Of a DNA stretch of 64,000 nucleotides, positions 1-64,000 are shown in pieces; within the stretch, counting starts at the first letter, position 1, and each line of letters opens with the position of its first letter. The DNA comes from Spartobacteria bacterium. GTDB taxonomy: Bacteria; Verrucomicrobiota; Verrucomicrobiia; Chthoniobacterales; UBA10450. A program made the position numbers and the translations under genes. The stretch spans positions 37,780-101,779 of the forward strand of contig PLCM01000037.1 of assembly GCA_003134765.1 (NCBI GenBank), in the 5' to 3' direction. The notes below the pieces were generated by a model. The model made no database searches. It was not told the DNA's origin and was given only the letters and a program-made list of their open reading frames with translations.

Positions 1-639
1 CGCCTCGCGTTCGCCTAACGAGTAGTTTATCTGGACGAAATCGATCTTCTCGGTTCGAAGGAGTCTGGCCACTTCAGGATACGCGCTTGAATTGTAATGG
101 GTGATCCCGATGTAACGCGCCCGGCCCTGCTCTTTCCAGTCGCGCAAAGTGGCGAGATGCGTCCGCGCGTCGACCAGGTTGTGCACCTGTATCAGGTCGA
201 TCCGCCTGGTCTGCAGCCTGGAGAGCGATTTCTCCATCGAAGCGATCCCTTCGTCTTTGCCGGTCGTCCAAACTTTCGTGGCGAGGAATAGGGCGGAATG
301 AAGACTGAGCTTCGCCGCCAGATCGCCAATTACTTGTTCCGCACGGCCGTACATCGGCGACGAATCAACGACGCGGCCTCCGAGGGTGACGAAGCGCGAG
401 ATCACTTCTTCGAGCGGTTGTCGCTCCGCGGCGCTCGCGCCGACATCGAAGACCTGCCAGCTACCCAGCCCGATGACCGGAATCATTTCTTTCGATGACG
501 GGATTGGTCTCTGCAGTAAAACGGGGCTGTCCGCTCGCGCTCTCGCCATTGCTCCAGTCACAAGCAAACCCGCGGCGCCGCCCGCGATTACGCTGGCGGC
601 GCGGCGTCTCGACATTTTTGTTCTGTCCAGCGGACCCAT
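1..639 (-). CDS. Aldo/keto reductase, partial (C-terminus runs off the window), Tat-like signal peptide
   Basis: Minus-strand translation: MSRRRAASVIAGGAAGLLVTGA...IPVIGLGSWQVFDVG...GGRVVDSSPMYGRAEQVIGDL...SLSRLQTRRIDLIQVHN; AKR-type motifs and SRRRAAS Tat-like start. Confidence 0.8.
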   Translation of the reverse strand, partial: MGPLDRTKMSRRRAASVIAGGAAGLLVTGAMARARADSPVLLQRPIPSSKEMIPVIGLGSWQVFDVGASAAERQPLEEVISRFVTLGGRVVDSSPMYGRAEQVIGDLAAKLSLHSALFLATKVWTTGKDEGIASMEKSLSRLQTRRIDLIQVHNLVDARTHLATLRDWKEQGRARYIGITHYNSSAYPEVARLLRTEKIDFVQINYSLGEREA

Positions 640-661
640 AACAATAGATTACCTGTCATTG

Positions 662-1000
662 ATGTCCGCCCCGCAATCTCAGAAGATGGCCCCTCGGCGG
701 TGGAAAGTGATCCTGTTTTCGACGGTTCATGTGGTGGCGGCTGCGGCGGTTTACAAATATCTCGTCAGCGGTGGCTGGCTAACGAACCAATACCACCTTA
801 ACGATCCCAACATCGTTAACCTCGGGCTGGCCATCTTTGAGCCGATCGCGATTCTCAGCGTAATTGCCTACTGGGTTGGGCGAAAACTTTCTCTTTATCG
901 GCTGATGTGGATTCTCTGCCTCGTCCAGGTCCTCATTGCGATTGGTTTTCTCCTCTTCTTTCTGCTCTTCGCGCTCACCTGGCATCCGAAAATGATGTAG
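662..1000 (+). CDS. Hypothetical membrane protein
   Basis: ORF MSAPQSQKMAPRRWKVILFSTVHVV...LLFALTWHPKMM with several hydrophobic segments. Confidence 0.6.
   Translation: MSAPQSQKMAPRRWKVILFSTVHVVAAAAVYKYLVSGGWLTNQYHLNDPNIVNLGLAIFEPIAILSVIAYWVGRKLSLYRLMWILCLVQVLIAIGFLLFFLLFALTWHPKMM
974..998. repeat. 25-bp direct repeat, copy 1 (CTCACCTGGCATCCGAAAATGATGT)
   Basis: Perfect match to 3377..3401; flanks the TPR gene. Confidence 0.95.
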
Positions 1001-1063
1001 GTGCCGTACGCGGCGTATCTCACCCTGTCGAACTCGACGGCCGTTGCCGACGAAGAGCCGCCG

Positions 1064-3142
1064 TCATTTTTTGTTTTCCAAATCTGCCAGGAGTTTTTCG
1101 TATTTGTGAGTGGAGGGATGATCAGGTCCCAGGACCTTGCGCGCACCTTCGGTTGCTCGCAGGGCCAACTCCTTCGCTTCCTGGAGCTTGTTCTGGCTCT
1201 TTAATCCAGAGGCAAAATAGTAGTAGGAATCCAGCGTTTGGGGATGCTGAGGTTCAAGTGCCTTTTCCTGGAGCCTGATTACCTCGCGAAAAGCTGCTTC
1301 GGCCTCGGCATACTTGCCTTGCCCGTAGAGCGCTCTCGCCAGGGTGGCGCGGCCCAAAAGCGTATCCGGATGCTCGGGTCCCACCACGCTTTCCAGAATC
1401 TTGATCAGCGCGCGGCTTTCCGCTTCTGCCTCGGCATACTTGCCTTGGTCATTAAGGGCAACGGCCAGGTTGTTACGGCTCCAAAGCGTGTCGGGATGCT
1501 CGGATCCCATTACTCTTTCTTCAATCTTGATCAACTCGCGGTCTTGGGCTTCCGCCTCGCTGTATTTGCCTTGATCATCAAGAACACCTGCCAGGTTATT
1601 GCGGGTAAAAAGCGTATCGGGATGCTCCGGTCCCAGCACCTTCTCTCTCACCTTGATGATCTCGCGATATTGCGCTTCCGCCTCGGCAAATCTGCCTTGA
1701 TCATTAAGCTCAGCGGCCAGGTTGTTTCGGCTCCTCAGCGTGTCGAGATGCTCGGGCCCCAGCACCTTCTCTCTCAGCTTGATCAGCTCTCGGTCTTCCT
1801 TTTCCGCTTCGGCAAACTTGTCCTGGTCACGCAGCAAATTGGCCAGGACGCTTCGAGCTGAAAGTGTATCCGGATACTCTGGCCCCAGGACTTTCTCTTC
1901 CAGCTTGATCAGCGCACGAGAATCCGCGTCCGCCTCCACGTATTTGTATTCTTTCCAAAGAGCGCCGTCCAGGCGGCCCCGGCTCTTGAGCGTGTCGGGA
2001 TGCTCAGGCCCCAGGACGCGAGTCCGAACACTAACAACAGTTCGCAATATGTTCTCCGCGTCATTGTAATGTCCCTGGTCAATTAACAGATCGGCAATTG
2101 CGTATTGCACTTCCGCCCAATCTTCCGGAGTCCTATCGCGATCGGTTAGCTTCTCAGCTTCGCGGAAGTGTGCCAGGGCTTCGGCATACTGGATCCGCTT
2201 CTGGGCCGATTGGCCGGCTAACTCATAGCCCTGGATTGCCTGCTTGCGCCGATCCTCTTGCACGCGCTGGGCAGCCTCATACCCTTGCCGGTCTTTCGTC
2301 GCGCCTTCCAGGCTGAGTCGCTCAGCTTCCTCAAAGTGGCCGAGGGCGTAAGCGGCCCGCGCGCGCATGAGAGGGGTGGTATCGCTGCGATTGTAAAGCT
2401 CCAGCGCGAACCCAGGAAGTTCTTTCGCCAGCGAACCTGCTGGAAGGCCAAGCTCCCTTTCCAGGAGACCGTAGGCATTAGCTCGTTGTTCCTCTGGTGA
2501 CGCTTTCGAACCCGGCGCCTTGGACTGGGCTTCAACATCAGCCAGGCGCACGAGGGCTTGTTGCATCTTCTCATAGCGATCGATAATCGTGCCAACTTGC
2601 TCGCCCTGCTTCTGGATCACGCCAGTTTGCCGGCGCTGCGCCTGAACCAGCCAGACCGTGGTCGTTGCCACCAAAAGGAGAAGCGCAATCACGGCGAACG
2701 CCCATCGTTTGACTCCGCGGCGCAGGTGCGTGAGGTCGTCGCGGAGCTTGAGAACTCCTGCCTCCAGCGCCTCGCTGCTTCTGAGCGGATGGAACACGTG
2801 CGTCTCAGATTGCAAACGACGACGATAAGCAGCTTGCAACTCACGCATTTCGTCAGGCTCGACTTCGCAATCGTCGCCAGGAAAGCGCTCATCGATGAAC
2901 AAGTACCAGACTTTTTTCCCGCGCTTTCGGGCGTAAAGGGCTTCGTATTGCGTGTAGCTTGTTCGACCGAACTCCTCATCCGTGGTGGGCGGCTCGGCGC
3001 CATAACATTGTCCCACGAGTTGGACGACTCCTTTGCACTGATCGATCTGCTGGCTAAGCAAAACCCGGAGATCGCCCGTTTCGGTACTAAAAACGTCTTG
3101 CCACACCGGCTGATAGCCGAGAAAAGTCAACGTATTCGCCAC
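1064..3142 (-). CDS. DUF4062-like N-terminal domain + TM + tandem kinesin-light-chain-type TPR repeats
   Basis: N-term TLTFLGYQPVWQDVF...CKGVVQLVGQCYGAEPP, one TM (WAFAVIALLLLVATTTVWLV), ~42-aa repeats VLGPEHPDTL..RNNLA..L.DQGKYAEAEA. In-frame sequence upstream of the GTG (FISAVSRELKSARQLV) suggests the true start is further upstream. Confidence 0.85.
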   Translation of the reverse strand: MANTLTFLGYQPVWQDVFSTETGDLRVLLSQQIDQCKGVVQLVGQCYGAEPPTTDEEFGRTSYTQYEALYARKRGKKVWYLFIDERFPGDDCEVEPDEMRELQAAYRRRLQSETHVFHPLRSSEALEAGVLKLRDDLTHLRRGVKRWAFAVIALLLLVATTTVWLVQAQRRQTGVIQKQGEQVGTIIDRYEKMQQALVRLADVEAQSKAPGSKASPEEQRANAYGLLERELGLPAGSLAKELPGFALELYNRSDTTPLMRARAAYALGHFEEAERLSLEGATKDRQGYEAAQRVQEDRRKQAIQGYELAGQSAQKRIQYAEALAHFREAEKLTDRDRTPEDWAEVQYAIADLLIDQGHYNDAENILRTVVSVRTRVLGPEHPDTLKSRGRLDGALWKEYKYVEADADSRALIKLEEKVLGPEYPDTLSARSVLANLLRDQDKFAEAEKEDRELIKLREKVLGPEHLDTLRSRNNLAAELNDQGRFAEAEAQYREIIKVREKVLGPEHPDTLFTRNNLAGVLDDQGKYSEAEAQDRELIKIEERVMGSEHPDTLWSRNNLAVALNDQGKYAEAEAESRALIKILESVVGPEHPDTLLGRATLARALYGQGKYAEAEAAFREVIRLQEKALEPQHPQTLDSYYYFASGLKSQNKLQEAKELALRATEGARKVLGPDHPSTHKYEKLLADLENKK

Positions 3143-3376
3143 GAGTTGCCGCGCGCTTTTCAGCTCACGACTGACTGCGGAAATGAAGATTAGCGGGCGT
3201 GGCGTCAGGGCAGGAGGGACGTATCAGATTGCGCTCGCTTATCAAGCTGGGTCGGGCAACCCGCGGGCGCTCTGCGTCAAATCTTCAATCCTCGCTCTCT
3301 GCCACCACCGGCGATCCTCGCTCCTCCGTCTCCACCCGCGATTCTCGCTCCTCAATTCTCAATCCTCGCCTCTCAA

Positions 3377-3401
3377 CTCACCTGGCATCCGAAAATGATG
3401 T
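3377..3401. repeat. 25-bp direct repeat, copy 2 (CTCACCTGGCATCCGAAAATGATGT)
   Basis: Perfect match to 974..998. Confidence 0.95.
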
Positions 3402-3504
3402 GGTCTCTAAAATGAGACGCTGAGACATCTTTCGCGCTTCGCTCAATGCCGCAAAAAACTCAGGAACAACTGCAAGAATCCCATCCTGGTCTCGTTAGAC
3501 CCAT

Positions 3505-3768
3505 ATGAATCCTGCATACTCGGATATTCCAGTCCGCATTCGCCGCCTTGAACGGCAAAATCGAATCCTGCTCATGATGCTTTGCTCCCTGCTTGGCATC
3601 GCCTTGATCGCGGCCACAAAACAGTCCGGAGCCTTCATCAACGCCACCGAGATTCGGACACAACGCTTTACGCTCGTCGATGATCAGGGCAAGCCGCTCG
3701 TTGACACTCGAGCTGTGAAGGGCGTCGAGATCCGCGCCTACTTGCCGCACAATGTAGTCCAGCAATGA
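3505..3768 (+). CDS. Hypothetical protein with one TM segment
   Basis: ORF MNPAYSDIPVRIRRLERQNRILLMMLCSLLGIALIAATKQ... Confidence 0.5.
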   Translation: MNPAYSDIPVRIRRLERQNRILLMMLCSLLGIALIAATKQSGAFINATEIRTQRFTLVDDQGKPLVDTRAVKGVEIRAYLPHNVVQQ

Positions 3769-3876
3769 TTCCTGGATAACTTCGGAAGATGGGACAGGTG
3801 TGACCGGGTAGCGGAGGAGGGAGCGCGGATTGCCGTTTTGTTGTCGGTGAAATCTGCGTAATCTGCGGACTTCGGA

Positions 3877-4536
3877 ATGGAAACGCTGAGCCATCTTTTC
3901 GACAACAACCGGGCGTGGTCGGAGGGAATCCGGCAGGTAAAGCCGGAGTTTTTCCTGGAACTCTCGCGACAGCAGTCGCCGAAATATCTCTGGATCGGTT
4001 GCTCCGACAGCCGGGTGCCGGCAAACCAGATCGTCGGACTCGCGCCAGGCGAATTGTTCGTTCACCGCAATATCGCGAATCTCGTCGTCCACACCGACCT
4101 GAATTGTCTGTCGGTGATGCAATTCGCCGTCGATATTCTGAAGGTGCGCCACATCATTGTGTGCGGGCATTACGGTTGCAGTGGGGTGGGAGCGGCGCTG
4201 CGGCGCGATCGCCTGGGGCTGAGTGATAACTGGCTTCGCCATGTCCAGGATGTCCGGCAGAAGCACGAGAAAACGCTGGCAGTTTTTCCCGAAACGGAGG
4301 CTGTGGACCGGCTTTGTGAATTGAACGTCGTAGAACAGGTGACCAACGTCTGTTCCACGACAATTGCCTTGGATGCCTGGGAACGTGGGCAGGAGTTGTC
4401 GATCCATGGCTGGATTTACGGGCTCCACGGCGGGTTGTTGCGGGACCTTAATATGACGGTCGGCCATTCGGAACAAACGACCGCAGCTTACGCAAAGGCG
4501 ATTGAGAGTCTGTCGCCGGGCAACGCCGGGAAGTGA
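3877..4536 (+). CDS. can: Beta-class carbonic anhydrase
   Basis: METLSHLFDNNRAWS...LWIGCSDSRVPANQIVGLAPGELFVHRNIANLV...VCGHYGCSGVGAAL. Confidence 0.95.
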   Translation: METLSHLFDNNRAWSEGIRQVKPEFFLELSRQQSPKYLWIGCSDSRVPANQIVGLAPGELFVHRNIANLVVHTDLNCLSVMQFAVDILKVRHIIVCGHYGCSGVGAALRRDRLGLSDNWLRHVQDVRQKHEKTLAVFPETEAVDRLCELNVVEQVTNVCSTTIALDAWERGQELSIHGWIYGLHGGLLRDLNMTVGHSEQTTAAYAKAIESLSPGNAGK

Positions 4537-4545
4537 TTAGGGATT

Positions 4546-4692
4546 CGAAATTCCAAGCTCCAAAACCCAAATCACCAGGCAAATCCCCAAAACGAAAAGT
4601 CGAAAATTCCAAAACGCGGTACTGTTTTCTTCCTTTTCCCATTTTGGTATTGGATTTTCCCTGGGATTTGGAGCCTGGTATTTGGGATTTTC
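4546..4692. repeat. Intergenic inverted-repeat element (AAATTCCAAGCTCCAAAACCCAAAT / ATTTGGAGCCTGGTATTTGGGATTT type)
   Basis: Imperfect inverted arms; related sequence at 34878..35008. Confidence 0.6.
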
Positions 4693-4780
4693 GACGCTTC
4701 GTCGTGATGGAATCTTGCGATTGCGCCGAGCCTTGCAAGGTTAGCCGAACGCTGATCTAAACAATTCGAGGGAGAACAAC

Positions 4781-5056
4781 ATGCCGAAATATGTGATTGA
4801 AAGAGAGATTCCGGACGCTGGGAAACTTTCGAAGGAACAACTGCACGCGATTTCGCAAAAATCGTGCGGGGTCTTGAAGGAACTGGGTCCACAGATCCAA
4901 TGGGTCCAGAGCTACGTGACCGACGACAAGATCTACTGCGTCTACATCGCTCCGAACGAAGAGATGGTGCGCGAACATGCGCGCCAGGGGGGCTTCCCGG
5001 CAAACCGAGTTTCTGAGGTGAAGCAGGTCATCGATCCGACGACGGCGGAGGCGTAG
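4781..5056 (+). CDS. DUF4242 domain-containing protein
   Basis: MPKYVIEREIPDAGKLSKEQLHAISQKSCGVLKELG..IQWVQSYVTDDKIYCVYIAPNEEMVREHARQGGFPANRVSEV. Confidence 0.85.
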   Translation: MPKYVIEREIPDAGKLSKEQLHAISQKSCGVLKELGPQIQWVQSYVTDDKIYCVYIAPNEEMVREHARQGGFPANRVSEVKQVIDPTTAEA

Positions 5057-5137
5057 CGACCAAAATTCAAATTTCGGGTTTTCCGATCGAAAATATGTGG
5101 GCAGCGCGAAGCCGGCGCGATAAGATCGGCGCCGCGA

Positions 5138-6931
5138 ATGAACCAGGTCGAACAGCTGCAACCCGAGCCCGGCGCAGAGAGCCGGGATCCGACGGCGCGC
5201 ATTCTCAGCCCGGAACTGAAGCAGCAGTTCGACACGCTGCGCAATTTGCTCCAGCGCGCCCTGTGGCTCGTGGAGCGTTGCGCCGACATTGAGGCGACCC
5301 AAATCCTGCGGGCGCGCCTGACGAATCTTCAGGCGGCGGCCTTACTGGTCGTTGTCGGCGAAGTGAAGGCCGGCAAGAGCAGCTTTATCAACGCGCTTTT
5401 GCGGGAAGACGTCTGCGAAGTCGCGCCCGGGCCCTGCACGGTCCGCATCCAGGAGCTCGTTTATGGAGCTGAACGCAGAGTCGAGACCCTGGGCGATGCG
5501 TGGCAGCGCGTCTGGCTGCCGAAGGAAGTGCTGCGCGAAATCTCGATGGTCGATACGCCAGGGACGAACTCGATCGTCCGCGACCATCAAACCATAACCG
5601 AGAATTACATTCCGCAGAGCGACCTCGTTGTTTTCGTCTTTTCGGCCGTTAATCCGCACACGAAATCAGCCTGGGAGCTGCTCACCCTGATCAAGAAAGA
5701 GTGGCATCGGAAAATGGTCTTCGTTCTCCAGCAATCCGATCGCGCCAGCCAGAAGGAATTGACCACCAACCTGGAACACGTCCGGCAATACGCGCGCGAG
5801 CGGCAGGTCGAGAACCCGATCGTCTTCACGCTCTCGGCCAAGCGCGAGATGGAGGGGATTCCCGAACAGGCGTTTGCCGAGTTTCGTAATTTTCTTCAGA
5901 CCACGATCGCTTGCGGCGAAGCGTGGCGGATCAAGGTGGAAGGTTCCTATCAGACGATCCGGTCCGTGATGACGCGGTTACTCGCGCATCTCCGCGCGGA
6001 AAAGACCGCCGTCGATGACGAACGCGCTTTTTACCAAGGGCTCCTTTGCCAGGTCGATGCCCGCGAGGAAAAGGCGAGGGGCTTGAAACTGCTGATCGTC
6101 GACAAACTGGCCGCCACCTACGATACGCTCGCGCGGCAATCGGAGGATGAATTCGCCAAGGGGCTGCGAGTCGGAAATCTCTTCCGGCGCGCCGTTCCAT
6201 TTTTGCGGGACAAGGATACCGAGGCCTGGCTCACGGATCTGAAATCGGGATTCGAGAAATCGGCGCGGAGGGAAATCAAGACGGAGGCCGCCCAAGTCTC
6301 GATGGATTTATTCAACGAGATGCGCACGATGATGGACGACCTGACCCAAAGCATCGCCCGTCGGCAGGAACGGATCCGTGCCGACGTGACGTTTCCGAAG
6401 GCGGCCGATCAGGTCGGAACGTTGCAACGGCTCCAGGCGAAGCTCGATGGCGTCCGCGTGGACGAAAACATCCTGCGCGGCAAAGCGGCTGAAACTACCG
6501 ACGTGCGAAAACTTACGGTGGCGGGCAGCCTGTTGGTCGCGCTCGGAGTGATTATCGCGGCCTTGTCGCCGATTCTCTGGCTCGACGTTACCGGTGGAAT
6601 ATTCCTCGGCGCCGGCATTTTCCTCGTGGCTGTCGGGTTATTCTGGCGGCGGACGAGCGTGATGAAAGACTTCAAACAACGCTTGGGCGATTCCCAACAA
6701 CAGTTCCGCGATCGCATTGCCTCTGAGTTTGGGGAAATCTTCGACCGCCTGTTCTACGAGGTGCGCCAGGCCCTGACCGAATCGCTCTTCCGGCTCGATC
6801 TCCAGGCGTCCTTTAACGCTCCTTTACTCGAGGAAACCTTCCAGATCGGCGAAGCCGCGTCCGACATGGTGATTGTCTCCCAGCGTCTGCGGGTGACCCA
6901 ATCCTCCGAGCAGCCATCGGTGGCAGCTTAA
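5138..6931 (+). CDS. Dynamin-family GTPase (bacterial dynamin-like protein)
   Basis: G1 GEVKAGKSSFINALL, G3 DTPGTNS, paired hydrophobic segments near C-terminus (LTVAGSLLVALGVIIAALSPILWLDVTGGIFLGAGIFLVAVGLFW). Confidence 0.88.
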   Translation: MNQVEQLQPEPGAESRDPTARILSPELKQQFDTLRNLLQRALWLVERCADIEATQILRARLTNLQAAALLVVVGEVKAGKSSFINALLREDVCEVAPGPCTVRIQELVYGAERRVETLGDAWQRVWLPKEVLREISMVDTPGTNSIVRDHQTITENYIPQSDLVVFVFSAVNPHTKSAWELLTLIKKEWHRKMVFVLQQSDRASQKELTTNLEHVRQYARERQVENPIVFTLSAKREMEGIPEQAFAEFRNFLQTTIACGEAWRIKVEGSYQTIRSVMTRLLAHLRAEKTAVDDERAFYQGLLCQVDAREEKARGLKLLIVDKLAATYDTLARQSEDEFAKGLRVGNLFRRAVPFLRDKDTEAWLTDLKSGFEKSARREIKTEAAQVSMDLFNEMRTMMDDLTQSIARRQERIRADVTFPKAADQVGTLQRLQAKLDGVRVDENILRGKAAETTDVRKLTVAGSLLVALGVIIAALSPILWLDVTGGIFLGAGIFLVAVGLFWRRTSVMKDFKQRLGDSQQQFRDRIASEFGEIFDRLFYEVRQALTESLFRLDLQASFNAPLLEETFQIGEAASDMVIVSQRLRVTQSSEQPSVAA

Positions 6932-7010
6932 GGGGCGATCCCGATATTGTCGGGCGTCTGTGTCAGACGCCTCCCTTCGTCGTCGGCGTTTCACAGAAAC
7001 GCCCTACAAA
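6930..7010. repeat. Intergenic double-hairpin element (GGCGTCTGTGTCAGACGCC ... GGCGTTTCACAGAAACGCC)
   Basis: Two adjacent palindromes seen directly. Confidence 0.75.
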
Positions 7011-7102
7011 GATTAGCCTTGGGCGTGGATAGCACGGCCCGCCGCTTCAGGTCCGCAAGAAATTTGAATCCGGTGCGGCCCCTTGCCGCATCCCACCAGT
7101 AG

Positions 7103-9697
7103 ATGCTCCACGATCTCCGTTTCGCGGTCCGCCAGCTCTGGAAAGCACCGGGATTCACGATCGCGGCCGTGCTGGTGCTTACCCTCGGGATCGGCGTCAA
7201 CACCGCGATCTTTAGTCTCGTTCACACGATGCTGTTTGCGCCGCCCGGTTATGCGCGGCCCGACGAGCTGGTCCAGATTTTTTCGCAGGACACCAAAAAC
7301 CCGAAGACGTTCCGGGAATTTTCCTATCCGACCCTGAACGACATCCGGCAGCAGAATTCGGTTTTCTCCGGGGTCGCGGGATTCAACGTCGGCATGGTCG
7401 GAATCGGGGAGAAGAACAACACCCGCCGCACGTTTGTCTCGATCGTCACGGCAAACTACTTCGACGTCCTGGGCGTGGCGCCCGTGATCGGGCGGGCGTT
7501 TACCCTGGAAGAAGAACAGCCGGGCCGGGCGGCGTCGGTGGTGCTCGTCAGCTATGGCTATTGGACGCGGCATAATCACGACGCCTCCGTTCTTGGCTCG
7601 CAGGTCCTGATCAATGGCCGCTCCTACACGGTCATCGGCGTGCTGCCGAAAACATTCACGGGGACCCTGGCGGTTTTATCCCCGGAAGTCTGGCTGCCGC
7701 TCAGCGCGCTTGAATTCGTCACACCGAATTACGCGAACGATCCCACCCAGACCTTGAGCAGCCGCGCCGGCGAACAGCTCCTTCCCATCGCGCGTTTCAA
7801 GCCCGGCGTAACTGCACCGGCTGTCGGCGCGGCCTTGAAGACACTGGCCGGCAATCTCGAGCGAGCTTATCCGGTGGAACAGAAGGACCAGACGTTCATC
7901 ACCGCGCCCCTTTCGCGTTTTTCCATCAGCGATGACCCGCCGGATGACAGCCAGTTCGGCGCGATCGCGCCGATGCTCCTCGGCATGGCCGCGGTCGTCC
8001 TGCTCGTCGCCTGCCTGAACCTCGCGAACATGCTCTTGGCGCGTGGCACGGCCCGGCGGAAAGAGATCGCGATTCGCCTTGCCCTGGGCGGCAGCCGTTG
8101 GCGCGTCGTCAGACAATTGCTCACGGAGGGATTGCTCCTCGCGTCGATCGGCGGTGCCGCGGGCCTCGTCGTCGGCTTGTGGGCTTCGAAGATTCTCGCG
8201 CTCTCCATGCGAAACCTGCTCCCGCTCGACCTGGTTTGGAACGCGGGACCAAACCTGCCGATTCTCGCGACGACGTTTGGGTTTTGCCTTCTTGGAACGG
8301 TGGCGTTCGCGCTCGGGCCGGCGCTCAAGCTGTCGCGCAGCAGCGTCATTGGCGATTTGAAGGAACACGCGGGCGACGATGTTGTCCGGCGCCGTTGGCG
8401 TTTCCTGCCGCGCAACCCGCTCGTGGTGGTGCAGATTGCTTTCTCGCTGGCGCTTCTCACCGCCGCGGCGCTCTTCATCCGGGGCGCAAACAAAGCCGCC
8501 GGGCTCGATACCGGGTTGCACGTGGAGAACGATCTCCTCCTCGAAGTGGACGCGAGCCTGGGCGGGTTCGATTCGCAACGCGCGGAGCAGCTTTACCGCA
8601 CCCTCAACGATCGGCTCGCGGCGCTGCCTGGCGTCAAGCACGTCAGCATTTCAGCGACGGCGCCCTTCGGGATGCTCTCACTTTCCCGCGCCATCCAGCG
8701 GGCGGGCCTGCACGTCAGCAAAGAGGACAAACCGGGCTCGGCTGCGGAAGGGCTTGCCTTCAGTTCGCGCTATATCAGCGTTGGCTGCGATTACTTCGCG
8801 GCCACGGGAATACGGATCCTGCGCGGCCGCAATTTCACGGTTTCGGAGGCGACGCAATCAAACAGCCCCGCGGTCGCCATCATCGACGAAGCGCTGGCGA
8901 AGAAACTCTGGCCGGAGGGTGACGCTCTCGGCCAACGCCTTGAGTTCGCTTCCGATGCTGCGCCGAGGGCGAAACGGGATGATGGCGGGGGAGGAATGGG
9001 TATCCAGCAGGGCGGCAAAACCAATATCAAGCAGGAAGAACCAATTGAAGTGGTCGGCATCGCTGCGGTCACGCGCGGAACGGTTTTCGAGAAACGGCCG
9101 CGCGGCACCATCTACCTGCCGTTTGCGCGCGGCTTTCAGAACAACGCGTTTTTCTTCATCCAGTTTTCGTCGGTCAATAAGACCACGCTTCCCGGCATGG
9201 CCGACGCGGTCCGTCGAGCCGTGCGCGAAACCGACCCGACTTTGCCCGTGCTCTCGCTCAAGACGTTTCCCCAGCATCTTGAATCGAACATGGAGATTTG
9301 GATCATTCGCACCGGCGCGACCCTTTTCTCGGTCTTCGGCGCCTTGGCCCTCGCCCTGGCGATCGTCGGCGTCTACGGAGTCAAAGCCTACTCGGTGGCG
9401 CGGCGCACCCGTGAGATCGGCATTCGGATGGCACTCGGGGCGCGGCCTCGAGGTGTGCAATGGATGATTATCCGCGAAGGAATCATCATGCTGGCCGGGG
9501 GTGTGGTCATCGGCTTGCTCCTGGCGGCGGCGACCGGGCGGTTGCTCGCCGGCATGTTATATCAGGTCGGGGCGCTGGATCCGATCGCATTCTCGACCGC
9601 CCCGCTTCTCCTCGGGGTGGCGACGCTGATCGCTACCTGGCTGCCGGCCCGGCGAGCGACGCGGATCAGCCCGATGGCGGCGTTGCGGACGGAGTAG
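7103..9697 (+). CDS. MacB/FtsX-like ABC transporter permease
   Basis: LRFAVRQLWKAPGFTIAAVLVLTLGIGVNTAIFSLVHTMLF...; C-terminal ARRTREIGIRMALGARPRGV..PARRATRISPMAALRTE. Confidence 0.93.
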   Translation: MLHDLRFAVRQLWKAPGFTIAAVLVLTLGIGVNTAIFSLVHTMLFAPPGYARPDELVQIFSQDTKNPKTFREFSYPTLNDIRQQNSVFSGVAGFNVGMVGIGEKNNTRRTFVSIVTANYFDVLGVAPVIGRAFTLEEEQPGRAASVVLVSYGYWTRHNHDASVLGSQVLINGRSYTVIGVLPKTFTGTLAVLSPEVWLPLSALEFVTPNYANDPTQTLSSRAGEQLLPIARFKPGVTAPAVGAALKTLAGNLERAYPVEQKDQTFITAPLSRFSISDDPPDDSQFGAIAPMLLGMAAVVLLVACLNLANMLLARGTARRKEIAIRLALGGSRWRVVRQLLTEGLLLASIGGAAGLVVGLWASKILALSMRNLLPLDLVWNAGPNLPILATTFGFCLLGTVAFALGPALKLSRSSVIGDLKEHAGDDVVRRRWRFLPRNPLVVVQIAFSLALLTAAALFIRGANKAAGLDTGLHVENDLLLEVDASLGGFDSQRAEQLYRTLNDRLAALPGVKHVSISATAPFGMLSLSRAIQRAGLHVSKEDKPGSAAEGLAFSSRYISVGCDYFAATGIRILRGRNFTVSEATQSNSPAVAIIDEALAKKLWPEGDALGQRLEFASDAAPRAKRDDGGGGMGIQQGGKTNIKQEEPIEVVGIAAVTRGTVFEKRPRGTIYLPFARGFQNNAFFFIQFSSVNKTTLPGMADAVRRAVRETDPTLPVLSLKTFPQHLESNMEIWIIRTGATLFSVFGALALALAIVGVYGVKAYSVARRTREIGIRMALGARPRGVQWMIIREGIIMLAGGVVIGLLLAAATGRLLAGMLYQVGALDPIAFSTAPLLLGVATLIATWLPARRATRISPMAALRTE

Positions 9698-9701
9698 TTG
9701 T

Positions 9702-9728
9702 AGCCGGGATCGCTGATCCCGGCTGAGA
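9702..9728. repeat. Short palindromic element TGTAGCCGGGATCGCTGATCCCGGCTG
   Basis: Inverted repeat; related copy inside mutL at 28584..28612. Confidence 0.75.
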
Positions 9729-9810
9729 TCCCGCGTTCCGGCACCCACGCCCCGGGTCCAACAAAAAATAAATTAGACAGATCTTGCCTTGAGCTGCGTT
9801 TAAATAATAT

Positions 9811-10170
9811 ATGTCTATGGCATATATGGCTTCACCAATGCTCGATCGCGAATTGAAGAAGGGCAGCGCCGAGCTGTTGATCCTTTCACTCGTGGAAGAC
9901 CGGCCCCGGCATGGCTACGACATCGGGCAGCTCATCGAGCTGCGTTCCCGCGGGACTCTCCGCTTCAATGTGGCGTCGCTTTACCCGCTGCTCTACCGGC
10001 TGGAGAAGCGCGGGTGGATCCGCGGCCGCTGGGTTGAAAAGGCGGGACAGCGTCGCCGTCGTTATTATCGGCTCACTCCAGCCGGCGGGAAAATTCTGGC
10101 GGCCCAACGGGAAGGCTGGCGTGAGTTCGTGGAAGCAATCAGCCGGATCACGGGAATTCAGCATGCCTGA
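9811..10170 (+). CDS. PadR family transcriptional regulator
   Basis: LDRELKKGSAELLILSLVEDRPRHGYDIGQLIELRSRGTLRFNVASLYPLLYRLEKRGWIRGRW. Confidence 0.93.
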   Translation: MSMAYMASPMLDRELKKGSAELLILSLVEDRPRHGYDIGQLIELRSRGTLRFNVASLYPLLYRLEKRGWIRGRWVEKAGQRRRRYYRLTPAGGKILAAQREGWREFVEAISRITGIQHA

Positions 10171-10335
10171 GTTCAGGAAGGCGATCCGTTGCACTATCAG
10201 TAGTCACTTAAGTGTTTCGCTCGCCCTCCCGTTTGCCTACGGGGATAATGGCGACCGTTCTTCGCCTCAGAAAAAAGGGCAGACACGGCGGTCGGTCGAC
10301 GTTGCTAAAGCTGCAACTGGTGAGGCTGGGGGCGA

Positions 10336-10364
10336 AAACTCGACGGCTTAAAGCCGTCGAGTTT
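10336..10364. repeat. Palindrome AAACTCGACGGCTT-A-AAGCCGTCGAGTTT, copy 1
   Basis: Perfect 14-bp arms with 1-nt centre. Confidence 0.95.
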
Positions 10365-10412
10365 AGAGTGATTGGCCGGGATCGAAATGACTTGCAGCGG
10401 TTGTTCGCCGGA

Positions 10413-10437
10413 ACTTGACGGCTTAAAGCCGTCGAGC
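10413..10437. repeat. Palindrome CTTGACGGCTTAAAGCCGTCGAG, copy 2
   Basis: Near-identical to 10336..10364. Confidence 0.93.
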
Positions 10438-10452
10438 TCAGAATGCGGTCGA

Positions 10453-10863
10453 ATGGAGTCGAAACATGGCGTCCTGGATGTCTTGTTCCCGGCGGTTCGA
10501 GCAAGACTGTTGCGACTTCTTTTCACCACGCCCACGAGAGCGCATTATGTGCGAGAGCTCCGGGATCTAAGCGCTCTTAGCCTGCACACGGTCCAGGACG
10601 AGTTACGGAAACTCACTGCCCTCCGCCGGCTCAAAACCTGGTCGAACGGATACCATCGATTTTATGAAGCGGATCGTGCGCACCCGCTTTCCAAGCCTTT
10701 ACTGCAGATGGTTCAACTCCATGAAAAACTCCCGGCAATTAAGCCCTCCGGGTTACGGCGACCATCAGTTCGCTTCCGTTCGGGGAAAAAGAAAAGCCCC
10801 AGGAACCCGGTACCTCTTCCTCCGGGCCGACCAACGACCTGGCATCGATTTCCGCGACCGTAA
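10453..10863 (+). CDS. Winged-helix (ArsR/MarR-like) DNA-binding protein
   Basis: MESKHGVLDVLFPAVRARLLRLLFTTPTRAHYVRELRDLSALSLHTVQDELRKLTALRRLKTWSNGYHRFYEADRAHPL. Confidence 0.65.
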   Translation: MESKHGVLDVLFPAVRARLLRLLFTTPTRAHYVRELRDLSALSLHTVQDELRKLTALRRLKTWSNGYHRFYEADRAHPLSKPLLQMVQLHEKLPAIKPSGLRRPSVRFRSGKKKSPRNPVPLPPGRPTTWHRFPRP

Positions 10864-10868
10864 AAGCA

Positions 10869-10893
10869 AACTCGACGGCTTTAAGCCGTCGAG
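10869..10893. repeat. Palindrome AACTCGACGGCTTTAAGCCGTCGAG, copy 3
   Basis: Reverse-orientation copy of the same palindrome. Confidence 0.93.
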
Positions 10894-11201
10894 TGCCCCC
10901 GGAGGATTGTGGAGAGTGACGCGCCAGCCGGGCAGGTGATCCGAGGAGGGATTACAGGCTGGATTGGCAAAAGGGCGAAGGCGAAGAAAGCGGCTCAGCA
11001 AGCCGCAGGAGGCGAGCTTCGGAAAGATCGCTTGAGTTAATCTCAAACCAGGCGATACTGGCGACCTATTGGATACACTCTGTATCGTTCGTTGCTTGGT
11101 AGATCGTCAGGTGAGGTTGTCCTCAGTGGTGATTTGAAACCCGATTCCCGGGAACAGCTCTGAAGCTGACAGTATCGCTCCAAAACAAGTCAACAGTCAC
11201 T

Positions 11202-11510
11202 ATGAAATTATACGTTGGAAATCTCTCTTTTGAGACCACTGAAAACGATCTTCAGGATCTTTTTGAACAACACGGCCAGGTCAGCGAAGTCGCGCTGATG
11301 ATGGACCGCATGACCGGCAAGTCGCGCGGTTTTGCGTTCGTCACCATGAACGACAAAGCCCAGGCGGATGCCGCTCTGGCAGCCCTTAATGGCAAGCAAG
11401 TGGGCGGTCGCGCCCTGACGGTGAACGAAGCCCGCCCGCGCGAAGAGCGTGGCGGTGGCGCTCGCCCGTCCGGTGGCGGCAACCGCAAGTTCGCCCAGGG
11501 ACGCTGGTAG
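11202..11510 (+). CDS. RRM-type RNA-binding protein
   Basis: MKLYVGNLSFETTENDLQDLFEQHGQVSEVALMMDRMTGKSRGFAFVTM; RNP1/RNP2 motifs and Gly-rich tail. Confidence 0.95.
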   Translation: MKLYVGNLSFETTENDLQDLFEQHGQVSEVALMMDRMTGKSRGFAFVTMNDKAQADAALAALNGKQVGGRALTVNEARPREERGGGARPSGGGNRKFAQGRW

Positions 11511-11571
11511 TTAATTCTGATCGCGCCGAGTCGGCCCGGGAAATCCGGGCCGGCTCCCGCGGTCACTCACC

Positions 11572-11808
11572 ATGGATACAGCCAAAGCGATCGAAGTAGA
11601 AGGAACGATCACCTCGGTTCTTCCGGGCACGATGTTTCGGGTGGAATTGAACCGCGCCGGTGGCGCCGGGATCAACGCCCGCCTCGTCCTCGCCCACATT
11701 TCCGGAAAGATGCGCAAGCGTTTTATCCGCCTCACCATCGGCGACCGCGTGAAAATGCAGATGTCGCCTTATGACATGGACAAAGCCCGCATCGTTTATC
11801 GACTCTGA
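11572..11808 (+). CDS. infA: Translation initiation factor IF-1
   Basis: [21 protein letters not shown]...[40 protein letters not shown]. Confidence 0.93.
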
Positions 11809-12029
11809 TGAGTAAATTTGATCTGACACGCGCGGTTAAACCCGCCACTGGCTCGGTTATCAAACGGATTCTGGTCCGTTGTCCCTCTACGGGTCGGCTT
11901 ACTGCCACAGGCAAAACTGTGGAAGAATCCGCCTGGGACGGCACAAAGCTTAATCGCCCGCGGCTTAATTGCCCGCATTGCGGTGAAACCCACAGCTGGA
12001 CGAAGAAAGACGTCGTTCTGGCTCGTTAG
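11808..12029 (+). CDS. Small zinc-ribbon-like hypothetical protein, overlaps infA stop (TGATG)
   Basis: ORF with RCPSTGRL...LNCPHCGETHSWTKKDVVLAR. Confidence 0.6.
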   Translation: MSKFDLTRAVKPATGSVIKRILVRCPSTGRLTATGKTVEESAWDGTKLNRPRLNCPHCGETHSWTKKDVVLAR

Positions 12030-12107
12030 GAAGGGTCGAGGCAGGAACGCTTTTTTCAAAGCGTGGCAGATTCTGCAGTGAATTTGGTTTTGGAACATAG
12101 GATCGGT

Positions 12108-13001
12108 ATGAAAATTTTCTCTCTTCCAGTTGAGCGCATTAATTGGGTCTCCAGCTCTTTCCTCATCGGAACCGCACTACTCACCGTGACCGCTTTGCCG
12201 GTCTATCTCTGGTATTTCGGCTTCGACTGGTTCCACGTCGGAATGTTTTTCGTCATGTTCGTTCTCACCGGCTTCAGTATCACAGCCGGGTATCACCGTT
12301 TTTTCGCCCACAAAACCTTCGAGGCGAAATGGCCGCTTCGCCTGATGGTGCTCATTTTCGGTGCGGCCGCCTTCGAGAATTCCGTCCTCATGTGGACGAG
12401 TGATCATCGCCGGCATCATAAACATACCGATCACGACGACGATCCCTACAACATCACGAAAGGCTTTTTCCACGCCCACATGGGTTGGATGCTGATCAAG
12501 TTGAATCCCGAGCCACCCCTGGATAATGTCCCGGATCTCGAACGCGACGCGCTCGTCCGCTGGCAGCATCGCCACGTTTTTCTCCTCGCCGTCCTCGTCG
12601 GTTTTGTCCTGCCAGCTTTTGCTGGATTTCTTTACGACGGCTGGGTCGGCGCCCTCGGCGGCTTTCTGATTGGCGGCATTGCCCGGGTTGTGGCCACGCA
12701 ACACACGACTTTCTTCATTAACAGCGCCTGCCATTACATAGGCCGGCAACCGTACTCGAAGCGTTGCACCGCGCGCGACTCATTCTTTCTCGCCCTCTTT
12801 ACGCTGGGCGAGGGTTACCACAACTATCACCACGAATTTCAGCAGGATTACCGGAACGGCGTCAAGCCCTGGCAATGGGATCCGACGAAATGGCTGATCT
12901 GGGTTCTTTCAAAAGTTGGGATCACCTCCGGACTTCGCCGCGTCGCCCCGGAGAAAATCGCCGCCGCCCAGCAGGCCGTGAAGGTAAGCGTCTCGCGCTA
13001 G
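12108..13001 (+). CDS. Acyl-CoA/acyl-lipid desaturase
   Basis: Histidine boxes HRFFAH, HRRHHKHTD, HNYHH; ORF track start at GTG 12063, ATG at 12108. Confidence 0.92.
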   Translation: MKIFSLPVERINWVSSSFLIGTALLTVTALPVYLWYFGFDWFHVGMFFVMFVLTGFSITAGYHRFFAHKTFEAKWPLRLMVLIFGAAAFENSVLMWTSDHRRHHKHTDHDDDPYNITKGFFHAHMGWMLIKLNPEPPLDNVPDLERDALVRWQHRHVFLLAVLVGFVLPAFAGFLYDGWVGALGGFLIGGIARVVATQHTTFFINSACHYIGRQPYSKRCTARDSFFLALFTLGEGYHNYHHEFQQDYRNGVKPWQWDPTKWLIWVLSKVGITSGLRRVAPEKIAAAQQAVKVSVSR

Positions 13002-13122
13002 CCAGACAGCTGCAGTCGCGGTGCTCTTTCGCCGCGCTGGTTCCAGAGCTGCATCGGATCGGCAGCCAGCCGTGCTTTTGTTTCGCCCCCGAAACAAAGA
13101 TTAATCCGTCCAGTGGCTCCCT

Positions 13123-13175
13123 TTGACAGTCTAGGGAAAAGATTGAACAGTTGACTTACCAAGACTGTCTAGGTA
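13123..13175 (+). promoter_or_regulatory. Putative promoter/operator TTGACAGTCTAGGGAAAAGATTGAAC...AGACTGTCTAGG
   Basis: 51-bp sequence ~84% identical to 14641..14691; contains AGAC-T-GTCT palindrome; sits just upstream of an ATG. Confidence 0.75.
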
Positions 13176-13182
13176 GAAATTC

Positions 13183-13746
13183 ATGAAACCATTCACCCTC
13201 GTCGTCGCACTTGTCAGTGCATTCGCTCTTTCCGCAAACGCGTCTGACTCCTTCAAGATCGATCCGGTTCACTCGTTCGTGCTCTTTGGTGTGCAACACC
13301 TCCGCATTGCGAACACTTACGGCCGCTTCAACGATATCTCGGGCACTGTCGTCTTCGACAGAGACAACCCTTCGAAGAGTTCGGTCGAATTGTCGGTGCA
13401 GGTGGAAAGCCTCGACACTCACAATTCAATTCGCGAACGGAGCCTGAAGAGTCCGGATTTCTTCGACGTGAAACAGTTTCCGACGATGACCTTCAAGAGC
13501 ACAAAAGTCGAAGGCAGCGGGGACCTGCTCAAAGTTTCTGGTGACCTCACCATCCGGGGGGTGACCAAGCCGGTGACCGTCGACTTCAAGAAAGGTGGCG
13601 AAGGCAAAGGCGTATTTGGAGAAATGCGTGGCGGCGGCGAAACGCGTTTCACGATCAAGCGAAGCGACTTCGGGATGAACTTCGAGCTCGGCGAGGTTGG
13701 CGACGAGGTCACCATCATCCTGAGCCTGGAAGGCGTTAAAAAGTAG
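13183..13746 (+). CDS. YceI family protein (secreted)
   Basis: Signal peptide then FKIDPVHSFVLFGVQHLRIANTYGRFNDISGTVVFDRDNPSKSSVELSVQVESLDTHNSIRERSLKSPDFFDVKQFPTMTFKST. Confidence 0.95.
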   Translation: MKPFTLVVALVSAFALSANASDSFKIDPVHSFVLFGVQHLRIANTYGRFNDISGTVVFDRDNPSKSSVELSVQVESLDTHNSIRERSLKSPDFFDVKQFPTMTFKSTKVEGSGDLLKVSGDLTIRGVTKPVTVDFKKGGEGKGVFGEMRGGGETRFTIKRSDFGMNFELGEVGDEVTIILSLEGVKK

Positions 13747-13752
13747 CGGCCG

Positions 13753-14619
13753 TTGGCGACGGCCCATCCGATGCAGTTGTTGAAACAGATGCTGCTGTCC
13801 GCCGCCCTGGCCGGGGCGGTCGCGGCGGCGTTTCTTTTCGTCCTGGCGCGGTGGTGGAAAAGCGCGAGTCGTTGCGCGGGAGCGATCGCGATCGGAGCCG
13901 GCTCCATTGCAGGACACGTCCTCTCTGCCGGTTGGTCGCCTTTCCCGCCGCGTTCCGCAACCCACTGGCTGTTTTGGTTCGCCATCATTGGAGTCATCGC
14001 TGCTGCGGCCGATGCACTCGTCAGGCCGAAAGGGCCGATTCGCCTCATCGCCTGGACAATCATCTGCACGATCGCGTGTCGGTTAATTCTGCAACCGAAA
14101 TTCAGTTATGCCTGGAGCGCTGCGGAAGGCTGGCTCCGGGTGTTTGCCATCGCGCTCGGGGCCGTGGTTTTGACCTGCTGTCTCGATCTCATCGAGCGCA
14201 AGCCATTTGGCCCCGCCACGCTGTTTTCCGTAACGACCGTTCTCGGCGCAGGCACTTGCCTCGCCCTCGTGCTCTCCGGCAGTTTGTTGCTTGGACAACT
14301 TGCCTGCGTTCTGGCCGCTATCGCCGCCACCTGCCTTCTTCTAATTGTCGCCGTGACGGCACCTTTCCATCCGAGCGGCGCCGCGGCTCCTCTTAGTCTC
14401 ATCTGCGCTGGCTTATGGCTCAGCGGTTTCTTTTATGCGGAACTGCCGCCCGCCAGCGCGCTTCTTCTTGCCCTCGCCCCCGCCAGTGTTTTGCTTCCCC
14501 TGGGCAAAGAGAATTACTCCCCGTGGCGAGGGCTGGCCTTCCGGACCGCGTTGGTTGCGGTCCCGGTCGCTATCGCGGTTGCGCTCGCATTCCAGACATC
14601 ACCCCCGATTGAATACTGA
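13753..14619 (+). CDS. Polytopic hypothetical membrane protein
   Basis: 288-aa strongly hydrophobic ORF downstream of yceI. Confidence 0.6.
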   Translation: MATAHPMQLLKQMLLSAALAGAVAAAFLFVLARWWKSASRCAGAIAIGAGSIAGHVLSAGWSPFPPRSATHWLFWFAIIGVIAAAADALVRPKGPIRLIAWTIICTIACRLILQPKFSYAWSAAEGWLRVFAIALGAVVLTCCLDLIERKPFGPATLFSVTTVLGAGTCLALVLSGSLLLGQLACVLAAIAATCLLLIVAVTAPFHPSGAAAPLSLICAGLWLSGFFYAELPPASALLLALAPASVLLPLGKENYSPWRGLAFRTALVAVPVAIAVALAFQTSPPIEY

Positions 14620-14640
14620 CGCTTACCGCGCGGTCTCCTC

Positions 14641-14691
14641 TTGACAGTCTAGGGAAAAGATTGAACGCTGACGTGACCGAGACTGTCTAGG
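14641..14691 (+). promoter_or_regulatory. Putative promoter/operator, second copy of the 13123 motif
   Basis: Same 51-bp layout; first 26 nt identical to 13123..13148. Confidence 0.75.
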
Positions 14692-14710
14692 CAAGACAAC
14701 CCACCACCCT

Positions 14711-15043
14711 ATGGCAAAGGAAAAACCTGACCTTGTTTACGGGACGCTCGACATGTTGATCCTGAAATCGCTTCAGCCTGATCCGCGGCATGGACTCGCG
14801 ATCGCGGACCGGATCCAACAGATGTCGAAAGAGATTCTGCGCGTCGAGCAGGGATCGCTTTATCCGGCGCTTTATCGTTTGGAGGCGCAGGGGTGGATCA
14901 AGGCGGAATGGGGTGTCTCGGATAACAATCGCCGGGCGCGGTATTACGAATTGACTGCGGCCGGACGCAAGCAGCTCACGGCGGAGAAGGAGCATTGGTC
15001 GCGGATCACAAAGGGGATCAATCTCGTGCTGGCGGGCACGTAA
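14711..15043 (+). CDS. PadR family transcriptional regulator
   Basis: [81 protein letters not shown]. Confidence 0.95.
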
Positions 15044-15050
15044 CTTTTTT

Positions 15051-17717
15051 ATGCCGCATTTTCGCGCCTGGTTTTCTCGGTTCGTCGGCCTCTTCATAAA
15101 AAGGAAGCGCGACGAGCAGATGAGGGACGAGATGCAGGCTCATCTCGAGTTGTTGACGCAGAGGAAGATGGCCGAGGGAATGGAGCCGGGAGTGGCGCGG
15201 ACCGCGGCGCTACGCGAATTCGGCGGCCTCGAACAAATCAAGGAAGCGGCCCGCGAACAACGCGTCTGGCTTTCGGCCGATCAGTTTTGGCAAGACCTGC
15301 GCTTTGGCGCGCGGATGCTTCTGCGCAGTCCAGGGTTCAGCGCGCTGGCGATTCTGTGTCTGACTCTCGGCATCGGCACGAACGCCGCCGTCTTCAGCTG
15401 GATCGAAGGAATTTTGATCCGGCCCTATCCATTGGTCGCCCACCAGGACCGTATGTTCGCGTTGAATGCCACCACGCGCCGGATGCCCGGATATACCGGA
15501 CTCTCCTATCCCGAATTCCTCGATTTGGAAAAAGACTCCACTCTCTTCGAGTCGTTCATCATCGATCGAATCATGGGCACGACCCTTAGTGTGGGAGATC
15601 GCGCCGAACGCGCCACAGGTGGAATTGTCTCCGCAAATTATTTCGACGCCCTTGGAGTGCAGCCGATTCTCGGGCGCGGGTTCAGACCCGAAGAAGGCTC
15701 CGGGCGCAACGCGCATCCAGTTACGGTGATCGGTTACGGGACCTGGAAAGATCGTTATGGCGGTGACCCTGACATCATTGGCCGCACTCAGATCCTGAAC
15801 GGCGTTCAGCACACGATCATCGGGGTCGCACCGGAACAATTCCACGGCACCTTCATAGGATATTCCTTCAGCTTCTGGGTGCCTGCTTCGATGCAGGAGA
15901 CATTCGATACGACCGGTTACAAATTGGAAGACCGCGGCGCGCGTTGGATCGAAGGCTATGCCTTTCTCAAACCGGGCGTGACGCGTCAGCAGGGAGACGC
16001 TGAGCTTCACGCAATTGCGCAACGGTTGGAGAAGGATTACCCGGAAACAAATCGGGGTCACGACCTCGCGCTTTCCCCGTTGTGGAAAACGCCATTCAAT
16101 CAGGCCAGCAATATGTCCTCAACGCTCGGCATCACGATGGCGGTCGTGTTTTTTGTTCTCTTGATCGCCTGCGCGAATGTCAGCAATCTTTTGCTCGCGC
16201 GTTCGCTTCTGCGCCGGCACGAGATGACGATGCGCCTTGCCCTTGGCGCGGGGCGGCGCCGTTTGATCCAACAACTCTTCACGGAAGGATTGCTTCTGGC
16301 GTTGATCGCCGCCGCCGGCGGAATCGCGGTCGCCTATTGGTGTCGCAACGCGCTCGTGCTTTCGTTCCCTTCCCCGGCGGCGGGAATCGTCATTGATTTT
16401 CCAGGACAAATTGACTGGCGCGTGCTCGCGGTCAGCGCGGCAGTTTGCATTTTGGCCACGCTGGGTTTTGCGCTGGTCCCGGCGATCCAGGCCAGCCATG
16501 TCGATCTTTCCGGAGCCTTGAAAACGGAAGCCGGCGGTGTGCTTAGCGGGAGTAGCCGGTCGCGCTTGCGTTCAGGCCTGGTTCTGGTTCAGGTATCATT
16601 GAGTTTCGTGTTACTAGCCGGCACGGGCTTACTTTTGCAAAGCCTGCAGCGAATGCAGAACGCTAGCCCTGGTTTCTCTACTGATGTAATCGTATCCGGC
16701 GCCGACTTGTTCTCCGCCGGATATAATCTTGAACGTGCCAGGACATTCCAGGTTCAGCTCCTCGATCGCGTGCGCGACATTCCTGGTGTCGAATCGGCAA
16801 CCCTGGCCCGATTAGTTCCGTTTAGTTACGGGGTTTTCTCGTCCGCGCCGCTCGAGATTGATTGCTATCAACCCGCGCCGGACGAGCAACTCAACTTATC
16901 CTACAACGAAGTAGCTGAGGATTATTTCAAGACGTTAAGTATTCCAATTGCAGCCGGTCGCGAGTTTCAACGCACGGATGACGAGAAAGCGGTGCCGGTA
17001 GCTATCATCAATGAAACGATGGCGACAAAGTATTGGGCGGGAAAAGATCCCATCGGGCAGCGCTTTCGGCTTAAGGATCGTTGGCTCCAGATTGTCGGCG
17101 TGGCCAAAAACGTGAACTACGAGAACAAGCTGGAGCTACCCAGGTCATTCTTCTACGTCCCGGTGCGACAGAACTTCTTTGTCAGCAATAACCTCCTTAT
17201 TCGCACGCGCGAGACTCCCGGCGCGATCAGGAATGCGCTCGCGCGCGAAGTGAAAGCGCTCGATCCTACTCTCGCGCCGACTGCTCCATTCCGCATCCAA
17301 GAACAAGTGGACCGGAAGGGTTACACGCAGCGACTCGCCACCACTTTGATCGCGATCTTTGGAGCGATGGCTTTGTTCCTGGCCGCGATCGGATTGTACG
17401 GAGTGATGTCGTACTCAGTTTCCCAAGGCACGCGCGAGCTCGGACTGCGCATGGCGCTGGGCGCCAGCGCCAGCGATCTTCTCAGGATGGTCGTCTCGCG
17501 CGGTCTCCGCTTAACGGTGGCGGGAATTGGCATCGGTGCGATCGCCGCGTTGTCGCTGACGCGCTTGATGGGCAATCTCCTCTACAAGGTCAGCCCCCAC
17601 GATCCGATTTCCTTCGGATTGGCGCTAGTCGTAATGATTACCGTCGCCTTCATCGCCTGCTTCCTTCCCGCCCGCCGGGCCACCCGCATCGATCCAGTTC
17701 GGGCGTTGCGAGTGTGA
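15051..17717 (+). CDS. MacB/FtsX-like ABC permease with ADOP-type N-terminus
   Basis: N-term KRDEQMRDEMQAHLELLTQRKMAEGMEPGVARTAALREFGG + LRFGARMLLRSPGFSALAILCLTLGIGTNAAVFS; C-term PARRATRIDPVRALRV. Confidence 0.94.
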   Translation: MPHFRAWFSRFVGLFIKRKRDEQMRDEMQAHLELLTQRKMAEGMEPGVARTAALREFGGLEQIKEAAREQRVWLSADQFWQDLRFGARMLLRSPGFSALAILCLTLGIGTNAAVFSWIEGILIRPYPLVAHQDRMFALNATTRRMPGYTGLSYPEFLDLEKDSTLFESFIIDRIMGTTLSVGDRAERATGGIVSANYFDALGVQPILGRGFRPEEGSGRNAHPVTVIGYGTWKDRYGGDPDIIGRTQILNGVQHTIIGVAPEQFHGTFIGYSFSFWVPASMQETFDTTGYKLEDRGARWIEGYAFLKPGVTRQQGDAELHAIAQRLEKDYPETNRGHDLALSPLWKTPFNQASNMSSTLGITMAVVFFVLLIACANVSNLLLARSLLRRHEMTMRLALGAGRRRLIQQLFTEGLLLALIAAAGGIAVAYWCRNALVLSFPSPAAGIVIDFPGQIDWRVLAVSAAVCILATLGFALVPAIQASHVDLSGALKTEAGGVLSGSSRSRLRSGLVLVQVSLSFVLLAGTGLLLQSLQRMQNASPGFSTDVIVSGADLFSAGYNLERARTFQVQLLDRVRDIPGVESATLARLVPFSYGVFSSAPLEIDCYQPAPDEQLNLSYNEVAEDYFKTLSIPIAAGREFQRTDDEKAVPVAIINETMATKYWAGKDPIGQRFRLKDRWLQIVGVAKNVNYENKLELPRSFFYVPVRQNFFVSNNLLIRTRETPGAIRNALAREVKALDPTLAPTAPFRIQEQVDRKGYTQRLATTLIAIFGAMALFLAAIGLYGVMSYSVSQGTRELGLRMALGASASDLLRMVVSRGLRLTVAGIGIGAIAALSLTRLMGNLLYKVSPHDPISFGLALVVMITVAFIACFLPARRATRIDPVRALRV

Positions 17718-17799
17718 AGAAAGCCACCCGCCTTCGGGCGCTACGGCGCGGCAGGCGCGTGACAAATAACGAATAACGAGCTAAAGGCAGCTAAATCAC

Positions 17800-19023
17800 A
17801 TGGCAGCCAAGGTGATCCACGCGTTTCGAAGAACGGCTGAGGCGTTTGGGCACAGCGCGAAGACCTTGCCGCAGAAAAATTTTGTTTCGTCGGAGGTCTT
17901 CGAAGAGGAGCAGGAGAAGATTTTTTCGCGGCAATGGGTGTTGGTGGGACATCAAGGTCAGATCGCGCAGGCCGGCGATTTTTTTGTTCCGGAAGTTCTG
18001 CCTTTGCTCAGGGGCTACGGCGCGACAGGTGCCGGCGAATCGCTAATCGTCATTCGAGACCGGAATGGGGAGATTCGCGGGTTTTATAACATTTGCCGGC
18101 ACCGCGGAACGCGGTTGTGTGAGGAGCGGAGCGGACATTCAGCCGCGATCCAATGTCCGTATCATGCCTGGACCTACGGGCTCGATGGACGGTTGATCGG
18201 ATCGCCGCACATGGATGAGGTGCCGGGGTTTGATAGGAATGAATATTCGCTTCATCCCGTGAAGGTCGGCGTGTGGGAGGGATTCATCTTCGTGAATCTG
18301 GCCAATGATGCGATGCCGATCGAGGAATGGTTCGCGCCGCTGCGCGAGAAATTTTCCCAGTGGAACCTGCCGAATTTGCGCTTGGCGAAACGGGTCGAGT
18401 ACGACGTGAAGGCGAACTGGAAGCTGATGTTCGAGAACTACTCGGAGTGTTATCACTGCCCCGGGGTGCATCCGATGTTGTCGAAGGTTTCGCCTTACGA
18501 TTCGGCGGAGAATGATTTCACGGAAGGGCCATTTCTCGGCGGGTTCATGAAGATCAATAAGGGGAAGAGTTTGACGATGAGTGGGAAGGCGTGCGCGCTG
18601 CCGGTGGCGGGTAAGGAGCTCGCCACGGCGAGTCCGTCCGGCGGCGGAGAAGAGAAAGAGGGGAAAGAGCGGGTGTTCTATTACTCGATCTTTCCGAACA
18701 TGCTCCTCAGCATGCATCCGGAATACGTGATGGTGCATCAGCTTTGGCCACAATCGCCGGAGCGGACGCTGATCGTGTGCGATTGGTTTTTCCATCCGGA
18801 CGCAGCCGGGGTCACCGCCCCCCGCTACAACCCGGAGGACGCGATCGAGTTTTGGGACGTGACGAACAAGCAGGATTGGCATGTGTGCGAGCTGAGCCAG
18901 CAGGGGATCGCATCGCGCGCGTATAAACCGGGGCCATACTCGACACGCGAGACTATTCCGGCGGCGTGGGATCGGGAATACCTGCGAAGAATGGGAAGCG
19001 GAAAACGTCCAACGTCCAACTAA
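17800..19023 (+). CDS. Rieske non-heme iron oxygenase, alpha subunit
   Basis: Rieske motif CRHRGTRLC...CPYHAWTYG; NYSECYHCPGVHP iron site. Confidence 0.93.
   Translation: MAAKVIHAFRRTAEAFGHSAKTLPQKNFVSSEVFEEEQEKIFSRQWVLVGHQGQIAQAGDFFVPEVLPLLRGYGATGAGESLIVIRDRNGEIRGFYNICRHRGTRLCEERSGHSAAIQCPYHAWTYGLDGRLIGSPHMDEVPGFDRNEYSLHPVKVGVWEGFIFVNLANDAMPIEEWFAPLREKFSQWNLPNLRLAKRVEYDVKANWKLMFENYSECYHCPGVHPMLSKVSPYDSAENDFTEGPFLGGFMKINKGKSLTMSGKACALPVAGKELATASPSGGGEEKEGKERVFYYSIFPNMLLSMHPEYVMVHQLWPQSPERTLIVCDWFFHPDAAGVTAPRYNPEDAIEFWDVTNKQDWHVCELSQQGIASRAYKPGPYSTRETIPAAWDREYLRRMGSGKRPTSN
18614..18647. repeat. Short repeat inside the Rieske CDS (AGCTCGCCACGGCGAGTCCGTCCGGCGGCG)
   Basis: 29/30 match to intergenic 51190..51219. 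Confidence 0.75.
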
Positions 19024-20063
19024 GACGGCAGACCGAGAAATTCGAGAGCGGTTTCCGAGAAGAGCTGCGCTTTGTCGCTATCAGACAGGTCGCTCATTGA
19101 TTCGATGAGGGCGCCGGCGTGGGATTCGCCGAGAGGGAAGGGGTAGTCGGATCCAAGTGCGACGCGACAAGCACCGAAAAGTTTGATGAGAAGTCGTAGG
19201 GCGTCGGAATCGTGGACAAGGGAGTCGACGTAGAAGCGCGCGGGAGTTTCGCCCTGGGCGAGATAGGATCGCGGATTTGATTGATTATCGATCGCGACCA
19301 GATCGGGACGGACGTGAAAGCCGTGCTCGATCCGGCCGATGGTGAAGGGGAAGGCGCCGCCGCCGTGGGCGAAGGCGACGCGAAGTTTTGGGAAACGCGC
19401 GAAGACGCCGCCGAAAATCATGGAGCAAATGGCGAGTGAAGTCTCGGCGGGCATGCCGACGAGCCAGGGAAGCCAGTATTTCAGCATGCGTTCTTTGCCG
19501 ACCATGTCCCACGGGTGGACGAAAAGCGCGGCGCCAAGTTGCTCGGCTGCGCTCCAGACCGGTTGAAGGGCGGCGTTGTCGAGATTCAAGGTGTCGATGC
19601 GGCCGAAATGCTGATTGGCATCGACGTGGGTGCCGATCTGCGCGCCCCGCAGGCCGAGATCGCGCACGCAACGCTCGAGCTCGCGGGCGGCGAGATCGGG
19701 ATCCTGCAACGGGATTGTCGCCAGGCCGGAGAAACGCGCCGGATGAGCGCGGACAACCTCGGCGATGTGGTCGTTGAGGCGGCGGGACAGATCGAGCGCG
19801 TCGGCCGGCTTCGCCCAGTAGCTGAACATCACGGGCACGGTTGAGAGCACCTGCATGGAAACGCCGGCGCGATCCATTTCCTCGAGGCGGCGGGTCGGTT
19901 CCCAGACGTTATCGGTAATTTCGCGAAAGACGCGATCGCCGATCACCATTCGCGCGCAACAGGGTTGGTAATGATCGAGCCTGACGAATCCAGGATAGCC
20001 GTATTTCGCGTCGAGATCGGGCCACTCGCGCGGGAGAATGTGGGTGTGGAGATCGATCTTCAT
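19020..20063 (-). CDS. Amidohydrolase, 2-amino-3-carboxymuconate-6-semialdehyde decarboxylase (ACMSD)-like
   Basis: MKIDLHTHILPREWPDLDAKYGYPGFVRLDHY...; HPWDM..., AFAHGGGAFPFTIGRIEHGF, LGSDYPFPLGE. Confidence 0.9.
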   Translation of the reverse strand: MKIDLHTHILPREWPDLDAKYGYPGFVRLDHYQPCCARMVIGDRVFREITDNVWEPTRRLEEMDRAGVSMQVLSTVPVMFSYWAKPADALDLSRRLNDHIAEVVRAHPARFSGLATIPLQDPDLAARELERCVRDLGLRGAQIGTHVDANQHFGRIDTLNLDNAALQPVWSAAEQLGAALFVHPWDMVGKERMLKYWLPWLVGMPAETSLAICSMIFGGVFARFPKLRVAFAHGGGAFPFTIGRIEHGFHVRPDLVAIDNQSNPRSYLAQGETPARFYVDSLVHDSDALRLLIKLFGACRVALGSDYPFPLGESHAGALIESMSDLSDSDKAQLFSETALEFLGLPS

Positions 20064-20072
20064 CTTTTTTAA

Positions 20073-20126
20073 GGTAGGGACGCCGCGCTGCGGCGTCCGC
20101 GGACATCGCAGCGCGGTGTTCCTACC
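20073..20126. repeat. Palindromic element GGTAGGGACGCCGCGCTGCGGCGTCC...CCTACC
   Basis: Long inverted repeat; relatives at 51125, 61334 and 61528. Confidence 0.85.
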
Positions 20127-20588
20127 CTAGAACGGCTTCACCGGCTCGGGCTGCGGGACTTTATGGCCGCAGTTCCTGCAGGTGCGGCGGGCATCGTCGT
20201 TCCAGAAATCCAGCATGGCCTGGCTGAAGTGATTGACGATGTCGGCGCAATCGAAATCGATATCCTCGACCAGCGCGCCGCAATTATCGCAGTAGAAAAT
20301 GACGTGCTCATGTTCGCCGGCCGGCCGCCGGCGCTCGACGACGATCCCAATGGTGTTGGGCGGGCGGACGGGGGCATGGGGCACGTTCGGCGGAATGAAG
20401 AACGTCTCGCCCTCGCGCACCAGATGATCGACGATGTGGTCGCCTTCGCGGATGCGGACTTTGATGTCGCCCTGGAGCTGATAAAAATATTCTTCCGAAT
20501 CGACGAGATGGAAATCGTTTCGCGCATTCGGTCCTTTGATCACCATCACGAAAAAGTCGCGGCCATCGTAAAGGTAACGATTGCTCAC
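20127..20588 (-). CDS. 3-hydroxyanthranilate 3,4-dioxygenase
   Basis: YLYDGRDFFVMVIKGPNARNDFHLVDSEEYFYQLQGDIKVRI...VPHAPVRPPNTIGIVVERRRPAGEHEHVIFYCDNCGALV...CRNCGHKVPQP. Frame stays open upstream (NLETWIEENRELFKPPV), so the true start probably lies upstream of this GTG. Confidence 0.93.
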   Translation of the reverse strand: MSNRYLYDGRDFFVMVIKGPNARNDFHLVDSEEYFYQLQGDIKVRIREGDHIVDHLVREGETFFIPPNVPHAPVRPPNTIGIVVERRRPAGEHEHVIFYCDNCGALVEDIDFDCADIVNHFSQAMLDFWNDDARRTCRNCGHKVPQPEPVKPF

Positions 20589-20769
20589 AGGTGGCTTGAA
20601 GAGCTCGCGGTTCTCTTCAATCCAAGTCTCCAGATTTACCGGCGGCTGGACTTTCGTCGCGCCGCGAGCTCCTGATTCTAATGATGGCGATGGAGAAAGA
20701 GTGGATGTTTCGATGATCGAGCGTATTTCCTGCGCCGGGCAGCGTCAACTCCCTCGACCGCCAGTTCCC

Positions 20770-20885
20770 TGCCTTTCATCCTGAGCTGTCGAAGGATCTC
20801 TTGATTTGTCTTCTGAGACGGCGTTGAAACAACAGGAGAGAACGTAGAGGTCCTTCGACTCCGCTTTCGCTTCGCTCAGAATGAC
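20770..20885. repeat. Intergenic inverted repeat (CATCCTGAGCTGTCGAAGGATCTCTTGA ... GAGGTCCTTCGACTCC..GCTCAGAATGA)
   Basis: Imperfect inverted arms. Confidence 0.6.
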
Positions 20886-21729
20886 AAGAGGAAAGGTTTT
20901 GGTTCTTACCGCGCTGGCCATGATCGCGTTTGCCGGCAATTCGCTGCTTTGCCGGCTGGCGCTAAAACAAACGGCGATCGACGCTGCGAGTTTTACTCTA
21001 ATTCGCATCGGCTCCGGCGCGGTTTGTCTGTGGATCCTCGTCCGGCTGTGCAAAGGGCCGATGCGCGCCGCGGGGAGCTGGCCCTCCGCCTTCGCGCTCT
21101 TCGCCTACGCGGCGCTTTTTTCCTTTGCCTACATCCGTCTCACGGCCGGCACAGGCGCCCTGCTTTTGTTTGGCGCGGTCCAGGCGACGATGATCACATG
21201 GGCATTGCGAAGCGGAGAACGATTGCGGCCGCTGCAAACCGTCGGTCTTGCCCTGGCGATCGCCGGACTCGTCACGCTCGTCTTTCCCGGACTGTCCGCG
21301 CCGCCGCTGGGTGCGGCGGTCCTGATGCTCGGTGCTGGCATCGCTTGGGGCGTCTATTCGTTGCGCGGTAAAGGCGGTGGGGATCCATTGCGCGCGACGG
21401 CCGGCAATTTCCTGCGCGCGGCGCCGATGGCGGCACTGCTCGGTGTGGTGATGTGGCGTTCGGCGAATTTCGATCGGACCGGCCTGGGCTACGCGATTGC
21501 GTCGGGCGCGCTGGCTTCGGGAGTGGGCTACGCGATTTGGTACACGGCTCTGCCGGCCTTGAAAGCGTCCGGCGCAGCTACGGTTCAACTGAGTGTGCCG
21601 GTGCTGGCCGCGCTGGGAGGAATTCTTTTCCTGGGTGAGTCGATTACCCTGCGACTTGCGCTGGCTTCGGCTGCCGTGCTTGGCGGGATCGCGCTGGTGA
21701 TCTTTGAGCGGAGAGCCGCGGCCAGTTGA
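20881..21729 (+). CDS. EamA/DMT family transporter
   Basis: ORF with about 10 hydrophobic segments; VLTALAMIAFAGNSLLCRLAL...SFTLIRIGSGAVCLW. Confidence 0.88.
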   Translation: MTRGKVLVLTALAMIAFAGNSLLCRLALKQTAIDAASFTLIRIGSGAVCLWILVRLCKGPMRAAGSWPSAFALFAYAALFSFAYIRLTAGTGALLLFGAVQATMITWALRSGERLRPLQTVGLALAIAGLVTLVFPGLSAPPLGAAVLMLGAGIAWGVYSLRGKGGGDPLRATAGNFLRAAPMAALLGVVMWRSANFDRTGLGYAIASGALASGVGYAIWYTALPALKASGAATVQLSVPVLAALGGILFLGESITLRLALASAAVLGGIALVIFERRAAAS

Positions 21730-21777
21730 TGCTTCCGTCGCCGCACGACGAACAGTAATCTCCGACGTCAAGACCGG

Positions 21778-22410
21778 ATGAAGATATTTGATATTTCTCG
21801 GCCCCTATTTAACGGGCTGGCGCCGTGGCCGGGCGACACCGCCTTTCATTTCGCGTTGAAATGGAAAATGGCCGAAGGCTCGACGGTCAACGTCGGCGCC
21901 GTTGAAATGGGTGTGCACAATGCGAGCCACGCCGACGCGCCATTCCACTTCAAACCAGGCGCCCACACGATCGAACAAATGCCACTCGAGATTTATCTCG
22001 GCGATTGTGTCGTGATTGATCTCACGGCAAAATTCGGAACGGATCGGTCGCGCCAAATCACAATTAGCGACCTCGAACCGGCGGCGGAAGCGCCCCGGCT
22101 TTTGCTCAAGACCGGCGTGTGGAAAGATGCGCGGGTTTTTCCGGAATGGATCCCGGTGATCGCGGGTGATGTTGCGGCATGGCTGGGAAATCGAAACGTG
22201 AAATTATTGGGCTTGGATTTGCCGTCGGTCGATTCGATCGATGCCAAGGTGCTGCTGAATCATCACGCGCTGGCGGGGGCGGGAGTCGCGATCGTTGAAT
22301 CGCTCGACCTGAGCGGAGTCGAAGCTGGCACGTACCGTTTCTCCGCGCTGCCGCTGCGCATCACCGGTGGCGACGCCGCTCCCGTCCGGGCCGTCCTGTG
22401 GCGTGACTGA
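21778..22410 (+). CDS. kynB: Cyclase family protein, probable kynurenine formamidase
   Basis: DISRPLFNGLAPWPGDTAFHF...GVHNASHADAPFHFKPGAHTIEQMPLEIYLGDCVVIDL...LLGLDLPSVDSIDAK. Confidence 0.88.
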   Translation: MKIFDISRPLFNGLAPWPGDTAFHFALKWKMAEGSTVNVGAVEMGVHNASHADAPFHFKPGAHTIEQMPLEIYLGDCVVIDLTAKFGTDRSRQITISDLEPAAEAPRLLLKTGVWKDARVFPEWIPVIAGDVAAWLGNRNVKLLGLDLPSVDSIDAKVLLNHHALAGAGVAIVESLDLSGVEAGTYRFSALPLRITGGDAAPVRAVLWRD

Positions 22411-23863
22411 TTTCCTAAACTCTCGAACAACGCGTTGGAGTTTGCTGGCTCTGGCGATCGTGCTCTTCGCGATCGCGAATCTTCCTTGGCATTTGGACGA
22501 TTACGACCAGGCGAAGCAAGCGTTCACGTCTTTCGAAATGGTGGAGCGGGGGCATTGGTTCTACCAGCACACTCCGAATTGGTGGGTGGCGACCAAGCCT
22601 CCATTGATTGGCTGGATCTCCGCGGGATTTTTCGCTATCACCCGATCGTGGGAAGTGGCCTGGCGGCTTCCCTCGTTCCTGGCGGCAGTGGCGCTCCTCG
22701 CGTTGCTTACGCGGGCGGCCTCGGTTTACGGGCCCGTCGCGGCCTTGATCGCAGCGTGCGCCTACAGCTTCAATTTGTTCGTCCCGCGCCTGGCGTCGCT
22801 CGTCCGGACGGACATGCCGCTCGCGCTCGTGCTCTTTGCGATCGGCTGGCTCATCTGGAAAAAAATTCGGAAGCGCGCCGCTTGGACGACGAGAGATCGT
22901 ATTCTGCTTTTTCTCCTGCTCAGCGCGGGGATGCTGATCAAGGGTCCGATTGTTTACGCGTTCCTGTTGCCTGGCATCATTGCGTTCGAATGGAGACAGC
23001 GCAAAACCGATGCCGCTGGGACCGCGTGGAGCGGTTGGTTGCCATGGCTGGTGTCATTCCTGGTCTTCCTTGTCTGGGTGGCCGGGGGCGTTCTTTTTGC
23101 GCCGGAATTTTCAGAACACGTCGTTCTGCGCGAGTTCGCGGGGCGATTCAGCGACGAAATGCATCGGCCGCAGCCCTTTTACTTTTACCTGGCGCACCTG
23201 CTCCATCGATTTGCGCCATGGAGCTTGCTTCTGATCGGGTTGGCGTTTGCCGAATTGAAGAGGAATCCCCGCGGCTCGACAGACTCTCGTGCGGTCACGC
23301 TATCGCCGGAAACATTCTGGCTCGTGTCCTGGATCCTCGGCGGGCTGTTGCTGATGTCGTGCATTCCCTCCAAACGAATCGATCGCATCTTTCCGGTTGT
23401 GCCGCCGCTCTGTTTGATCCTGGCGGCGGCAATTGCTGAATTTCGTGAGAACGAAAAGCGCCGCTTCTTCATCGATCGATGCTGTGTCGCGATCATCGTT
23501 CTCGCCGCGGTAATGATAACCGGATACACGGGGCGAAAAATCCTCATCGCCCATCGCGAACATTGGGACGCATTCGCTTCCTTTGGTCGTGCGGTCGTGA
23601 AGCAGGTGGCGGAACACGGTTGGCGCTATGGCGTGCTGGGAGGAGAAGACGAGGGAATGTTGTTGTACGTACGCGCGACGGAATTCATCGAGCCGGACGA
23701 AGCGGCCGCGCTCTGGAACGCGGCGAGAGTAAACGCGCTCGTGGTGCCGGATGACGAGATGGAGGAACTGCTTCCGCGCCTGCAGGGAGGGGAGCCGAAG
23801 AAACTGCAGGCCTCGAGGCCCGCCGGACGCTACGGTAAGCGCTATTTTCTGTTGGTCCGGTAG
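22403..23863 (+). CDS. ArnT/PMT-like glycosyltransferase family 39 membrane protein
   Basis: LAIVLFAIANLPWHLDDYDQAKQAFTSFEMVERGHWFYQHTPNWWVATKPPLIGWISAGFF; GTG start overlaps kynB by 8 nt. Confidence 0.85.
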   Translation: MTDFLNSRTTRWSLLALAIVLFAIANLPWHLDDYDQAKQAFTSFEMVERGHWFYQHTPNWWVATKPPLIGWISAGFFAITRSWEVAWRLPSFLAAVALLALLTRAASVYGPVAALIAACAYSFNLFVPRLASLVRTDMPLALVLFAIGWLIWKKIRKRAAWTTRDRILLFLLLSAGMLIKGPIVYAFLLPGIIAFEWRQRKTDAAGTAWSGWLPWLVSFLVFLVWVAGGVLFAPEFSEHVVLREFAGRFSDEMHRPQPFYFYLAHLLHRFAPWSLLLIGLAFAELKRNPRGSTDSRAVTLSPETFWLVSWILGGLLLMSCIPSKRIDRIFPVVPPLCLILAAAIAEFRENEKRRFFIDRCCVAIIVLAAVMITGYTGRKILIAHREHWDAFASFGRAVVKQVAEHGWRYGVLGGEDEGMLLYVRATEFIEPDEAAALWNAARVNALVVPDDEMEELLPRLQGGEPKKLQASRPAGRYGKRYFLLVR

Positions 23864-23937
23864 CCTTTGTCGCAGTCGGCGCGCCGGGCGAAAAGCCGCT
23901 CGACTTTGCCCCGACGATTTGTAGTCTCGCGTCCAAG

Positions 23938-24471
23938 TTGAAGGACCTGATGCATTTCCCGAAGTCGGAAATCGAGGCGCTCTGGTGCCCGTGGCGCGTA
24001 GAGTATTTCGAACAGGAAACGCCGAACCCCGATTTTCTTTCCGACGCCGCGCGAGCGAGCGACGATGCCGCTCATCTGGTGGTAACGCGGCGTAAGAACG
24101 CGTTCCTCATGCTGAATCGCTATCCCTACAGCATCGGCCATCTCATGGCCGTGCCCTACCGCAAAACCGGCGACGCCTCCTCGCTGGGAGAAAATGAAGT
24201 GCTCGAGCTTTGGGACCTCGCACTCCATGGCCAGCGGCTTTTGCGGGAGACGATGAAGGCCCAGGGGTTCAACATCGGCTTGAATCTTGGCCAATCCGCC
24301 GGCGCCGGGGTGCCGGATCATTTGCACCTCCACATCGTCCCGAGATGGAACGGTGACACGAATTTTATGCCGGTCCTGGCCGGGACGCGAATGCTCTCGG
24401 AAGGATTGCGCGGGCTCTACGACAAATTAATGGCCGCCCAGGAACGGATCGAAGAAAATAACGCACCGTAA
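23938..24471 (+). CDS. HIT domain protein
   Basis: LWCPWRVEYFE...LMLNRYPYSIGHLMAVPYRKTGD...NLGQSAGAGVPDHLHLHIVPRWNGDTNFMP. Confidence 0.93.
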   Translation: MKDLMHFPKSEIEALWCPWRVEYFEQETPNPDFLSDAARASDDAAHLVVTRRKNAFLMLNRYPYSIGHLMAVPYRKTGDASSLGENEVLELWDLALHGQRLLRETMKAQGFNIGLNLGQSAGAGVPDHLHLHIVPRWNGDTNFMPVLAGTRMLSEGLRGLYDKLMAAQERIEENNAP

Positions 24472-24474
24472 ATT

Positions 24475-25182
24475 ATGCCTACCTGGATCGAACCACCGCC
24501 AAAACAAAGAAGAACCGGTTGCCTGGGCAAAGGCTGCATGATGCTCGTGGTGTTTCTCATTCTGCTCGCGGTGGCGTTTTTCGTCGGCGGTTACGTCGGC
24601 GTGCGTTATGTCGTCACTTCGACCAGCCCAAAGGAAATTCCGCAGGTAGAAACTTCGGATGCCGAACAGGAAGCGGTCCAGCATCGCTGGGAAGAATTCA
24701 AGGCCGGTCCTCAAAGCGCGCCGGTCGAAGCGACTACTCCGTCGACAACCACAACCACCACCGAGGTCGCGCCCACTCCTACTCCTTCCAGTAATCGAAT
24801 CGAGCTTTCCGCTTCAGACATCAATCAGTTGATTGCCGGGAGCCGGAAGCTTCGCGGCAAGGCTTTCGTTTCGATCGAAAATAACGTTGCCCGTGTCCAG
24901 GTGAGCGTGCCGCTGGAGAAAGTGGGATTTCGGGGGCGCTTCCTCAACGGCGAGCTTCAGGTGCGCTCCGCGCCAGACCGCAATCCGCGCAACCTCGAGG
25001 TCACCGAGGTTTCCCTGGGTGGCGTCTCCGAGAAAGTGCTGAACTCGCTTTTGGGATTCCGTTCGCTCCGCAGTTACGCGGATCAATACGCAACGGAATA
25101 CGACATCACGAGCTTCTCGATCGAAGACAATAAGGTCATTATCGAGAACGGCGGAAAGCCGATCCCCGGCGTGACGCGGTAG
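24475..25182 (+). CDS. Hypothetical single-pass membrane protein
   Basis: ORF with TM MMLVVFLILLAVAFFVGGYVGV and Thr-rich linker. Confidence 0.6.
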   Translation: MPTWIEPPPKQRRTGCLGKGCMMLVVFLILLAVAFFVGGYVGVRYVVTSTSPKEIPQVETSDAEQEAVQHRWEEFKAGPQSAPVEATTPSTTTTTTEVAPTPTPSSNRIELSASDINQLIAGSRKLRGKAFVSIENNVARVQVSVPLEKVGFRGRFLNGELQVRSAPDRNPRNLEVTEVSLGGVSEKVLNSLLGFRSLRSYADQYATEYDITSFSIEDNKVIIENGGKPIPGVTR

Positions 25183-25185
25183 TTT

Positions 25186-25257
25186 CGGAGGGACGCGCTT
25201 CGGCACGTCCATAGGCAAAACAGAAAAGAATGGGACGTGCCGAAGCACGTCCCTCCG
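25186..25257. repeat. Palindromic element GGAGGGACGCGCTTCGGCACGTCC...GGGACGTGCCGAAGCACGTCCCTCC
   Basis: Long inverted repeat; second copy at 27284..27358. Confidence 0.85.
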
Positions 25258-25259
25258 CA

Positions 25260-26864
25260 TTATTGCATGATCTCTCGAACGAAGACGTTGAGCTGGCCGT
25301 CGCTCTGCTTGCGCACTTCGGTGATTTCGTAAGGACGCGCTTCATCGCGGGTGACGGTCGAGCCGCGGGTTGGCGGGGTGTAGCCGGTTGGAAAATCCAC
25401 GATGATCCGCAGGTTCTGGCCGCCGCCCGCCAGTTTGAGGACCGCATCGGTCAATCCTGTCTTCAGACGCAGCACAGCGCGATTTGGCTCGGTAAAATTG
25501 ACGACGAAGTGGCCCTTGAGATAAACGCGTTCGCCCGCAAGACCGCGGTCCGCGAGATCGCGTAAATCAGACGGGGTGATGAGACGGCCGACCGGCATCT
25601 TGCCAGGTGGAAACGTTTTCCAATTGCCACCGCCGGCGGTCGAGGCGAGCAAATTATCCGGCGCGGTGGCTGACGCCAACGGCGATGCCGCGGGAGGCGG
25701 TGGTGATGCGACGGCGACCACCGGCGGCGTTGGGGGAGCCGGCGGTGCGACCGAGGGCGCAGGTGACTTCGCCATCGCAACCGCGGTGGCGGCCGGCGTC
25801 GGGGTCGGCTTCGGCAGCGGGGAATTTTGGGCGACCATGGTCGGCGTTCGCGCCGGAGTGGGCGAAGGCGTCGGCGTCGCCTTCTGGTTCTTCTTGTTTC
25901 CTTTCGTCGGCTTCGTGGGCGACGGAGGCGGTGCGGGCGGCGGGGTGACAACGGCGACTTTGGGTGTTTCGACCTGGGCCGCAGGCTCCACCCGAATCAA
26001 TTCGTTGGCGGCGGGCGGCGGCGGAGTCGGTGCGAGACCGGCGACTGATTCGGTCGTCCGGTTCGGTGACACGCGATCTTTGTAACTGGCGTATTGCGTT
26101 TCCGCATCTTTGCGCGCCGCATCTTTGAAAAGCGGCCAGCCGGCGGCGAGATTCAGATCGAGAGGAGGCTCGAGAGTAAAAGTGCCCGGCCCCCGCGTGA
26201 CGGTGTAACTTCCGTAGAGCAACGGCATCGTGGTAATCATGATCCGGCCATCGGAGAGTCGTTCCGCGTGGAGGACCGCTGAGAGGTCGTGCGTCCGCTC
26301 GAGTTTGATCTCCAGGCCTGTCACGAGCGTTTGCTTCATCAAGGGCAGGGCCTGGGGATCGGCCGGATAAACATGCTCCATGAGCAACTCGCCGTGATCG
26401 ACCGCATTCGTCAGAGCGACCATCCCGGAGAGAAACAAATCGTTAGGCGTGAGTTCGCGCGCTTCCATGATGTTAAAACGCCCGACGACGTAAGGGACCA
26501 GCCCACGGACCTGCTGGAAATTCCGGATGTAATTGCGCGTCAGCTCAGCGTTTAGCGTGGCCAGCTCGGTCGGGCTCATCGCGATGTAGCGATCGTAAAG
26601 CTGTTTCGAAGTGAGGAATTCTCCCGCCGGCGCCGCCGTCAGTTCGAACCGTTTCGTCGGTTCGATCTTGTGGAGTTTCTTCAGGATCCGATAGCTCTGC
26701 GGCCGTTCCGGTTGCCAGAAGATGTAGAAGCTGCCAAGCCAGGCCGCGAAGGCGAGGCCGGTCAGCAGAAGAATGGCGACCGACCAGCCGAAGACGTTGG
26801 TTTTCTTTCGCCGTGAGCGCCCATAAGCATGCGCCGGCTCGTAGCGGAAGTAATCCCGATCCAT
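25260..26864 (-). CDS. Conserved hypothetical membrane-anchored protein with Pro/Thr/Ala-rich low-complexity region
   Basis: 534-aa ORF; TM near N-term; PTPSPTPARTPT..PPAPPTPPVV low complexity. Confidence 0.65.
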   Translation of the reverse strand: MDRDYFRYEPAHAYGRSRRKKTNVFGWSVAILLLTGLAFAAWLGSFYIFWQPERPQSYRILKKLHKIEPTKRFELTAAPAGEFLTSKQLYDRYIAMSPTELATLNAELTRNYIRNFQQVRGLVPYVVGRFNIMEARELTPNDLFLSGMVALTNAVDHGELLMEHVYPADPQALPLMKQTLVTGLEIKLERTHDLSAVLHAERLSDGRIMITTMPLLYGSYTVTRGPGTFTLEPPLDLNLAAGWPLFKDAARKDAETQYASYKDRVSPNRTTESVAGLAPTPPPPAANELIRVEPAAQVETPKVAVVTPPPAPPPSPTKPTKGNKKNQKATPTPSPTPARTPTMVAQNSPLPKPTPTPAATAVAMAKSPAPSVAPPAPPTPPVVAVASPPPPAASPLASATAPDNLLASTAGGGNWKTFPPGKMPVGRLITPSDLRDLADRGLAGERVYLKGHFVVNFTEPNRAVLRLKTGLTDAVLKLAGGGQNLRIIVDFPTGYTPPTRGSTVTRDEARPYEITEVRKQSDGQLNVFVREIMQ

Positions 26865-26896
26865 CTAAACGCGCCTGCTTCGCGAACGATTCGTTT

Positions 26897-27232
26897 TCAA
26901 GCAGGGCGGGCTGCTTCGAAAGACGTACCGCACCCGCAAGTCCGGGCCGCATTTGGATTTTCGATGTGAAAGCCGGAACCGGTGAGACCGTCGCGATAGT
27001 CGAGGGTCGCGCCGCGCAAATAATCCACGCTCTCGCCATCGACGAAAAATTCGACGCCGTCCTGGGTTACGATCGCGTCGCCGGGTTTTTGCGCGCCCAG
27101 CGACATCTCGTACTGCAGTCCGGAACAGCCACCTTTGGCGATCCCCACGCGCAGGCCTTGGTGATCGGCCTGGGTGCGCCCTTCCAGGAGGCTGCGCAAC
27201 TGCCGGACTGCGTTATCCGTCACGGTTATCAT
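26897..27232 (-). CDS. erpA: Iron-sulfur cluster insertion protein (HesB/IscA/ErpA family)
   Basis: MITVTDNAVRQLRSLLEG...GLRVGIAKGGCSGLQYEMSL...GSGFHIENPNAARTCGCGTSF. Confidence 0.92.
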   Translation of the reverse strand: MITVTDNAVRQLRSLLEGRTQADHQGLRVGIAKGGCSGLQYEMSLGAQKPGDAIVTQDGVEFFVDGESVDYLRGATLDYRDGLTGSGFHIENPNAARTCGCGTSFEAARPA

Positions 27233-27283
27233 CGGTCGAGCGAAACTATCGCGCAGGTGGGTCAAGTCAAACCAGGCGCCTGT

Positions 27284-27358
27284 CGGAGGGACGTGCTTCT
27301 GCACGTCCAACTCGTCTTTATGCGGTCGAAGTCGGACGCGCCGAAGCACGTCCCTCCG
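27284..27358. repeat. Palindromic element GGAGGGACGTGCTTCTGCACGTCC...GGACGCGCCGAAGCACGTCCCTCC
   Basis: Same family as 25186..25257. Confidence 0.85.
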
Positions 27359-27418
27359 AGGAAGTTCCCGTGCTTTTCCTTCGCAATCGCAAATCGACAA
27401 TCTAAAATCGAAAATACG

Positions 27419-29224
27419 ATGAGTCGCATTCGCCTGTTGCCGGAAATTCTCGCCAGCCAGGTGGCGGCGGGCGAAGTGATCGAGCGGCCGGCTTCGGTGG
27501 TGAAGGAGCTGGTCGAAAATAGCATCGATGCCGGAGCGCGGAAGATCGAGGTCAGCACCCGGCGCGGCGGCATTTCGCTGGTCCGGGTCGTGGACGACGG
27601 CTGCGGAATGGATCGCGACGACGCCCTTCTTTCCCTCGAGCGGCACGCGACCAGCAAAATTCGCACGGCGGCCGACCTCGCGGCGATTGCGACCCTTGGA
27701 TTTCGCGGCGAGGCACTCCCGAGCATTGCCAGCGTCTCGCGTTTCCGGCTGACGACCCGTGAGCCGGAAGCGGTCGCGGGAACGGAAATTATTGTGGCGG
27801 GCGGGCGAATCGAAACCGTGCGCGATGGCGGCGAAGCGCCCGGCACGCAGATCGAGGTGCGCTCGATCTTTTACAATCTGCCGGCACGCCGGAAATTTCT
27901 CCGCTCCGAAAATACGGAGAGCCGAAATATTGAACATCAACTTCATCTTCAGGCGACGGGGCATCCTGAAATCGCGTTCGCGTTCGTGCGCGATGAGCGC
28001 GTCGTTTTTCAACTCCCGGCGGCGGCGAATTTGCTCGACCGCATCCGCGATCTCCACGGCCGGGAGCTTGTCGATCGCCTTCTCGCCGTCGAAGACCCGG
28101 CAAGTGATTCTACGACGATCCGCCTTCGTGGGCTGATTGGGCAGGCGGGGGTGAGCCGGCAGACCCGCGCCCAGCAACTCGTCGTCGTGAATGGTCGCGC
28201 GATCGAAAGCCCGGTGCTCACCGCGGCCCTGCGGGAAGGATATCACACTGCGCTCATGAAAGGTCAGTTTCCAGTCACATTCCTCTTTCTCGACCTCGAC
28301 CCGGCGGCGGTGGACGTGAACGTGCATCCGGCGAAGCGCGAAGTCCGGTTTCGCGATCCCAATTCCGTTCGAGAAGCCGTGGTCGCAGCAATCCGCCGGA
28401 CCCTGGAAAGCGGTCGGCGTGATTGGCAGCAACAATTTCAACGGCCGCCCGCGCCGATCGTTCCGGTCCCGCAGGAACAGTCGCCGCCTCAGCCGATTGA
28501 GCAGCGGCATTTCGTCGAAACTCCCGTTAGCCGGGTCGTCCCGAGCCGTTCAGGTGGCGAGGAAGCTGTGAAGCTGCCGGCGTCGGCCGGGGTCGGCGAC
28601 CCCGGCTACAGGCCCGAGGAAGCGATAAAGGTCGCAAGTCCTTCGCAGCAGTTCCAGATCATCGGGGTTTTGAACAAACTTTATGTGCTGATGGAGAATC
28701 AGAAGGGACTGGTTCTCGTCGATCAGCACGCGGCGCACGAACGGATTTTGTTCGAGGAATTGCGGCGGCGCATGGAAGAGCAGGGTGTGCCGTCGCAACG
28801 GTTGCTGCTCGCGCAAACGTTCGAGCTGGCGCCGCGCGATGCGGAATGGGTGGAACGAAATGCGGCGACCCTGCAGAAGATGGGTATTGGAATCGAGCCG
28901 TTTGGTCAGAACGCGTTCAAGATCGATAGCCTGCCGACGTTTCTCGATCTGTCGGATCCGGTGACGTTCATGCGCAAGGTGATCGACGGGCTCAAGAGCG
29001 CCAGCAACGGCAGCTCGGCCATGCGGCTGGGCGAGGAGATGATCGCGAAAACGGTTTGCCGTCACGCCGTGAAAGCGAACGACCCGTTACGTTATCTCGA
29101 AGTGGAAAAATTGATCACCGACCTGCTCGAATGCGAATTGCCCTATTGCTGTCCGCATGGCCGGCCGACCATGATCCAGATTTCACACGCCGAGCTGGAG
29201 AAAAAGTTCGGAAGAAAGGTGTAG
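27419..29224 (+). CDS. mutL: DNA mismatch repair protein MutL
   Basis: MSRIRLLPEILASQVAAGEVIERPASVVKELVENSIDAGARKIEV...GFRGEALPSIASVSRF...C-term QVDQHAAHER-type DQHAAHERILFEEL. Confidence 0.97.
   Translation: MSRIRLLPEILASQVAAGEVIERPASVVKELVENSIDAGARKIEVSTRRGGISLVRVVDDGCGMDRDDALLSLERHATSKIRTAADLAAIATLGFRGEALPSIASVSRFRLTTREPEAVAGTEIIVAGGRIETVRDGGEAPGTQIEVRSIFYNLPARRKFLRSENTESRNIEHQLHLQATGHPEIAFAFVRDERVVFQLPAAANLLDRIRDLHGRELVDRLLAVEDPASDSTTIRLRGLIGQAGVSRQTRAQQLVVVNGRAIESPVLTAALREGYHTALMKGQFPVTFLFLDLDPAAVDVNVHPAKREVRFRDPNSVREAVVAAIRRTLESGRRDWQQQFQRPPAPIVPVPQEQSPPQPIEQRHFVETPVSRVVPSRSGGEEAVKLPASAGVGDPGYRPEEAIKVASPSQQFQIIGVLNKLYVLMENQKGLVLVDQHAAHERILFEELRRRMEEQGVPSQRLLLAQTFELAPRDAEWVERNAATLQKMGIGIEPFGQNAFKIDSLPTFLDLSDPVTFMRKVIDGLKSASNGSSAMRLGEEMIAKTVCRHAVKANDPLRYLEVEKLITDLLECELPYCCPHGRPTMIQISHAELEKKFGRKV
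28584..28612. repeat. Palindromic element inside the mutL linker (CGGCCGGGGTCGGCGACCCCGGCTACA)
   Basis: Reverse complement matches 9702..9728 with compensatory arm changes. Confidence 0.75.
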
Positions 29225-29235
29225 CGTCGCGACGC

Positions 29236-29334
29236 ACTGGAGCCGGCCTTTCCCCACTGGAGCCGGCCTGCCCTCAGGCCGGTGGGATGCCGGCATCGTT
29301 TCCTCTCACCGGCACGAGGGCGTGCCGGCTCCAT
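29236..29334. repeat. Double-hairpin element GGAGCCGGCCTGCCCTCAGGCCGG...CCGGCACGAGGGCGTGCCGGCTCC
   Basis: Opposite-orientation relative at 42849..42932. Confidence 0.85.
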
Positions 29335-30329
29335 TACTTCCAATGCTTCGCGATTAGCGCTTTGATCGCGGGAGTTTGTAACCGGTAATTCTCCTCGTGG
29401 TGATGCGGAATCTCGGGGAACCATTTCCACCAGAACATTCCGGCCAGGAAAGGATGGCGTGCCGGCAGATCCAGAGCCACCTCGAGGCAGCGCTGCTGGA
29501 TCTCAGTGCAATGTTCGCCACCGGTCTGAAAACCCCAGGGTTCAGCCGCAGCCCGGGCGCTTTCGTTGTAGCCGATCTCGACAAAGAGAAATTGCTTGCC
29601 GTTTTGTTTCGAGAATTTTTCCAGCTCGGCGCAACGCTTTTCCCACGCCGTGGAAATTTCTGAAGTGCCCGGGTCGGTCGTCTTCGTCAGCGGGAAATAA
29701 GCGAGGACGCCGATGTAATCGAGCGTGTCCCAGAACTTCACGTTGGTGTATTCGTTCCAGTTCGCGCCATAGGTGACCTTGCCATGATAAACCGCGCGCA
29801 CCGCCGCAATGATCTTCCGCCAGCGCTCGTCGTATTTCTGCGGGTAGGTAAACTCGAGGCCGACACAAAAAATCTCGGCATGCTCGGATTCAGCCAGGGT
29901 CGCCATCTGGACAATCCACGCTTCATAATCGGAAAAGAACCGGTCCCATTCTTCCCGAGTGACAAAGTTGATCTCGCCGCGCCAGCTGAACTTCGTGCCC
30001 CAATACGCGATGTGGGGGATAACCATGGCCGACATCCCGCGCTCGTGGGCCCAATGGAGGGGCGTGGTGATATGGGTGGTGCTGGCGCCGGAACGCCGAC
30101 CCCCCGAGACGTGGCCGTCCTCCCCGATTTGCGCATAAGGATGAATCGCGATGCTGTTCACGCCTAACGACTTCAACTCGTCGAGCGTTGCTGCCATTTC
30201 CGGCGTCTGCCATTCGATACCCCACGTCTGGCACGAGACGATCATGCCTTTGTAAACCGGCGGTGGCGGCGCGGCGAGAGTGAGGCTGGTCGCAAAGAAC
30301 GCGAACAGGAGCGACGAAACGCGTGTCAT
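29334..30329 (-). CDS. Glycoside hydrolase-like TIM-barrel protein (GH113-like), secreted
   Basis: Signal peptide; KGMIVSCQTWGIEWQTPEMAATLDELKSLGVNSIAIHPYAQI...VEIGYNESARAAAEPWGF...GMFWWKWF. Confidence 0.75.
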   Translation of the reverse strand: MTRVSSLLFAFFATSLTLAAPPPPVYKGMIVSCQTWGIEWQTPEMAATLDELKSLGVNSIAIHPYAQIGEDGHVSGGRRSGASTTHITTPLHWAHERGMSAMVIPHIAYWGTKFSWRGEINFVTREEWDRFFSDYEAWIVQMATLAESEHAEIFCVGLEFTYPQKYDERWRKIIAAVRAVYHGKVTYGANWNEYTNVKFWDTLDYIGVLAYFPLTKTTDPGTSEISTAWEKRCAELEKFSKQNGKQFLFVEIGYNESARAAAEPWGFQTGGEHCTEIQQRCLEVALDLPARHPFLAGMFWWKWFPEIPHHHEENYRLQTPAIKALIAKHWK

Positions 30330-30344
30330 CACTTCGATGTAAAT

Positions 30345-30406
30345 CAAGGAGGGGCGATTTGAAATCGCCCTTTTAATAAATCGCGGTTTCAAACTGCCGC
30401 TCCTTG
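30345..30406. repeat. Palindromic element CAAGGAGGGGCGATTTGAAATCGCCC...CGCGGTTTCAAACTGCCGCTCCTTG
   Basis: Relatives at 40894..40957 and at the window edge (63980). Confidence 0.85.
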
Positions 30407-30435
30407 AGGCGACACGTTCGGTCTTGTAGAAAGGG

Positions 30436-31479
30436 ATGGCTTCGTTGAATGGTGTGGCGGGCGTTTCCCGAATCGTGGCTGATAACAAGAAAACTGCGCT
30501 GATAACCGGCATTACCGGCCAGGATGGCTCGTATCTGACGGAATTGCTCTTGGAAAAGGAATATGCGGTGCACGGAGTCGTCCGGCGCACGAGTAATCTC
30601 CTGCGTTCCCGGATCGAGCATCTGCGGAGCGACGAAAAGGTTTACGGGAAATCGCTCTTTCTCCATTACGGCGATCTCTCCGACGGGACGACGCTGCGCC
30701 GGATTTTTTCCGAGGTGCAGCCCACCGAACTTTATCATTTGGCGGGCCAAAGCCACGTCGGTTTGAGCTTCGAAATCCCGGAATCAACCTGCGAAGAAAT
30801 CGGGATGGCGACGCTGCGACTGCTTGAGATCGTGCGCGACCAGCCGCAGTCGGTGAAATTTTATCACGCCTCAAGTTCCGAGATTTTCGGGAACGCGGCG
30901 GAATCGCCCCAGACAGAGCTGACCCCACTGCGGCCGGCGAGTCCCTATGGGTGCGCCAAGGCCTTCGCCACTCAGCTTGCGCGGGTCTACCGGGAGTCGT
31001 ACGGGCTCTTTGTCGCCAACGGAATCCTCTACAATCACGAATCGCCCCGGCGCGGCGAGAATTTTGTGACCCGCAAGATCGCCCGGGTGGTGGCGCGGAT
31101 CGCGCGGGGACTCGAGGAGGAGCTTTTGCTCGGGAACCTCGAGAGCCGGAGAGACTGGGGTCGGGCCCAGGACTACGTCACTGCGATGTGGCTGATGTTG
31201 CAGCAGGACAAGCCTGCTGATTATGTTGTCGCGACTGGTGAAACCCATTCCGTGCGCGATTTTGTCGAAGCTGCTTTCGCGGTGGTGAATCTGCCGTCGA
31301 AAAAATATGTGAAACATAATCCGGCCTTCGACCGGCCGACCGAGCCGGCTCGGTTGGTCGGTTCACCGGAAAAGATCAGGGTGGAGTTGGGCTGGCGGCC
31401 ACAGGGCTCGTTCACTGATCTCGTGCGCGAGATGGTGGAAGCGGAGCTCGCGACGGTCGATGCCGGAAAGGATACTTAG
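30436..31479 (+). CDS. gmd: GDP-mannose 4,6-dehydratase
   Basis: TALITGITGQDGSYLTELLLEKEYAVHGVVRRTSNLLRSRIEHL...LYHLAGQSHVGLSFEIPE...GILYNHESPRRGENFVTRKI. Confidence 0.94.
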   Translation: MASLNGVAGVSRIVADNKKTALITGITGQDGSYLTELLLEKEYAVHGVVRRTSNLLRSRIEHLRSDEKVYGKSLFLHYGDLSDGTTLRRIFSEVQPTELYHLAGQSHVGLSFEIPESTCEEIGMATLRLLEIVRDQPQSVKFYHASSSEIFGNAAESPQTELTPLRPASPYGCAKAFATQLARVYRESYGLFVANGILYNHESPRRGENFVTRKIARVVARIARGLEEELLLGNLESRRDWGRAQDYVTAMWLMLQQDKPADYVVATGETHSVRDFVEAAFAVVNLPSKKYVKHNPAFDRPTEPARLVGSPEKIRVELGWRPQGSFTDLVREMVEAELATVDAGKDT

Positions 31480-31499
31480 GGCAAGATCGTGAACTCAAA

Positions 31500-31690
31500 A
31501 AACAAATTCGCCCTCACCTGGCGCTGTCGCGTCCTTCTCTCCCACGGGGAGAGAATGGGAGAGGTGGCCATTCGCCGACAAACTGGAGGGCGAGACTCCG
31601 TCGAGTCGAAAACGACTCGCGGCTCAATAAGTTCCTTCTCCTTGGGGGAGAAGGTTAGGATGAGGGCCAGGCGAAAGTGTGAATTTCAAA
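31500..31690. repeat. Intergenic inverted-repeat element (CCCTCACCTGGC...CTTCTCCC / GGGAGAAGGTTAGGATGAGGGCCAGG)
   Basis: Imperfect long inverted repeat with several nested hairpins. Confidence 0.65.
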
Positions 31691-31694
31691 AGCT

Positions 31695-32582
31695 ATGAAT
31701 GACTTTCTCATCTCGTTCTTCCTCGGCATTGTCGAGGGACTTACCGAATTTTTGCCGGTTAGTTCGACGGCCCATCTCCGGATCGTTGAGGTGCTGCTAA
31801 CCAAATTCGGGTTAGCGACCATCAGCTTGGACGACAGCTACTGGAAGATGTACACGATCGTCATCCAGCTCGGCGCCATCCTCGCGCTCCCGGTTTATTT
31901 TTGGGAGCGCATCCTGACTCTCCTGGCAACATTTCCGCGCGGAGAGCGCGGTGATCGCACCATTGTCACCCATCCGCTTGGACTCACCCTGATCGCTTTT
32001 GTCGTGACTGCGATCCCGGCCTATCTCTTGAAAAAACAGATCGGCCAGAATCTCGAGAACCTCGGCGTGATGGCATGGGCGCTTCTTCTCGGCGGTGTCA
32101 TCATGTGGGTGGTCGACATCCTCTGCACGCGCCCGCGCACCACCGGGATGGACGAAATGACCTTGCCGCAGGCAATTTGGATCGGCGCGGTCCAAATTCT
32201 CTCGGCCGTTTTTCCCGGGACCTCGCGGTCCATGTCTACGATCGCGGCCGGGCAGACCGCGGGTTTGTCCCGTCCCGCCGCGCTCGAGTTTTCGTTCTTT
32301 CTTTCCATGCCCACGATGGTGGTGGCAACAGGTTACGATTTGCTAAAGACTCTATGGCCGCATCACGACGCCACGGCGGAAGCGGGGCTCGCGCCGCTCA
32401 TCATGACCTCGCACAACTGGGTCGTGCTCGCGATTGGCTTTGTCGTTTCCTTTGTCGTCGCCCTCGGAGTAGTGGCCTGGTTCATACGCTGGGTGCGCGC
32501 CCGCGGGTTCGCGCCGTTTGCCCTTTACCGGATCATTTTGGGAATCGCCCTCCTCGTTCTGATTGGCCGCGGAGTTCTTTAG
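31695..32582 (+). CDS. uppP: Undecaprenyl-diphosphatase
   Basis: MNDFLISFFLGIVEGLTEFLPVSSTAHLRIVEVLL...ILSAVFPGTSRSMSTIAAGQTAGLSRPAALEFSFFLSMPTM. Confidence 0.96.
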   Translation: MNDFLISFFLGIVEGLTEFLPVSSTAHLRIVEVLLTKFGLATISLDDSYWKMYTIVIQLGAILALPVYFWERILTLLATFPRGERGDRTIVTHPLGLTLIAFVVTAIPAYLLKKQIGQNLENLGVMAWALLLGGVIMWVVDILCTRPRTTGMDEMTLPQAIWIGAVQILSAVFPGTSRSMSTIAAGQTAGLSRPAALEFSFFLSMPTMVVATGYDLLKTLWPHHDATAEAGLAPLIMTSHNWVVLAIGFVVSFVVALGVVAWFIRWVRARGFAPFALYRIILGIALLVLIGRGVL

Positions 32583-32999
32583 GTGCGCATGGAAACCACC
32601 GTAATCCTTCCGGACTTGCAGAGCTGCGTGCTTTGCGAAGATGTTCGCTGCGAAATTAACGGCATGCAGACGCTGGTGGGCGTGATCAACGTGATTCCGG
32701 CGCACTCCCTTCCGATCAACTGCATGCGCCTCTGCATCTGGTCGCGCTGGTGCAGCGGCTCGGGAAAGTTTCGGCAGAAATCGCGGATCATCGGCGTGGA
32801 CGAACAGCAGGTGCTCGCGCAGGCCGAAGTGGAATTCGAGCTGAAGGAGATGGAAGGCCACGCCACGAACGTCCACTACTTTGGTGGCGTCCAGTTCCAG
32901 CAGTTCGGATTGCACCATGTCGAGATTTTCCTCGAGAACGAGCTCCGGCTGCGGTTTCCGTTGCCGGTGGTCCAGATCGGGTTGGTCCAGCCGCAATAA
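32583..32999 (+). CDS. Hypothetical protein (DUF6941-like)
   Basis: ORF METTVILPDLQSCVLCEDVRCEINGMQTLVGVINVIPAHSLPINCMRLCIWSRWCSGSGKF. Confidence 0.55.
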   Translation: MRMETTVILPDLQSCVLCEDVRCEINGMQTLVGVINVIPAHSLPINCMRLCIWSRWCSGSGKFRQKSRIIGVDEQQVLAQAEVEFELKEMEGHATNVHYFGGVQFQQFGLHHVEIFLENELRLRFPLPVVQIGLVQPQ

Positions 33000-33066
33000 T
33001 TCTCCGTAAAATTCAGAAGAGAACGCTTGCCACGGGGGCGGCTGATGTTCTACAAAGGTCGCCCTC

Positions 33067-34860
33067 ATGTTACGAAGGGCCCTGACCACGCTGTTTTGCT
33101 CGTTCGCCCTCGTCTCACCGGCTTTCAGTCAGGATGTCTTTGTTCCCCGCGAATTGAAGGCGCAAGCCGTGCATCCGCCGAAGCCGAAGGAAGTGGTGCG
33201 TCGCGCCCAGCCGGTCACTGACGCGGATTTGAAAGCACTGCCCAAGACTGAAACCGCCGCCGCCAAAACCGAGAAGACCGCGCCCAAGGAGAAATCCGCT
33301 CCGGTCGTGAAGAGCGATAAGGCCCCTGCGGCCGCCGATCAGGCTGCGAATAAGAAGATCGCGAAAGCAGAAACGCCCGGGCAAAAGACCGCCGCGCCGA
33401 AAGAAAAACCGGTGGCAGCCAGGACTCAGACCGCGAGCGACGACGCAGCGACAATCAAAGTGGAAAAGGCGCCAGCTGCCCGGGAACCGCAAGCGACGGA
33501 GATAGTGGCCAAAACGGAGTCAACGAAGGAAAAGAAGGACAAAGCCCCGGCGAAAGAAAAATCCGACAGCGAGGTTCCGACGATAAAGGTCGAGAAGCTG
33601 GCCGCGACGAAAGAATCTTCCTCGCCCAAGGCAATAGCAAAGAGCGACGCTGCGAAGCCTGACCTGTCGAAAGAGAAAGCTGAGAAACTTGCGGTGGCCC
33701 CAAAGGAGAAGACTGCCGGCACCACCTTGGCCAAGGCAGGGCCCGCGAAGGGCGAGACGGTGAAGTTTGAGAAGGCCGCGCCGCCCAAAGACGAACCAGG
33801 CCACAAGAGCGTTGCCAGGAGCGAAAGCGTGAAGGTCGAAACCCTCACTGCGAACACGGAGAAACCCGCCGTCAAAGAAAAACCTGCGACCGTGGCCGCG
33901 TCGAAGTCGCTGCGGGAAGAGAAGAATCCGGCGAAAGAAGAACCGGCCAGCAAGCCCGGACCGAAAACAGAAACCGCCAAATCTGAAAACGCGGTCGCGA
34001 AAAATGAAAAGCCTGCGCCGGCTAAAGACAAATCGGTTACGGCTCCCATAAAACCTTCAGCCGCCAAGTCCGAGGCACCGGTGGCGAAGATCGAACAGGC
34101 GCCTCCGCGTGAGGGGCCCGTCAAGCCGGTGAAGGTGCCCGCGAAATCCGAGCAGGTTTCTGTTCCGACGCAAAACGATGCGCCGCAAATTATTCCCGCA
34201 GTCGGCGGCGCGTTCGATACCGGGTTCGTCAAGATTGCGGACGGTTTCGATTTCCCGGTCGGTAAACCGGAAGCGGAAGGTTATTACAAAGCCCGTGGCT
34301 TCCGGCAAGGTGGCCACGTCGGGGAGGATTGGGACGGCGTTGGCGGCGGCGACACCGATTTGGGTGACCCGATTTACAGCGTCGGGGACGGGATCGTGGT
34401 CTTTGCGCGCGACGTTCATTTGGGGTGGGGGAACGTCATTATCGTGCGGCACGCCTATCGCGAAGGCGGAATGGTGAAATACATCGACGCCCTCTACGGC
34501 CATCTTGATTCGATGCGAGTCAGCCGCGGCCAGCGCGTGACCCGGGGCCAGCAGATCGCGACGATGGGTAATGCGCATGGCCAATACGACGCGCACCTGC
34601 ATTTCGAGATCCGCAAGAACCTCGAGATCGGGATGAGCCGTTCAAAGTTCCAGAAGGATTTCAGCAATTACTACGATCCCACTCAGTTCATCAATTCGCA
34701 CCGGCATCTTTCCGGCGGCGGCGCAAACTACAAGGTGGCGATGAACACCTTCACCCACGACTGGGAGTATCATTTCGATAAGAATCGAAATTTCAGGCCG
34801 CGGAAACGAAGCACGAGTGAATCGTCCGCCGCGCTGCGGCGGGCGGTGACGAGCAGATAG
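33067..34860 (+). CDS. M23 family metallopeptidase with long Lys/Ala/Glu/Pro-rich N-terminal region
   Basis: Signal peptide, ~300-aa KTEKTAPKEKS-type low complexity, then GHVGEDWDG...YGHLDSMRVSRGQRVTRGQQIATMGNAHGQYDAHLHFEIR. Confidence 0.88.
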   Translation: MLRRALTTLFCSFALVSPAFSQDVFVPRELKAQAVHPPKPKEVVRRAQPVTDADLKALPKTETAAAKTEKTAPKEKSAPVVKSDKAPAAADQAANKKIAKAETPGQKTAAPKEKPVAARTQTASDDAATIKVEKAPAAREPQATEIVAKTESTKEKKDKAPAKEKSDSEVPTIKVEKLAATKESSSPKAIAKSDAAKPDLSKEKAEKLAVAPKEKTAGTTLAKAGPAKGETVKFEKAAPPKDEPGHKSVARSESVKVETLTANTEKPAVKEKPATVAASKSLREEKNPAKEEPASKPGPKTETAKSENAVAKNEKPAPAKDKSVTAPIKPSAAKSEAPVAKIEQAPPREGPVKPVKVPAKSEQVSVPTQNDAPQIIPAVGGAFDTGFVKIADGFDFPVGKPEAEGYYKARGFRQGGHVGEDWDGVGGGDTDLGDPIYSVGDGIVVFARDVHLGWGNVIIVRHAYREGGMVKYIDALYGHLDSMRVSRGQRVTRGQQIATMGNAHGQYDAHLHFEIRKNLEIGMSRSKFQKDFSNYYDPTQFINSHRHLSGGGANYKVAMNTFTHDWEYHFDKNRNFRPRKRSTSESSAALRRAVTSR

Positions 34861-34877
34861 TGCTCGCTATCGCTCGA

Positions 34878-35008
34878 AATCCCAAATCCCAAGGGCCCAA
34901 ACCCCAGGGAGTCCCAAACGTCAAAACGAAGCGGGTGTCTTGAACGCTCTCATTTGAGCGTTGAGATTTGAAACTTCCCTGGGATTTGGGAATTGGGTTT
35001 TGGAGCTT
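34878..35008. repeat. Intergenic inverted-repeat element (AAATCCCAAATCCCAAGGGCCCAAACCCC...CCTGGGATTTGGGAATTGGGTTTTGGAGC)
   Basis: Imperfect arms; related to 4546..4692. Confidence 0.6.
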
Positions 35009-35022
35009 GCCGCGTTAGCGGC

Positions 35023-35175
35023 TCACAGTTTTCCCATTACCGCGAGAATCAGCACGATCAGCAGGACCAAACCGATTCCGCCAAACGGGTAGTAGCCCCA
35101 ACCGGAACTGTAACCCCAGCCCGGAAAAGCTCCGACCAGCAGCAGAATGAGGATAACCAGGAGAATAGTGCGCAT
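35023..35175 (-). CDS. DUF3309-like small membrane protein
   Basis: MRTILLVILILLLVGAFPGWGYSSGWGYYPFGGIGLVLLIVLILAVMGKL. Confidence 0.75.
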   Translation of the reverse strand: MRTILLVILILLLVGAFPGWGYSSGWGYYPFGGIGLVLLIVLILAVMGKL

Positions 35176-35231
35176 AGGAGAAGAGTAGAACGGAGCTGTC
35201 GCGGCTGACAATGCCTATTTTTTGGATGTGA

Positions 35232-36782
<1,551 letters not shown>

Positions 36783-36788
36783 ACGGCC

Positions 36789-37502
36789 ATGGCTGCCGCT
36801 CCTAAACTCGTCCCGCGACATATCGCCATCATCATGGACGGCAACGGCCGGTGGGCGAAGACCCGCGGTCTGCCACGGATCAAAGGCCATGAAAAAGGGG
36901 CTGATGCCGTGCGCGCCTGTGTCGAGGCCTGTGGCGAACTGAAAATAGAGTTTCTCACCCTCTACGCCTTTTCGGCCGAGAACTGGCAGCGGCCGAAGAC
37001 CGAGGTCTACGCGCTGATGCGTTTGCTCGAACGTTTCCTGAAAGAAAAAACGCCGGAGCTGCTCGAGAAAAACGTCCGGCTCCAGGCCATCGGCCGCCTG
37101 ACCGATTTGCCGGCCGGTTGCCAGAAACAACTGCACGAATCCATCGAGCGCACCTCCGGAAACAACGGTCTGACCCTGATCCTGGCGCTAAGTTACGGCG
37201 GCCGACTCGAGATCATCGACGGTATCAAAAGCCTGCTCCGCCAGATCGATTCCGGCCACATCGATCGCGCGATGATCGACGTCGACATGTTCAGCAAGCA
37301 TCTCTACACCCGCTATTATCCCGACCCCGATCTCCTCATCCGCACCTCCGGCGAGATGCGTCTTTCCAATTTTCTCCTCTGGCAGCTCTCCTATACGGAG
37401 ATGTACGTTACTCCGAAGCTCTGGCCCGATTTCACCAAGAAGGACCTCTTCGATGCCGTCGAAGATTTCGGAAGGCGGAATCGCCGCTACGGCGCGGTGT
37501 GA
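36789..37502 (+). CDS. uppS: Undecaprenyl diphosphate synthase (isoprenyl transferase)
   Basis: VPRHIAIIMDGNGRWAKTRGLPRIKGHEKGADAVRACVEACGELKIEFLTLYAFSAENWQRPKTEVYALMRLLERFL. Confidence 0.97.
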   Translation: MAAAPKLVPRHIAIIMDGNGRWAKTRGLPRIKGHEKGADAVRACVEACGELKIEFLTLYAFSAENWQRPKTEVYALMRLLERFLKEKTPELLEKNVRLQAIGRLTDLPAGCQKQLHESIERTSGNNGLTLILALSYGGRLEIIDGIKSLLRQIDSGHIDRAMIDVDMFSKHLYTRYYPDPDLLIRTSGEMRLSNFLLWQLSYTEMYVTPKLWPDFTKKDLFDAVEDFGRRNRRYGAV

Positions 37503-37516
37503 GTGTGGGGTTGGTT

Positions 37517-37629
37517 GGCAAGCGTGGCTAAATGCGCTGTAGTCGCCCCGCTCTGTCGGGGCGCAGGACGCGATAAATGGTCGACGAAGAGGGGCGCGGC
37601 GACGGAGCGCCGCGGCTACAGCGCTTTGG
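37517..37629. repeat. Intergenic double-hairpin element GCGCTGTAGTCGCCCCGCTCTGTCGGGGCG...CGCGGCGACGGAGCGCCGCGGCTACAGCGC
   Basis: Inverted outer arms plus two internal hairpins. Confidence 0.75.
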
Positions 37630-37635
37630 GTGAAG

Positions 37636-38814
37636 TTAAACAAATGCTTCCGCCACGGAATCGGCGAGAAGCTTTCCGCGAGGCGTGAGAACGAAATTAC
37701 CGTTTACCTCGCGCAATAATCCAAGGTCGATGAACTCACGGCTTTCGTTTGGCCAAGAACCGAGCTCGTTCGATGGGATGCCGTCTCCTGTCCTGAGTGC
37801 GAGGGCAATTCTTTCCGCGCGCTTCATTTCGAGGGTCAGGATTTCTGTTGAGCTCACGGCGGACTGACCGGCCAGAATCCGGTCGGAGTAGGCGCGGTAA
37901 TCCGCAACATTTATCCAGCGTCGCAGACCGACCGTGGAAAACGCACTCGGGCCGATGCCGAGATAATCGTGGCCGGCCCAATAGCCGCGATTGTGGGAGG
38001 AAGCGAATCCCGGACGCGCGTAGTTCGAAATCTCGTAGTGCTCGAAGCCGGCGGCTTCAAGCATGCGCATCGCGGTTTCAAGAAATTGCGCGTCGGACTC
38101 TGTGTCTTCGCGAAATTCCCCGCTCGCATGGCGGAGAAAAAATTCCGTGTCCTCTTCGTAAGTGAGGCAGTAGGTCGAGATATGGTCCGGTTTGAGGGCG
38201 ATGGTTTTCTCCAGGTCGGTTTCCCATTGCGCCAGCGCTTGTCCGGGCAATCCGAACATCAGATCGAGGCTGACATGGGCGAATCCGGCGTCGCGCAAAA
38301 TGCGAAAGGAAGCCACCGCCTGCGCCGCGTCATGCTCACGGCCGAGCAGCTTGAGCAACTCGTCGTCCCACGATTGCACGCCGAGACTGATTCGATTTAC
38401 CCCCATCTCACGCAACAGCGCAGCCTTGCGCGATGAAACGCTGCCCGGATTTGCTTCGAGCGTCCATTCGACCAGGCCGGATAAATCCAGGCGATCGCGC
38501 AGCCCGCCGATCAGGAACTCCAGTTGCACCGTGGTCAACGCCGTCGGCGTCCCGCCGCCAAAAAAGATCGTCTCTGGTTTCAACGGGAACCGATCGCGAA
38601 CCTCTTCAATTTCCCGAAGCAACGCCTCGCAAAACCGCTGGGTTTGCGAACTGTCGGCGCGTTCTTTGTAAAACGCGCAGTACGGGCAAATCCGCGCACA
38701 AAACGGAATATGGACATAAAGGTGCGAAACAACCTCTGAAGTTCGGGGTTGGACGTTGGACGTTGAACGTTGGACGTTTTCCCCCTGTCTCTTAAGCTCG
38801 CTCTCGCCTTTCAT
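37636..38814 (-). CDS. hemW: Radical SAM heme chaperone HemW (oxygen-independent coproporphyrinogen oxidase-like)
   Basis: LYVHIPFCARICPYCAFYKE...ETIFFGGGTPTALTTVQLEFLI...LEANPGSVS...NRISLGVQSWDDELLKLLGREH. Confidence 0.95.
   Translation of the reverse strand: MKGESELKRQGENVQRSTSNVQPRTSEVVSHLYVHIPFCARICPYCAFYKERADSSQTQRFCEALLREIEEVRDRFPLKPETIFFGGGTPTALTTVQLEFLIGGLRDRLDLSGLVEWTLEANPGSVSSRKAALLREMGVNRISLGVQSWDDELLKLLGREHDAAQAVASFRILRDAGFAHVSLDLMFGLPGQALAQWETDLEKTIALKPDHISTYCLTYEEDTEFFLRHASGEFREDTESDAQFLETAMRMLEAAGFEHYEISNYARPGFASSHNRGYWAGHDYLGIGPSAFSTVGLRRWINVADYRAYSDRILAGQSAVSSTEILTLEMKRAERIALALRTGDGIPSNELGSWPNESREFIDLGLLREVNGNFVLTPRGKLLADSVAEAFV
38749..38785. repeat. TTGGACGTTGGACGTTGAACGTTGGACGTTTTCC short tandem intergenic repeat
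   Basis: GTTGGAC units; inverse copy GGAAAACGTCCAACGTCCAAC at 19000..19020. Confidence 0.8.
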
Positions 38815-38815
38815 C

Positions 38816-39840
38816 GTGCGGATTCCAATCCTAGCCTCTTTTCTGTTCTGCGCTTTCCTTTCCGCTCGCGCGCAGGTGATTCCCTCCCAGTCGATCGTTT
38901 ACGCCGCGCACGACCCTTCTGCCATCAAGCAATACCAAACCAATCCGGCGATTGTCCGTGGAATGGTGAACCGCCTCGTCCTGGCCGCCACCTCCCAGCC
39001 GGATCTTGCCCGCGCCTGGGGTTCGCTCGTTTCGCCTGACGACAAAATCGGCATCAAGATTTCGGCGGCCGGCGGCGAACTGTTTACCACCCATCGCGAT
39101 ATTGTGAACGCCATCGTGGATGGCCTCGTCGCGGCTGGGCACGCACGCAATAGCATCGTCGTTTGGGACCGCAGCCTCGGCGGCATCAAGGAAGCGGGGT
39201 ATCGGCCGGACAAGGAGGGCTATCAAATTCAGTCGATTGCGCCGCGCGACGGCTACGACCCCAAGGCGGTCTTCACTGCGCCGATCACTGGAAAGTTGAT
39301 TTGGGGCGATCTGCAATTTCGGTCCGATCGCGGGATGGTGCCAATCTTCTCCGACCAGGAAACGACCAGCGACGACAGCCACTTCGCCCGAATCCTCACC
39401 GGTGAGGTGACAAAAATCATTAACGTTCCCGTGATGAGCGACAGCGCGACATGCGGCATCGCCGGCTGCCTCTACAACATGACGATTCCCAACATCGACA
39501 ACTGGCGGCGTTTTACCCAGAGCCGCTTCGGCAATACAGCCATTGCCGAAATCTATCGCACGCCGCTGATTGGTCCGAAGGTGGTGCTCAACATCATGGA
39601 TGGATTGGTCGCGCAATACGCGGGCGGACCGCAGTCCGAGCCGAATTATGCCGTGCACCACGCCACCATCCTGGCGAGCAAAGATCCGGTCGCGATCGAT
39701 GCGCTCACCGTCCGCCAGATCGAGGAATGGCGGGCGAAGGCGCGCCTGGCACCGATCACCCCGCTCGCGCAGCACGTCCAGGCTGCCGGCCAGCTTCGGA
39801 TCGGCAACGCCGAGGTGATCGAACTGCGCAACGTCGGACC

Positions 39841-39844
<4 letters not shown>
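38816..39844 (+). CDS. DUF362 domain-containing protein, secreted
   Basis: GTG start with signal peptide RIPILASFLFCAFLSARAQ; VSPDDKIGIKISAAGGELFTTHRDIVNAIVDGLVAAG...INVPVMSDSATCGIAGCLYNMTIPNIDNW. Confidence 0.8.
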
Positions 39845-40893
<1,049 letters not shown>

Positions 40894-40911
<18 letters not shown>

Positions 40912-40957
40912 AACCGCCGTCTTAGTTGGTCGGCGATTTGGAAATCGCAGCTCCTTG
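40894..40957. repeat. Palindromic element CAAGGAGCGGCGGTTTGAAACCGCCG...CGGCGATTTGGAAATCGCAGCTCCTTG
   Basis: Relative of 30345..30406; overlaps the stop of the synthase. Confidence 0.85.
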
Positions 40958-40981
40958 AGGGCGACAGAGCGCGCGATCGAC

Positions 40982-41788
40982 CTACCGGAAATAATTCCGC
41001 TGCTTTTCTGTGATTGGGCGGCCCAATCGCTCCAAGACCTGGAGCATGTCCTCCCAGACTTTGCGTTTTTCCGACGGTGCCTGGTTCCGCAGCAGGTAGG
41101 ACGGGTGATAGGTGATCATGAGCGGGGTCTCGTGGTGGGAATGCCATCGGCCACGCATTTCCCGCATGGTGCCGCGAGTCCCGAGGAGGCCCTCGACGGC
41201 TGTCGCACCGAGGGCGACGAGCACTTTCGGCTTAATAATGTCAATCTGCTCGGCGAGATACGGCAGGCAGGTCTGCATTTCGACCGGTGTCGGCGGGCGA
41301 TTGCCTGAGCTGCCCGGCGGCATGTCAGGGCGGCATTTCAGTACGTTCGCGATGTAAACGTCGGCGCGAGAGAACCCCATCGTCTCGATGATTTTGGTGA
41401 GCAGTTGTCCGGCGCGCCCGACGAATGGTTCGCCTCGTGCGTCTTCGTCGGCGCCCGGCGCCTCGCCGATGAACATCAGTTCCGCATCCGGATTGCCGAC
41501 GCCGAAAACGGTTTGAGTGCGGCAGGCGGCCAGGTGCGGGCATTTCACGCAGACCGCTACGCGCGCCTGAATCGGCGCAAGGAGCGCTGCTTTGTCGACA
41601 AAGCCGGTCGGCTCGGTTTTTTTCTCCCTGCCCGGGCGCTGCAATTCAGCGAGCGAAACTCGCGATGCTCGCGGCAATTTGCCTCCGCGATCTCTCATTT
41701 GCTCGAGTGCCTTCACCACCAGATCGAGGGCCGGAGAAAATTCTGTCGCCACGCTGCCGACCATCTGAGGTTTTGCATGGTTCGGCAA
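40982..41788 (-). CDS. Type-4 uracil-DNA glycosylase
   Basis: [99 protein letters not shown]. Confidence 0.95.
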
Positions 41789-41791
41789 GCT

Positions 41792-41852
41792 TGGAGGGGC
41801 GACCGCCGTGTCGTCCCAAAATAATGGGACGGGACAGAGCCCGTCCCTCCAA
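41792..41852. repeat. Double-hairpin element TGGAGGGGCGACCGCCGTGTCGTCCC...GGGACGGGACAGAGCCCGTCCCTCCA
   Basis: Second copy at 46955..47014. Confidence 0.9.
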
Positions 41853-41864
41853 GTACGGTCCCGG

Positions 41865-42848
41865 GTGAGCCTCGCCCTGACAGATTACGATTACGCCCTG
41901 CCGGAGGAGCTGATCGCTTCGCGGCCGCTGCCGAATCGTCAGGATTCGCGCATGATGGTTCTTCATCGGCGCGAACGGCGGATCGAACACCGGACGTTTG
42001 CGGAGCTGGGCGGATTTTTGCGGGTGGGCGATTCGCTCGTGCTGAACAACACACGGGTCGTGAATGCGCGCCGGTTTTCCGATGACGGGAAGATTGAGTT
42101 CTTGTTCCTCGAGCAGTGGGGGCCCAAGCGCTGGAAATGTCTGGTTCGTCCCGGTCGCAAAATGAGGGCCGGGGCCCAAGCTGCGATCAACGGCGTCGCG
42201 GTGACGGTGGAAGAAATCTGTCCCGAGGGCGAGCGGATCGTTTCGCTGGAGCGCGACCTCGATCCCTGGGAAGGAGGGATGGTCCCGTTGCCGCCTTATC
42301 TTCGTCGTCAGGGCGATCCCGAAGATCTCGAGCGGTACCAGACGGTCTACGCGAAAATTTCCGGGGCAGTGGCGGCGCCGACGGCCGGATTGCATTTCAC
42401 CTCGGAAATGCTCGCCGCACTGCCGCACGCCTTCATCACTCTGCATGTCGGCGCTGGAACATTTCAGCCGGTGAAGGTGGAAAACATTTCCGAGCACCGC
42501 ATGCATCGGGAGAGTTTTTTAATTTCGGAATCCGCCGCCGCCGCGATCAACGCCGCGACCCGAGCCATCGCAGTCGGCACAACGACGGTGCGCGTCCTGG
42601 AATCGGCGAAGCGTGACAGCCAGGGTCGCCTCCTTGCCCAGGATGGCGCTACCGATATTTTCATTCATCCGCCGGCAGAAATTCGCCGGGTCGATGCGCT
42701 GCTGACCAATTTCCATTTACCCCGGTCCACCCTGCTCATGCTGGTCAGCGCATTCGCCGGGCGCGAGTTTCTGCTCGAGGCCTACGGAGAAGCGATCCGG
42801 GAAAGGTACCGCTTTTACAGCTACGGCGATTGCATGTTGATCCTGTGA
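41865..42848 (+). CDS. queA: S-adenosylmethionine:tRNA ribosyltransferase-isomerase
   Basis: LTDYDYALPEELIASRPLPNRQDSRMMVLHR...GDSLVLNNTRVVNARRF...TAGLHFTSEML...LHVGAGTFQPVKVENISEHRMH. Confidence 0.96.
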   Translation: MSLALTDYDYALPEELIASRPLPNRQDSRMMVLHRRERRIEHRTFAELGGFLRVGDSLVLNNTRVVNARRFSDDGKIEFLFLEQWGPKRWKCLVRPGRKMRAGAQAAINGVAVTVEEICPEGERIVSLERDLDPWEGGMVPLPPYLRRQGDPEDLERYQTVYAKISGAVAAPTAGLHFTSEMLAALPHAFITLHVGAGTFQPVKVENISEHRMHRESFLISESAAAAINAATRAIAVGTTTVRVLESAKRDSQGRLLAQDGATDIFIHPPAEIRRVDALLTNFHLPRSTLLMLVSAFAGREFLLEAYGEAIRERYRFYSYGDCMLIL

Positions 42849-42932
42849 TTGGAGCCGGCACGCCCTCGTGCCGGGAGATGAAAAACTTCGCGGCAATTTG
42901 CTCCCACGGCCTGAGGGCAGGCCGTCTCCAAA
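42849..42932. repeat. Double-hairpin element GGAGCCGGCACGCCCTCGTGCCGG...ACGGCCTGAGGGCAGGCCGTCTCC
   Basis: Inverse-orientation copy of 29236..29334. Confidence 0.85.
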
Positions 42933-42953
42933 ACATTATGCTACCGTTGGACC

Positions 42954-43343
42954 ATGGATTCGGCGGAAAAACCCAAGGGCGAACTGGTCATTCGGACGAT
43001 CGCGATGCCCGCCGACACCAATCCGAGCGGCGATATCTTCGGTGGCTGGATCATTTCGCAGATGGATTTGGGGAGCGGAATTCTCGCCGCGAAAGTGGCG
43101 AAGACCCGCGTGGTGACGGTCGCGATCGAGGGAATGTCGTTCCTCCGCCCGGTGCAGGTAGGGGACCGGGTGGCCTGTTATGCGTGGGTGGAAAAGATTG
43201 GCCGCACGTCGATGGTTATTCCGGTGGAAGTGTGGGTCGAGCGCTACATGTCTGGCGAGGAAGTGCTGGTGACAAAGGGTGTCTTCACCTACGTCGCCCT
43301 CGACAGCGCGGGAAAGCCGATCCCGGTCGAGCGCGGATCGTGA
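42954..43343 (+). CDS. Acyl-CoA thioesterase (hotdog fold, YciA-like)
   Basis: LVIRTIAMPADTNPSGDIFGGWIISQMDLGSGILAAKVAKTRVVTVAIEGMSFLRPVQVGDRVACYAWVEKIGRTSM. Confidence 0.93.
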   Translation: MDSAEKPKGELVIRTIAMPADTNPSGDIFGGWIISQMDLGSGILAAKVAKTRVVTVAIEGMSFLRPVQVGDRVACYAWVEKIGRTSMVIPVEVWVERYMSGEEVLVTKGVFTYVALDSAGKPIPVERGS

Positions 43344-43347
43344 GTCG

Positions 43348-43593
43348 TTAGTCCGGTTTCGGCGTGTCCTGCGTGTCCGGCATCGGCTGAAAGTTTCGTT
43401 CAAGGGGCGGCGGGGTGTCCCGCTTTGGTATTTTGTTTCGTTGCTTAACCACTCGCTGGTTCTCTTTTTCGCGAGCGGCCTTCGACTGTTTGATGTACTT
43501 GGAATAGGCGCGTTCGGTCCGGCCGCTCTTCGAAAATCTTGAGCAAGACGGCATGCTCAGCGCCAGGAGAAGGACCAGGCAGAGGGACTTCAT
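43348..43593 (-). CDS. Small lipoprotein-like hypothetical
   Basis: MKSLCLVLLLALSMPSCSRFSKSG...; lipobox-like SMPSC. Confidence 0.5.
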   Translation of the reverse strand: MKSLCLVLLLALSMPSCSRFSKSGRTERAYSKYIKQSKAAREKENQRVVKQRNKIPKRDTPPPLERNFQPMPDTQDTPKPD

Positions 43594-43606
43594 CAACGGC
43601 AGGCTT

Positions 43607-44638
43607 TCAGGCGACTTTCTGGTTCGCAGCGTCATGCGACCAGACAAGCTGGCGCGATTGAATCAATTCGTCCACGACCTGGTAAATCTTCAATTCGGAG
43701 AAAGCGCAAAGCTGGTAAAGCGCGTCCAGCGTCACCGGCCCGTTCGCCGCGAATTGCCAAACTTGTTCGGCCACCGGCTGCAACTCGGGCGCTCCCGCCG
43801 CCGGCCACGCCAGGTTGGCTTTAGTGCGCTGCAATGTCGCTTTGCTGTCCCGAAAACGTTGCTTTAGTTCCGCGAATTCGTCCCGCCCCTGAAGCGCGTT
43901 GATCAGCATTTCGCTCGCGTTTTTCGTGATCCGTTCCGACTGAATCCAGTCCTTCTCGGGCAGCCCATCCGCCGCGAAAGTGAATGTGCCCACGAGATGT
44001 TCGTTCACGAAGAGCTGCCAGAAAGCCTCCTCGCCAGTAAGATGATCAAACTGCCCGCCGCGCGGCTGGCCCTGCTCGAAGAAGAAGGCCGAGACCAGCT
44101 CGGAGTTTGCGCTCGAAATCCGCAGCTGACCGGTTTGGGCGGAATTCGCGATGGTCTGGTAAACGGTGATGAGGTCGAAATTCGCGAGGTTCCCGCTCAG
44201 CTCCAGGCAATGACTTTGAGTCAGGGCAAGGTCGCGGGCCTGCGCGAGGCGCGACGCGAGCTGGCTGCTGAGAAAATGGAAGAACGACGGCACGCGGCGG
44301 ACCAATTCAGGGAAATCCTTGCGCTGAAAACATTGCAGGCTCACCGGTTCACAGGCGCGCGCGACATGTTTACGGGGAAGACCGGATAACGTCTCCACTT
44401 CGCCCAAAATATCGCCCCGGGAGAGATAAGCGGCCGGCGCGGATTTTTGCGCCGACGGTTGAATAATCTCGACGACCCCGCGATTGATGATGAAGAGGGC
44501 ATCGCCCGGATCGCCGGTGGAATAAATTGTTTCGCCTTCCCCAAGATGGCGGACACGGGAGAGCTCGCCGATGGCCTTCAGCTCCAAAAGCCTCAGGCCC
44601 GTGCAAAAGGCGAAGAAATCCTGGTCGAACATCCTCAT
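43607..44638 (-). CDS. Cyclic nucleotide-binding domain + DUF4388-like regulatory protein
   Basis: LGEGETIYSTGDPGDALFIINRGVVEII...GDILGEVETLSGLPRKHVARACEPVSLQCF; NLANFDLITVYQTIANSAQTGQLRISS DUF4388-like. Confidence 0.82.
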   Translation of the reverse strand: MRMFDQDFFAFCTGLRLLELKAIGELSRVRHLGEGETIYSTGDPGDALFIINRGVVEIIQPSAQKSAPAAYLSRGDILGEVETLSGLPRKHVARACEPVSLQCFQRKDFPELVRRVPSFFHFLSSQLASRLAQARDLALTQSHCLELSGNLANFDLITVYQTIANSAQTGQLRISSANSELVSAFFFEQGQPRGGQFDHLTGEEAFWQLFVNEHLVGTFTFAADGLPEKDWIQSERITKNASEMLINALQGRDEFAELKQRFRDSKATLQRTKANLAWPAAGAPELQPVAEQVWQFAANGPVTLDALYQLCAFSELKIYQVVDELIQSRQLVWSHDAANQKVA

Positions 44639-44670
44639 TCTAAAAGCAGGAGTTGTGCTCCGCGGGGAGC

Positions 44671-44740
44671 TCCAATGTGGGAGGGGCCTTTGTGCCCCGA
44701 CGAGGGAAGGCGCGGGGCACAAGGCCCCTCCCACATTGGA
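44671..44740. repeat. Perfect-arm palindromic element TCCAATGTGGGAGGGGCCTTTGTGCCCC...GGGGCACAAGGCCCCTCCCACATTGGA
   Basis: 27-bp inverted arms with a single 1-nt bulge. Confidence 0.93.
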
Positions 44741-44780
44741 GGCAGTTGCATCGGCCGCGTCTGGCGTTCAGTCTTCGGCG

Positions 44781-45968
44781 ATGCCCGCAGTCGCCTACGT
44801 GTTTGAGCGGTTCCCGTCATTCGGCCAAACGTTCTCCTATCGTGAAGTGGTGGAGCTGGAGCGGCAGGGGACGACCGTCCACGTCTTCTCGATCCGCCGC
44901 CCGGTCAACGAACCGGAGCAAGACTGGGACAAACGACTGGTCGAACGCGTCCATTATCTGCCCGAGGAAAAGACTCTGGTCGCGGAAGTAGACCGCGTTC
45001 TGCGAGGCAAAACGGTGTCGGATGATACGCGCTCGGCCGTGGAAAAATGGGATAGGCAAGCGGATTTCCTCCGGCTCTATCAGGCAATTTACGTCGGGCT
45101 GCGTCTGCGAGAAAAAGGCCTGTGTCATGTGCACGCCCATTTCGCGGGGATGGCCGCGCGCACCGTCTATTGGATCCGGGAATTCTTTGCGATTCCCTAC
45201 AGTTTCACGGCGCACGCCAACGATATTTTTGCTCCGCGCGAGTTTGTCGTGTCGCTCGCGAAGTTGATCGAGAATGCGGCGGCTGTTGTCACGGTAAGCG
45301 ATTACGCCGTGCGTCTTTTGCAGGAACGTTTCCCGACGAATGCCGCGAAAATACGTCGCGTCTACAACGGAGTGGATCTGTCGCGGTTTCAACCATCGGA
45401 CTTCGGCAGCGGCCCGCCGTCGATTGTTTCGATCGGCCGGCTCATCGAGAAAAAAGGGTTCGCCGACCTTATCGGTGCGTGCGCCCTGCTCAGGACGCGC
45501 GATCGGGACTTTGCCTGTAGCATCATCGGAGAGGGCCCGCTGGCAGAAGCGTTGCGTGCCCAGATTGCAGCGAATGGTCTGGAGAAATGGGTGGAACTGG
45601 CGGGCCCGCAAACGCAGGCCCAAATCGCGTCGCGGCTGGCGCACGCGACGATGTTTGTTCTGCCCTGCACGCGCGAAGCTGATGGCGGCATGGACAATTT
45701 GCCGACGGTCATCATGGAAGCGATGACGGCCGGGCTCCCGGTGATTTCGACACCCCTTGGTGGGATTCCCGAAATGGTCGAGCCAGGGGTGAACGGAGAG
45801 CTGGTGCCCGAGCGCGATCCGGAGGCCCTTTGTGTCGCGATCGAGCGTTTGCTCGCTGATCCGGACCGGGCGCGCGGACTCGGAAAACGCGGCCGGGAAA
45901 TCGCGCGGGAAAAATTCTCAATCGAGGCCTGCGCGCGGCAGCTACAGCAACTTTTCGACTGCATTTAG
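44781..45968 (+). CDS. Glycosyltransferase family 4
   Basis: VAYVFERFPSFGQTFSYREVVELERQGTTVHVFSIR...YNGVDLSRF...SIGRLIEKKGFADLIGAC...DNLPTVIMEAMTAGLPVISTPLGGIPEMVEPGVNGELV. Confidence 0.94.
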   Translation: MPAVAYVFERFPSFGQTFSYREVVELERQGTTVHVFSIRRPVNEPEQDWDKRLVERVHYLPEEKTLVAEVDRVLRGKTVSDDTRSAVEKWDRQADFLRLYQAIYVGLRLREKGLCHVHAHFAGMAARTVYWIREFFAIPYSFTAHANDIFAPREFVVSLAKLIENAAAVVTVSDYAVRLLQERFPTNAAKIRRVYNGVDLSRFQPSDFGSGPPSIVSIGRLIEKKGFADLIGACALLRTRDRDFACSIIGEGPLAEALRAQIAANGLEKWVELAGPQTQAQIASRLAHATMFVLPCTREADGGMDNLPTVIMEAMTAGLPVISTPLGGIPEMVEPGVNGELVPERDPEALCVAIERLLADPDRARGLGKRGREIAREKFSIEACARQLQQLFDCI

Positions 45969-45984
45969 CGCGATCCGTTGGATC

Positions 45985-46127
45985 TGGGGAGCGCAGGCTG
46001 CCAGCCTGCAGTTGTCGGCAGCTTGCCGCAACATCTGCGGACGTGTTTTGTTGTGAGGACTAACGGAGCTGAAAGACACGTCTCGGCAGGCTGCCGAGAC
46101 GGGCAGGCTGGCAGCCTGCGCTCCCCA
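45985..46127. repeat. Palindromic element TGGGGAGCGCAGGCTGCCAGCCTGC...GCAGGCTGGCAGCCTGCGCTCCCCA with internal hairpins
   Basis: 25-bp perfect outer arms plus internal CGGCAGCTTGCCG / CGGCAGGCTGCCG. Confidence 0.92.
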
Positions 46128-46189
46128 GGACACGAATCACGCAGCACTTTGCTCTTGCCTGAACAATTCCGTGGGTGCGAAATGGGCGC

Positions 46190-46927
46190 ATGAAAACACT
46201 GGTGCGCCTCCTATTTTGTTTCACGCTTTCAATTGCCGCAGCCGCGACCACGTTCGGCCAGAAGTCGGACTGGGTTTCGAGCTACAACACTCTCCTCGGG
46301 AAGTATGTGACCTCGGGCGGAGTGAAATACGCTGAATGGAAAGCGAATGCCGGGGACATGCAGGCAATTCAGGCAGTCGTCGACGGCATTTCGAAAGAGA
46401 ACGTCTCGGCGATGGGCAAACAGCAGCAACTCGCCTTTTACATCAACGCCTATAACGCCTGGATCCTGCACGAAGCGCTGGGCAAATATCCGACGAAAAG
46501 TGTGAAAGACGCGCTCTTCACTTTCTTCACCGGTAAACGGATCACCGTGGCCGGTCAGCAGATGAGTTTCAATGCCCTCGAGAAAGACACCATTCGTTCG
46601 AAGTTCAACGACCCGCGGGTGCATTTCGCCCTCAACTGCGCGAGCCGGAGCTGCCCGCCGCTGAATCGAACGGCGTTTAGTGGCGACAAGCTCGATGGAC
46701 AGTTCGAAGCGCTCGCGAAGGGGTACGTGAACTCGGAGCACGGCGTGAAATTCAATGCCGCCACCAAATCGGCCGAGCTCTCGAAAATTTTCGACTGGTA
46801 TAAGGACGACTTCAAGGCGGAGGGCGGCGCGATTGCCTTCATCAATAAACGCCGATCCTCCCCGCTTCCAGCCGATGCGAAGATTAGTTACCAGGACTAT
46901 GATTGGGGCCTGAACGAGGCTAAGTAG
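46190..46927 (+). CDS. DUF547 domain-containing secreted protein
   Basis: WVSSYNTLLGKYVTSGGVKYAEWKAN...QLAFYINAYNAWILHEALGKYPTKSVKD...FALNCASRSCPPL. Confidence 0.88.
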   Translation: MKTLVRLLFCFTLSIAAAATTFGQKSDWVSSYNTLLGKYVTSGGVKYAEWKANAGDMQAIQAVVDGISKENVSAMGKQQQLAFYINAYNAWILHEALGKYPTKSVKDALFTFFTGKRITVAGQQMSFNALEKDTIRSKFNDPRVHFALNCASRSCPPLNRTAFSGDKLDGQFEALAKGYVNSEHGVKFNAATKSAELSKIFDWYKDDFKAEGGAIAFINKRRSSPLPADAKISYQDYDWGLNEAK

Positions 46928-46931
46928 CAGG

Positions 46932-48428
46932 ATGGTCGCGCTAAACGATTCCCCTGGAGGGACGACCGCCGTGTCGTCCCAAATTGTGGGACGGGACAGC
47001 GCCCGTCCCTCCAAAAGACAGTGGCGCGACCGCTGGCGGGCATTCCGCACCCCGATCAATCCCGAAAAAGCGCGGGTGCTGAAGGAGCGGTGGGAATCGT
47101 TGCCCCTGGAATTGCGGACCAATAACCAGATTTCCGGCCGGCATCTCACCCATTGCGGGTTCACGCTGGGCGCGAGCTACTGCTCGTTTCATTGCACCCA
47201 TTGTTACCTGCCGAAGAACGCGAACGAAATTCCGATCCCTTCGCTCGCGCAGGTAAAGGAACAGATCGACGCCAACCGCCGTTTGCAAGGACCTGGCGGT
47301 GGACTCCAGATCACGGGTGGCGACGTCGCGGACGCCTACTGGAAGTCGGGGCGTGGCGACGAGCTGATCGAGATCGTGCGCTACGCCATTTCGGTCGGGT
47401 CCATCCCCATGCTGATGACGCATGGCCAGACCCTGATCGAGCAACCGCAATTCCTGGAGCGCCTCATGGTGGAAGGAGGGTTGCGGCAAATTTCCGTGCA
47501 CGTCGACATGACCCAGGCCGGCCGTCATGGATATCCGATTGGTCGGATCAAATGCGAAGCGGACCTGCACCCAGTGCGCCAGGCCTTCACCGATCTTGCC
47601 CTTCAGATTCGGGAAAAGACCGGGCTTCTCCTGGAGTACGCACTGAGTTTTACGGTTACGCGCCGCAACATCGATGATGTTCCCGAAGTGATCCGGTGGT
47701 ACCTGGCCGATCCGCAGCGCAGCTATATCTGGCGCATGCTCAGCTTTCAGCCGGAAGCCGACACGGGCCGCACGATTTTCTCGCAGCGGCCCATTACCTC
47801 TGCCGATGTCTGGGAAAAAATCTGCGCCGGCGTCGGCTTGCCGCTGCGGCGCGACGTCTCGATCTTCGGTCACCCCGATTGCAACAGCTGGGCATCGCTC
47901 CTGATCGCCCGGCCTTCCGGCAAAATTTTCCCTCTGCTCCCCGATGACAAGAAATTTGATTCGCTCCTCGGCGAGGTGTTGCAAAAGATCGGCGGCCTAT
48001 CCCTGGTGAATGACGACGCCGGTACGCCGCCGTATCGGCTCGCTGGCGTCTTGTTCCGCCACCCGCTTCTGGCGGCGAAACTCGTTTCCAAACTTTTGCG
48101 TTACGTTACTTCGCGAAAAGCGCCGCCCGAAATTTTCCGTTCGCTGCTCCGTGGCCAGGTCCACACGCTTGGCGTTGGCATGCACAACTTCATGGACGCA
48201 AAACAAGTGGCGCAGGCCGATACCGATCCGGTGATTCGGGCGCGGCTGGATTCCTGTGTCTTCAAGGGCGCCGTGAAGAAGAACGGCGAATGGGTTGCGG
48301 TCCCGATGTGTTCGATGAACCAGCAGACGTGGTCGGAAGTTTACGATGGAAGGTTGAACGATCCCGAGCTGCTGAAAGAGCCGCAGGTGTTCAGCAAGAC
48401 GGAAGTCGCGCACGCGGCGGAAACATAA
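46932..48428 (+). CDS. Radical SAM protein
   Basis: GASYCSFHCTHCYLPKNANEIP (CxxxCxxC), GGGLQITGGDVADAYW; N-terminus of the ORF lies over a repeat element, so the start is uncertain. Confidence 0.85.
   Translation: MVALNDSPGGTTAVSSQIVGRDSARPSKRQWRDRWRAFRTPINPEKARVLKERWESLPLELRTNNQISGRHLTHCGFTLGASYCSFHCTHCYLPKNANEIPIPSLAQVKEQIDANRRLQGPGGGLQITGGDVADAYWKSGRGDELIEIVRYAISVGSIPMLMTHGQTLIEQPQFLERLMVEGGLRQISVHVDMTQAGRHGYPIGRIKCEADLHPVRQAFTDLALQIREKTGLLLEYALSFTVTRRNIDDVPEVIRWYLADPQRSYIWRMLSFQPEADTGRTIFSQRPITSADVWEKICAGVGLPLRRDVSIFGHPDCNSWASLLIARPSGKIFPLLPDDKKFDSLLGEVLQKIGGLSLVNDDAGTPPYRLAGVLFRHPLLAAKLVSKLLRYVTSRKAPPEIFRSLLRGQVHTLGVGMHNFMDAKQVAQADTDPVIRARLDSCVFKGAVKKNGEWVAVPMCSMNQQTWSEVYDGRLNDPELLKEPQVFSKTEVAHAAET
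46955..47014. repeat. Double-hairpin element TGGAGGGACGACCGCCGTGTCGTCCC...GGGACGGGACAGCGCCCGTCCCTCCA
   Basis: Second copy of 41792..41852. Confidence 0.9.
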
Positions 48429-48454
48429 ACGCACCGGCTCGACAGAGTCCAGGC

Positions 48455-49507
48455 CTACAGAAGATCGCGAACGCAATTCATCGCTCGCAGGTAAACCCGA
48501 TGGCGGCCAACGCCCATCAATTCCTCCTCCATCAGTTGGGCCGGATCGTTGCTGCCGGCAGGCATGAGCTGCGGAGGCGGGGTTTGGCCCGGGGCCGCGG
48601 CCGTAACGTGCAACAAATCCGAGTCTTCCGGATTCAAGACGCGAAATTCCATTCCATTGCATTTCAAAGTGCAACGGCTGATCGGTGTTTCGCCGCGCTC
48701 TTGCAGCGAGACGCTGATGGCGGTTCCGGACTCGCTGCGAAAGGTGAGTTTGTTGTCCCGGGTCCTGCCCTCGACCTTCCATTTCAATTGCGACGCCAGC
48801 CAGCCGCTAAGAAGTAACGCCGTCGAACGATAGCCGGCCCCGAAGTCGATCTCGACGGTCTTGATTTCTTCAAAACGGGCCCGGGCGGGCGCCGGATCGA
48901 AGAACTGGGCGATGGCCAGACGGAATTGGACGAGCCGCGTCCAGTTTAGATCACACAGCAGGATGCGTTGTTTCCCTTCGGCCTGGGCGGTTTCGACGCG
49001 CTCCATCTGCGCGCAAAAATCACTCCAGCGCTGGCTGTCGTAGATGACGCGATCGACCCACGCCCAAAGTTGGGGGTCCATGGAATCGTGAAATTCTCCC
49101 TGCCACCAAAGGTAAAAGGGGAGGTCGGAGTCGAGGTGCGAAAAAACAATATTGGGGAGGAGTCTGGTGCAGGGACCTTCCAGGAGGAAGGAAAGCTGTT
49201 CGCAGCAAACTTGTTTGTTGCCGGACTGGCTGACATGGCAGTGCGCGGTCACCCAGGCTTCCACGCGATTCTCTTTTGCGCCCGGATTGGCTCCGATCAC
49301 AATCGCGCGGCAGGCGTGGTTTTCCGTGATCTTGGAAATGATTTGAGTATTGATGGGAAGTGAATCGGGCGCTTCGCTGTAAACCGCGAGATTCACCAGG
49401 GAAGCGCGGGTCTTGACCCCACCGTTCTCCACCCAAAGCCTCTTCAGTTCCCGATCGATCCTGCCGATTTCGACAGGCATTCCCGGCGAAAAAGTTTCGG
49501 TTGGCAT
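48455..49507 (-). CDS. opcA: Glucose-6-phosphate dehydrogenase assembly protein OpcA
   Basis: Adjacent to and downstream of zwf; VNLAVYSEAPDSL...HACRAIVIGANPG...VTAHCHVSQSGNKQVCCEQLSF...LPFYLWWQGEF. Confidence 0.85.
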   Translation of the reverse strand: MPTETFSPGMPVEIGRIDRELKRLWVENGGVKTRASLVNLAVYSEAPDSLPINTQIISKITENHACRAIVIGANPGAKENRVEAWVTAHCHVSQSGNKQVCCEQLSFLLEGPCTRLLPNIVFSHLDSDLPFYLWWQGEFHDSMDPQLWAWVDRVIYDSQRWSDFCAQMERVETAQAEGKQRILLCDLNWTRLVQFRLAIAQFFDPAPARARFEEIKTVEIDFGAGYRSTALLLSGWLASQLKWKVEGRTRDNKLTFRSESGTAISVSLQERGETPISRCTLKCNGMEFRVLNPEDSDLLHVTAAAPGQTPPPQLMPAGSNDPAQLMEEELMGVGRHRVYLRAMNCVRDLL

Positions 49508-49518
49508 GACTTCGGTGT

Positions 49519-51066
49519 TCACAAACGCCGCCAGGCGCGGCCGTCGCGAGCCAGGAATTCGTCCGCGGCGTCGGGTCCCCACGACCCCGCCGGGTACTCG
49601 AAAAGTTTGGGCGGCTCTTCCTTCGACGCCCAGGCCTCTTCAATCGGGTCGATGAAGGCCCAGGCTTCCTCCACCTCGTCGCGCCGCGCGAAAAGGGTCG
49701 CATCGCCGCTGGTCGCATCGAGGAGCAAACGTTCATACGCCTCCGGACTCGCCTTCCCAAAGGAAGTTCCGTAGTGGAAATCCATCTTGACCGGTTCGAT
49801 TCGAAAACTGGTTCCTGGCATTTTTGCCTGCATCCGCAGCGAGATTCCCTCGTCCGGTTGAATGCGGATCACGAGCACGTTTTGATCGAGCGCGCTCATC
49901 TCCTTGTTGAACAGGACCTGCGGCGCCTTCTTGAAATGAACTGAGATTTCCGTGCCGGATTTTGGCAACCGTTTGCCGACCCGGACAAAAAACGGGACGT
50001 TCGCCCACCGCCAGCTATCCACAAAAAGACGCAGGGCAACGAACGTCTCCGTCTGCGAATTCGGGTTCACATTCTTCTCCGCGCGATAACCTGGGGCCGC
50101 TTGGCCGTTAATCGCGCCCTCCGCGTACTGGCCGCGGATGACATTCTCCGCCACCTTTTCGCAGGGGATTCGCCGGAGGGAGCGCACCACTTTCACTTTT
50201 TCATCGCGGATGGCGTCCGCGCTCAGGTCGGTCGGCGCTTCCATCGTCACCAAACAAAGGAGCTGGAGTAGATGGTTCTGGACCATGTCGCGTAACGCGC
50301 CGGCGCCTTCGTAGTAACCGGCGCGACCCTCCACGCCGAGAGTTTCCGCCGCCGTGATCTGGACGTGGTCGATGTAGTGCGAATTCCAGAGCGGCTCGAA
50401 GATCGCGTTCGCGAAGCGCAGGACCAAAATATTCTGCGCCGTCTCCTTCCCGAGGAAGTGATCGATCCGGTAGGTCTGGTCTTCTGCAAAGGCGGTGTGG
50501 ACAACGGCATTCAATTCCCGGGCCGACGCGAGATCGGTTCCAAACGGTTTCTCCACGATGACGCGGGCCCAACTGCCTTCGCGGGCTTTGTTGAGCCCCG
50601 CCTCTTTCAGGTTTTTAATAATGGGCTCGAACTGGTCGGGCGCCACGGCGAGGTAAAAAAGCCGGTTGCCGCCGGTTCCGCGCTCCTGGTCGATCTTGTC
50701 GAGCCGTTCCGCCAGACTCTTGTAGCCGGCGGCGTCGTGGAATTCACTTTGATGATAGAAGAGCGCCTGGGCGAAACTGTTCCAGACTTCATCCCGGACC
50801 GTTTGGCGGGAAAACTTTCGGGTCGATTCGCCCTGCTCTTTGCGAAATTCGTCGTCCGTCTTTGGTCGCCGCGCGAAACCGATGACGGTAACCGCAGGCG
50901 GCAATTCGCCATCTGCGGCGAGATTGTAGAGGGCGGGAATCAGCTTCCGCATCGTCAGGTCGCCGGTCGCGCCAAAAATAACGACACTGCACGCCTGTGG
51001 AACCGTTCTGGTCGCGAGACCTTCGCGGAGTGGGTTTGCCTTTTGGGTATCCGAAGTTTTGCTCAT
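49519..51066 (-). CDS. zwf: Glucose-6-phosphate 1-dehydrogenase
   Basis: CSVVIFGATGDLTMRKLIPALYNLA...RVIVEKPFGTDLASARELN...YRIDHFLGKETAQNILVLRFANAIFEPLWN. Confidence 0.97.
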   Translation of the reverse strand: MSKTSDTQKANPLREGLATRTVPQACSVVIFGATGDLTMRKLIPALYNLAADGELPPAVTVIGFARRPKTDDEFRKEQGESTRKFSRQTVRDEVWNSFAQALFYHQSEFHDAAGYKSLAERLDKIDQERGTGGNRLFYLAVAPDQFEPIIKNLKEAGLNKAREGSWARVIVEKPFGTDLASARELNAVVHTAFAEDQTYRIDHFLGKETAQNILVLRFANAIFEPLWNSHYIDHVQITAAETLGVEGRAGYYEGAGALRDMVQNHLLQLLCLVTMEAPTDLSADAIRDEKVKVVRSLRRIPCEKVAENVIRGQYAEGAINGQAAPGYRAEKNVNPNSQTETFVALRLFVDSWRWANVPFFVRVGKRLPKSGTEISVHFKKAPQVLFNKEMSALDQNVLVIRIQPDEGISLRMQAKMPGTSFRIEPVKMDFHYGTSFGKASPEAYERLLLDATSGDATLFARRDEVEEAWAFIDPIEEAWASKEEPPKLFEYPAGSWGPDAADEFLARDGRAWRRL

Positions 51067-51124
51067 GCGGGAAAGCAGATTTACGCAGATTCGCCGCAAT
51101 TAAGTAAGAGGAAAATTTCTTAAT

Positions 51125-51238
51125 GGTAGGGGCGGCGTGCTGCGCCGTCCGCTTCGGGGTTCAGGTTTAACGCCGTTCGCGGACGCCGCAGCTCGCCACG
51201 GCGAGTTCGTCCGGCGGCGAACGCGGCGTCCCTGCCAT
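51125..51238. repeat. Palindromic element GGTAGGGGCGGCGTGCTGCGCCGTCC...GGACGCCGCAGCTCGCC...GGCGTCCCTGCC
   Basis: Relative of 20073, 61334 and 61528 elements; also carries the 30-nt motif seen in the Rieske CDS. Confidence 0.8.
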
Positions 51239-51244
51239 CTCAAG

Positions 51245-53080
51245 TTACGACGGCAGCGGAAATCGGCGTGTGAGCTCGCGAACTTTGCCGCGGATCTCTT
51301 CAAGGCCGGCGTTGTCGTCGCGGCGGTTCAGGGCGTCGTTAATCAGGTCGGCGATGTCGAGCATCTCTTCTTCCTTCATTCCGCGGGTGGTCACAGCGGG
51401 GGTGCCGACGCGGATGCCGCCCGGTTTGAAAATCGGGTAGGTGTCGAAGGGAATGCCGTTTTTGTTCACGGTGATGCCGGCGCGGTCGAGGACTTCCTGA
51501 GCGACTTTCCCGTTGATGTCCTTCGGGCGAAGATCGACGAGCATGAGATGGTTGTCAGTGCCGCCCGAGGTGATGCGGTAGCCGTGCTTCGTTAGGCCGG
51601 CGGCGAGCGCTTTGGCATTCACAACGACCTGCCGCTGATAATCGCGGAACTGCGGTTGGAGCGCTTCGTGAAAGCAAACGGCCTTGGCCGCGATGACGTG
51701 CATGAGCGGGCCGCCTTGGACCCCGGGGAAAACAGTAGCGTCGATGGCTTTCGCGTGTTCGGCGGTGCACATGACGATGCCGCCGCGCGGGCCGCGCAAA
51801 CTCTTGTGAGTGGTGGTGGTGACGAACTGCGCGTGCGGGATCGGAGTGGGATGCTGGCCGCCGGCGACGAGGCCGGAAATGTGCGCCATGTCGATGAACA
51901 AGATCGCTCCGACCGAATCGGCGATTTGGCGGAGCCGCGGGAAATCGATGATGCGCGGATAGGCGGACGCGCCCGCAGTGATCATCGCGGGGCGGACTTC
52001 TTCGGCTTGTTTCTGCAAGGCGTCGTAATCGATCTGCTCGGTTTCCGCGCTCACGCCGTACTGTGAGACCTCGTAAAACTTGCCGGAGAAATTCGCCGGA
52101 TGGCCGTGGGTAAGATGGCCGCCGTGGGCGAGGTTCATCGCCAGAATCTTGTCGCCCGGCTTCAGCATCGCGAAGTAAACGGCCATGTTCGCTTGCGCCC
52201 CGCTGTGCGGCTGGACGTTGACATGGTCCGGGCCGAAAAGCTGTTTCGCGCGCGCGATCGCCAGCTGTTCGACCGTGTCGACGTTTTCGCAGCCGCCATA
52301 CCAGCGTTTGCCGGGATAACCTTCGGCATATTTGTTCGTCAGGACGCTGCCCTGTGCCTCCATCACCGCACGGCTGGTGAAGTTTTCCGAAGCGATCAAC
52401 TCGATGTTCTCTCGCTGCCGTTTTTCTTCCGCGACGACGGCTTCAAAAACTTCCGGGTCGACTTTGCGCAAGCCGCCCCCGCCGATCGAGCTGGAGGAGC
52501 CAGGAGAATTCGAAGAGGTCCGGATGTCGTTAGGCTGATCTGCCATGGTAAAAGATGAAGTTCCGCCGCCGCGCGATTTTGCCGGCACCGCGAGTTCGCT
52601 TTGTTCTACGAACGCCAGCACGGTCGGTAAAGCGTTTTTGATGGTGGAGGCGCAGATGGTATAAACGTCGCGACTGCACCCGATCGGGTCCGGCACATCG
52701 CGCCACACCGTCATTCCGGGCTCCTCAAATTCCCGGAGGAGGTAGGTCTTTTCCGCTGCGTGCGGGAAGAAGGTGTGAATCGTCTCGAGATGCGCGCTGG
52801 TCATGGCGAAAATGTGGGTGGCGCGATCGACCAGGGTCGCGGTCAGCGGCTGGCTGCGGACGCCGCGGATATCCACGCCTTCCTCTTCGCAGACGTTGAT
52901 CGCGTGGAGGCTCGGAGGCTGGCCTCGGACCGCGTGGACGCCCGCGGAAGCGACCTCGATGTCCTTGCGATTGCCGAGCAAACGCTGAAACAACCCCTCA
53001 GCCATCGGGCTGCGGCAAATATTTCCCGTGCAAACGAAGAGGACGCTTTTCACGATTTCAACGCCGGCGCGTGCCGGCAA
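51245..53080 (-). CDS. glyA: Fusion: low-molecular-weight protein phosphatase (N) + serine hydroxymethyltransferase GlyA (C)
   Basis: N-term [19 protein letters not shown]...VPDPIG phosphatase; C-term [41 protein letters not shown]...[18 protein letters not shown]; one uninterrupted 611-codon frame. Confidence 0.93.
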
Positions 53081-53146
53081 AACAAACTAGAATCAAACCG
53101 AATCAAGTCAACGCATCCTCCCGTTTCCGCGGCGGATCCTGGCAGA

Positions 53147-53437
53147 TCACCTCTCGAAAAAGTAGAGCGCAATAGAGAGAGCAACGAGGATTATCGCAGT
53201 AATCCACCAGATCGCTTTTATCCCGGCCGGTTTCGCCTGGGGCGCAAACTCGCGGCGGATGAATTCGTCGTAATCGAAGTCGCCATCAGGCAAATCAAGC
53301 GCATCCTGAGCGTCGGCATCGATTCGCCATCCCGAATTGTGATCCGCTCCACACTCGGGGCAAGCCAGAGAACCAGCCGGGACTTGCTCGCCACAGACGG
53401 GGCATGGGTCGGGCGCTTCGGGCTTCGAACGGGCCAT
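53147..53437 (-). CDS. Zinc-ribbon protein with C-terminal TM
   Basis: PCPVCGEQVPAGSLACPECGADHNSGW...WWITAIILVALSIALYFFER. Confidence 0.75.
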   Translation of the reverse strand: MARSKPEAPDPCPVCGEQVPAGSLACPECGADHNSGWRIDADAQDALDLPDGDFDYDEFIRREFAPQAKPAGIKAIWWITAIILVALSIALYFFER

Positions 53438-53527
53438 TCCCGAGTAAAGCCCAGGCGGCGATGATTTCCAAACCGTCGCGTCCTGCGTGCTTGAATTTAG
53501 TTCCGGGACCTTGTGAAATGTCCGCAA

Positions 53528-54493
53528 ATGAACGGGGAGCAATCAAAGATCGAAATTCTCGCTCCATTCGGTGCCGCCTACGAATGGATGAAGGCGATGC
53601 TCTTTCGTCCTTTTGATGTCGCGAAATGGCTCACGATAGGATTTGCCGCCTTTCTCGCGGGGAGCTGGGGTGGGGGACTGAATTTCGGCCGAATCGGCCG
53701 CCTTGGTGGAGGAGACTGGAAATACAGGGTGACGAGTGACGGCAACCTGCCGGGCGATTGGAACGTCCCGGCGTGGGCAATCGCTCTGGTTGTTGCCGGC
53801 GTGGTCGTCGTGGTGATCCTCGCGTTTGTTTTGATGTGGGTGGCCGCTCGCGGCCGATTTATTTTCACGGATTGCGTGGTGAAAAACCGCGGCGCCATCG
53901 TTGAGCCGTGGCGGGAATTTCGCCGCGAAGGAAACAGCTTCTTTCTCTTTTCGCTCGTGGTCGCTCTCGCCATGATTCTTCTCACGGCGATCCTCATCCT
54001 CATGATCGTCGGCGCGCTCAAATTGTCTTCGCACCACGAGGGGCCTTTCGTCGTGGTAATTCTGGGCTTGATCGTTTTGGGCCTGGTCTGGCTGGCGGTC
54101 ACATTATTTTTTGCCCTCGTGACGCAGTTCATGGTTCCTGTCATGTACCGGCGCCGTTGCTCGGCGCGCGAAGCATTTTTGGACGCATCCCGGCTCATGC
54201 TGCGGAATCCGGGACCGTTTATTTTGTTCGTCTTGTTCGGCATTGTGCTTCTGCTCGCTGTCGGCATTGTCGGCGCCATGATTTCCTGCCTCACCTGCTG
54301 CATCGGCGGGCTGCCCTACATCAGCACCGTGTTGCTTTTGCCCGCCATCGTCTGGCTCGCCGCTTTCAAGCTCTTGTTCCTCCGGCAATTCGGAGAGCAG
54401 TATGACGTCTGGGCAGCTGTCGGATTCCCGCAAGTCCAGCCGGCGGTGGCCCAGCCTCCGGGGCCTTCCTTGCCGCCCCCGTCATCGGCCTGA
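53528..54493 (+). CDS. Polytopic hypothetical membrane protein (DUF7544-like)
   Basis: ILAPFGAAYEWMKAMLFRPFDVAKWLTIGFAAFLAG...; several TM segments. Confidence 0.7.
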   Translation: MNGEQSKIEILAPFGAAYEWMKAMLFRPFDVAKWLTIGFAAFLAGSWGGGLNFGRIGRLGGGDWKYRVTSDGNLPGDWNVPAWAIALVVAGVVVVVILAFVLMWVAARGRFIFTDCVVKNRGAIVEPWREFRREGNSFFLFSLVVALAMILLTAILILMIVGALKLSSHHEGPFVVVILGLIVLGLVWLAVTLFFALVTQFMVPVMYRRRCSAREAFLDASRLMLRNPGPFILFVLFGIVLLLAVGIVGAMISCLTCCIGGLPYISTVLLLPAIVWLAAFKLLFLRQFGEQYDVWAAVGFPQVQPAVAQPPGPSLPPPSSA

Positions 54494-54943
54494 TTACCAG
54501 GACGGTCCCTTTTTCAAAGCAGGGAACTTGTCTTCCGCCAGGATTTCCAGGCGAACGCGGGCCGATCCTTCGCTCAGCATTCCCAATTTTGCGGCCGCTT
54601 CCTTGCACAGATCGATCAGGGAGTGGCGATCTGTAATTCCACGGTCGGTGATGCGGACGACGACGCTCTTGCCGTTGCCGAGGTGGGTCACGCGAACTCT
54701 GGTGCCGAGGGGGAGACGATTGTTGGCGGCCGTGAATTCGTCTTTGTCGGCACGTCGCCGGGCGAGCGAATTCGGAGGAACGTTGTACCAGACGGCGTAA
54801 CCTTCCAACGTTACGGGCTTCTTCACGTCCGGTTTCTTGGGATTCATCACCTGGGCGGACGAATTGAGCGCCATACCTAACGACAGGATGGCAAGACCGA
54901 AACGCCGAAACCTGCGTCCGGAATTACCTGGCGGGAACGGCAT
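54494..54943 (-). CDS. RlpA-like (double-psi beta-barrel) protein
   Basis: GYAVWYNVPPNSLARRRADKDEFTAANNRLPLGTRVRVTHLGNGKSVVVRITDRGITDRHSLIDLCKEAAAKLGM. Confidence 0.88.
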   Translation of the reverse strand: MPFPPGNSGRRFRRFGLAILSLGMALNSSAQVMNPKKPDVKKPVTLEGYAVWYNVPPNSLARRRADKDEFTAANNRLPLGTRVRVTHLGNGKSVVVRITDRGITDRHSLIDLCKEAAAKLGMLSEGSARVRLEILAEDKFPALKKGPSW

Positions 54944-57152
54944 ATTGGCCCTCGCGAATCACGTCGCGGATTTTTCGCGCGAGAGTCTGGGGCGTGAAAG
55001 GTTTTTGGAGCAGCTCGTACTGCGGCTCGAGGACACCGTGGTTTCCGATGTCGGTGTCTGAATAACCAGAGACGTAAAGAACCTTCATGTCGGCGCGGAG
55101 GGCGCTGAGTTTTCCGACGAGTTCGTGGCCATTCATGTGGGGCATGATCACATCGGTCACGAGCAGATGAATCGGTCCATCGAATTCCCCGGCCAGATTG
55201 AGGGCTTCGATCCCGTCGCTGGCGCACATCACATTGTAGCCCTGGTCTTCGAGCACTTCGCACACGAGCTCGCGGACGATCTCTTCGTCCTCGACCACAA
55301 GGACGGTCTCGAAGTTGGCCGATTTTTCCACGGGCAGGGGTAGTGTCCGGCTAAGATCGATCGGCGCCGATTCCTGTGGCAGATAAATCCGGAAGGTGCT
55401 GCCCTTGCCCGGTTCGCTTTCCACCGAGATGCCGCCTCCGGTTTGGCGAACAATTCCGTAAACCGTGGCGAGCCCGAGGCCGGTTCCCTTGCCGGGCCCC
55501 TTCGTGGTAAAGAACGGTTCGAAGATGTGCGACTTCGTCGCTTCATCCATGCCCGCTCCCGTATCGGTGACCGAAAGCATGACGTAATCGCCCGGGGCGA
55601 GCGACGCAGCAATCTGCGGGGCGGTGATCCAATCAAGCCGCACGTTCTCGGTGCGAATAATCAGTTTGCCGCCGCGCGGCATCGCATCGCGCGCGTTTAC
55701 GCCGAGATTCAAAACGACTTGTTCGAGCTGGCTCGGATCGGCTTTCACGCGCCCGTTCTCGGCATCGGGATGCGACTGCAAATCGAACCGCTCGCCGATG
55801 ACCCGCCGAAGGAGTTTCTCCATCTCGCCGACCAGGGTATTCAGGTCGATCACTCGCGGCTGGAGGATTTGTTTGCGGCTGAAGGCGAGCAGCTGCCGGG
55901 TTAGCGCCGCCGCCTGCTCGCCCGCCTTGCGGATTAGCTCCGCGTTTTGCTTCGCCAGCGAGTTGCTGCTCGTTCGCGTGGCGATGAGCTCCGCGTAGCC
56001 AATGATCGCGGTGAGAAGATTGTTGAAATCGTGCGCCACGCCGCCGGCCAGCCGGCCGACTGCCTCCATTTTTTGCGAATGGCGGAGCTCTTCCTCGCTT
56101 TTGCGCAGCGCTTCCTCGGTGACGCGCCGTTCCTCCATTTCGCGGATGAGGTTGTCGCGTTGCTCGAAAAATTTCTTCGTCGCCCGGGCCATCTCACCGA
56201 ACTCGGAATGGTCCCAGCAGAGGCGCTCGATCGGTTTCGGGTCGCTCCGCTTCAAGGTGTCCATGATTCGGCGAAGCGGGTGGCTTACCCAGCGCACGAC
56301 CGACCAGTAAATTAGAAGGAGCAGGACGGACGCGAAGATAAACAGCGACATGATCAGGCGCTCGTTCGACCGGTTCAAAAGCCCGACGACCGGCATTTCG
56401 TTTCGAACCACGAGGTAGGCGACCGTCTGGCCGTCCCACCCCGGCAAAGGTTTTGAAAAGGAGATCAGACCATCTTCCACGATTTCCCGCGGCGGCTGGC
56501 GGCCGAATACCAGGCTCAGGTTGGTATTCGAGAAGAGGGCCATCCCTTCCAGCTCCGGCTCATTCCAGAGCCGGCCGACGAAGAAGAAGCCCTCCTGGGG
56601 AGTCTGGCGTGAGTAGTCTTTCGAACCGTGAACGGTGGCGCCGCGGATCTCCATCCAGTAGTCGGCGACTTTGATGAAAAAATGAGCGGTCGGTTGTTGC
56701 GCGAAAAGCTTGTCGAACGCTTCAGGAGGCAGGGGAAGATCGGGCGGTTTAATGTCTTTTTGTTTTTCCGCCACCGCCTTGTCTTGTTCCGGGTCCGCGA
56801 GAAGCGCATAGCGCGAGTAGACGAGCGTTTTATCTGGAGTGAAGATCCACGCCGCGTGTGCCTTGTAACCTATAAGGCTTTCGTTGCTCACATTCTCTTC
56901 CAGCCAACGGGTATTCTTGGTCTGGATCGCGTGGACCATGGCGTCCCACGTCGTGTCGTAATCCGCGAGGGTTTCCAATGGCTCGCCGTCCTTGGCCAGA
57001 AAAGCATCGAAGGAGCGTTTGGCTTCCACGAGCCGGTTCGTCCGGATCTCGCGGAACTTCCGCTGGTCAAACGCGCGAAAGGCCCAGAGGCCGGCTATGA
57101 AAATCGCTACCACAGCCAGCAGCAAAAGCGTGATCTTGGTTTGGACTTTCAT
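54924..57152 (-). CDS. CHASE4-like sensor hybrid histidine kinase with C-terminal receiver domain
   Basis: DYDTTWDAMVHAI...NTRWLEENVSNESL; GGVAHDFNNLLTAIIGYAEL H-box; GTGLGLATVYGIV; C-term VLVVEDEEIVRELVCEVLEDQGYNV...LLVTDVIMPHMNGHEL. Confidence 0.93.
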   Translation of the reverse strand: MKVQTKITLLLLAVVAIFIAGLWAFRAFDQRKFREIRTNRLVEAKRSFDAFLAKDGEPLETLADYDTTWDAMVHAIQTKNTRWLEENVSNESLIGYKAHAAWIFTPDKTLVYSRYALLADPEQDKAVAEKQKDIKPPDLPLPPEAFDKLFAQQPTAHFFIKVADYWMEIRGATVHGSKDYSRQTPQEGFFFVGRLWNEPELEGMALFSNTNLSLVFGRQPPREIVEDGLISFSKPLPGWDGQTVAYLVVRNEMPVVGLLNRSNERLIMSLFIFASVLLLLIYWSVVRWVSHPLRRIMDTLKRSDPKPIERLCWDHSEFGEMARATKKFFEQRDNLIREMEERRVTEEALRKSEEELRHSQKMEAVGRLAGGVAHDFNNLLTAIIGYAELIATRTSSNSLAKQNAELIRKAGEQAAALTRQLLAFSRKQILQPRVIDLNTLVGEMEKLLRRVIGERFDLQSHPDAENGRVKADPSQLEQVVLNLGVNARDAMPRGGKLIIRTENVRLDWITAPQIAASLAPGDYVMLSVTDTGAGMDEATKSHIFEPFFTTKGPGKGTGLGLATVYGIVRQTGGGISVESEPGKGSTFRIYLPQESAPIDLSRTLPLPVEKSANFETVLVVEDEEIVRELVCEVLEDQGYNVMCASDGIEALNLAGEFDGPIHLLVTDVIMPHMNGHELVGKLSALRADMKVLYVSGYSDTDIGNHGVLEPQYELLQKPFTPQTLARKIRDVIREGQYAVPAR

Positions 57153-57229
57153 TTCAATCTTACAACATCCCGTTGCCTCCCTTCGCGGCCGCGCAATATA
57201 GGCCTCAATCAGACGGCTCCACTATCTTC

Positions 57230-58027
57230 TTATTCGTGCAAACGCTCCTCGCGAATCGCAACTATTTTCAACTCCTTACCTTCCGGGCGAATGGCCCACC
57301 AGTTTTTGGTGTGCCCCCGGGCCTTGTTTTTTGTTGTTCGAGCGCTGCTCTGCAGCTCAAAAGCGATCGTAAACTCGATGTCGGTTTCGCCCTCGTTTCC
57401 CGAGGCAAAAAAGCTCACCGGCTCGGAGAGGGTATATTTCCGTTCCGGCCAGCGTTTGACATAGTTGCTGGTGTCTTGCGTCACGAACGGTTGCGAAACC
57501 GTGCCGTGATCGAAATATCTTACCGGAAAGGCGTAATACTTTACCTGGGCCGCCACGTCCTCAGTTTCGGCATCCCGGAGATAATCCTGCACAAACTTGT
57601 TCACCCGTTCCGGTGTGAGATCCTGCGAAGCCGGGGGCGATTCCGCGGGTGGAGGTGGGCTGGGCGACAAGTCCGGTTTCGCCTCCGCCTCTCTCTGCAA
57701 GGCAAGACGCTGCGACTCGGGCAATGCACTCTCGATGTCGCTCTTGAGCACAGGGACATCGGGTAACGGTGCCGACGCCGCGAGGGTGGCGGGCTGGATG
57801 TGTAGGGAGGTCGCAGTGTCCGGGTCGACCGTGCCGGTGACCGCGAATCCTTTCCGTGTCTGGTAACGCTTCAGAGCGTCGACCAGCACCGGGCTGCTTT
57901 GGCCGTCGATGTTGCCAAAATAGAGATTGCGCTTGCGCAGTTCTTCCTGGACCTGCCGCACGGTTTCATCCGCCTGAACGAGGGTGGAAACGAAAAGACC
58001 AAAAAGACAAAGGAGCACTCGTATCAT
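57230..58027 (-). CDS. Peptidoglycan-binding-domain secreted protein
   Basis: Signal peptide; VRQVQEELRKRNLYFGNIDGQSSPVLVDALKRYQTRKGFAVTGTVDPDTATSL. Confidence 0.82.
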   Translation of the reverse strand: MIRVLLCLFGLFVSTLVQADETVRQVQEELRKRNLYFGNIDGQSSPVLVDALKRYQTRKGFAVTGTVDPDTATSLHIQPATLAASAPLPDVPVLKSDIESALPESQRLALQREAEAKPDLSPSPPPPAESPPASQDLTPERVNKFVQDYLRDAETEDVAAQVKYYAFPVRYFDHGTVSQPFVTQDTSNYVKRWPERKYTLSEPVSFFASGNEGETDIEFTIAFELQSSARTTKNKARGHTKNWWAIRPEGKELKIVAIREERLHE

Positions 58028-58050
58028 CCCACCTTTGCATCGTATGGAAT

Positions 58051-60453
58051 TTATAGTTCGGTCGCCTGCCAGAACTTGCGGAACGCCCCCGGCCAGCTCC
58101 GGTCGACCACGCTCTGCCGAGCTTTCTCCCCCATGCGGGCTCGCAACGGCGCGTCGCGGCTGATCCGGTCAATCGCGCGCGCGAAATCTTCCGCGTCGTG
58201 TGCTTTCGTAACCAGACCGGTTGTCCCGTCTCGGACTAACTCCTTCGGCCCGCCCAAATCTGAGACGATGACCGGCAGCCCGGAAGCCTGTGCTTCGAGA
58301 ACGACGTTTCCGAAAGTGTCCGTTGTGCTCGGGAAGACAAAGACGTCGGCCGAAGCATAGGCCTTCGCCAGCGCCTCGCCCTTGAGAAAGCCGAGAAAAA
58401 CCGCATCCGGAAGCGCGGCGGCCAAAGCTTCGGCGTACGGCCCAAGCCCGACCAGATACAGCTTCACCGGGTGACCCGTCTCGCGAAGTTTCTTATAAGC
58501 CGTCGCCAGGACATCCAGATCTTTTTCACGGGAGATCCGGCCGACATAGAGGAGGCGCACTTCCTTGCCGTTCGCACCGGCACCCGGCCAGAACGTGAGG
58601 TCGCGCCGGGAGGGATGAAAAAGATCGGTGTCGAGCCCGCGCGGCAGGATCTGCAACTTCTCCGGCGCAAACCCCCGGTCGATCCAGCATTTGCGGTAAT
58701 GCTCGGAGTTGACGAAAACGGTGTCGACCTGGCCGTAGAGCCAGTGCATGTAGCTCCAGGCGAGGCTTTCGAGAAAACGGTCCTCGGTCAGGATGCGCAC
58801 GTATTCCGGGATGTCAGTGTGATAAATCCCGCTGGTTTGCAGGTTCAACATTTTCGCCGCCAACAGCCCGATCAGGCCCATCGGACCCGGGGTGCTGATG
58901 ATGATCTCGGTGAATTGCTCCCGCTGGATGTAATCGAGGATCTGCATGATCGGCGGAAAGCTCAGCCGTTGCAGTTCATACTCGGGCAGCGCGAATTCGC
59001 CGATCGGCCGGAAATTCTTGATCGGGATATCGTGAACGGTGAGCCGGCGTCGGGACGTGACCACCATCAGTTTTTCACCGGCCGCCACCCCCGCCGCCGT
59101 CATTTTGCGGATCGTGGTGGCGACGCCGTTGACGTCGTCGAGTGTGTCGGTGAACCAGGCTCGCTTCTGGTTTTGCAGAACCAGGGGAACCGTCCCCGTC
59201 ATTTTCGAGAAGATGTCGCGCAGCCAGCGGCGGGATGGCGCCTGGCTGTGAAACCCGTAAATGTAAGGAGAGAGCAGCACGATGATCGGCGCGATCCCAC
59301 TCAACGCCTGGATGCTTTCGATCACATTCCCGGTGCGCAATTGCTGGACGAATTTCTCGAAGAGCCGAAACGCGAGCTGTTCGCAGACCAGGTTCGCCAT
59401 CAGAAACGTGCGGCGCTCCGGCTCGGTCACGCCTTTCATTTCCCGGGCGAGGCGCGCCTTGACCTTCGGGCGCGAGAAATGTTTCGAGAGCCCTTTCCAG
59501 AGTGAAACGTTCCGCGGCTTCGCCAGCTCGAAGATTTTCCCGGACATCACTCCATGTGCGACGAAGGTCGCTTTCTCCCGCAGCGTGAATTCCGTCGGGT
59601 CGCGCCCCTCCATGAAACGCGAGAACATTGTTTCCAGGAGGGGGCCGGTTGGGCCGAGGCGCTCGGTGAACCGGTCCTGGATGAAACAGGAGACGGTGTT
59701 GTAGAATCCGTGGGACAAGGCAAGGGGCGTTCCGCCTTCCCCTCGGGGCTCGCATTCGCCCGCGCGGACAAGGCCGAGAAAATCCGACGCCGTCCGGGCC
59801 TTTGGCGTTTCCGTGTAAGCGCCGGCCACGAACTGCCCGCCGTGATCGTCCGAGCCGCCGGTGAAGATTTTGCGCCACGGCTCCGGGTGGGTCGGGGTGA
59901 GATTATGCCGGTTTGCCAGCTCTTCGATTTTTTGCGGAGTCAGGCCGGAGAAAAGCTCGCGCGCCAGCACGCTCAGGAGCGCATCGCGCAGTCCATTGAT
60001 TCCTTCAAAATGCTTAAAAAGGAGAATAAGTCGCTCAAGGTGTTCCGCTTCCAGTTTTCCATTGATGCTGTAAAGTGGGTGCGCCACGGAATGGGCGATC
60101 CCCTCGCTTTGGAGGTAGCTTTGCAGGTCGAAAATGTTTTCTCGCCGAGCGGCAATCCCCGCATGCTGCGCTTCGGAAATGCCCCACACCAGCAGGTGGA
60201 TCTTGCACGGATCGGTCGGAAAATAGGTGGTCACTTCCTCGCTGATAAAAGTTCCTTCCAGCTCCGCGATCTCGAGATTCCCGTCGATCGTGTCGTGATC
60301 GGTGATGGTGACAAAATCCATCCCGCGTTCGCGCAGGAGCCGATGGAGCTCGCGCGGATCGCTGTAGCTGTCCGGGAAATCGAAGCGCCGGAAGAGCCAC
60401 TCTTCGGAGCGCGCGCTGAATCGCGAATGAATATGGAGATCGCACCGACTCAT
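58051..60453 (-). CDS. Fusion: PHP-domain metal-dependent hydrolase (N) + glycosyltransferase family 4 (C)
   Basis: N-term MSRCDLHIHSRFSARS...MDFVTITDHDTIDGNLEI...GGSDDHGGQF; C-term LYVGRISREKDLDVLATAYKKL...DVFVFPSTTDTFGNVVLEAQASGLPVIVSDLGGPKELV. Confidence 0.93.
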   Translation of the reverse strand: MSRCDLHIHSRFSARSEEWLFRRFDFPDSYSDPRELHRLLRERGMDFVTITDHDTIDGNLEIAELEGTFISEEVTTYFPTDPCKIHLLVWGISEAQHAGIAARRENIFDLQSYLQSEGIAHSVAHPLYSINGKLEAEHLERLILLFKHFEGINGLRDALLSVLARELFSGLTPQKIEELANRHNLTPTHPEPWRKIFTGGSDDHGGQFVAGAYTETPKARTASDFLGLVRAGECEPRGEGGTPLALSHGFYNTVSCFIQDRFTERLGPTGPLLETMFSRFMEGRDPTEFTLREKATFVAHGVMSGKIFELAKPRNVSLWKGLSKHFSRPKVKARLAREMKGVTEPERRTFLMANLVCEQLAFRLFEKFVQQLRTGNVIESIQALSGIAPIIVLLSPYIYGFHSQAPSRRWLRDIFSKMTGTVPLVLQNQKRAWFTDTLDDVNGVATTIRKMTAAGVAAGEKLMVVTSRRRLTVHDIPIKNFRPIGEFALPEYELQRLSFPPIMQILDYIQREQFTEIIISTPGPMGLIGLLAAKMLNLQTSGIYHTDIPEYVRILTEDRFLESLAWSYMHWLYGQVDTVFVNSEHYRKCWIDRGFAPEKLQILPRGLDTDLFHPSRRDLTFWPGAGANGKEVRLLYVGRISREKDLDVLATAYKKLRETGHPVKLYLVGLGPYAEALAAALPDAVFLGFLKGEALAKAYASADVFVFPSTTDTFGNVVLEAQASGLPVIVSDLGGPKELVRDGTTGLVTKAHDAEDFARAIDRISRDAPLRARMGEKARQSVVDRSWPGAFRKFWQATEL

Positions 60454-60463
60454 AAGCAGTCCG

Positions 60464-61276
60464 TTAATTGCGCTGGCGCGTGCGCTTCTCCGCAATCCAA
60501 TCGCGGTAAGTCGTGGCGTTCCGATTTTCCATGAGGCGATCGGTCAGTCGGAGGATTTGGTGCCAGATTTCGGGATGCTTTCGGTCGGGCGGATGGATGC
60601 TAACGCGCGCCAGGGGCGCGTCCAGGAGCTGGCGAATGAGGAGATTGTTCCAGGCGAGGCTGGTTGTCCGCCGCCAGCCGCTCCGAACACTGTAAGCGAG
60701 CGTCCGGGCGGAATAATTTTCCCCTGAGCGCAGGTCGCGGACCCTCGCCAATCGAGTTGTGTATTCCATCTCGGCATCGGTGGCGGCGCGCTCTGCGGAA
60801 GCGCCGAGTAGCCACGCCGGCGCGATGAAACCGCGCGGCGTTAATCCGGCGGCGGCAAATTCCTCGCGGGCCTGGCTAATCCGCCGGAAGGCTTCGTCAT
60901 AGCCGAGATCGTAGAACTCGCCTTCGTCCTTCGTGTAGAAACGGGTGAAAAGTTTTTCAGTGAGTTTCTCGCCGTTGCGCCGCGGCCTTTCGTGGAAGTA
61001 GCCGTGAATTACGATCTCGTGTCCCTTCGCTTCCAATTCCTGGAGCCAGCGGACAAAGCTCCGGTCTTCCGCGAAGCAGCCGTGATGATGATAATTCGGC
61101 ACGACCAGGAGCGAGCAAGTCGACACGCCGTGGCGCGCGAGTTCGGTTACGATTTCTTCCACCGCCGGCCGCGTCGCGGGGGCGACATCGTGCACCGAAA
61201 CGACGAGTGCGGCCCGCTCCACTTCCGCCGAAAGCGCGAAAATGGAAGACAACGACGTCGCACTGGCTCCGGTCAC
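60464..61276 (-). CDS. DUF2334-like polysaccharide deacetylase-fold protein
   Basis: ALVVSVHDVAPATRPAVEEIVTELARHGVSTCSLLVVPNYHHHGCFAEDRSFVRWLQELEAKGHEIVIHGYFHE. Confidence 0.85.
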   Translation of the reverse strand: MTGASATSLSSIFALSAEVERAALVVSVHDVAPATRPAVEEIVTELARHGVSTCSLLVVPNYHHHGCFAEDRSFVRWLQELEAKGHEIVIHGYFHERPRRNGEKLTEKLFTRFYTKDEGEFYDLGYDEAFRRISQAREEFAAAGLTPRGFIAPAWLLGASAERAATDAEMEYTTRLARVRDLRSGENYSARTLAYSVRSGWRRTTSLAWNNLLIRQLLDAPLARVSIHPPDRKHPEIWHQILRLTDRLMENRNATTYRDWIAEKRTRQRN

Positions 61277-61324
61277 GCCGGATTTTCGGTCTCAACCACA
61301 CCGCAAACAAGCCTAATCGGTGTC

Positions 61325-61463
61325 CGCTTGTCTCGTGGTAGGGACGCCGCGCTGCGGCGTCCGCCGATCCAGTGACAGCGCTATATTGGTATTGCGGTCG
61401 GACGCCGCAGCGCGGCGTCCCTACCTGGAAGGATTATGCGACCCACCCATCCGCAAGATCTCG
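61325..61463. repeat. Duplicated segment, copy 1 (palindromic element + EVE-gene 3' end)
   Basis: ~138 bp, close match to 61519..61656. Confidence 0.9.
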
Positions 61464-61518
61464 ATTCGTTCACTGTCGCTGGCGGCCCCTGAGCGGAGCC
61501 CTGACTGGATCGTCTCGG

Positions 61519-61656
61519 CGCTTGTCTCGCGGTAGGGACGCCGCGCTGCGGCGTCCGCCGATGCACTGGCAGCTATATTGATTATTGCGGTCGGACGCCG
61601 CAGCGCGGCGTCCCTACCTGGAAGGATTATGCGACCCACCCATCCGCAAGATCTCG
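61519..61656. repeat. Duplicated segment, copy 2 (includes the real EVE-gene 3' end)
   Basis: Contains GGTAGGGACGCCGCGCTGCGGCGTCCGCCGAT...GTCGGACGCCGCAGCGCGGCGTCCCTACCTGGAAGGATTATGCGACCCACCCATCCGCAAGATCTCG. Confidence 0.9.
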
Positions 61657-62039
61657 TCGAACTGCGCGCTCGTCACGGGCTGGACGGACAATCGCGACAG
61701 GCGCAGCAACGCCATCTCCTTCAACCTGGGGTTTCGTTTGATGGCGTCGAGCGCGACTGGATGGGCTAACGGTTTGTCCGGCGCCAGATCGACTGCGCTC
61801 CAGTCGCCCTCAGTCGCGGTAGGATCGGGATAGGCCTCGCGAATCACTTTGGCGGTTCCGATCACCGATTTGTCGGTGACGCTGTGATAGAAAAGGACGG
61901 CGTCCCCTTTGCGCATCGTGCGCAGATTATTTCGGGCGGTGTAATTCCGCACTCCGGTCCACTGCGTTTTCCCGTCTGCGACAAAATTCGTCCACGAATA
62001 GGCCGATGGTTCCTGTTTCAAGAGCCAGAACTGTTTCAC
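61614..62039 (-). CDS. EVE domain-containing protein
   Basis: MKQFWLLKQEPSAYSWTNFVADGKTQWTGVRNYTARNNLRTMRKGDAVLFYHSVTDKSVIGTAKVIREAYPDPTA...; C-term FDEILRMGGSHNPSR lies in the duplicated segment. Confidence 0.92.
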   Translation of the reverse strand: MKQFWLLKQEPSAYSWTNFVADGKTQWTGVRNYTARNNLRTMRKGDAVLFYHSVTDKSVIGTAKVIREAYPDPTATEGDWSAVDLAPDKPLAHPVALDAIKRNPRLKEMALLRLSRLSVQPVTSAQFDEILRMGGSHNPSR

Positions 62040-62066
62040 GCAACAATTAGGTAGAACAGCGCGGCC

Positions 62067-62276
62067 GATTCGACAACTGCGTGCTGAGAGTTGTTGTCAT
62101 CCCGAGGCTGGCGGAGCACGCCGAGGGACCTCACAAACGGTCTGGCGCTTCCGAGAGTTCTGTAAGCGTATGCGTCGTATCGCGTTGAATGTTTCGCGGT
62201 AGCGGTGCCTGCGACCGGGAGATCCCTCGCCGTCTGCGCGGCTCGGGATGACGCCGGCTGATTCGACAACTGCGTG
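62067..62276. repeat. Inverted-repeat element flanked by 17-bp direct repeats GATTCGACAACTGCGTG
   Basis: DRs at 62067..62083 and 62260..62276; inside GTCATCCCGAGGC...GCTCGGGATGAC, same family as 35248. Confidence 0.85.
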
Positions 62277-62298
62277 GCTTTGTTTCACACTCGCTCAA

Positions 62299-62988
62299 AT
62301 GGCACGCGGCGCATTCATCACGTTCGAAGGCTCGGAAGGTTGCGGGAAATCGACGCAGGTCGTGCGACTGGCCGCGCGTCTCGAACAGGCCGGGGTGCGC
62401 ACGCTGGTGACGCGTGAGCCCGGGGGCACCCCCATTGGCGAGAAGATTCGGGACCTCCTCCAATTCGCGCCGGAAAGTTTTGGGATGGCGCCGGAAACAG
62501 AGCTGTTGCTTTTCGCAGCGAGCCGCAGCCAGCTCGTCCGCGAAACCATCCGCCCGGCGCTCGAGGAGGGAACCGTTGTGATTTCCGACCGCTTCTTCGA
62601 TTCCACCACCGTTTACCAGGGTGTCGCTCGCAAACTTTCGCCCGAAATTGTCGAAACACTGAACGCATTTGCGGTCGGCCCCGATCGCCCCGACCTGACA
62701 ATCCTTCTCGATATAGACGTCCCCACGGCGCGGGCCCGGATGTTGCGGCGGGTCCGGCCCGTCGCGGTCCTTGATCGGATGGAACAGGAGCCAGTCGAAT
62801 TTTACGAACGCGTCTGCGCAGCGTATCACGACCTGGCTCGGCGCGAGCCGGACCGGGTGGTGCTGATGGACGGCTCCCAAACGCCCGACGAGATCGAGAC
62901 GCAAATTTGGGATCTGCTCACGGACCGCCTTCCGGCAATCGCATCGGTGAAGCAATCGCAAATCGCAAATCCAAAATCGAAAAGGTAA
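62299..62988 (+). CDS. tmk: Thymidylate kinase
   Basis: MARGAFITFEGSEGCGKSTQVVRLAARLEQAGVRTLVTREPGGTPIGEKIRDLLQ...ISDRFFDSTTVYQGVARKL. Confidence 0.96.
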   Translation: MARGAFITFEGSEGCGKSTQVVRLAARLEQAGVRTLVTREPGGTPIGEKIRDLLQFAPESFGMAPETELLLFAASRSQLVRETIRPALEEGTVVISDRFFDSTTVYQGVARKLSPEIVETLNAFAVGPDRPDLTILLDIDVPTARARMLRRVRPVAVLDRMEQEPVEFYERVCAAYHDLARREPDRVVLMDGSQTPDEIETQIWDLLTDRLPAIASVKQSQIANPKSKR

Positions 62989-62990
62989 CG

Positions 62991-63962
62991 ATGGCTTTCA
63001 CTCGCATCGGAGCATTCGAATATTTGAGCCGGGCCCACCAGCGCGGCCGCCTTGGCCACGCCTATCTAATTTCCGGCCCGCCCGGGAGCGGCAAGCGCGG
63101 GCTGGCCTCGGATCTTTCCAATCTCGTTTCGGGTGTGACGTCCGCGGATGTCTTCGATTCGCCGCCGCCCGGCGTTTACGTGGCGGAGCCGGAGTCAAAA
63201 TCACGCCGGATCGTGATCGACCAGGTCCGCACCCTCGAGCACGCCCTGCAAATGCGGAGCACAAATGGTCACCGAAAGGTGGCGATCATTGCCGACGCCG
63301 ACCGGCTTCAGCCGCAGGCCGCCAATGCGTTTCTCAAGACGCTGGAAGAACCGCCTAACGACTCGTTGTTGATTCTTCTCACTTCGATGCCGGAGGTATT
63401 GCCCGATACCATCCTGTCGCGCTGCGTCGCTGTCGCGTTGGCCGCGAGCGAGAAAGCGGAAGCTTCGCCGGAGGAAAAAGAATTGGTGGAATTGCTCGGC
63501 GACGTGGTGAGGTCCGAAGGAAAGGGGATCCAGCCGGCTTATCAGCTCGCGCGTGGCTTTCACCGGTTGCTCGCCCAGATGAGGGCCGCGATCCAGGAAA
63601 TGAACGCGGCGGCGCTCAAGCACGACGAGGCGCGTTACCGGAACACCACTGACGGAGCCTGGCTCGACGAGCGCGAAGATTACTACAAGGCGCTCACGGA
63701 AAGTCAGTATGTCCGGCAGCGCGCGCGGCTGGTGGAGATTCTTTTTCTCTGGTGGTCGGACGTGCTTCGCGCGAACACCGGCGTGGCGCGACGCGAAATC
63801 CCCAGCGCAAAGAAGCAAACCGAGGGTCTTGCCGCGCGCCTCAAAACTCCGGAAATCCTCCGGCGGATTCGCAATCTCGAAGAAATGCGCGACCACCTCG
63901 GCCGCAACATCCAGGAAGCGCTCGCCGTCGAGGTCGCGTTCTTAAGCGTGTTCACTTTTTGA
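62991..63962 (+). CDS. holB: DNA polymerase III subunit delta'
   Basis: LSRAHQRGRLGHAYLISGPPGSGKRGLASDLSN...VIDQVRTLEHALQMRSTNGHRKVAIIADADRLQPQAANAFLKTLEEPPNDSLLILLTSMPEVLPDTILSRC. Confidence 0.93.
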   Translation: MAFTRIGAFEYLSRAHQRGRLGHAYLISGPPGSGKRGLASDLSNLVSGVTSADVFDSPPPGVYVAEPESKSRRIVIDQVRTLEHALQMRSTNGHRKVAIIADADRLQPQAANAFLKTLEEPPNDSLLILLTSMPEVLPDTILSRCVAVALAASEKAEASPEEKELVELLGDVVRSEGKGIQPAYQLARGFHRLLAQMRAAIQEMNAAALKHDEARYRNTTDGAWLDEREDYYKALTESQYVRQRARLVEILFLWWSDVLRANTGVARREIPSAKKQTEGLAARLKTPEILRRIRNLEEMRDHLGRNIQEALAVEVAFLSVFTF

Positions 63963-63979
63963 AAGCCGGAGTCAAAACC

Positions 63980-64000
63980 CAAGGAGCGGCGGTTTACAAA
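63980..64000. repeat. Start of a CAAGGAGCGGCGGTTT palindromic element, cut by the window edge
   Basis: CAAGGAGCGGCGGTTTACAAA, same leading arm as 40894. Confidence 0.7.

Follow-up and report, generated by a model that had tools for sequence, protein, structure and literature searches.

A probably mobile single-gene unit bounded by 25-bp direct repeats at the 3' end of a membrane-protein gene in Spartobacteria

Most accounts of horizontal transfer seek a mobility gene, whereas at the locus described here one gene moved alone with a 25-bp repeat. Several described systems come close to this arrangement. The E. coli H47 island (microcin H47) is mobile and flanked by repeats without encoding a recombinase, and 16 site-specific recombinases as well as RecA were all found to be dispensable (PMC5426353). 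CIMEs have attL-/attR-like ends and no integration or transfer genes (PMC5704250), and the cassettes of integrons and CALINs are moved as single-gene units (PMC11389934). Recent work identified DUF4062, the domain carried by the gene at our locus, as a TIR-like NADase, found in bacteria in the antiphage system Swarozyc (PMC13174449).

The locus was examined within a 64-kb window, by which we mean the whole stretch of DNA analyzed, and within the 4.05-Mb genome of the soil bacterium to which it belongs (G000). A preliminary description of this DNA had claimed perfect 25-bp direct repeats, and these were confirmed as exact at 974-998 and 3377-3401, with the second copy of CTCACCTGGCATCCGAAAATGATGT lying 2403 bp downstream of the first. 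Exactly two copies were counted in the window and in the genome, and a search allowing up to 3 mismatches found no others in either; the number of extra copies expected by chance in the window was 0 (100 shuffles). The DNA flanking the two copies is unrelated on both sides (32% and 25% identity over 60 bp), so the repeat is exactly 25 bp and not longer. Within the genus, the 25-mer was found only at the 3' ends of a small membrane-protein gene, which we call MP, and the pattern was not found on viral contigs. A dispersed or common genomic repeat, which would have undone the earlier description, is excluded by this confinement and by the two copies being the only ones in the genome. As background, 22 isolated repeat pairs of similar size were observed in 1.28 Mb of these genomes, most of them dispersed palindromic intergenic repeats, whereas the 25-mer is limited to the 3' end of one gene. 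Three further pairs in the window (13123/14641, 25239/27340 and 41800/46963) were rejected as promoter-like or dispersed repeats. The first of them, a perfect 26-bp repeat at 13123-13148 and 14641-14666 (TTGACAGTCTAGGGAAAAGATTGAAC), looks like a promoter/operator element, and a close variant of it was observed downstream of an MP in G002.

The left repeat (974-998, plus strand, attL-like) is the 3' end of MP (689-1000, plus strand; 104 aa counted from 689), which had correctly been described as a membrane-protein gene with ..LTWHPKMM* as its last codons and for which no Pfam family was matched. The right repeat (3377-3401, plus strand) is attR-like. Between them we found one gene only, together with its leader, as had been described. 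This cargo gene (1064-3208, minus strand) encodes a DUF4062 domain, a transmembrane segment and a TPR array, with a length of 714 aa from a CTG start. The DUF4062 domain (residues 7-93) was recognized by a PF13271 match (7e-11) in addition to the TPRs. The start appears to be the CTG at 3206-3208, conserved in both known copies, while paralogues have ATG, GTG or TTG there; the first in-frame GTG is at 3142, and starting there would leave the DUF4062 domain without its first strand. The leader (3209-3376, minus strand) consists of about 170 bp of non-coding DNA rich in ATCCTCGCTCCTC-like repeats, and holds a degenerate form of an upstream motif found before the paralogues. The cassette contains this single DUF4062-TPR gene and no recombinase or transfer gene, as in CIMEs and other integrase-less integrated islets. 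To its right are a small gene of 87 aa (3505-3768, plus strand) and a beta-carbonic-anhydrase-like gene (3877-4536, plus strand), the latter named from sequence motifs and not from a search.

Homologues of MP (n = 12) were observed in all 8 genus genomes examined and in one other genome of the family (G019); the relatives compared are draft genomes, and MAGs wherever titles are known. In G006, MP is uninterrupted and its 25-mer is identical to the window copy, with a carbonic-anhydrase-like gene 62 bp after MP and a dynamin-like gene further on, which is the gene order to the right of the cassette in the window. MP was also uninterrupted in G004 and others, and the unoccupied site thus exists in relatives, contrary to the case in which all close relatives would carry the insert. 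The earlier prediction about the form of this site was borne out in part: the flanks, when joined, do encode a frame ending ..KMMWSLK*, but this end is found in none of the relatives, and all full-length uninterrupted copies end in ..MM*. The cassette was absent from MP in G006 and in the other genus members except G007, so that two occupied sites are known, one in the window genome and one in G007. A 3'-truncated MP was observed in G003:C2, followed by an unrelated 435-aa gene with no Pfam match (L046:8546-9853) and then by a homologue of the small gene at 3505-3768; the 435-aa gene is another insert in the position that the cassette occupies here. In G002:C49 (L047:7733-13186), two MP copies lie 5.2 kb apart around PadR, ADOP-type permease and cytochrome-like genes, a block that sits upstream of MP in G003.

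The second occupied site was found in another species, the Spartobacteria palsa_1379 MAG (G007), where contig PMSN01000025.1 carries MP, the same cassette at its 3' end and both repeats. An assembly artefact is unlikely, since this independent MAG holds the same arrangement with diverged sequence. Similarity between the two loci ends exactly at 3401, where the right repeat finishes; past this point G007 has unrelated DNA. Nucleotide identity was 74.6% for MP, 90.4% for the cargo gene and 85% for the leader. The left repeat has the same position in G007, and the two G007 repeats each differ from the window 25-mer by 1 mismatch and match each other at 23/25 positions. Position 3 of the G007 right repeat is C, as in the window cassette, whereas G007's own MP copy has T, which indicates that the right repeat arrived as part of the cassette.

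Synonymous divergence between the window genome and G007 was compared across genes. The cargo gene had a dS of 0.34, even along its length, while MP had a dS of 0.83 and three vertically inherited pairs of DUF4062 paralogues had values of 1.18, 1.40 and 1.72. As a baseline we used 35 reciprocal best pairs, approximately 20 of them credible (amino acid identity >=0.65, in frame); these replaced the carbonic anhydrase and dynamin-like gene, which as sole baseline overstate genome divergence. Among the credible orthologue pairs the cargo dS was the lowest, with the others ranging from 0.50 to 1.98. By Fisher test on synonymous changes, the cargo gene was less diverged than the DUF4062 paralogues (p <1e-25), than the lowest baseline genes (p ~1e-3) and than MP (p ~1e-4), the contrast with MP being moderate when taken alone because the MP value also falls below the genome median. 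G006 is nearer to the window genome than G007 is (dynamin-like gene dS 0.95 versus 1.95). From the low cargo dS, and from the lack of the cassette in the nearer G006, it follows that the cassette moved after the lineages split and that MP did not. The reading of the unit as a mobile single-gene cassette, put forward in the preliminary description, gains support from this low divergence and from the presence of the cassette at the MP 3' end in a second species. The dN/dS of the cargo gene between the two copies was ~0.12, indicating that the protein is under selection. As judged from these sequences, single genes here seem able to pass between species without a moving enzyme of their own.

We consider the 2.4-kb unit to be, with good probability, a horizontally mobile islet of a single gene, integrase-less and CIME-like, that uses its 25-bp att-like repeat to integrate at the 3' end of MP. 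Direct repeats flank the unit, one of them completing the target gene (25/25, MP stop intact), and likewise in G007. In the proposed mechanism the unit, which carries one DUF4062-TM-TPR gene together with that gene's leader and terminates in a 25-bp duplicate of the MP 3' end, would form a circle by recombination between the two copies, with a junction that would read ..AACTCACCTGGCATCCGAAAATGATGTAGGTGC.. The single 25-mer on the circle would recombine with its counterpart in the MP of a recipient, and integration would keep MP intact and create the direct repeat. Circularization through the repeats followed by integration at the next MP 3' end would account for all of the boundaries. Tyrosine recombinases are encoded in every genus genome (2 to 14), making action in trans possible, while none was found on the MP-bearing contigs of the genus. 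No large serine recombinase (PF07508) was found in G007. For mobility of a repeat-flanked unit that encodes no recombinase, the E. coli H47 island (PMC5426353) offers a precedent. If the islet reading is right, the chances are about even that a tyrosine recombinase in trans performs the exchange, which would otherwise be a RecA-dependent or RecA-independent event at the short repeat. The att-type insertion without integrase or transposase that had first been suggested thus fits our findings, with the recombination mechanism being the part that we infer.

Comparable arrangements were observed at tRNA-Arg(acg), whose 3' end is single in five genus genomes and repeated in three (G002, G007 and G005). 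In G002:C84 (L066:1210-3498), a second copy of the 3' end (29/30 nt) follows 2.2 kb downstream, and the only gene enclosed is a pectinesterase-like one on the minus strand; this insert has no integrase, has the same architecture as the MP cassette and adjoins a DUF4062 gene. A 17-kb island in G007 (G007:C6:166255-183732, L212) is bounded by the tRNA gene and by a repeat of that gene's 3' end, and contains universal stress proteins and PEP synthase-like and alcohol dehydrogenase-like genes. The corresponding stretch in G005 (G005:C15:226982-256465; L213, L214) spans 29 kb up to the second 3'-end copy and holds the sheath, eCIS_core and AAA ATPase of an extracellular contractile injection system. 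No tyrosine recombinase hits were observed on the contigs of these three islands. A tentative generalization, which we put forward as a minority possibility, is that a trans recombination system in the genus moves integrase-less elements flanked by copies of target 3' ends, including the MP cassettes and the 2.2-, 17- and 29-kb tRNA-Arg islands. It is also possible that the three tRNA-Arg islands are degenerate islands.

Other inserts and integrases were observed in these genomes. A DUF4062-TPR paralogue directly adjoins an integron integrase (TIGR02249, 471 bits) in G007:C18 (L063:5543-9117), and a related integrase is found in G000:C24 among repeats ending CGTTAGATG. In G007:C12:235606-240356, just downstream of a DUF2252-like gene, 31-bp direct repeats lie 4.7 kb apart around one minus-strand gene encoding a beta-helix-like protein of 1403 aa. 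Elsewhere on this contig (371844-375100), a 571-aa gene has a complete tRNA-guanine transglycosylase gene on one side and, on the other, a duplicate of the N-terminal part of that gene.

Campbell-type RecA recombination may have been the only process involved, with a circle or fragment carrying the cassette and an MP 3' end from a related genome, and the 25-mer as leftover homology; we regard this as doubtful, though it deserves the most weight among the alternatives. A 25-bp repeat suffices for inefficient homologous recombination. In addition, inserts occur in G007 between longer partial gene duplications, such as the tRNA-guanine transglycosylase fragment, and G002 carries its two separated copies of MP. 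Against this, 25 bp is close to the minimum homology, yet the cassette occurs at MP in two lineages with exact and identical boundaries, and islands of 17-29 kb are found at tRNA-Arg with repeats of 29-30 bp. Less probable still is decay, in which an integrase-bearing island at MP shrank to one gene, spread before it decayed and is now immobile. CIMEs originate in this way (PMC5704250), and ordinary integrases beside tRNA genes are present in the genus, but both species have the unit in one and the same minimal 2.4-kb form, with identical ends, and it moved recently in that form, and no integrase-bearing relative at the MP site was found in the genus. With the tRNA-Arg parallels in view, losing one integrase at a single site also explains the observations less completely.

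It is quite improbable that the cassette is one old insertion retained in two lineages by vertical inheritance, or a chance local duplication of the MP tail. Both copies do sit at orthologous MP genes, and flank rearrangement could account for their differing surroundings; the cargo dS is nevertheless far under that of the orthologous DUF4062 paralogues and under that of MP, and the nearer relative G006 and the other genus members have MP without the cassette. Finally, a few IS families do produce duplications of about 25 bp, but DDE-type transposition with such a long target-site duplication is extremely improbable given that the unit has no transposase and no terminal inverted repeats (best 20-mer match 12/20), that the identical target base was used in two species, and that the right repeat agrees at position 3 with the cassette and not with the local target.

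What the cargo protein does was approached through its domain. A profile built from 24 homologues aligned with the solved structure of the KpSwz DUF4062 domain (10wc) over 3-126, a weak match (E 0.098). The catalytic Glu of KpSwz (E97, assumed to be chain position 82, with the construct beginning at residue 15 or 16) aligned with Gln87 of the cargo protein, invariant in 24/24 homologues, with an invariant Glu89 two residues past it. The cargo shares the DUF4062 domain with Swarozyc members but has no Glu at the aligned catalytic position, and this Gln makes its enzymatic activity uncertain. Strands and helices alternate in an AlphaFold2 model (pLDDT 79, pTM 0.70), which closes with a single long helix. 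PADLOC (2023) had no model matching the cargo, and this DUF4062 clade was not found on viral contigs. On sequence grounds the cargo is a member of a defense-linked domain family, and NADase activity and phage defense are not claimed for it.

A gene of a family linked to antiphage defense has entered the same gene, MP, in two species. Should a recombinase act in trans, islets of this kind would be a hidden route for the spread of accessory genes, one overlooked by searches that rely on integrases, and a clone of the 2.4-kb unit would provide a very small system in which to test integrase-less mobility. A trans system in the genus would mean that single accessory genes shuttle between species without a mobility gene.

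The locus resembles each of the described systems in part. As with Swarozyc and the DUF4062 NADases (PMC13174449), it combines an N-terminal DUF4062 (PF13271) with a patchy distribution and horizontal spread. Swarozyc differs in having a portal-binding auxiliary domain where the cargo has TM and TPR segments; in the cargo Gln87 lies at the position aligned with the catalytic Glu97, and no neighboring defense genes were recognized at the cassette. Integron cassettes and CALINs (PMC11389934) likewise involve one gene moved as a unit, and integron integrases are present in the genus, but this route would leave no 25-bp repeat, and we rejected it as the cassette junctions have no GTTRRRY/RYYYAAC pair (attC R'/R'' boxes). 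GTTRRRY-like strings before several genes were also rejected as attC, since such strings precede many start codons and resemble promoter motifs. The attL-/attR-like ends and the lack of integration and transfer genes are shared with CIMEs (PMC5704250), which derive from ICEs/IMEs and move with a neighbor by accretion, whereas our cassette has no known parent and moved alone; with no tyrosine recombinase on the MP contigs of the genus, it falls outside CIMEs in the strict sense of ICE/IME origin and movement by a neighboring element. The H47 island (PMC5426353) is larger at 13 kb, holds several genes between extensive imperfect repeats and was shown by PCR to excise, while the cassette has 2.4 kb, one gene and a perfect 25-bp repeat at the 3' end of a protein gene, with its mobility inferred from comparative genomics. 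What the two have in common is a small, apparently mobile island with direct repeats and no recombinase of its own, for which the host would supply the recombination.
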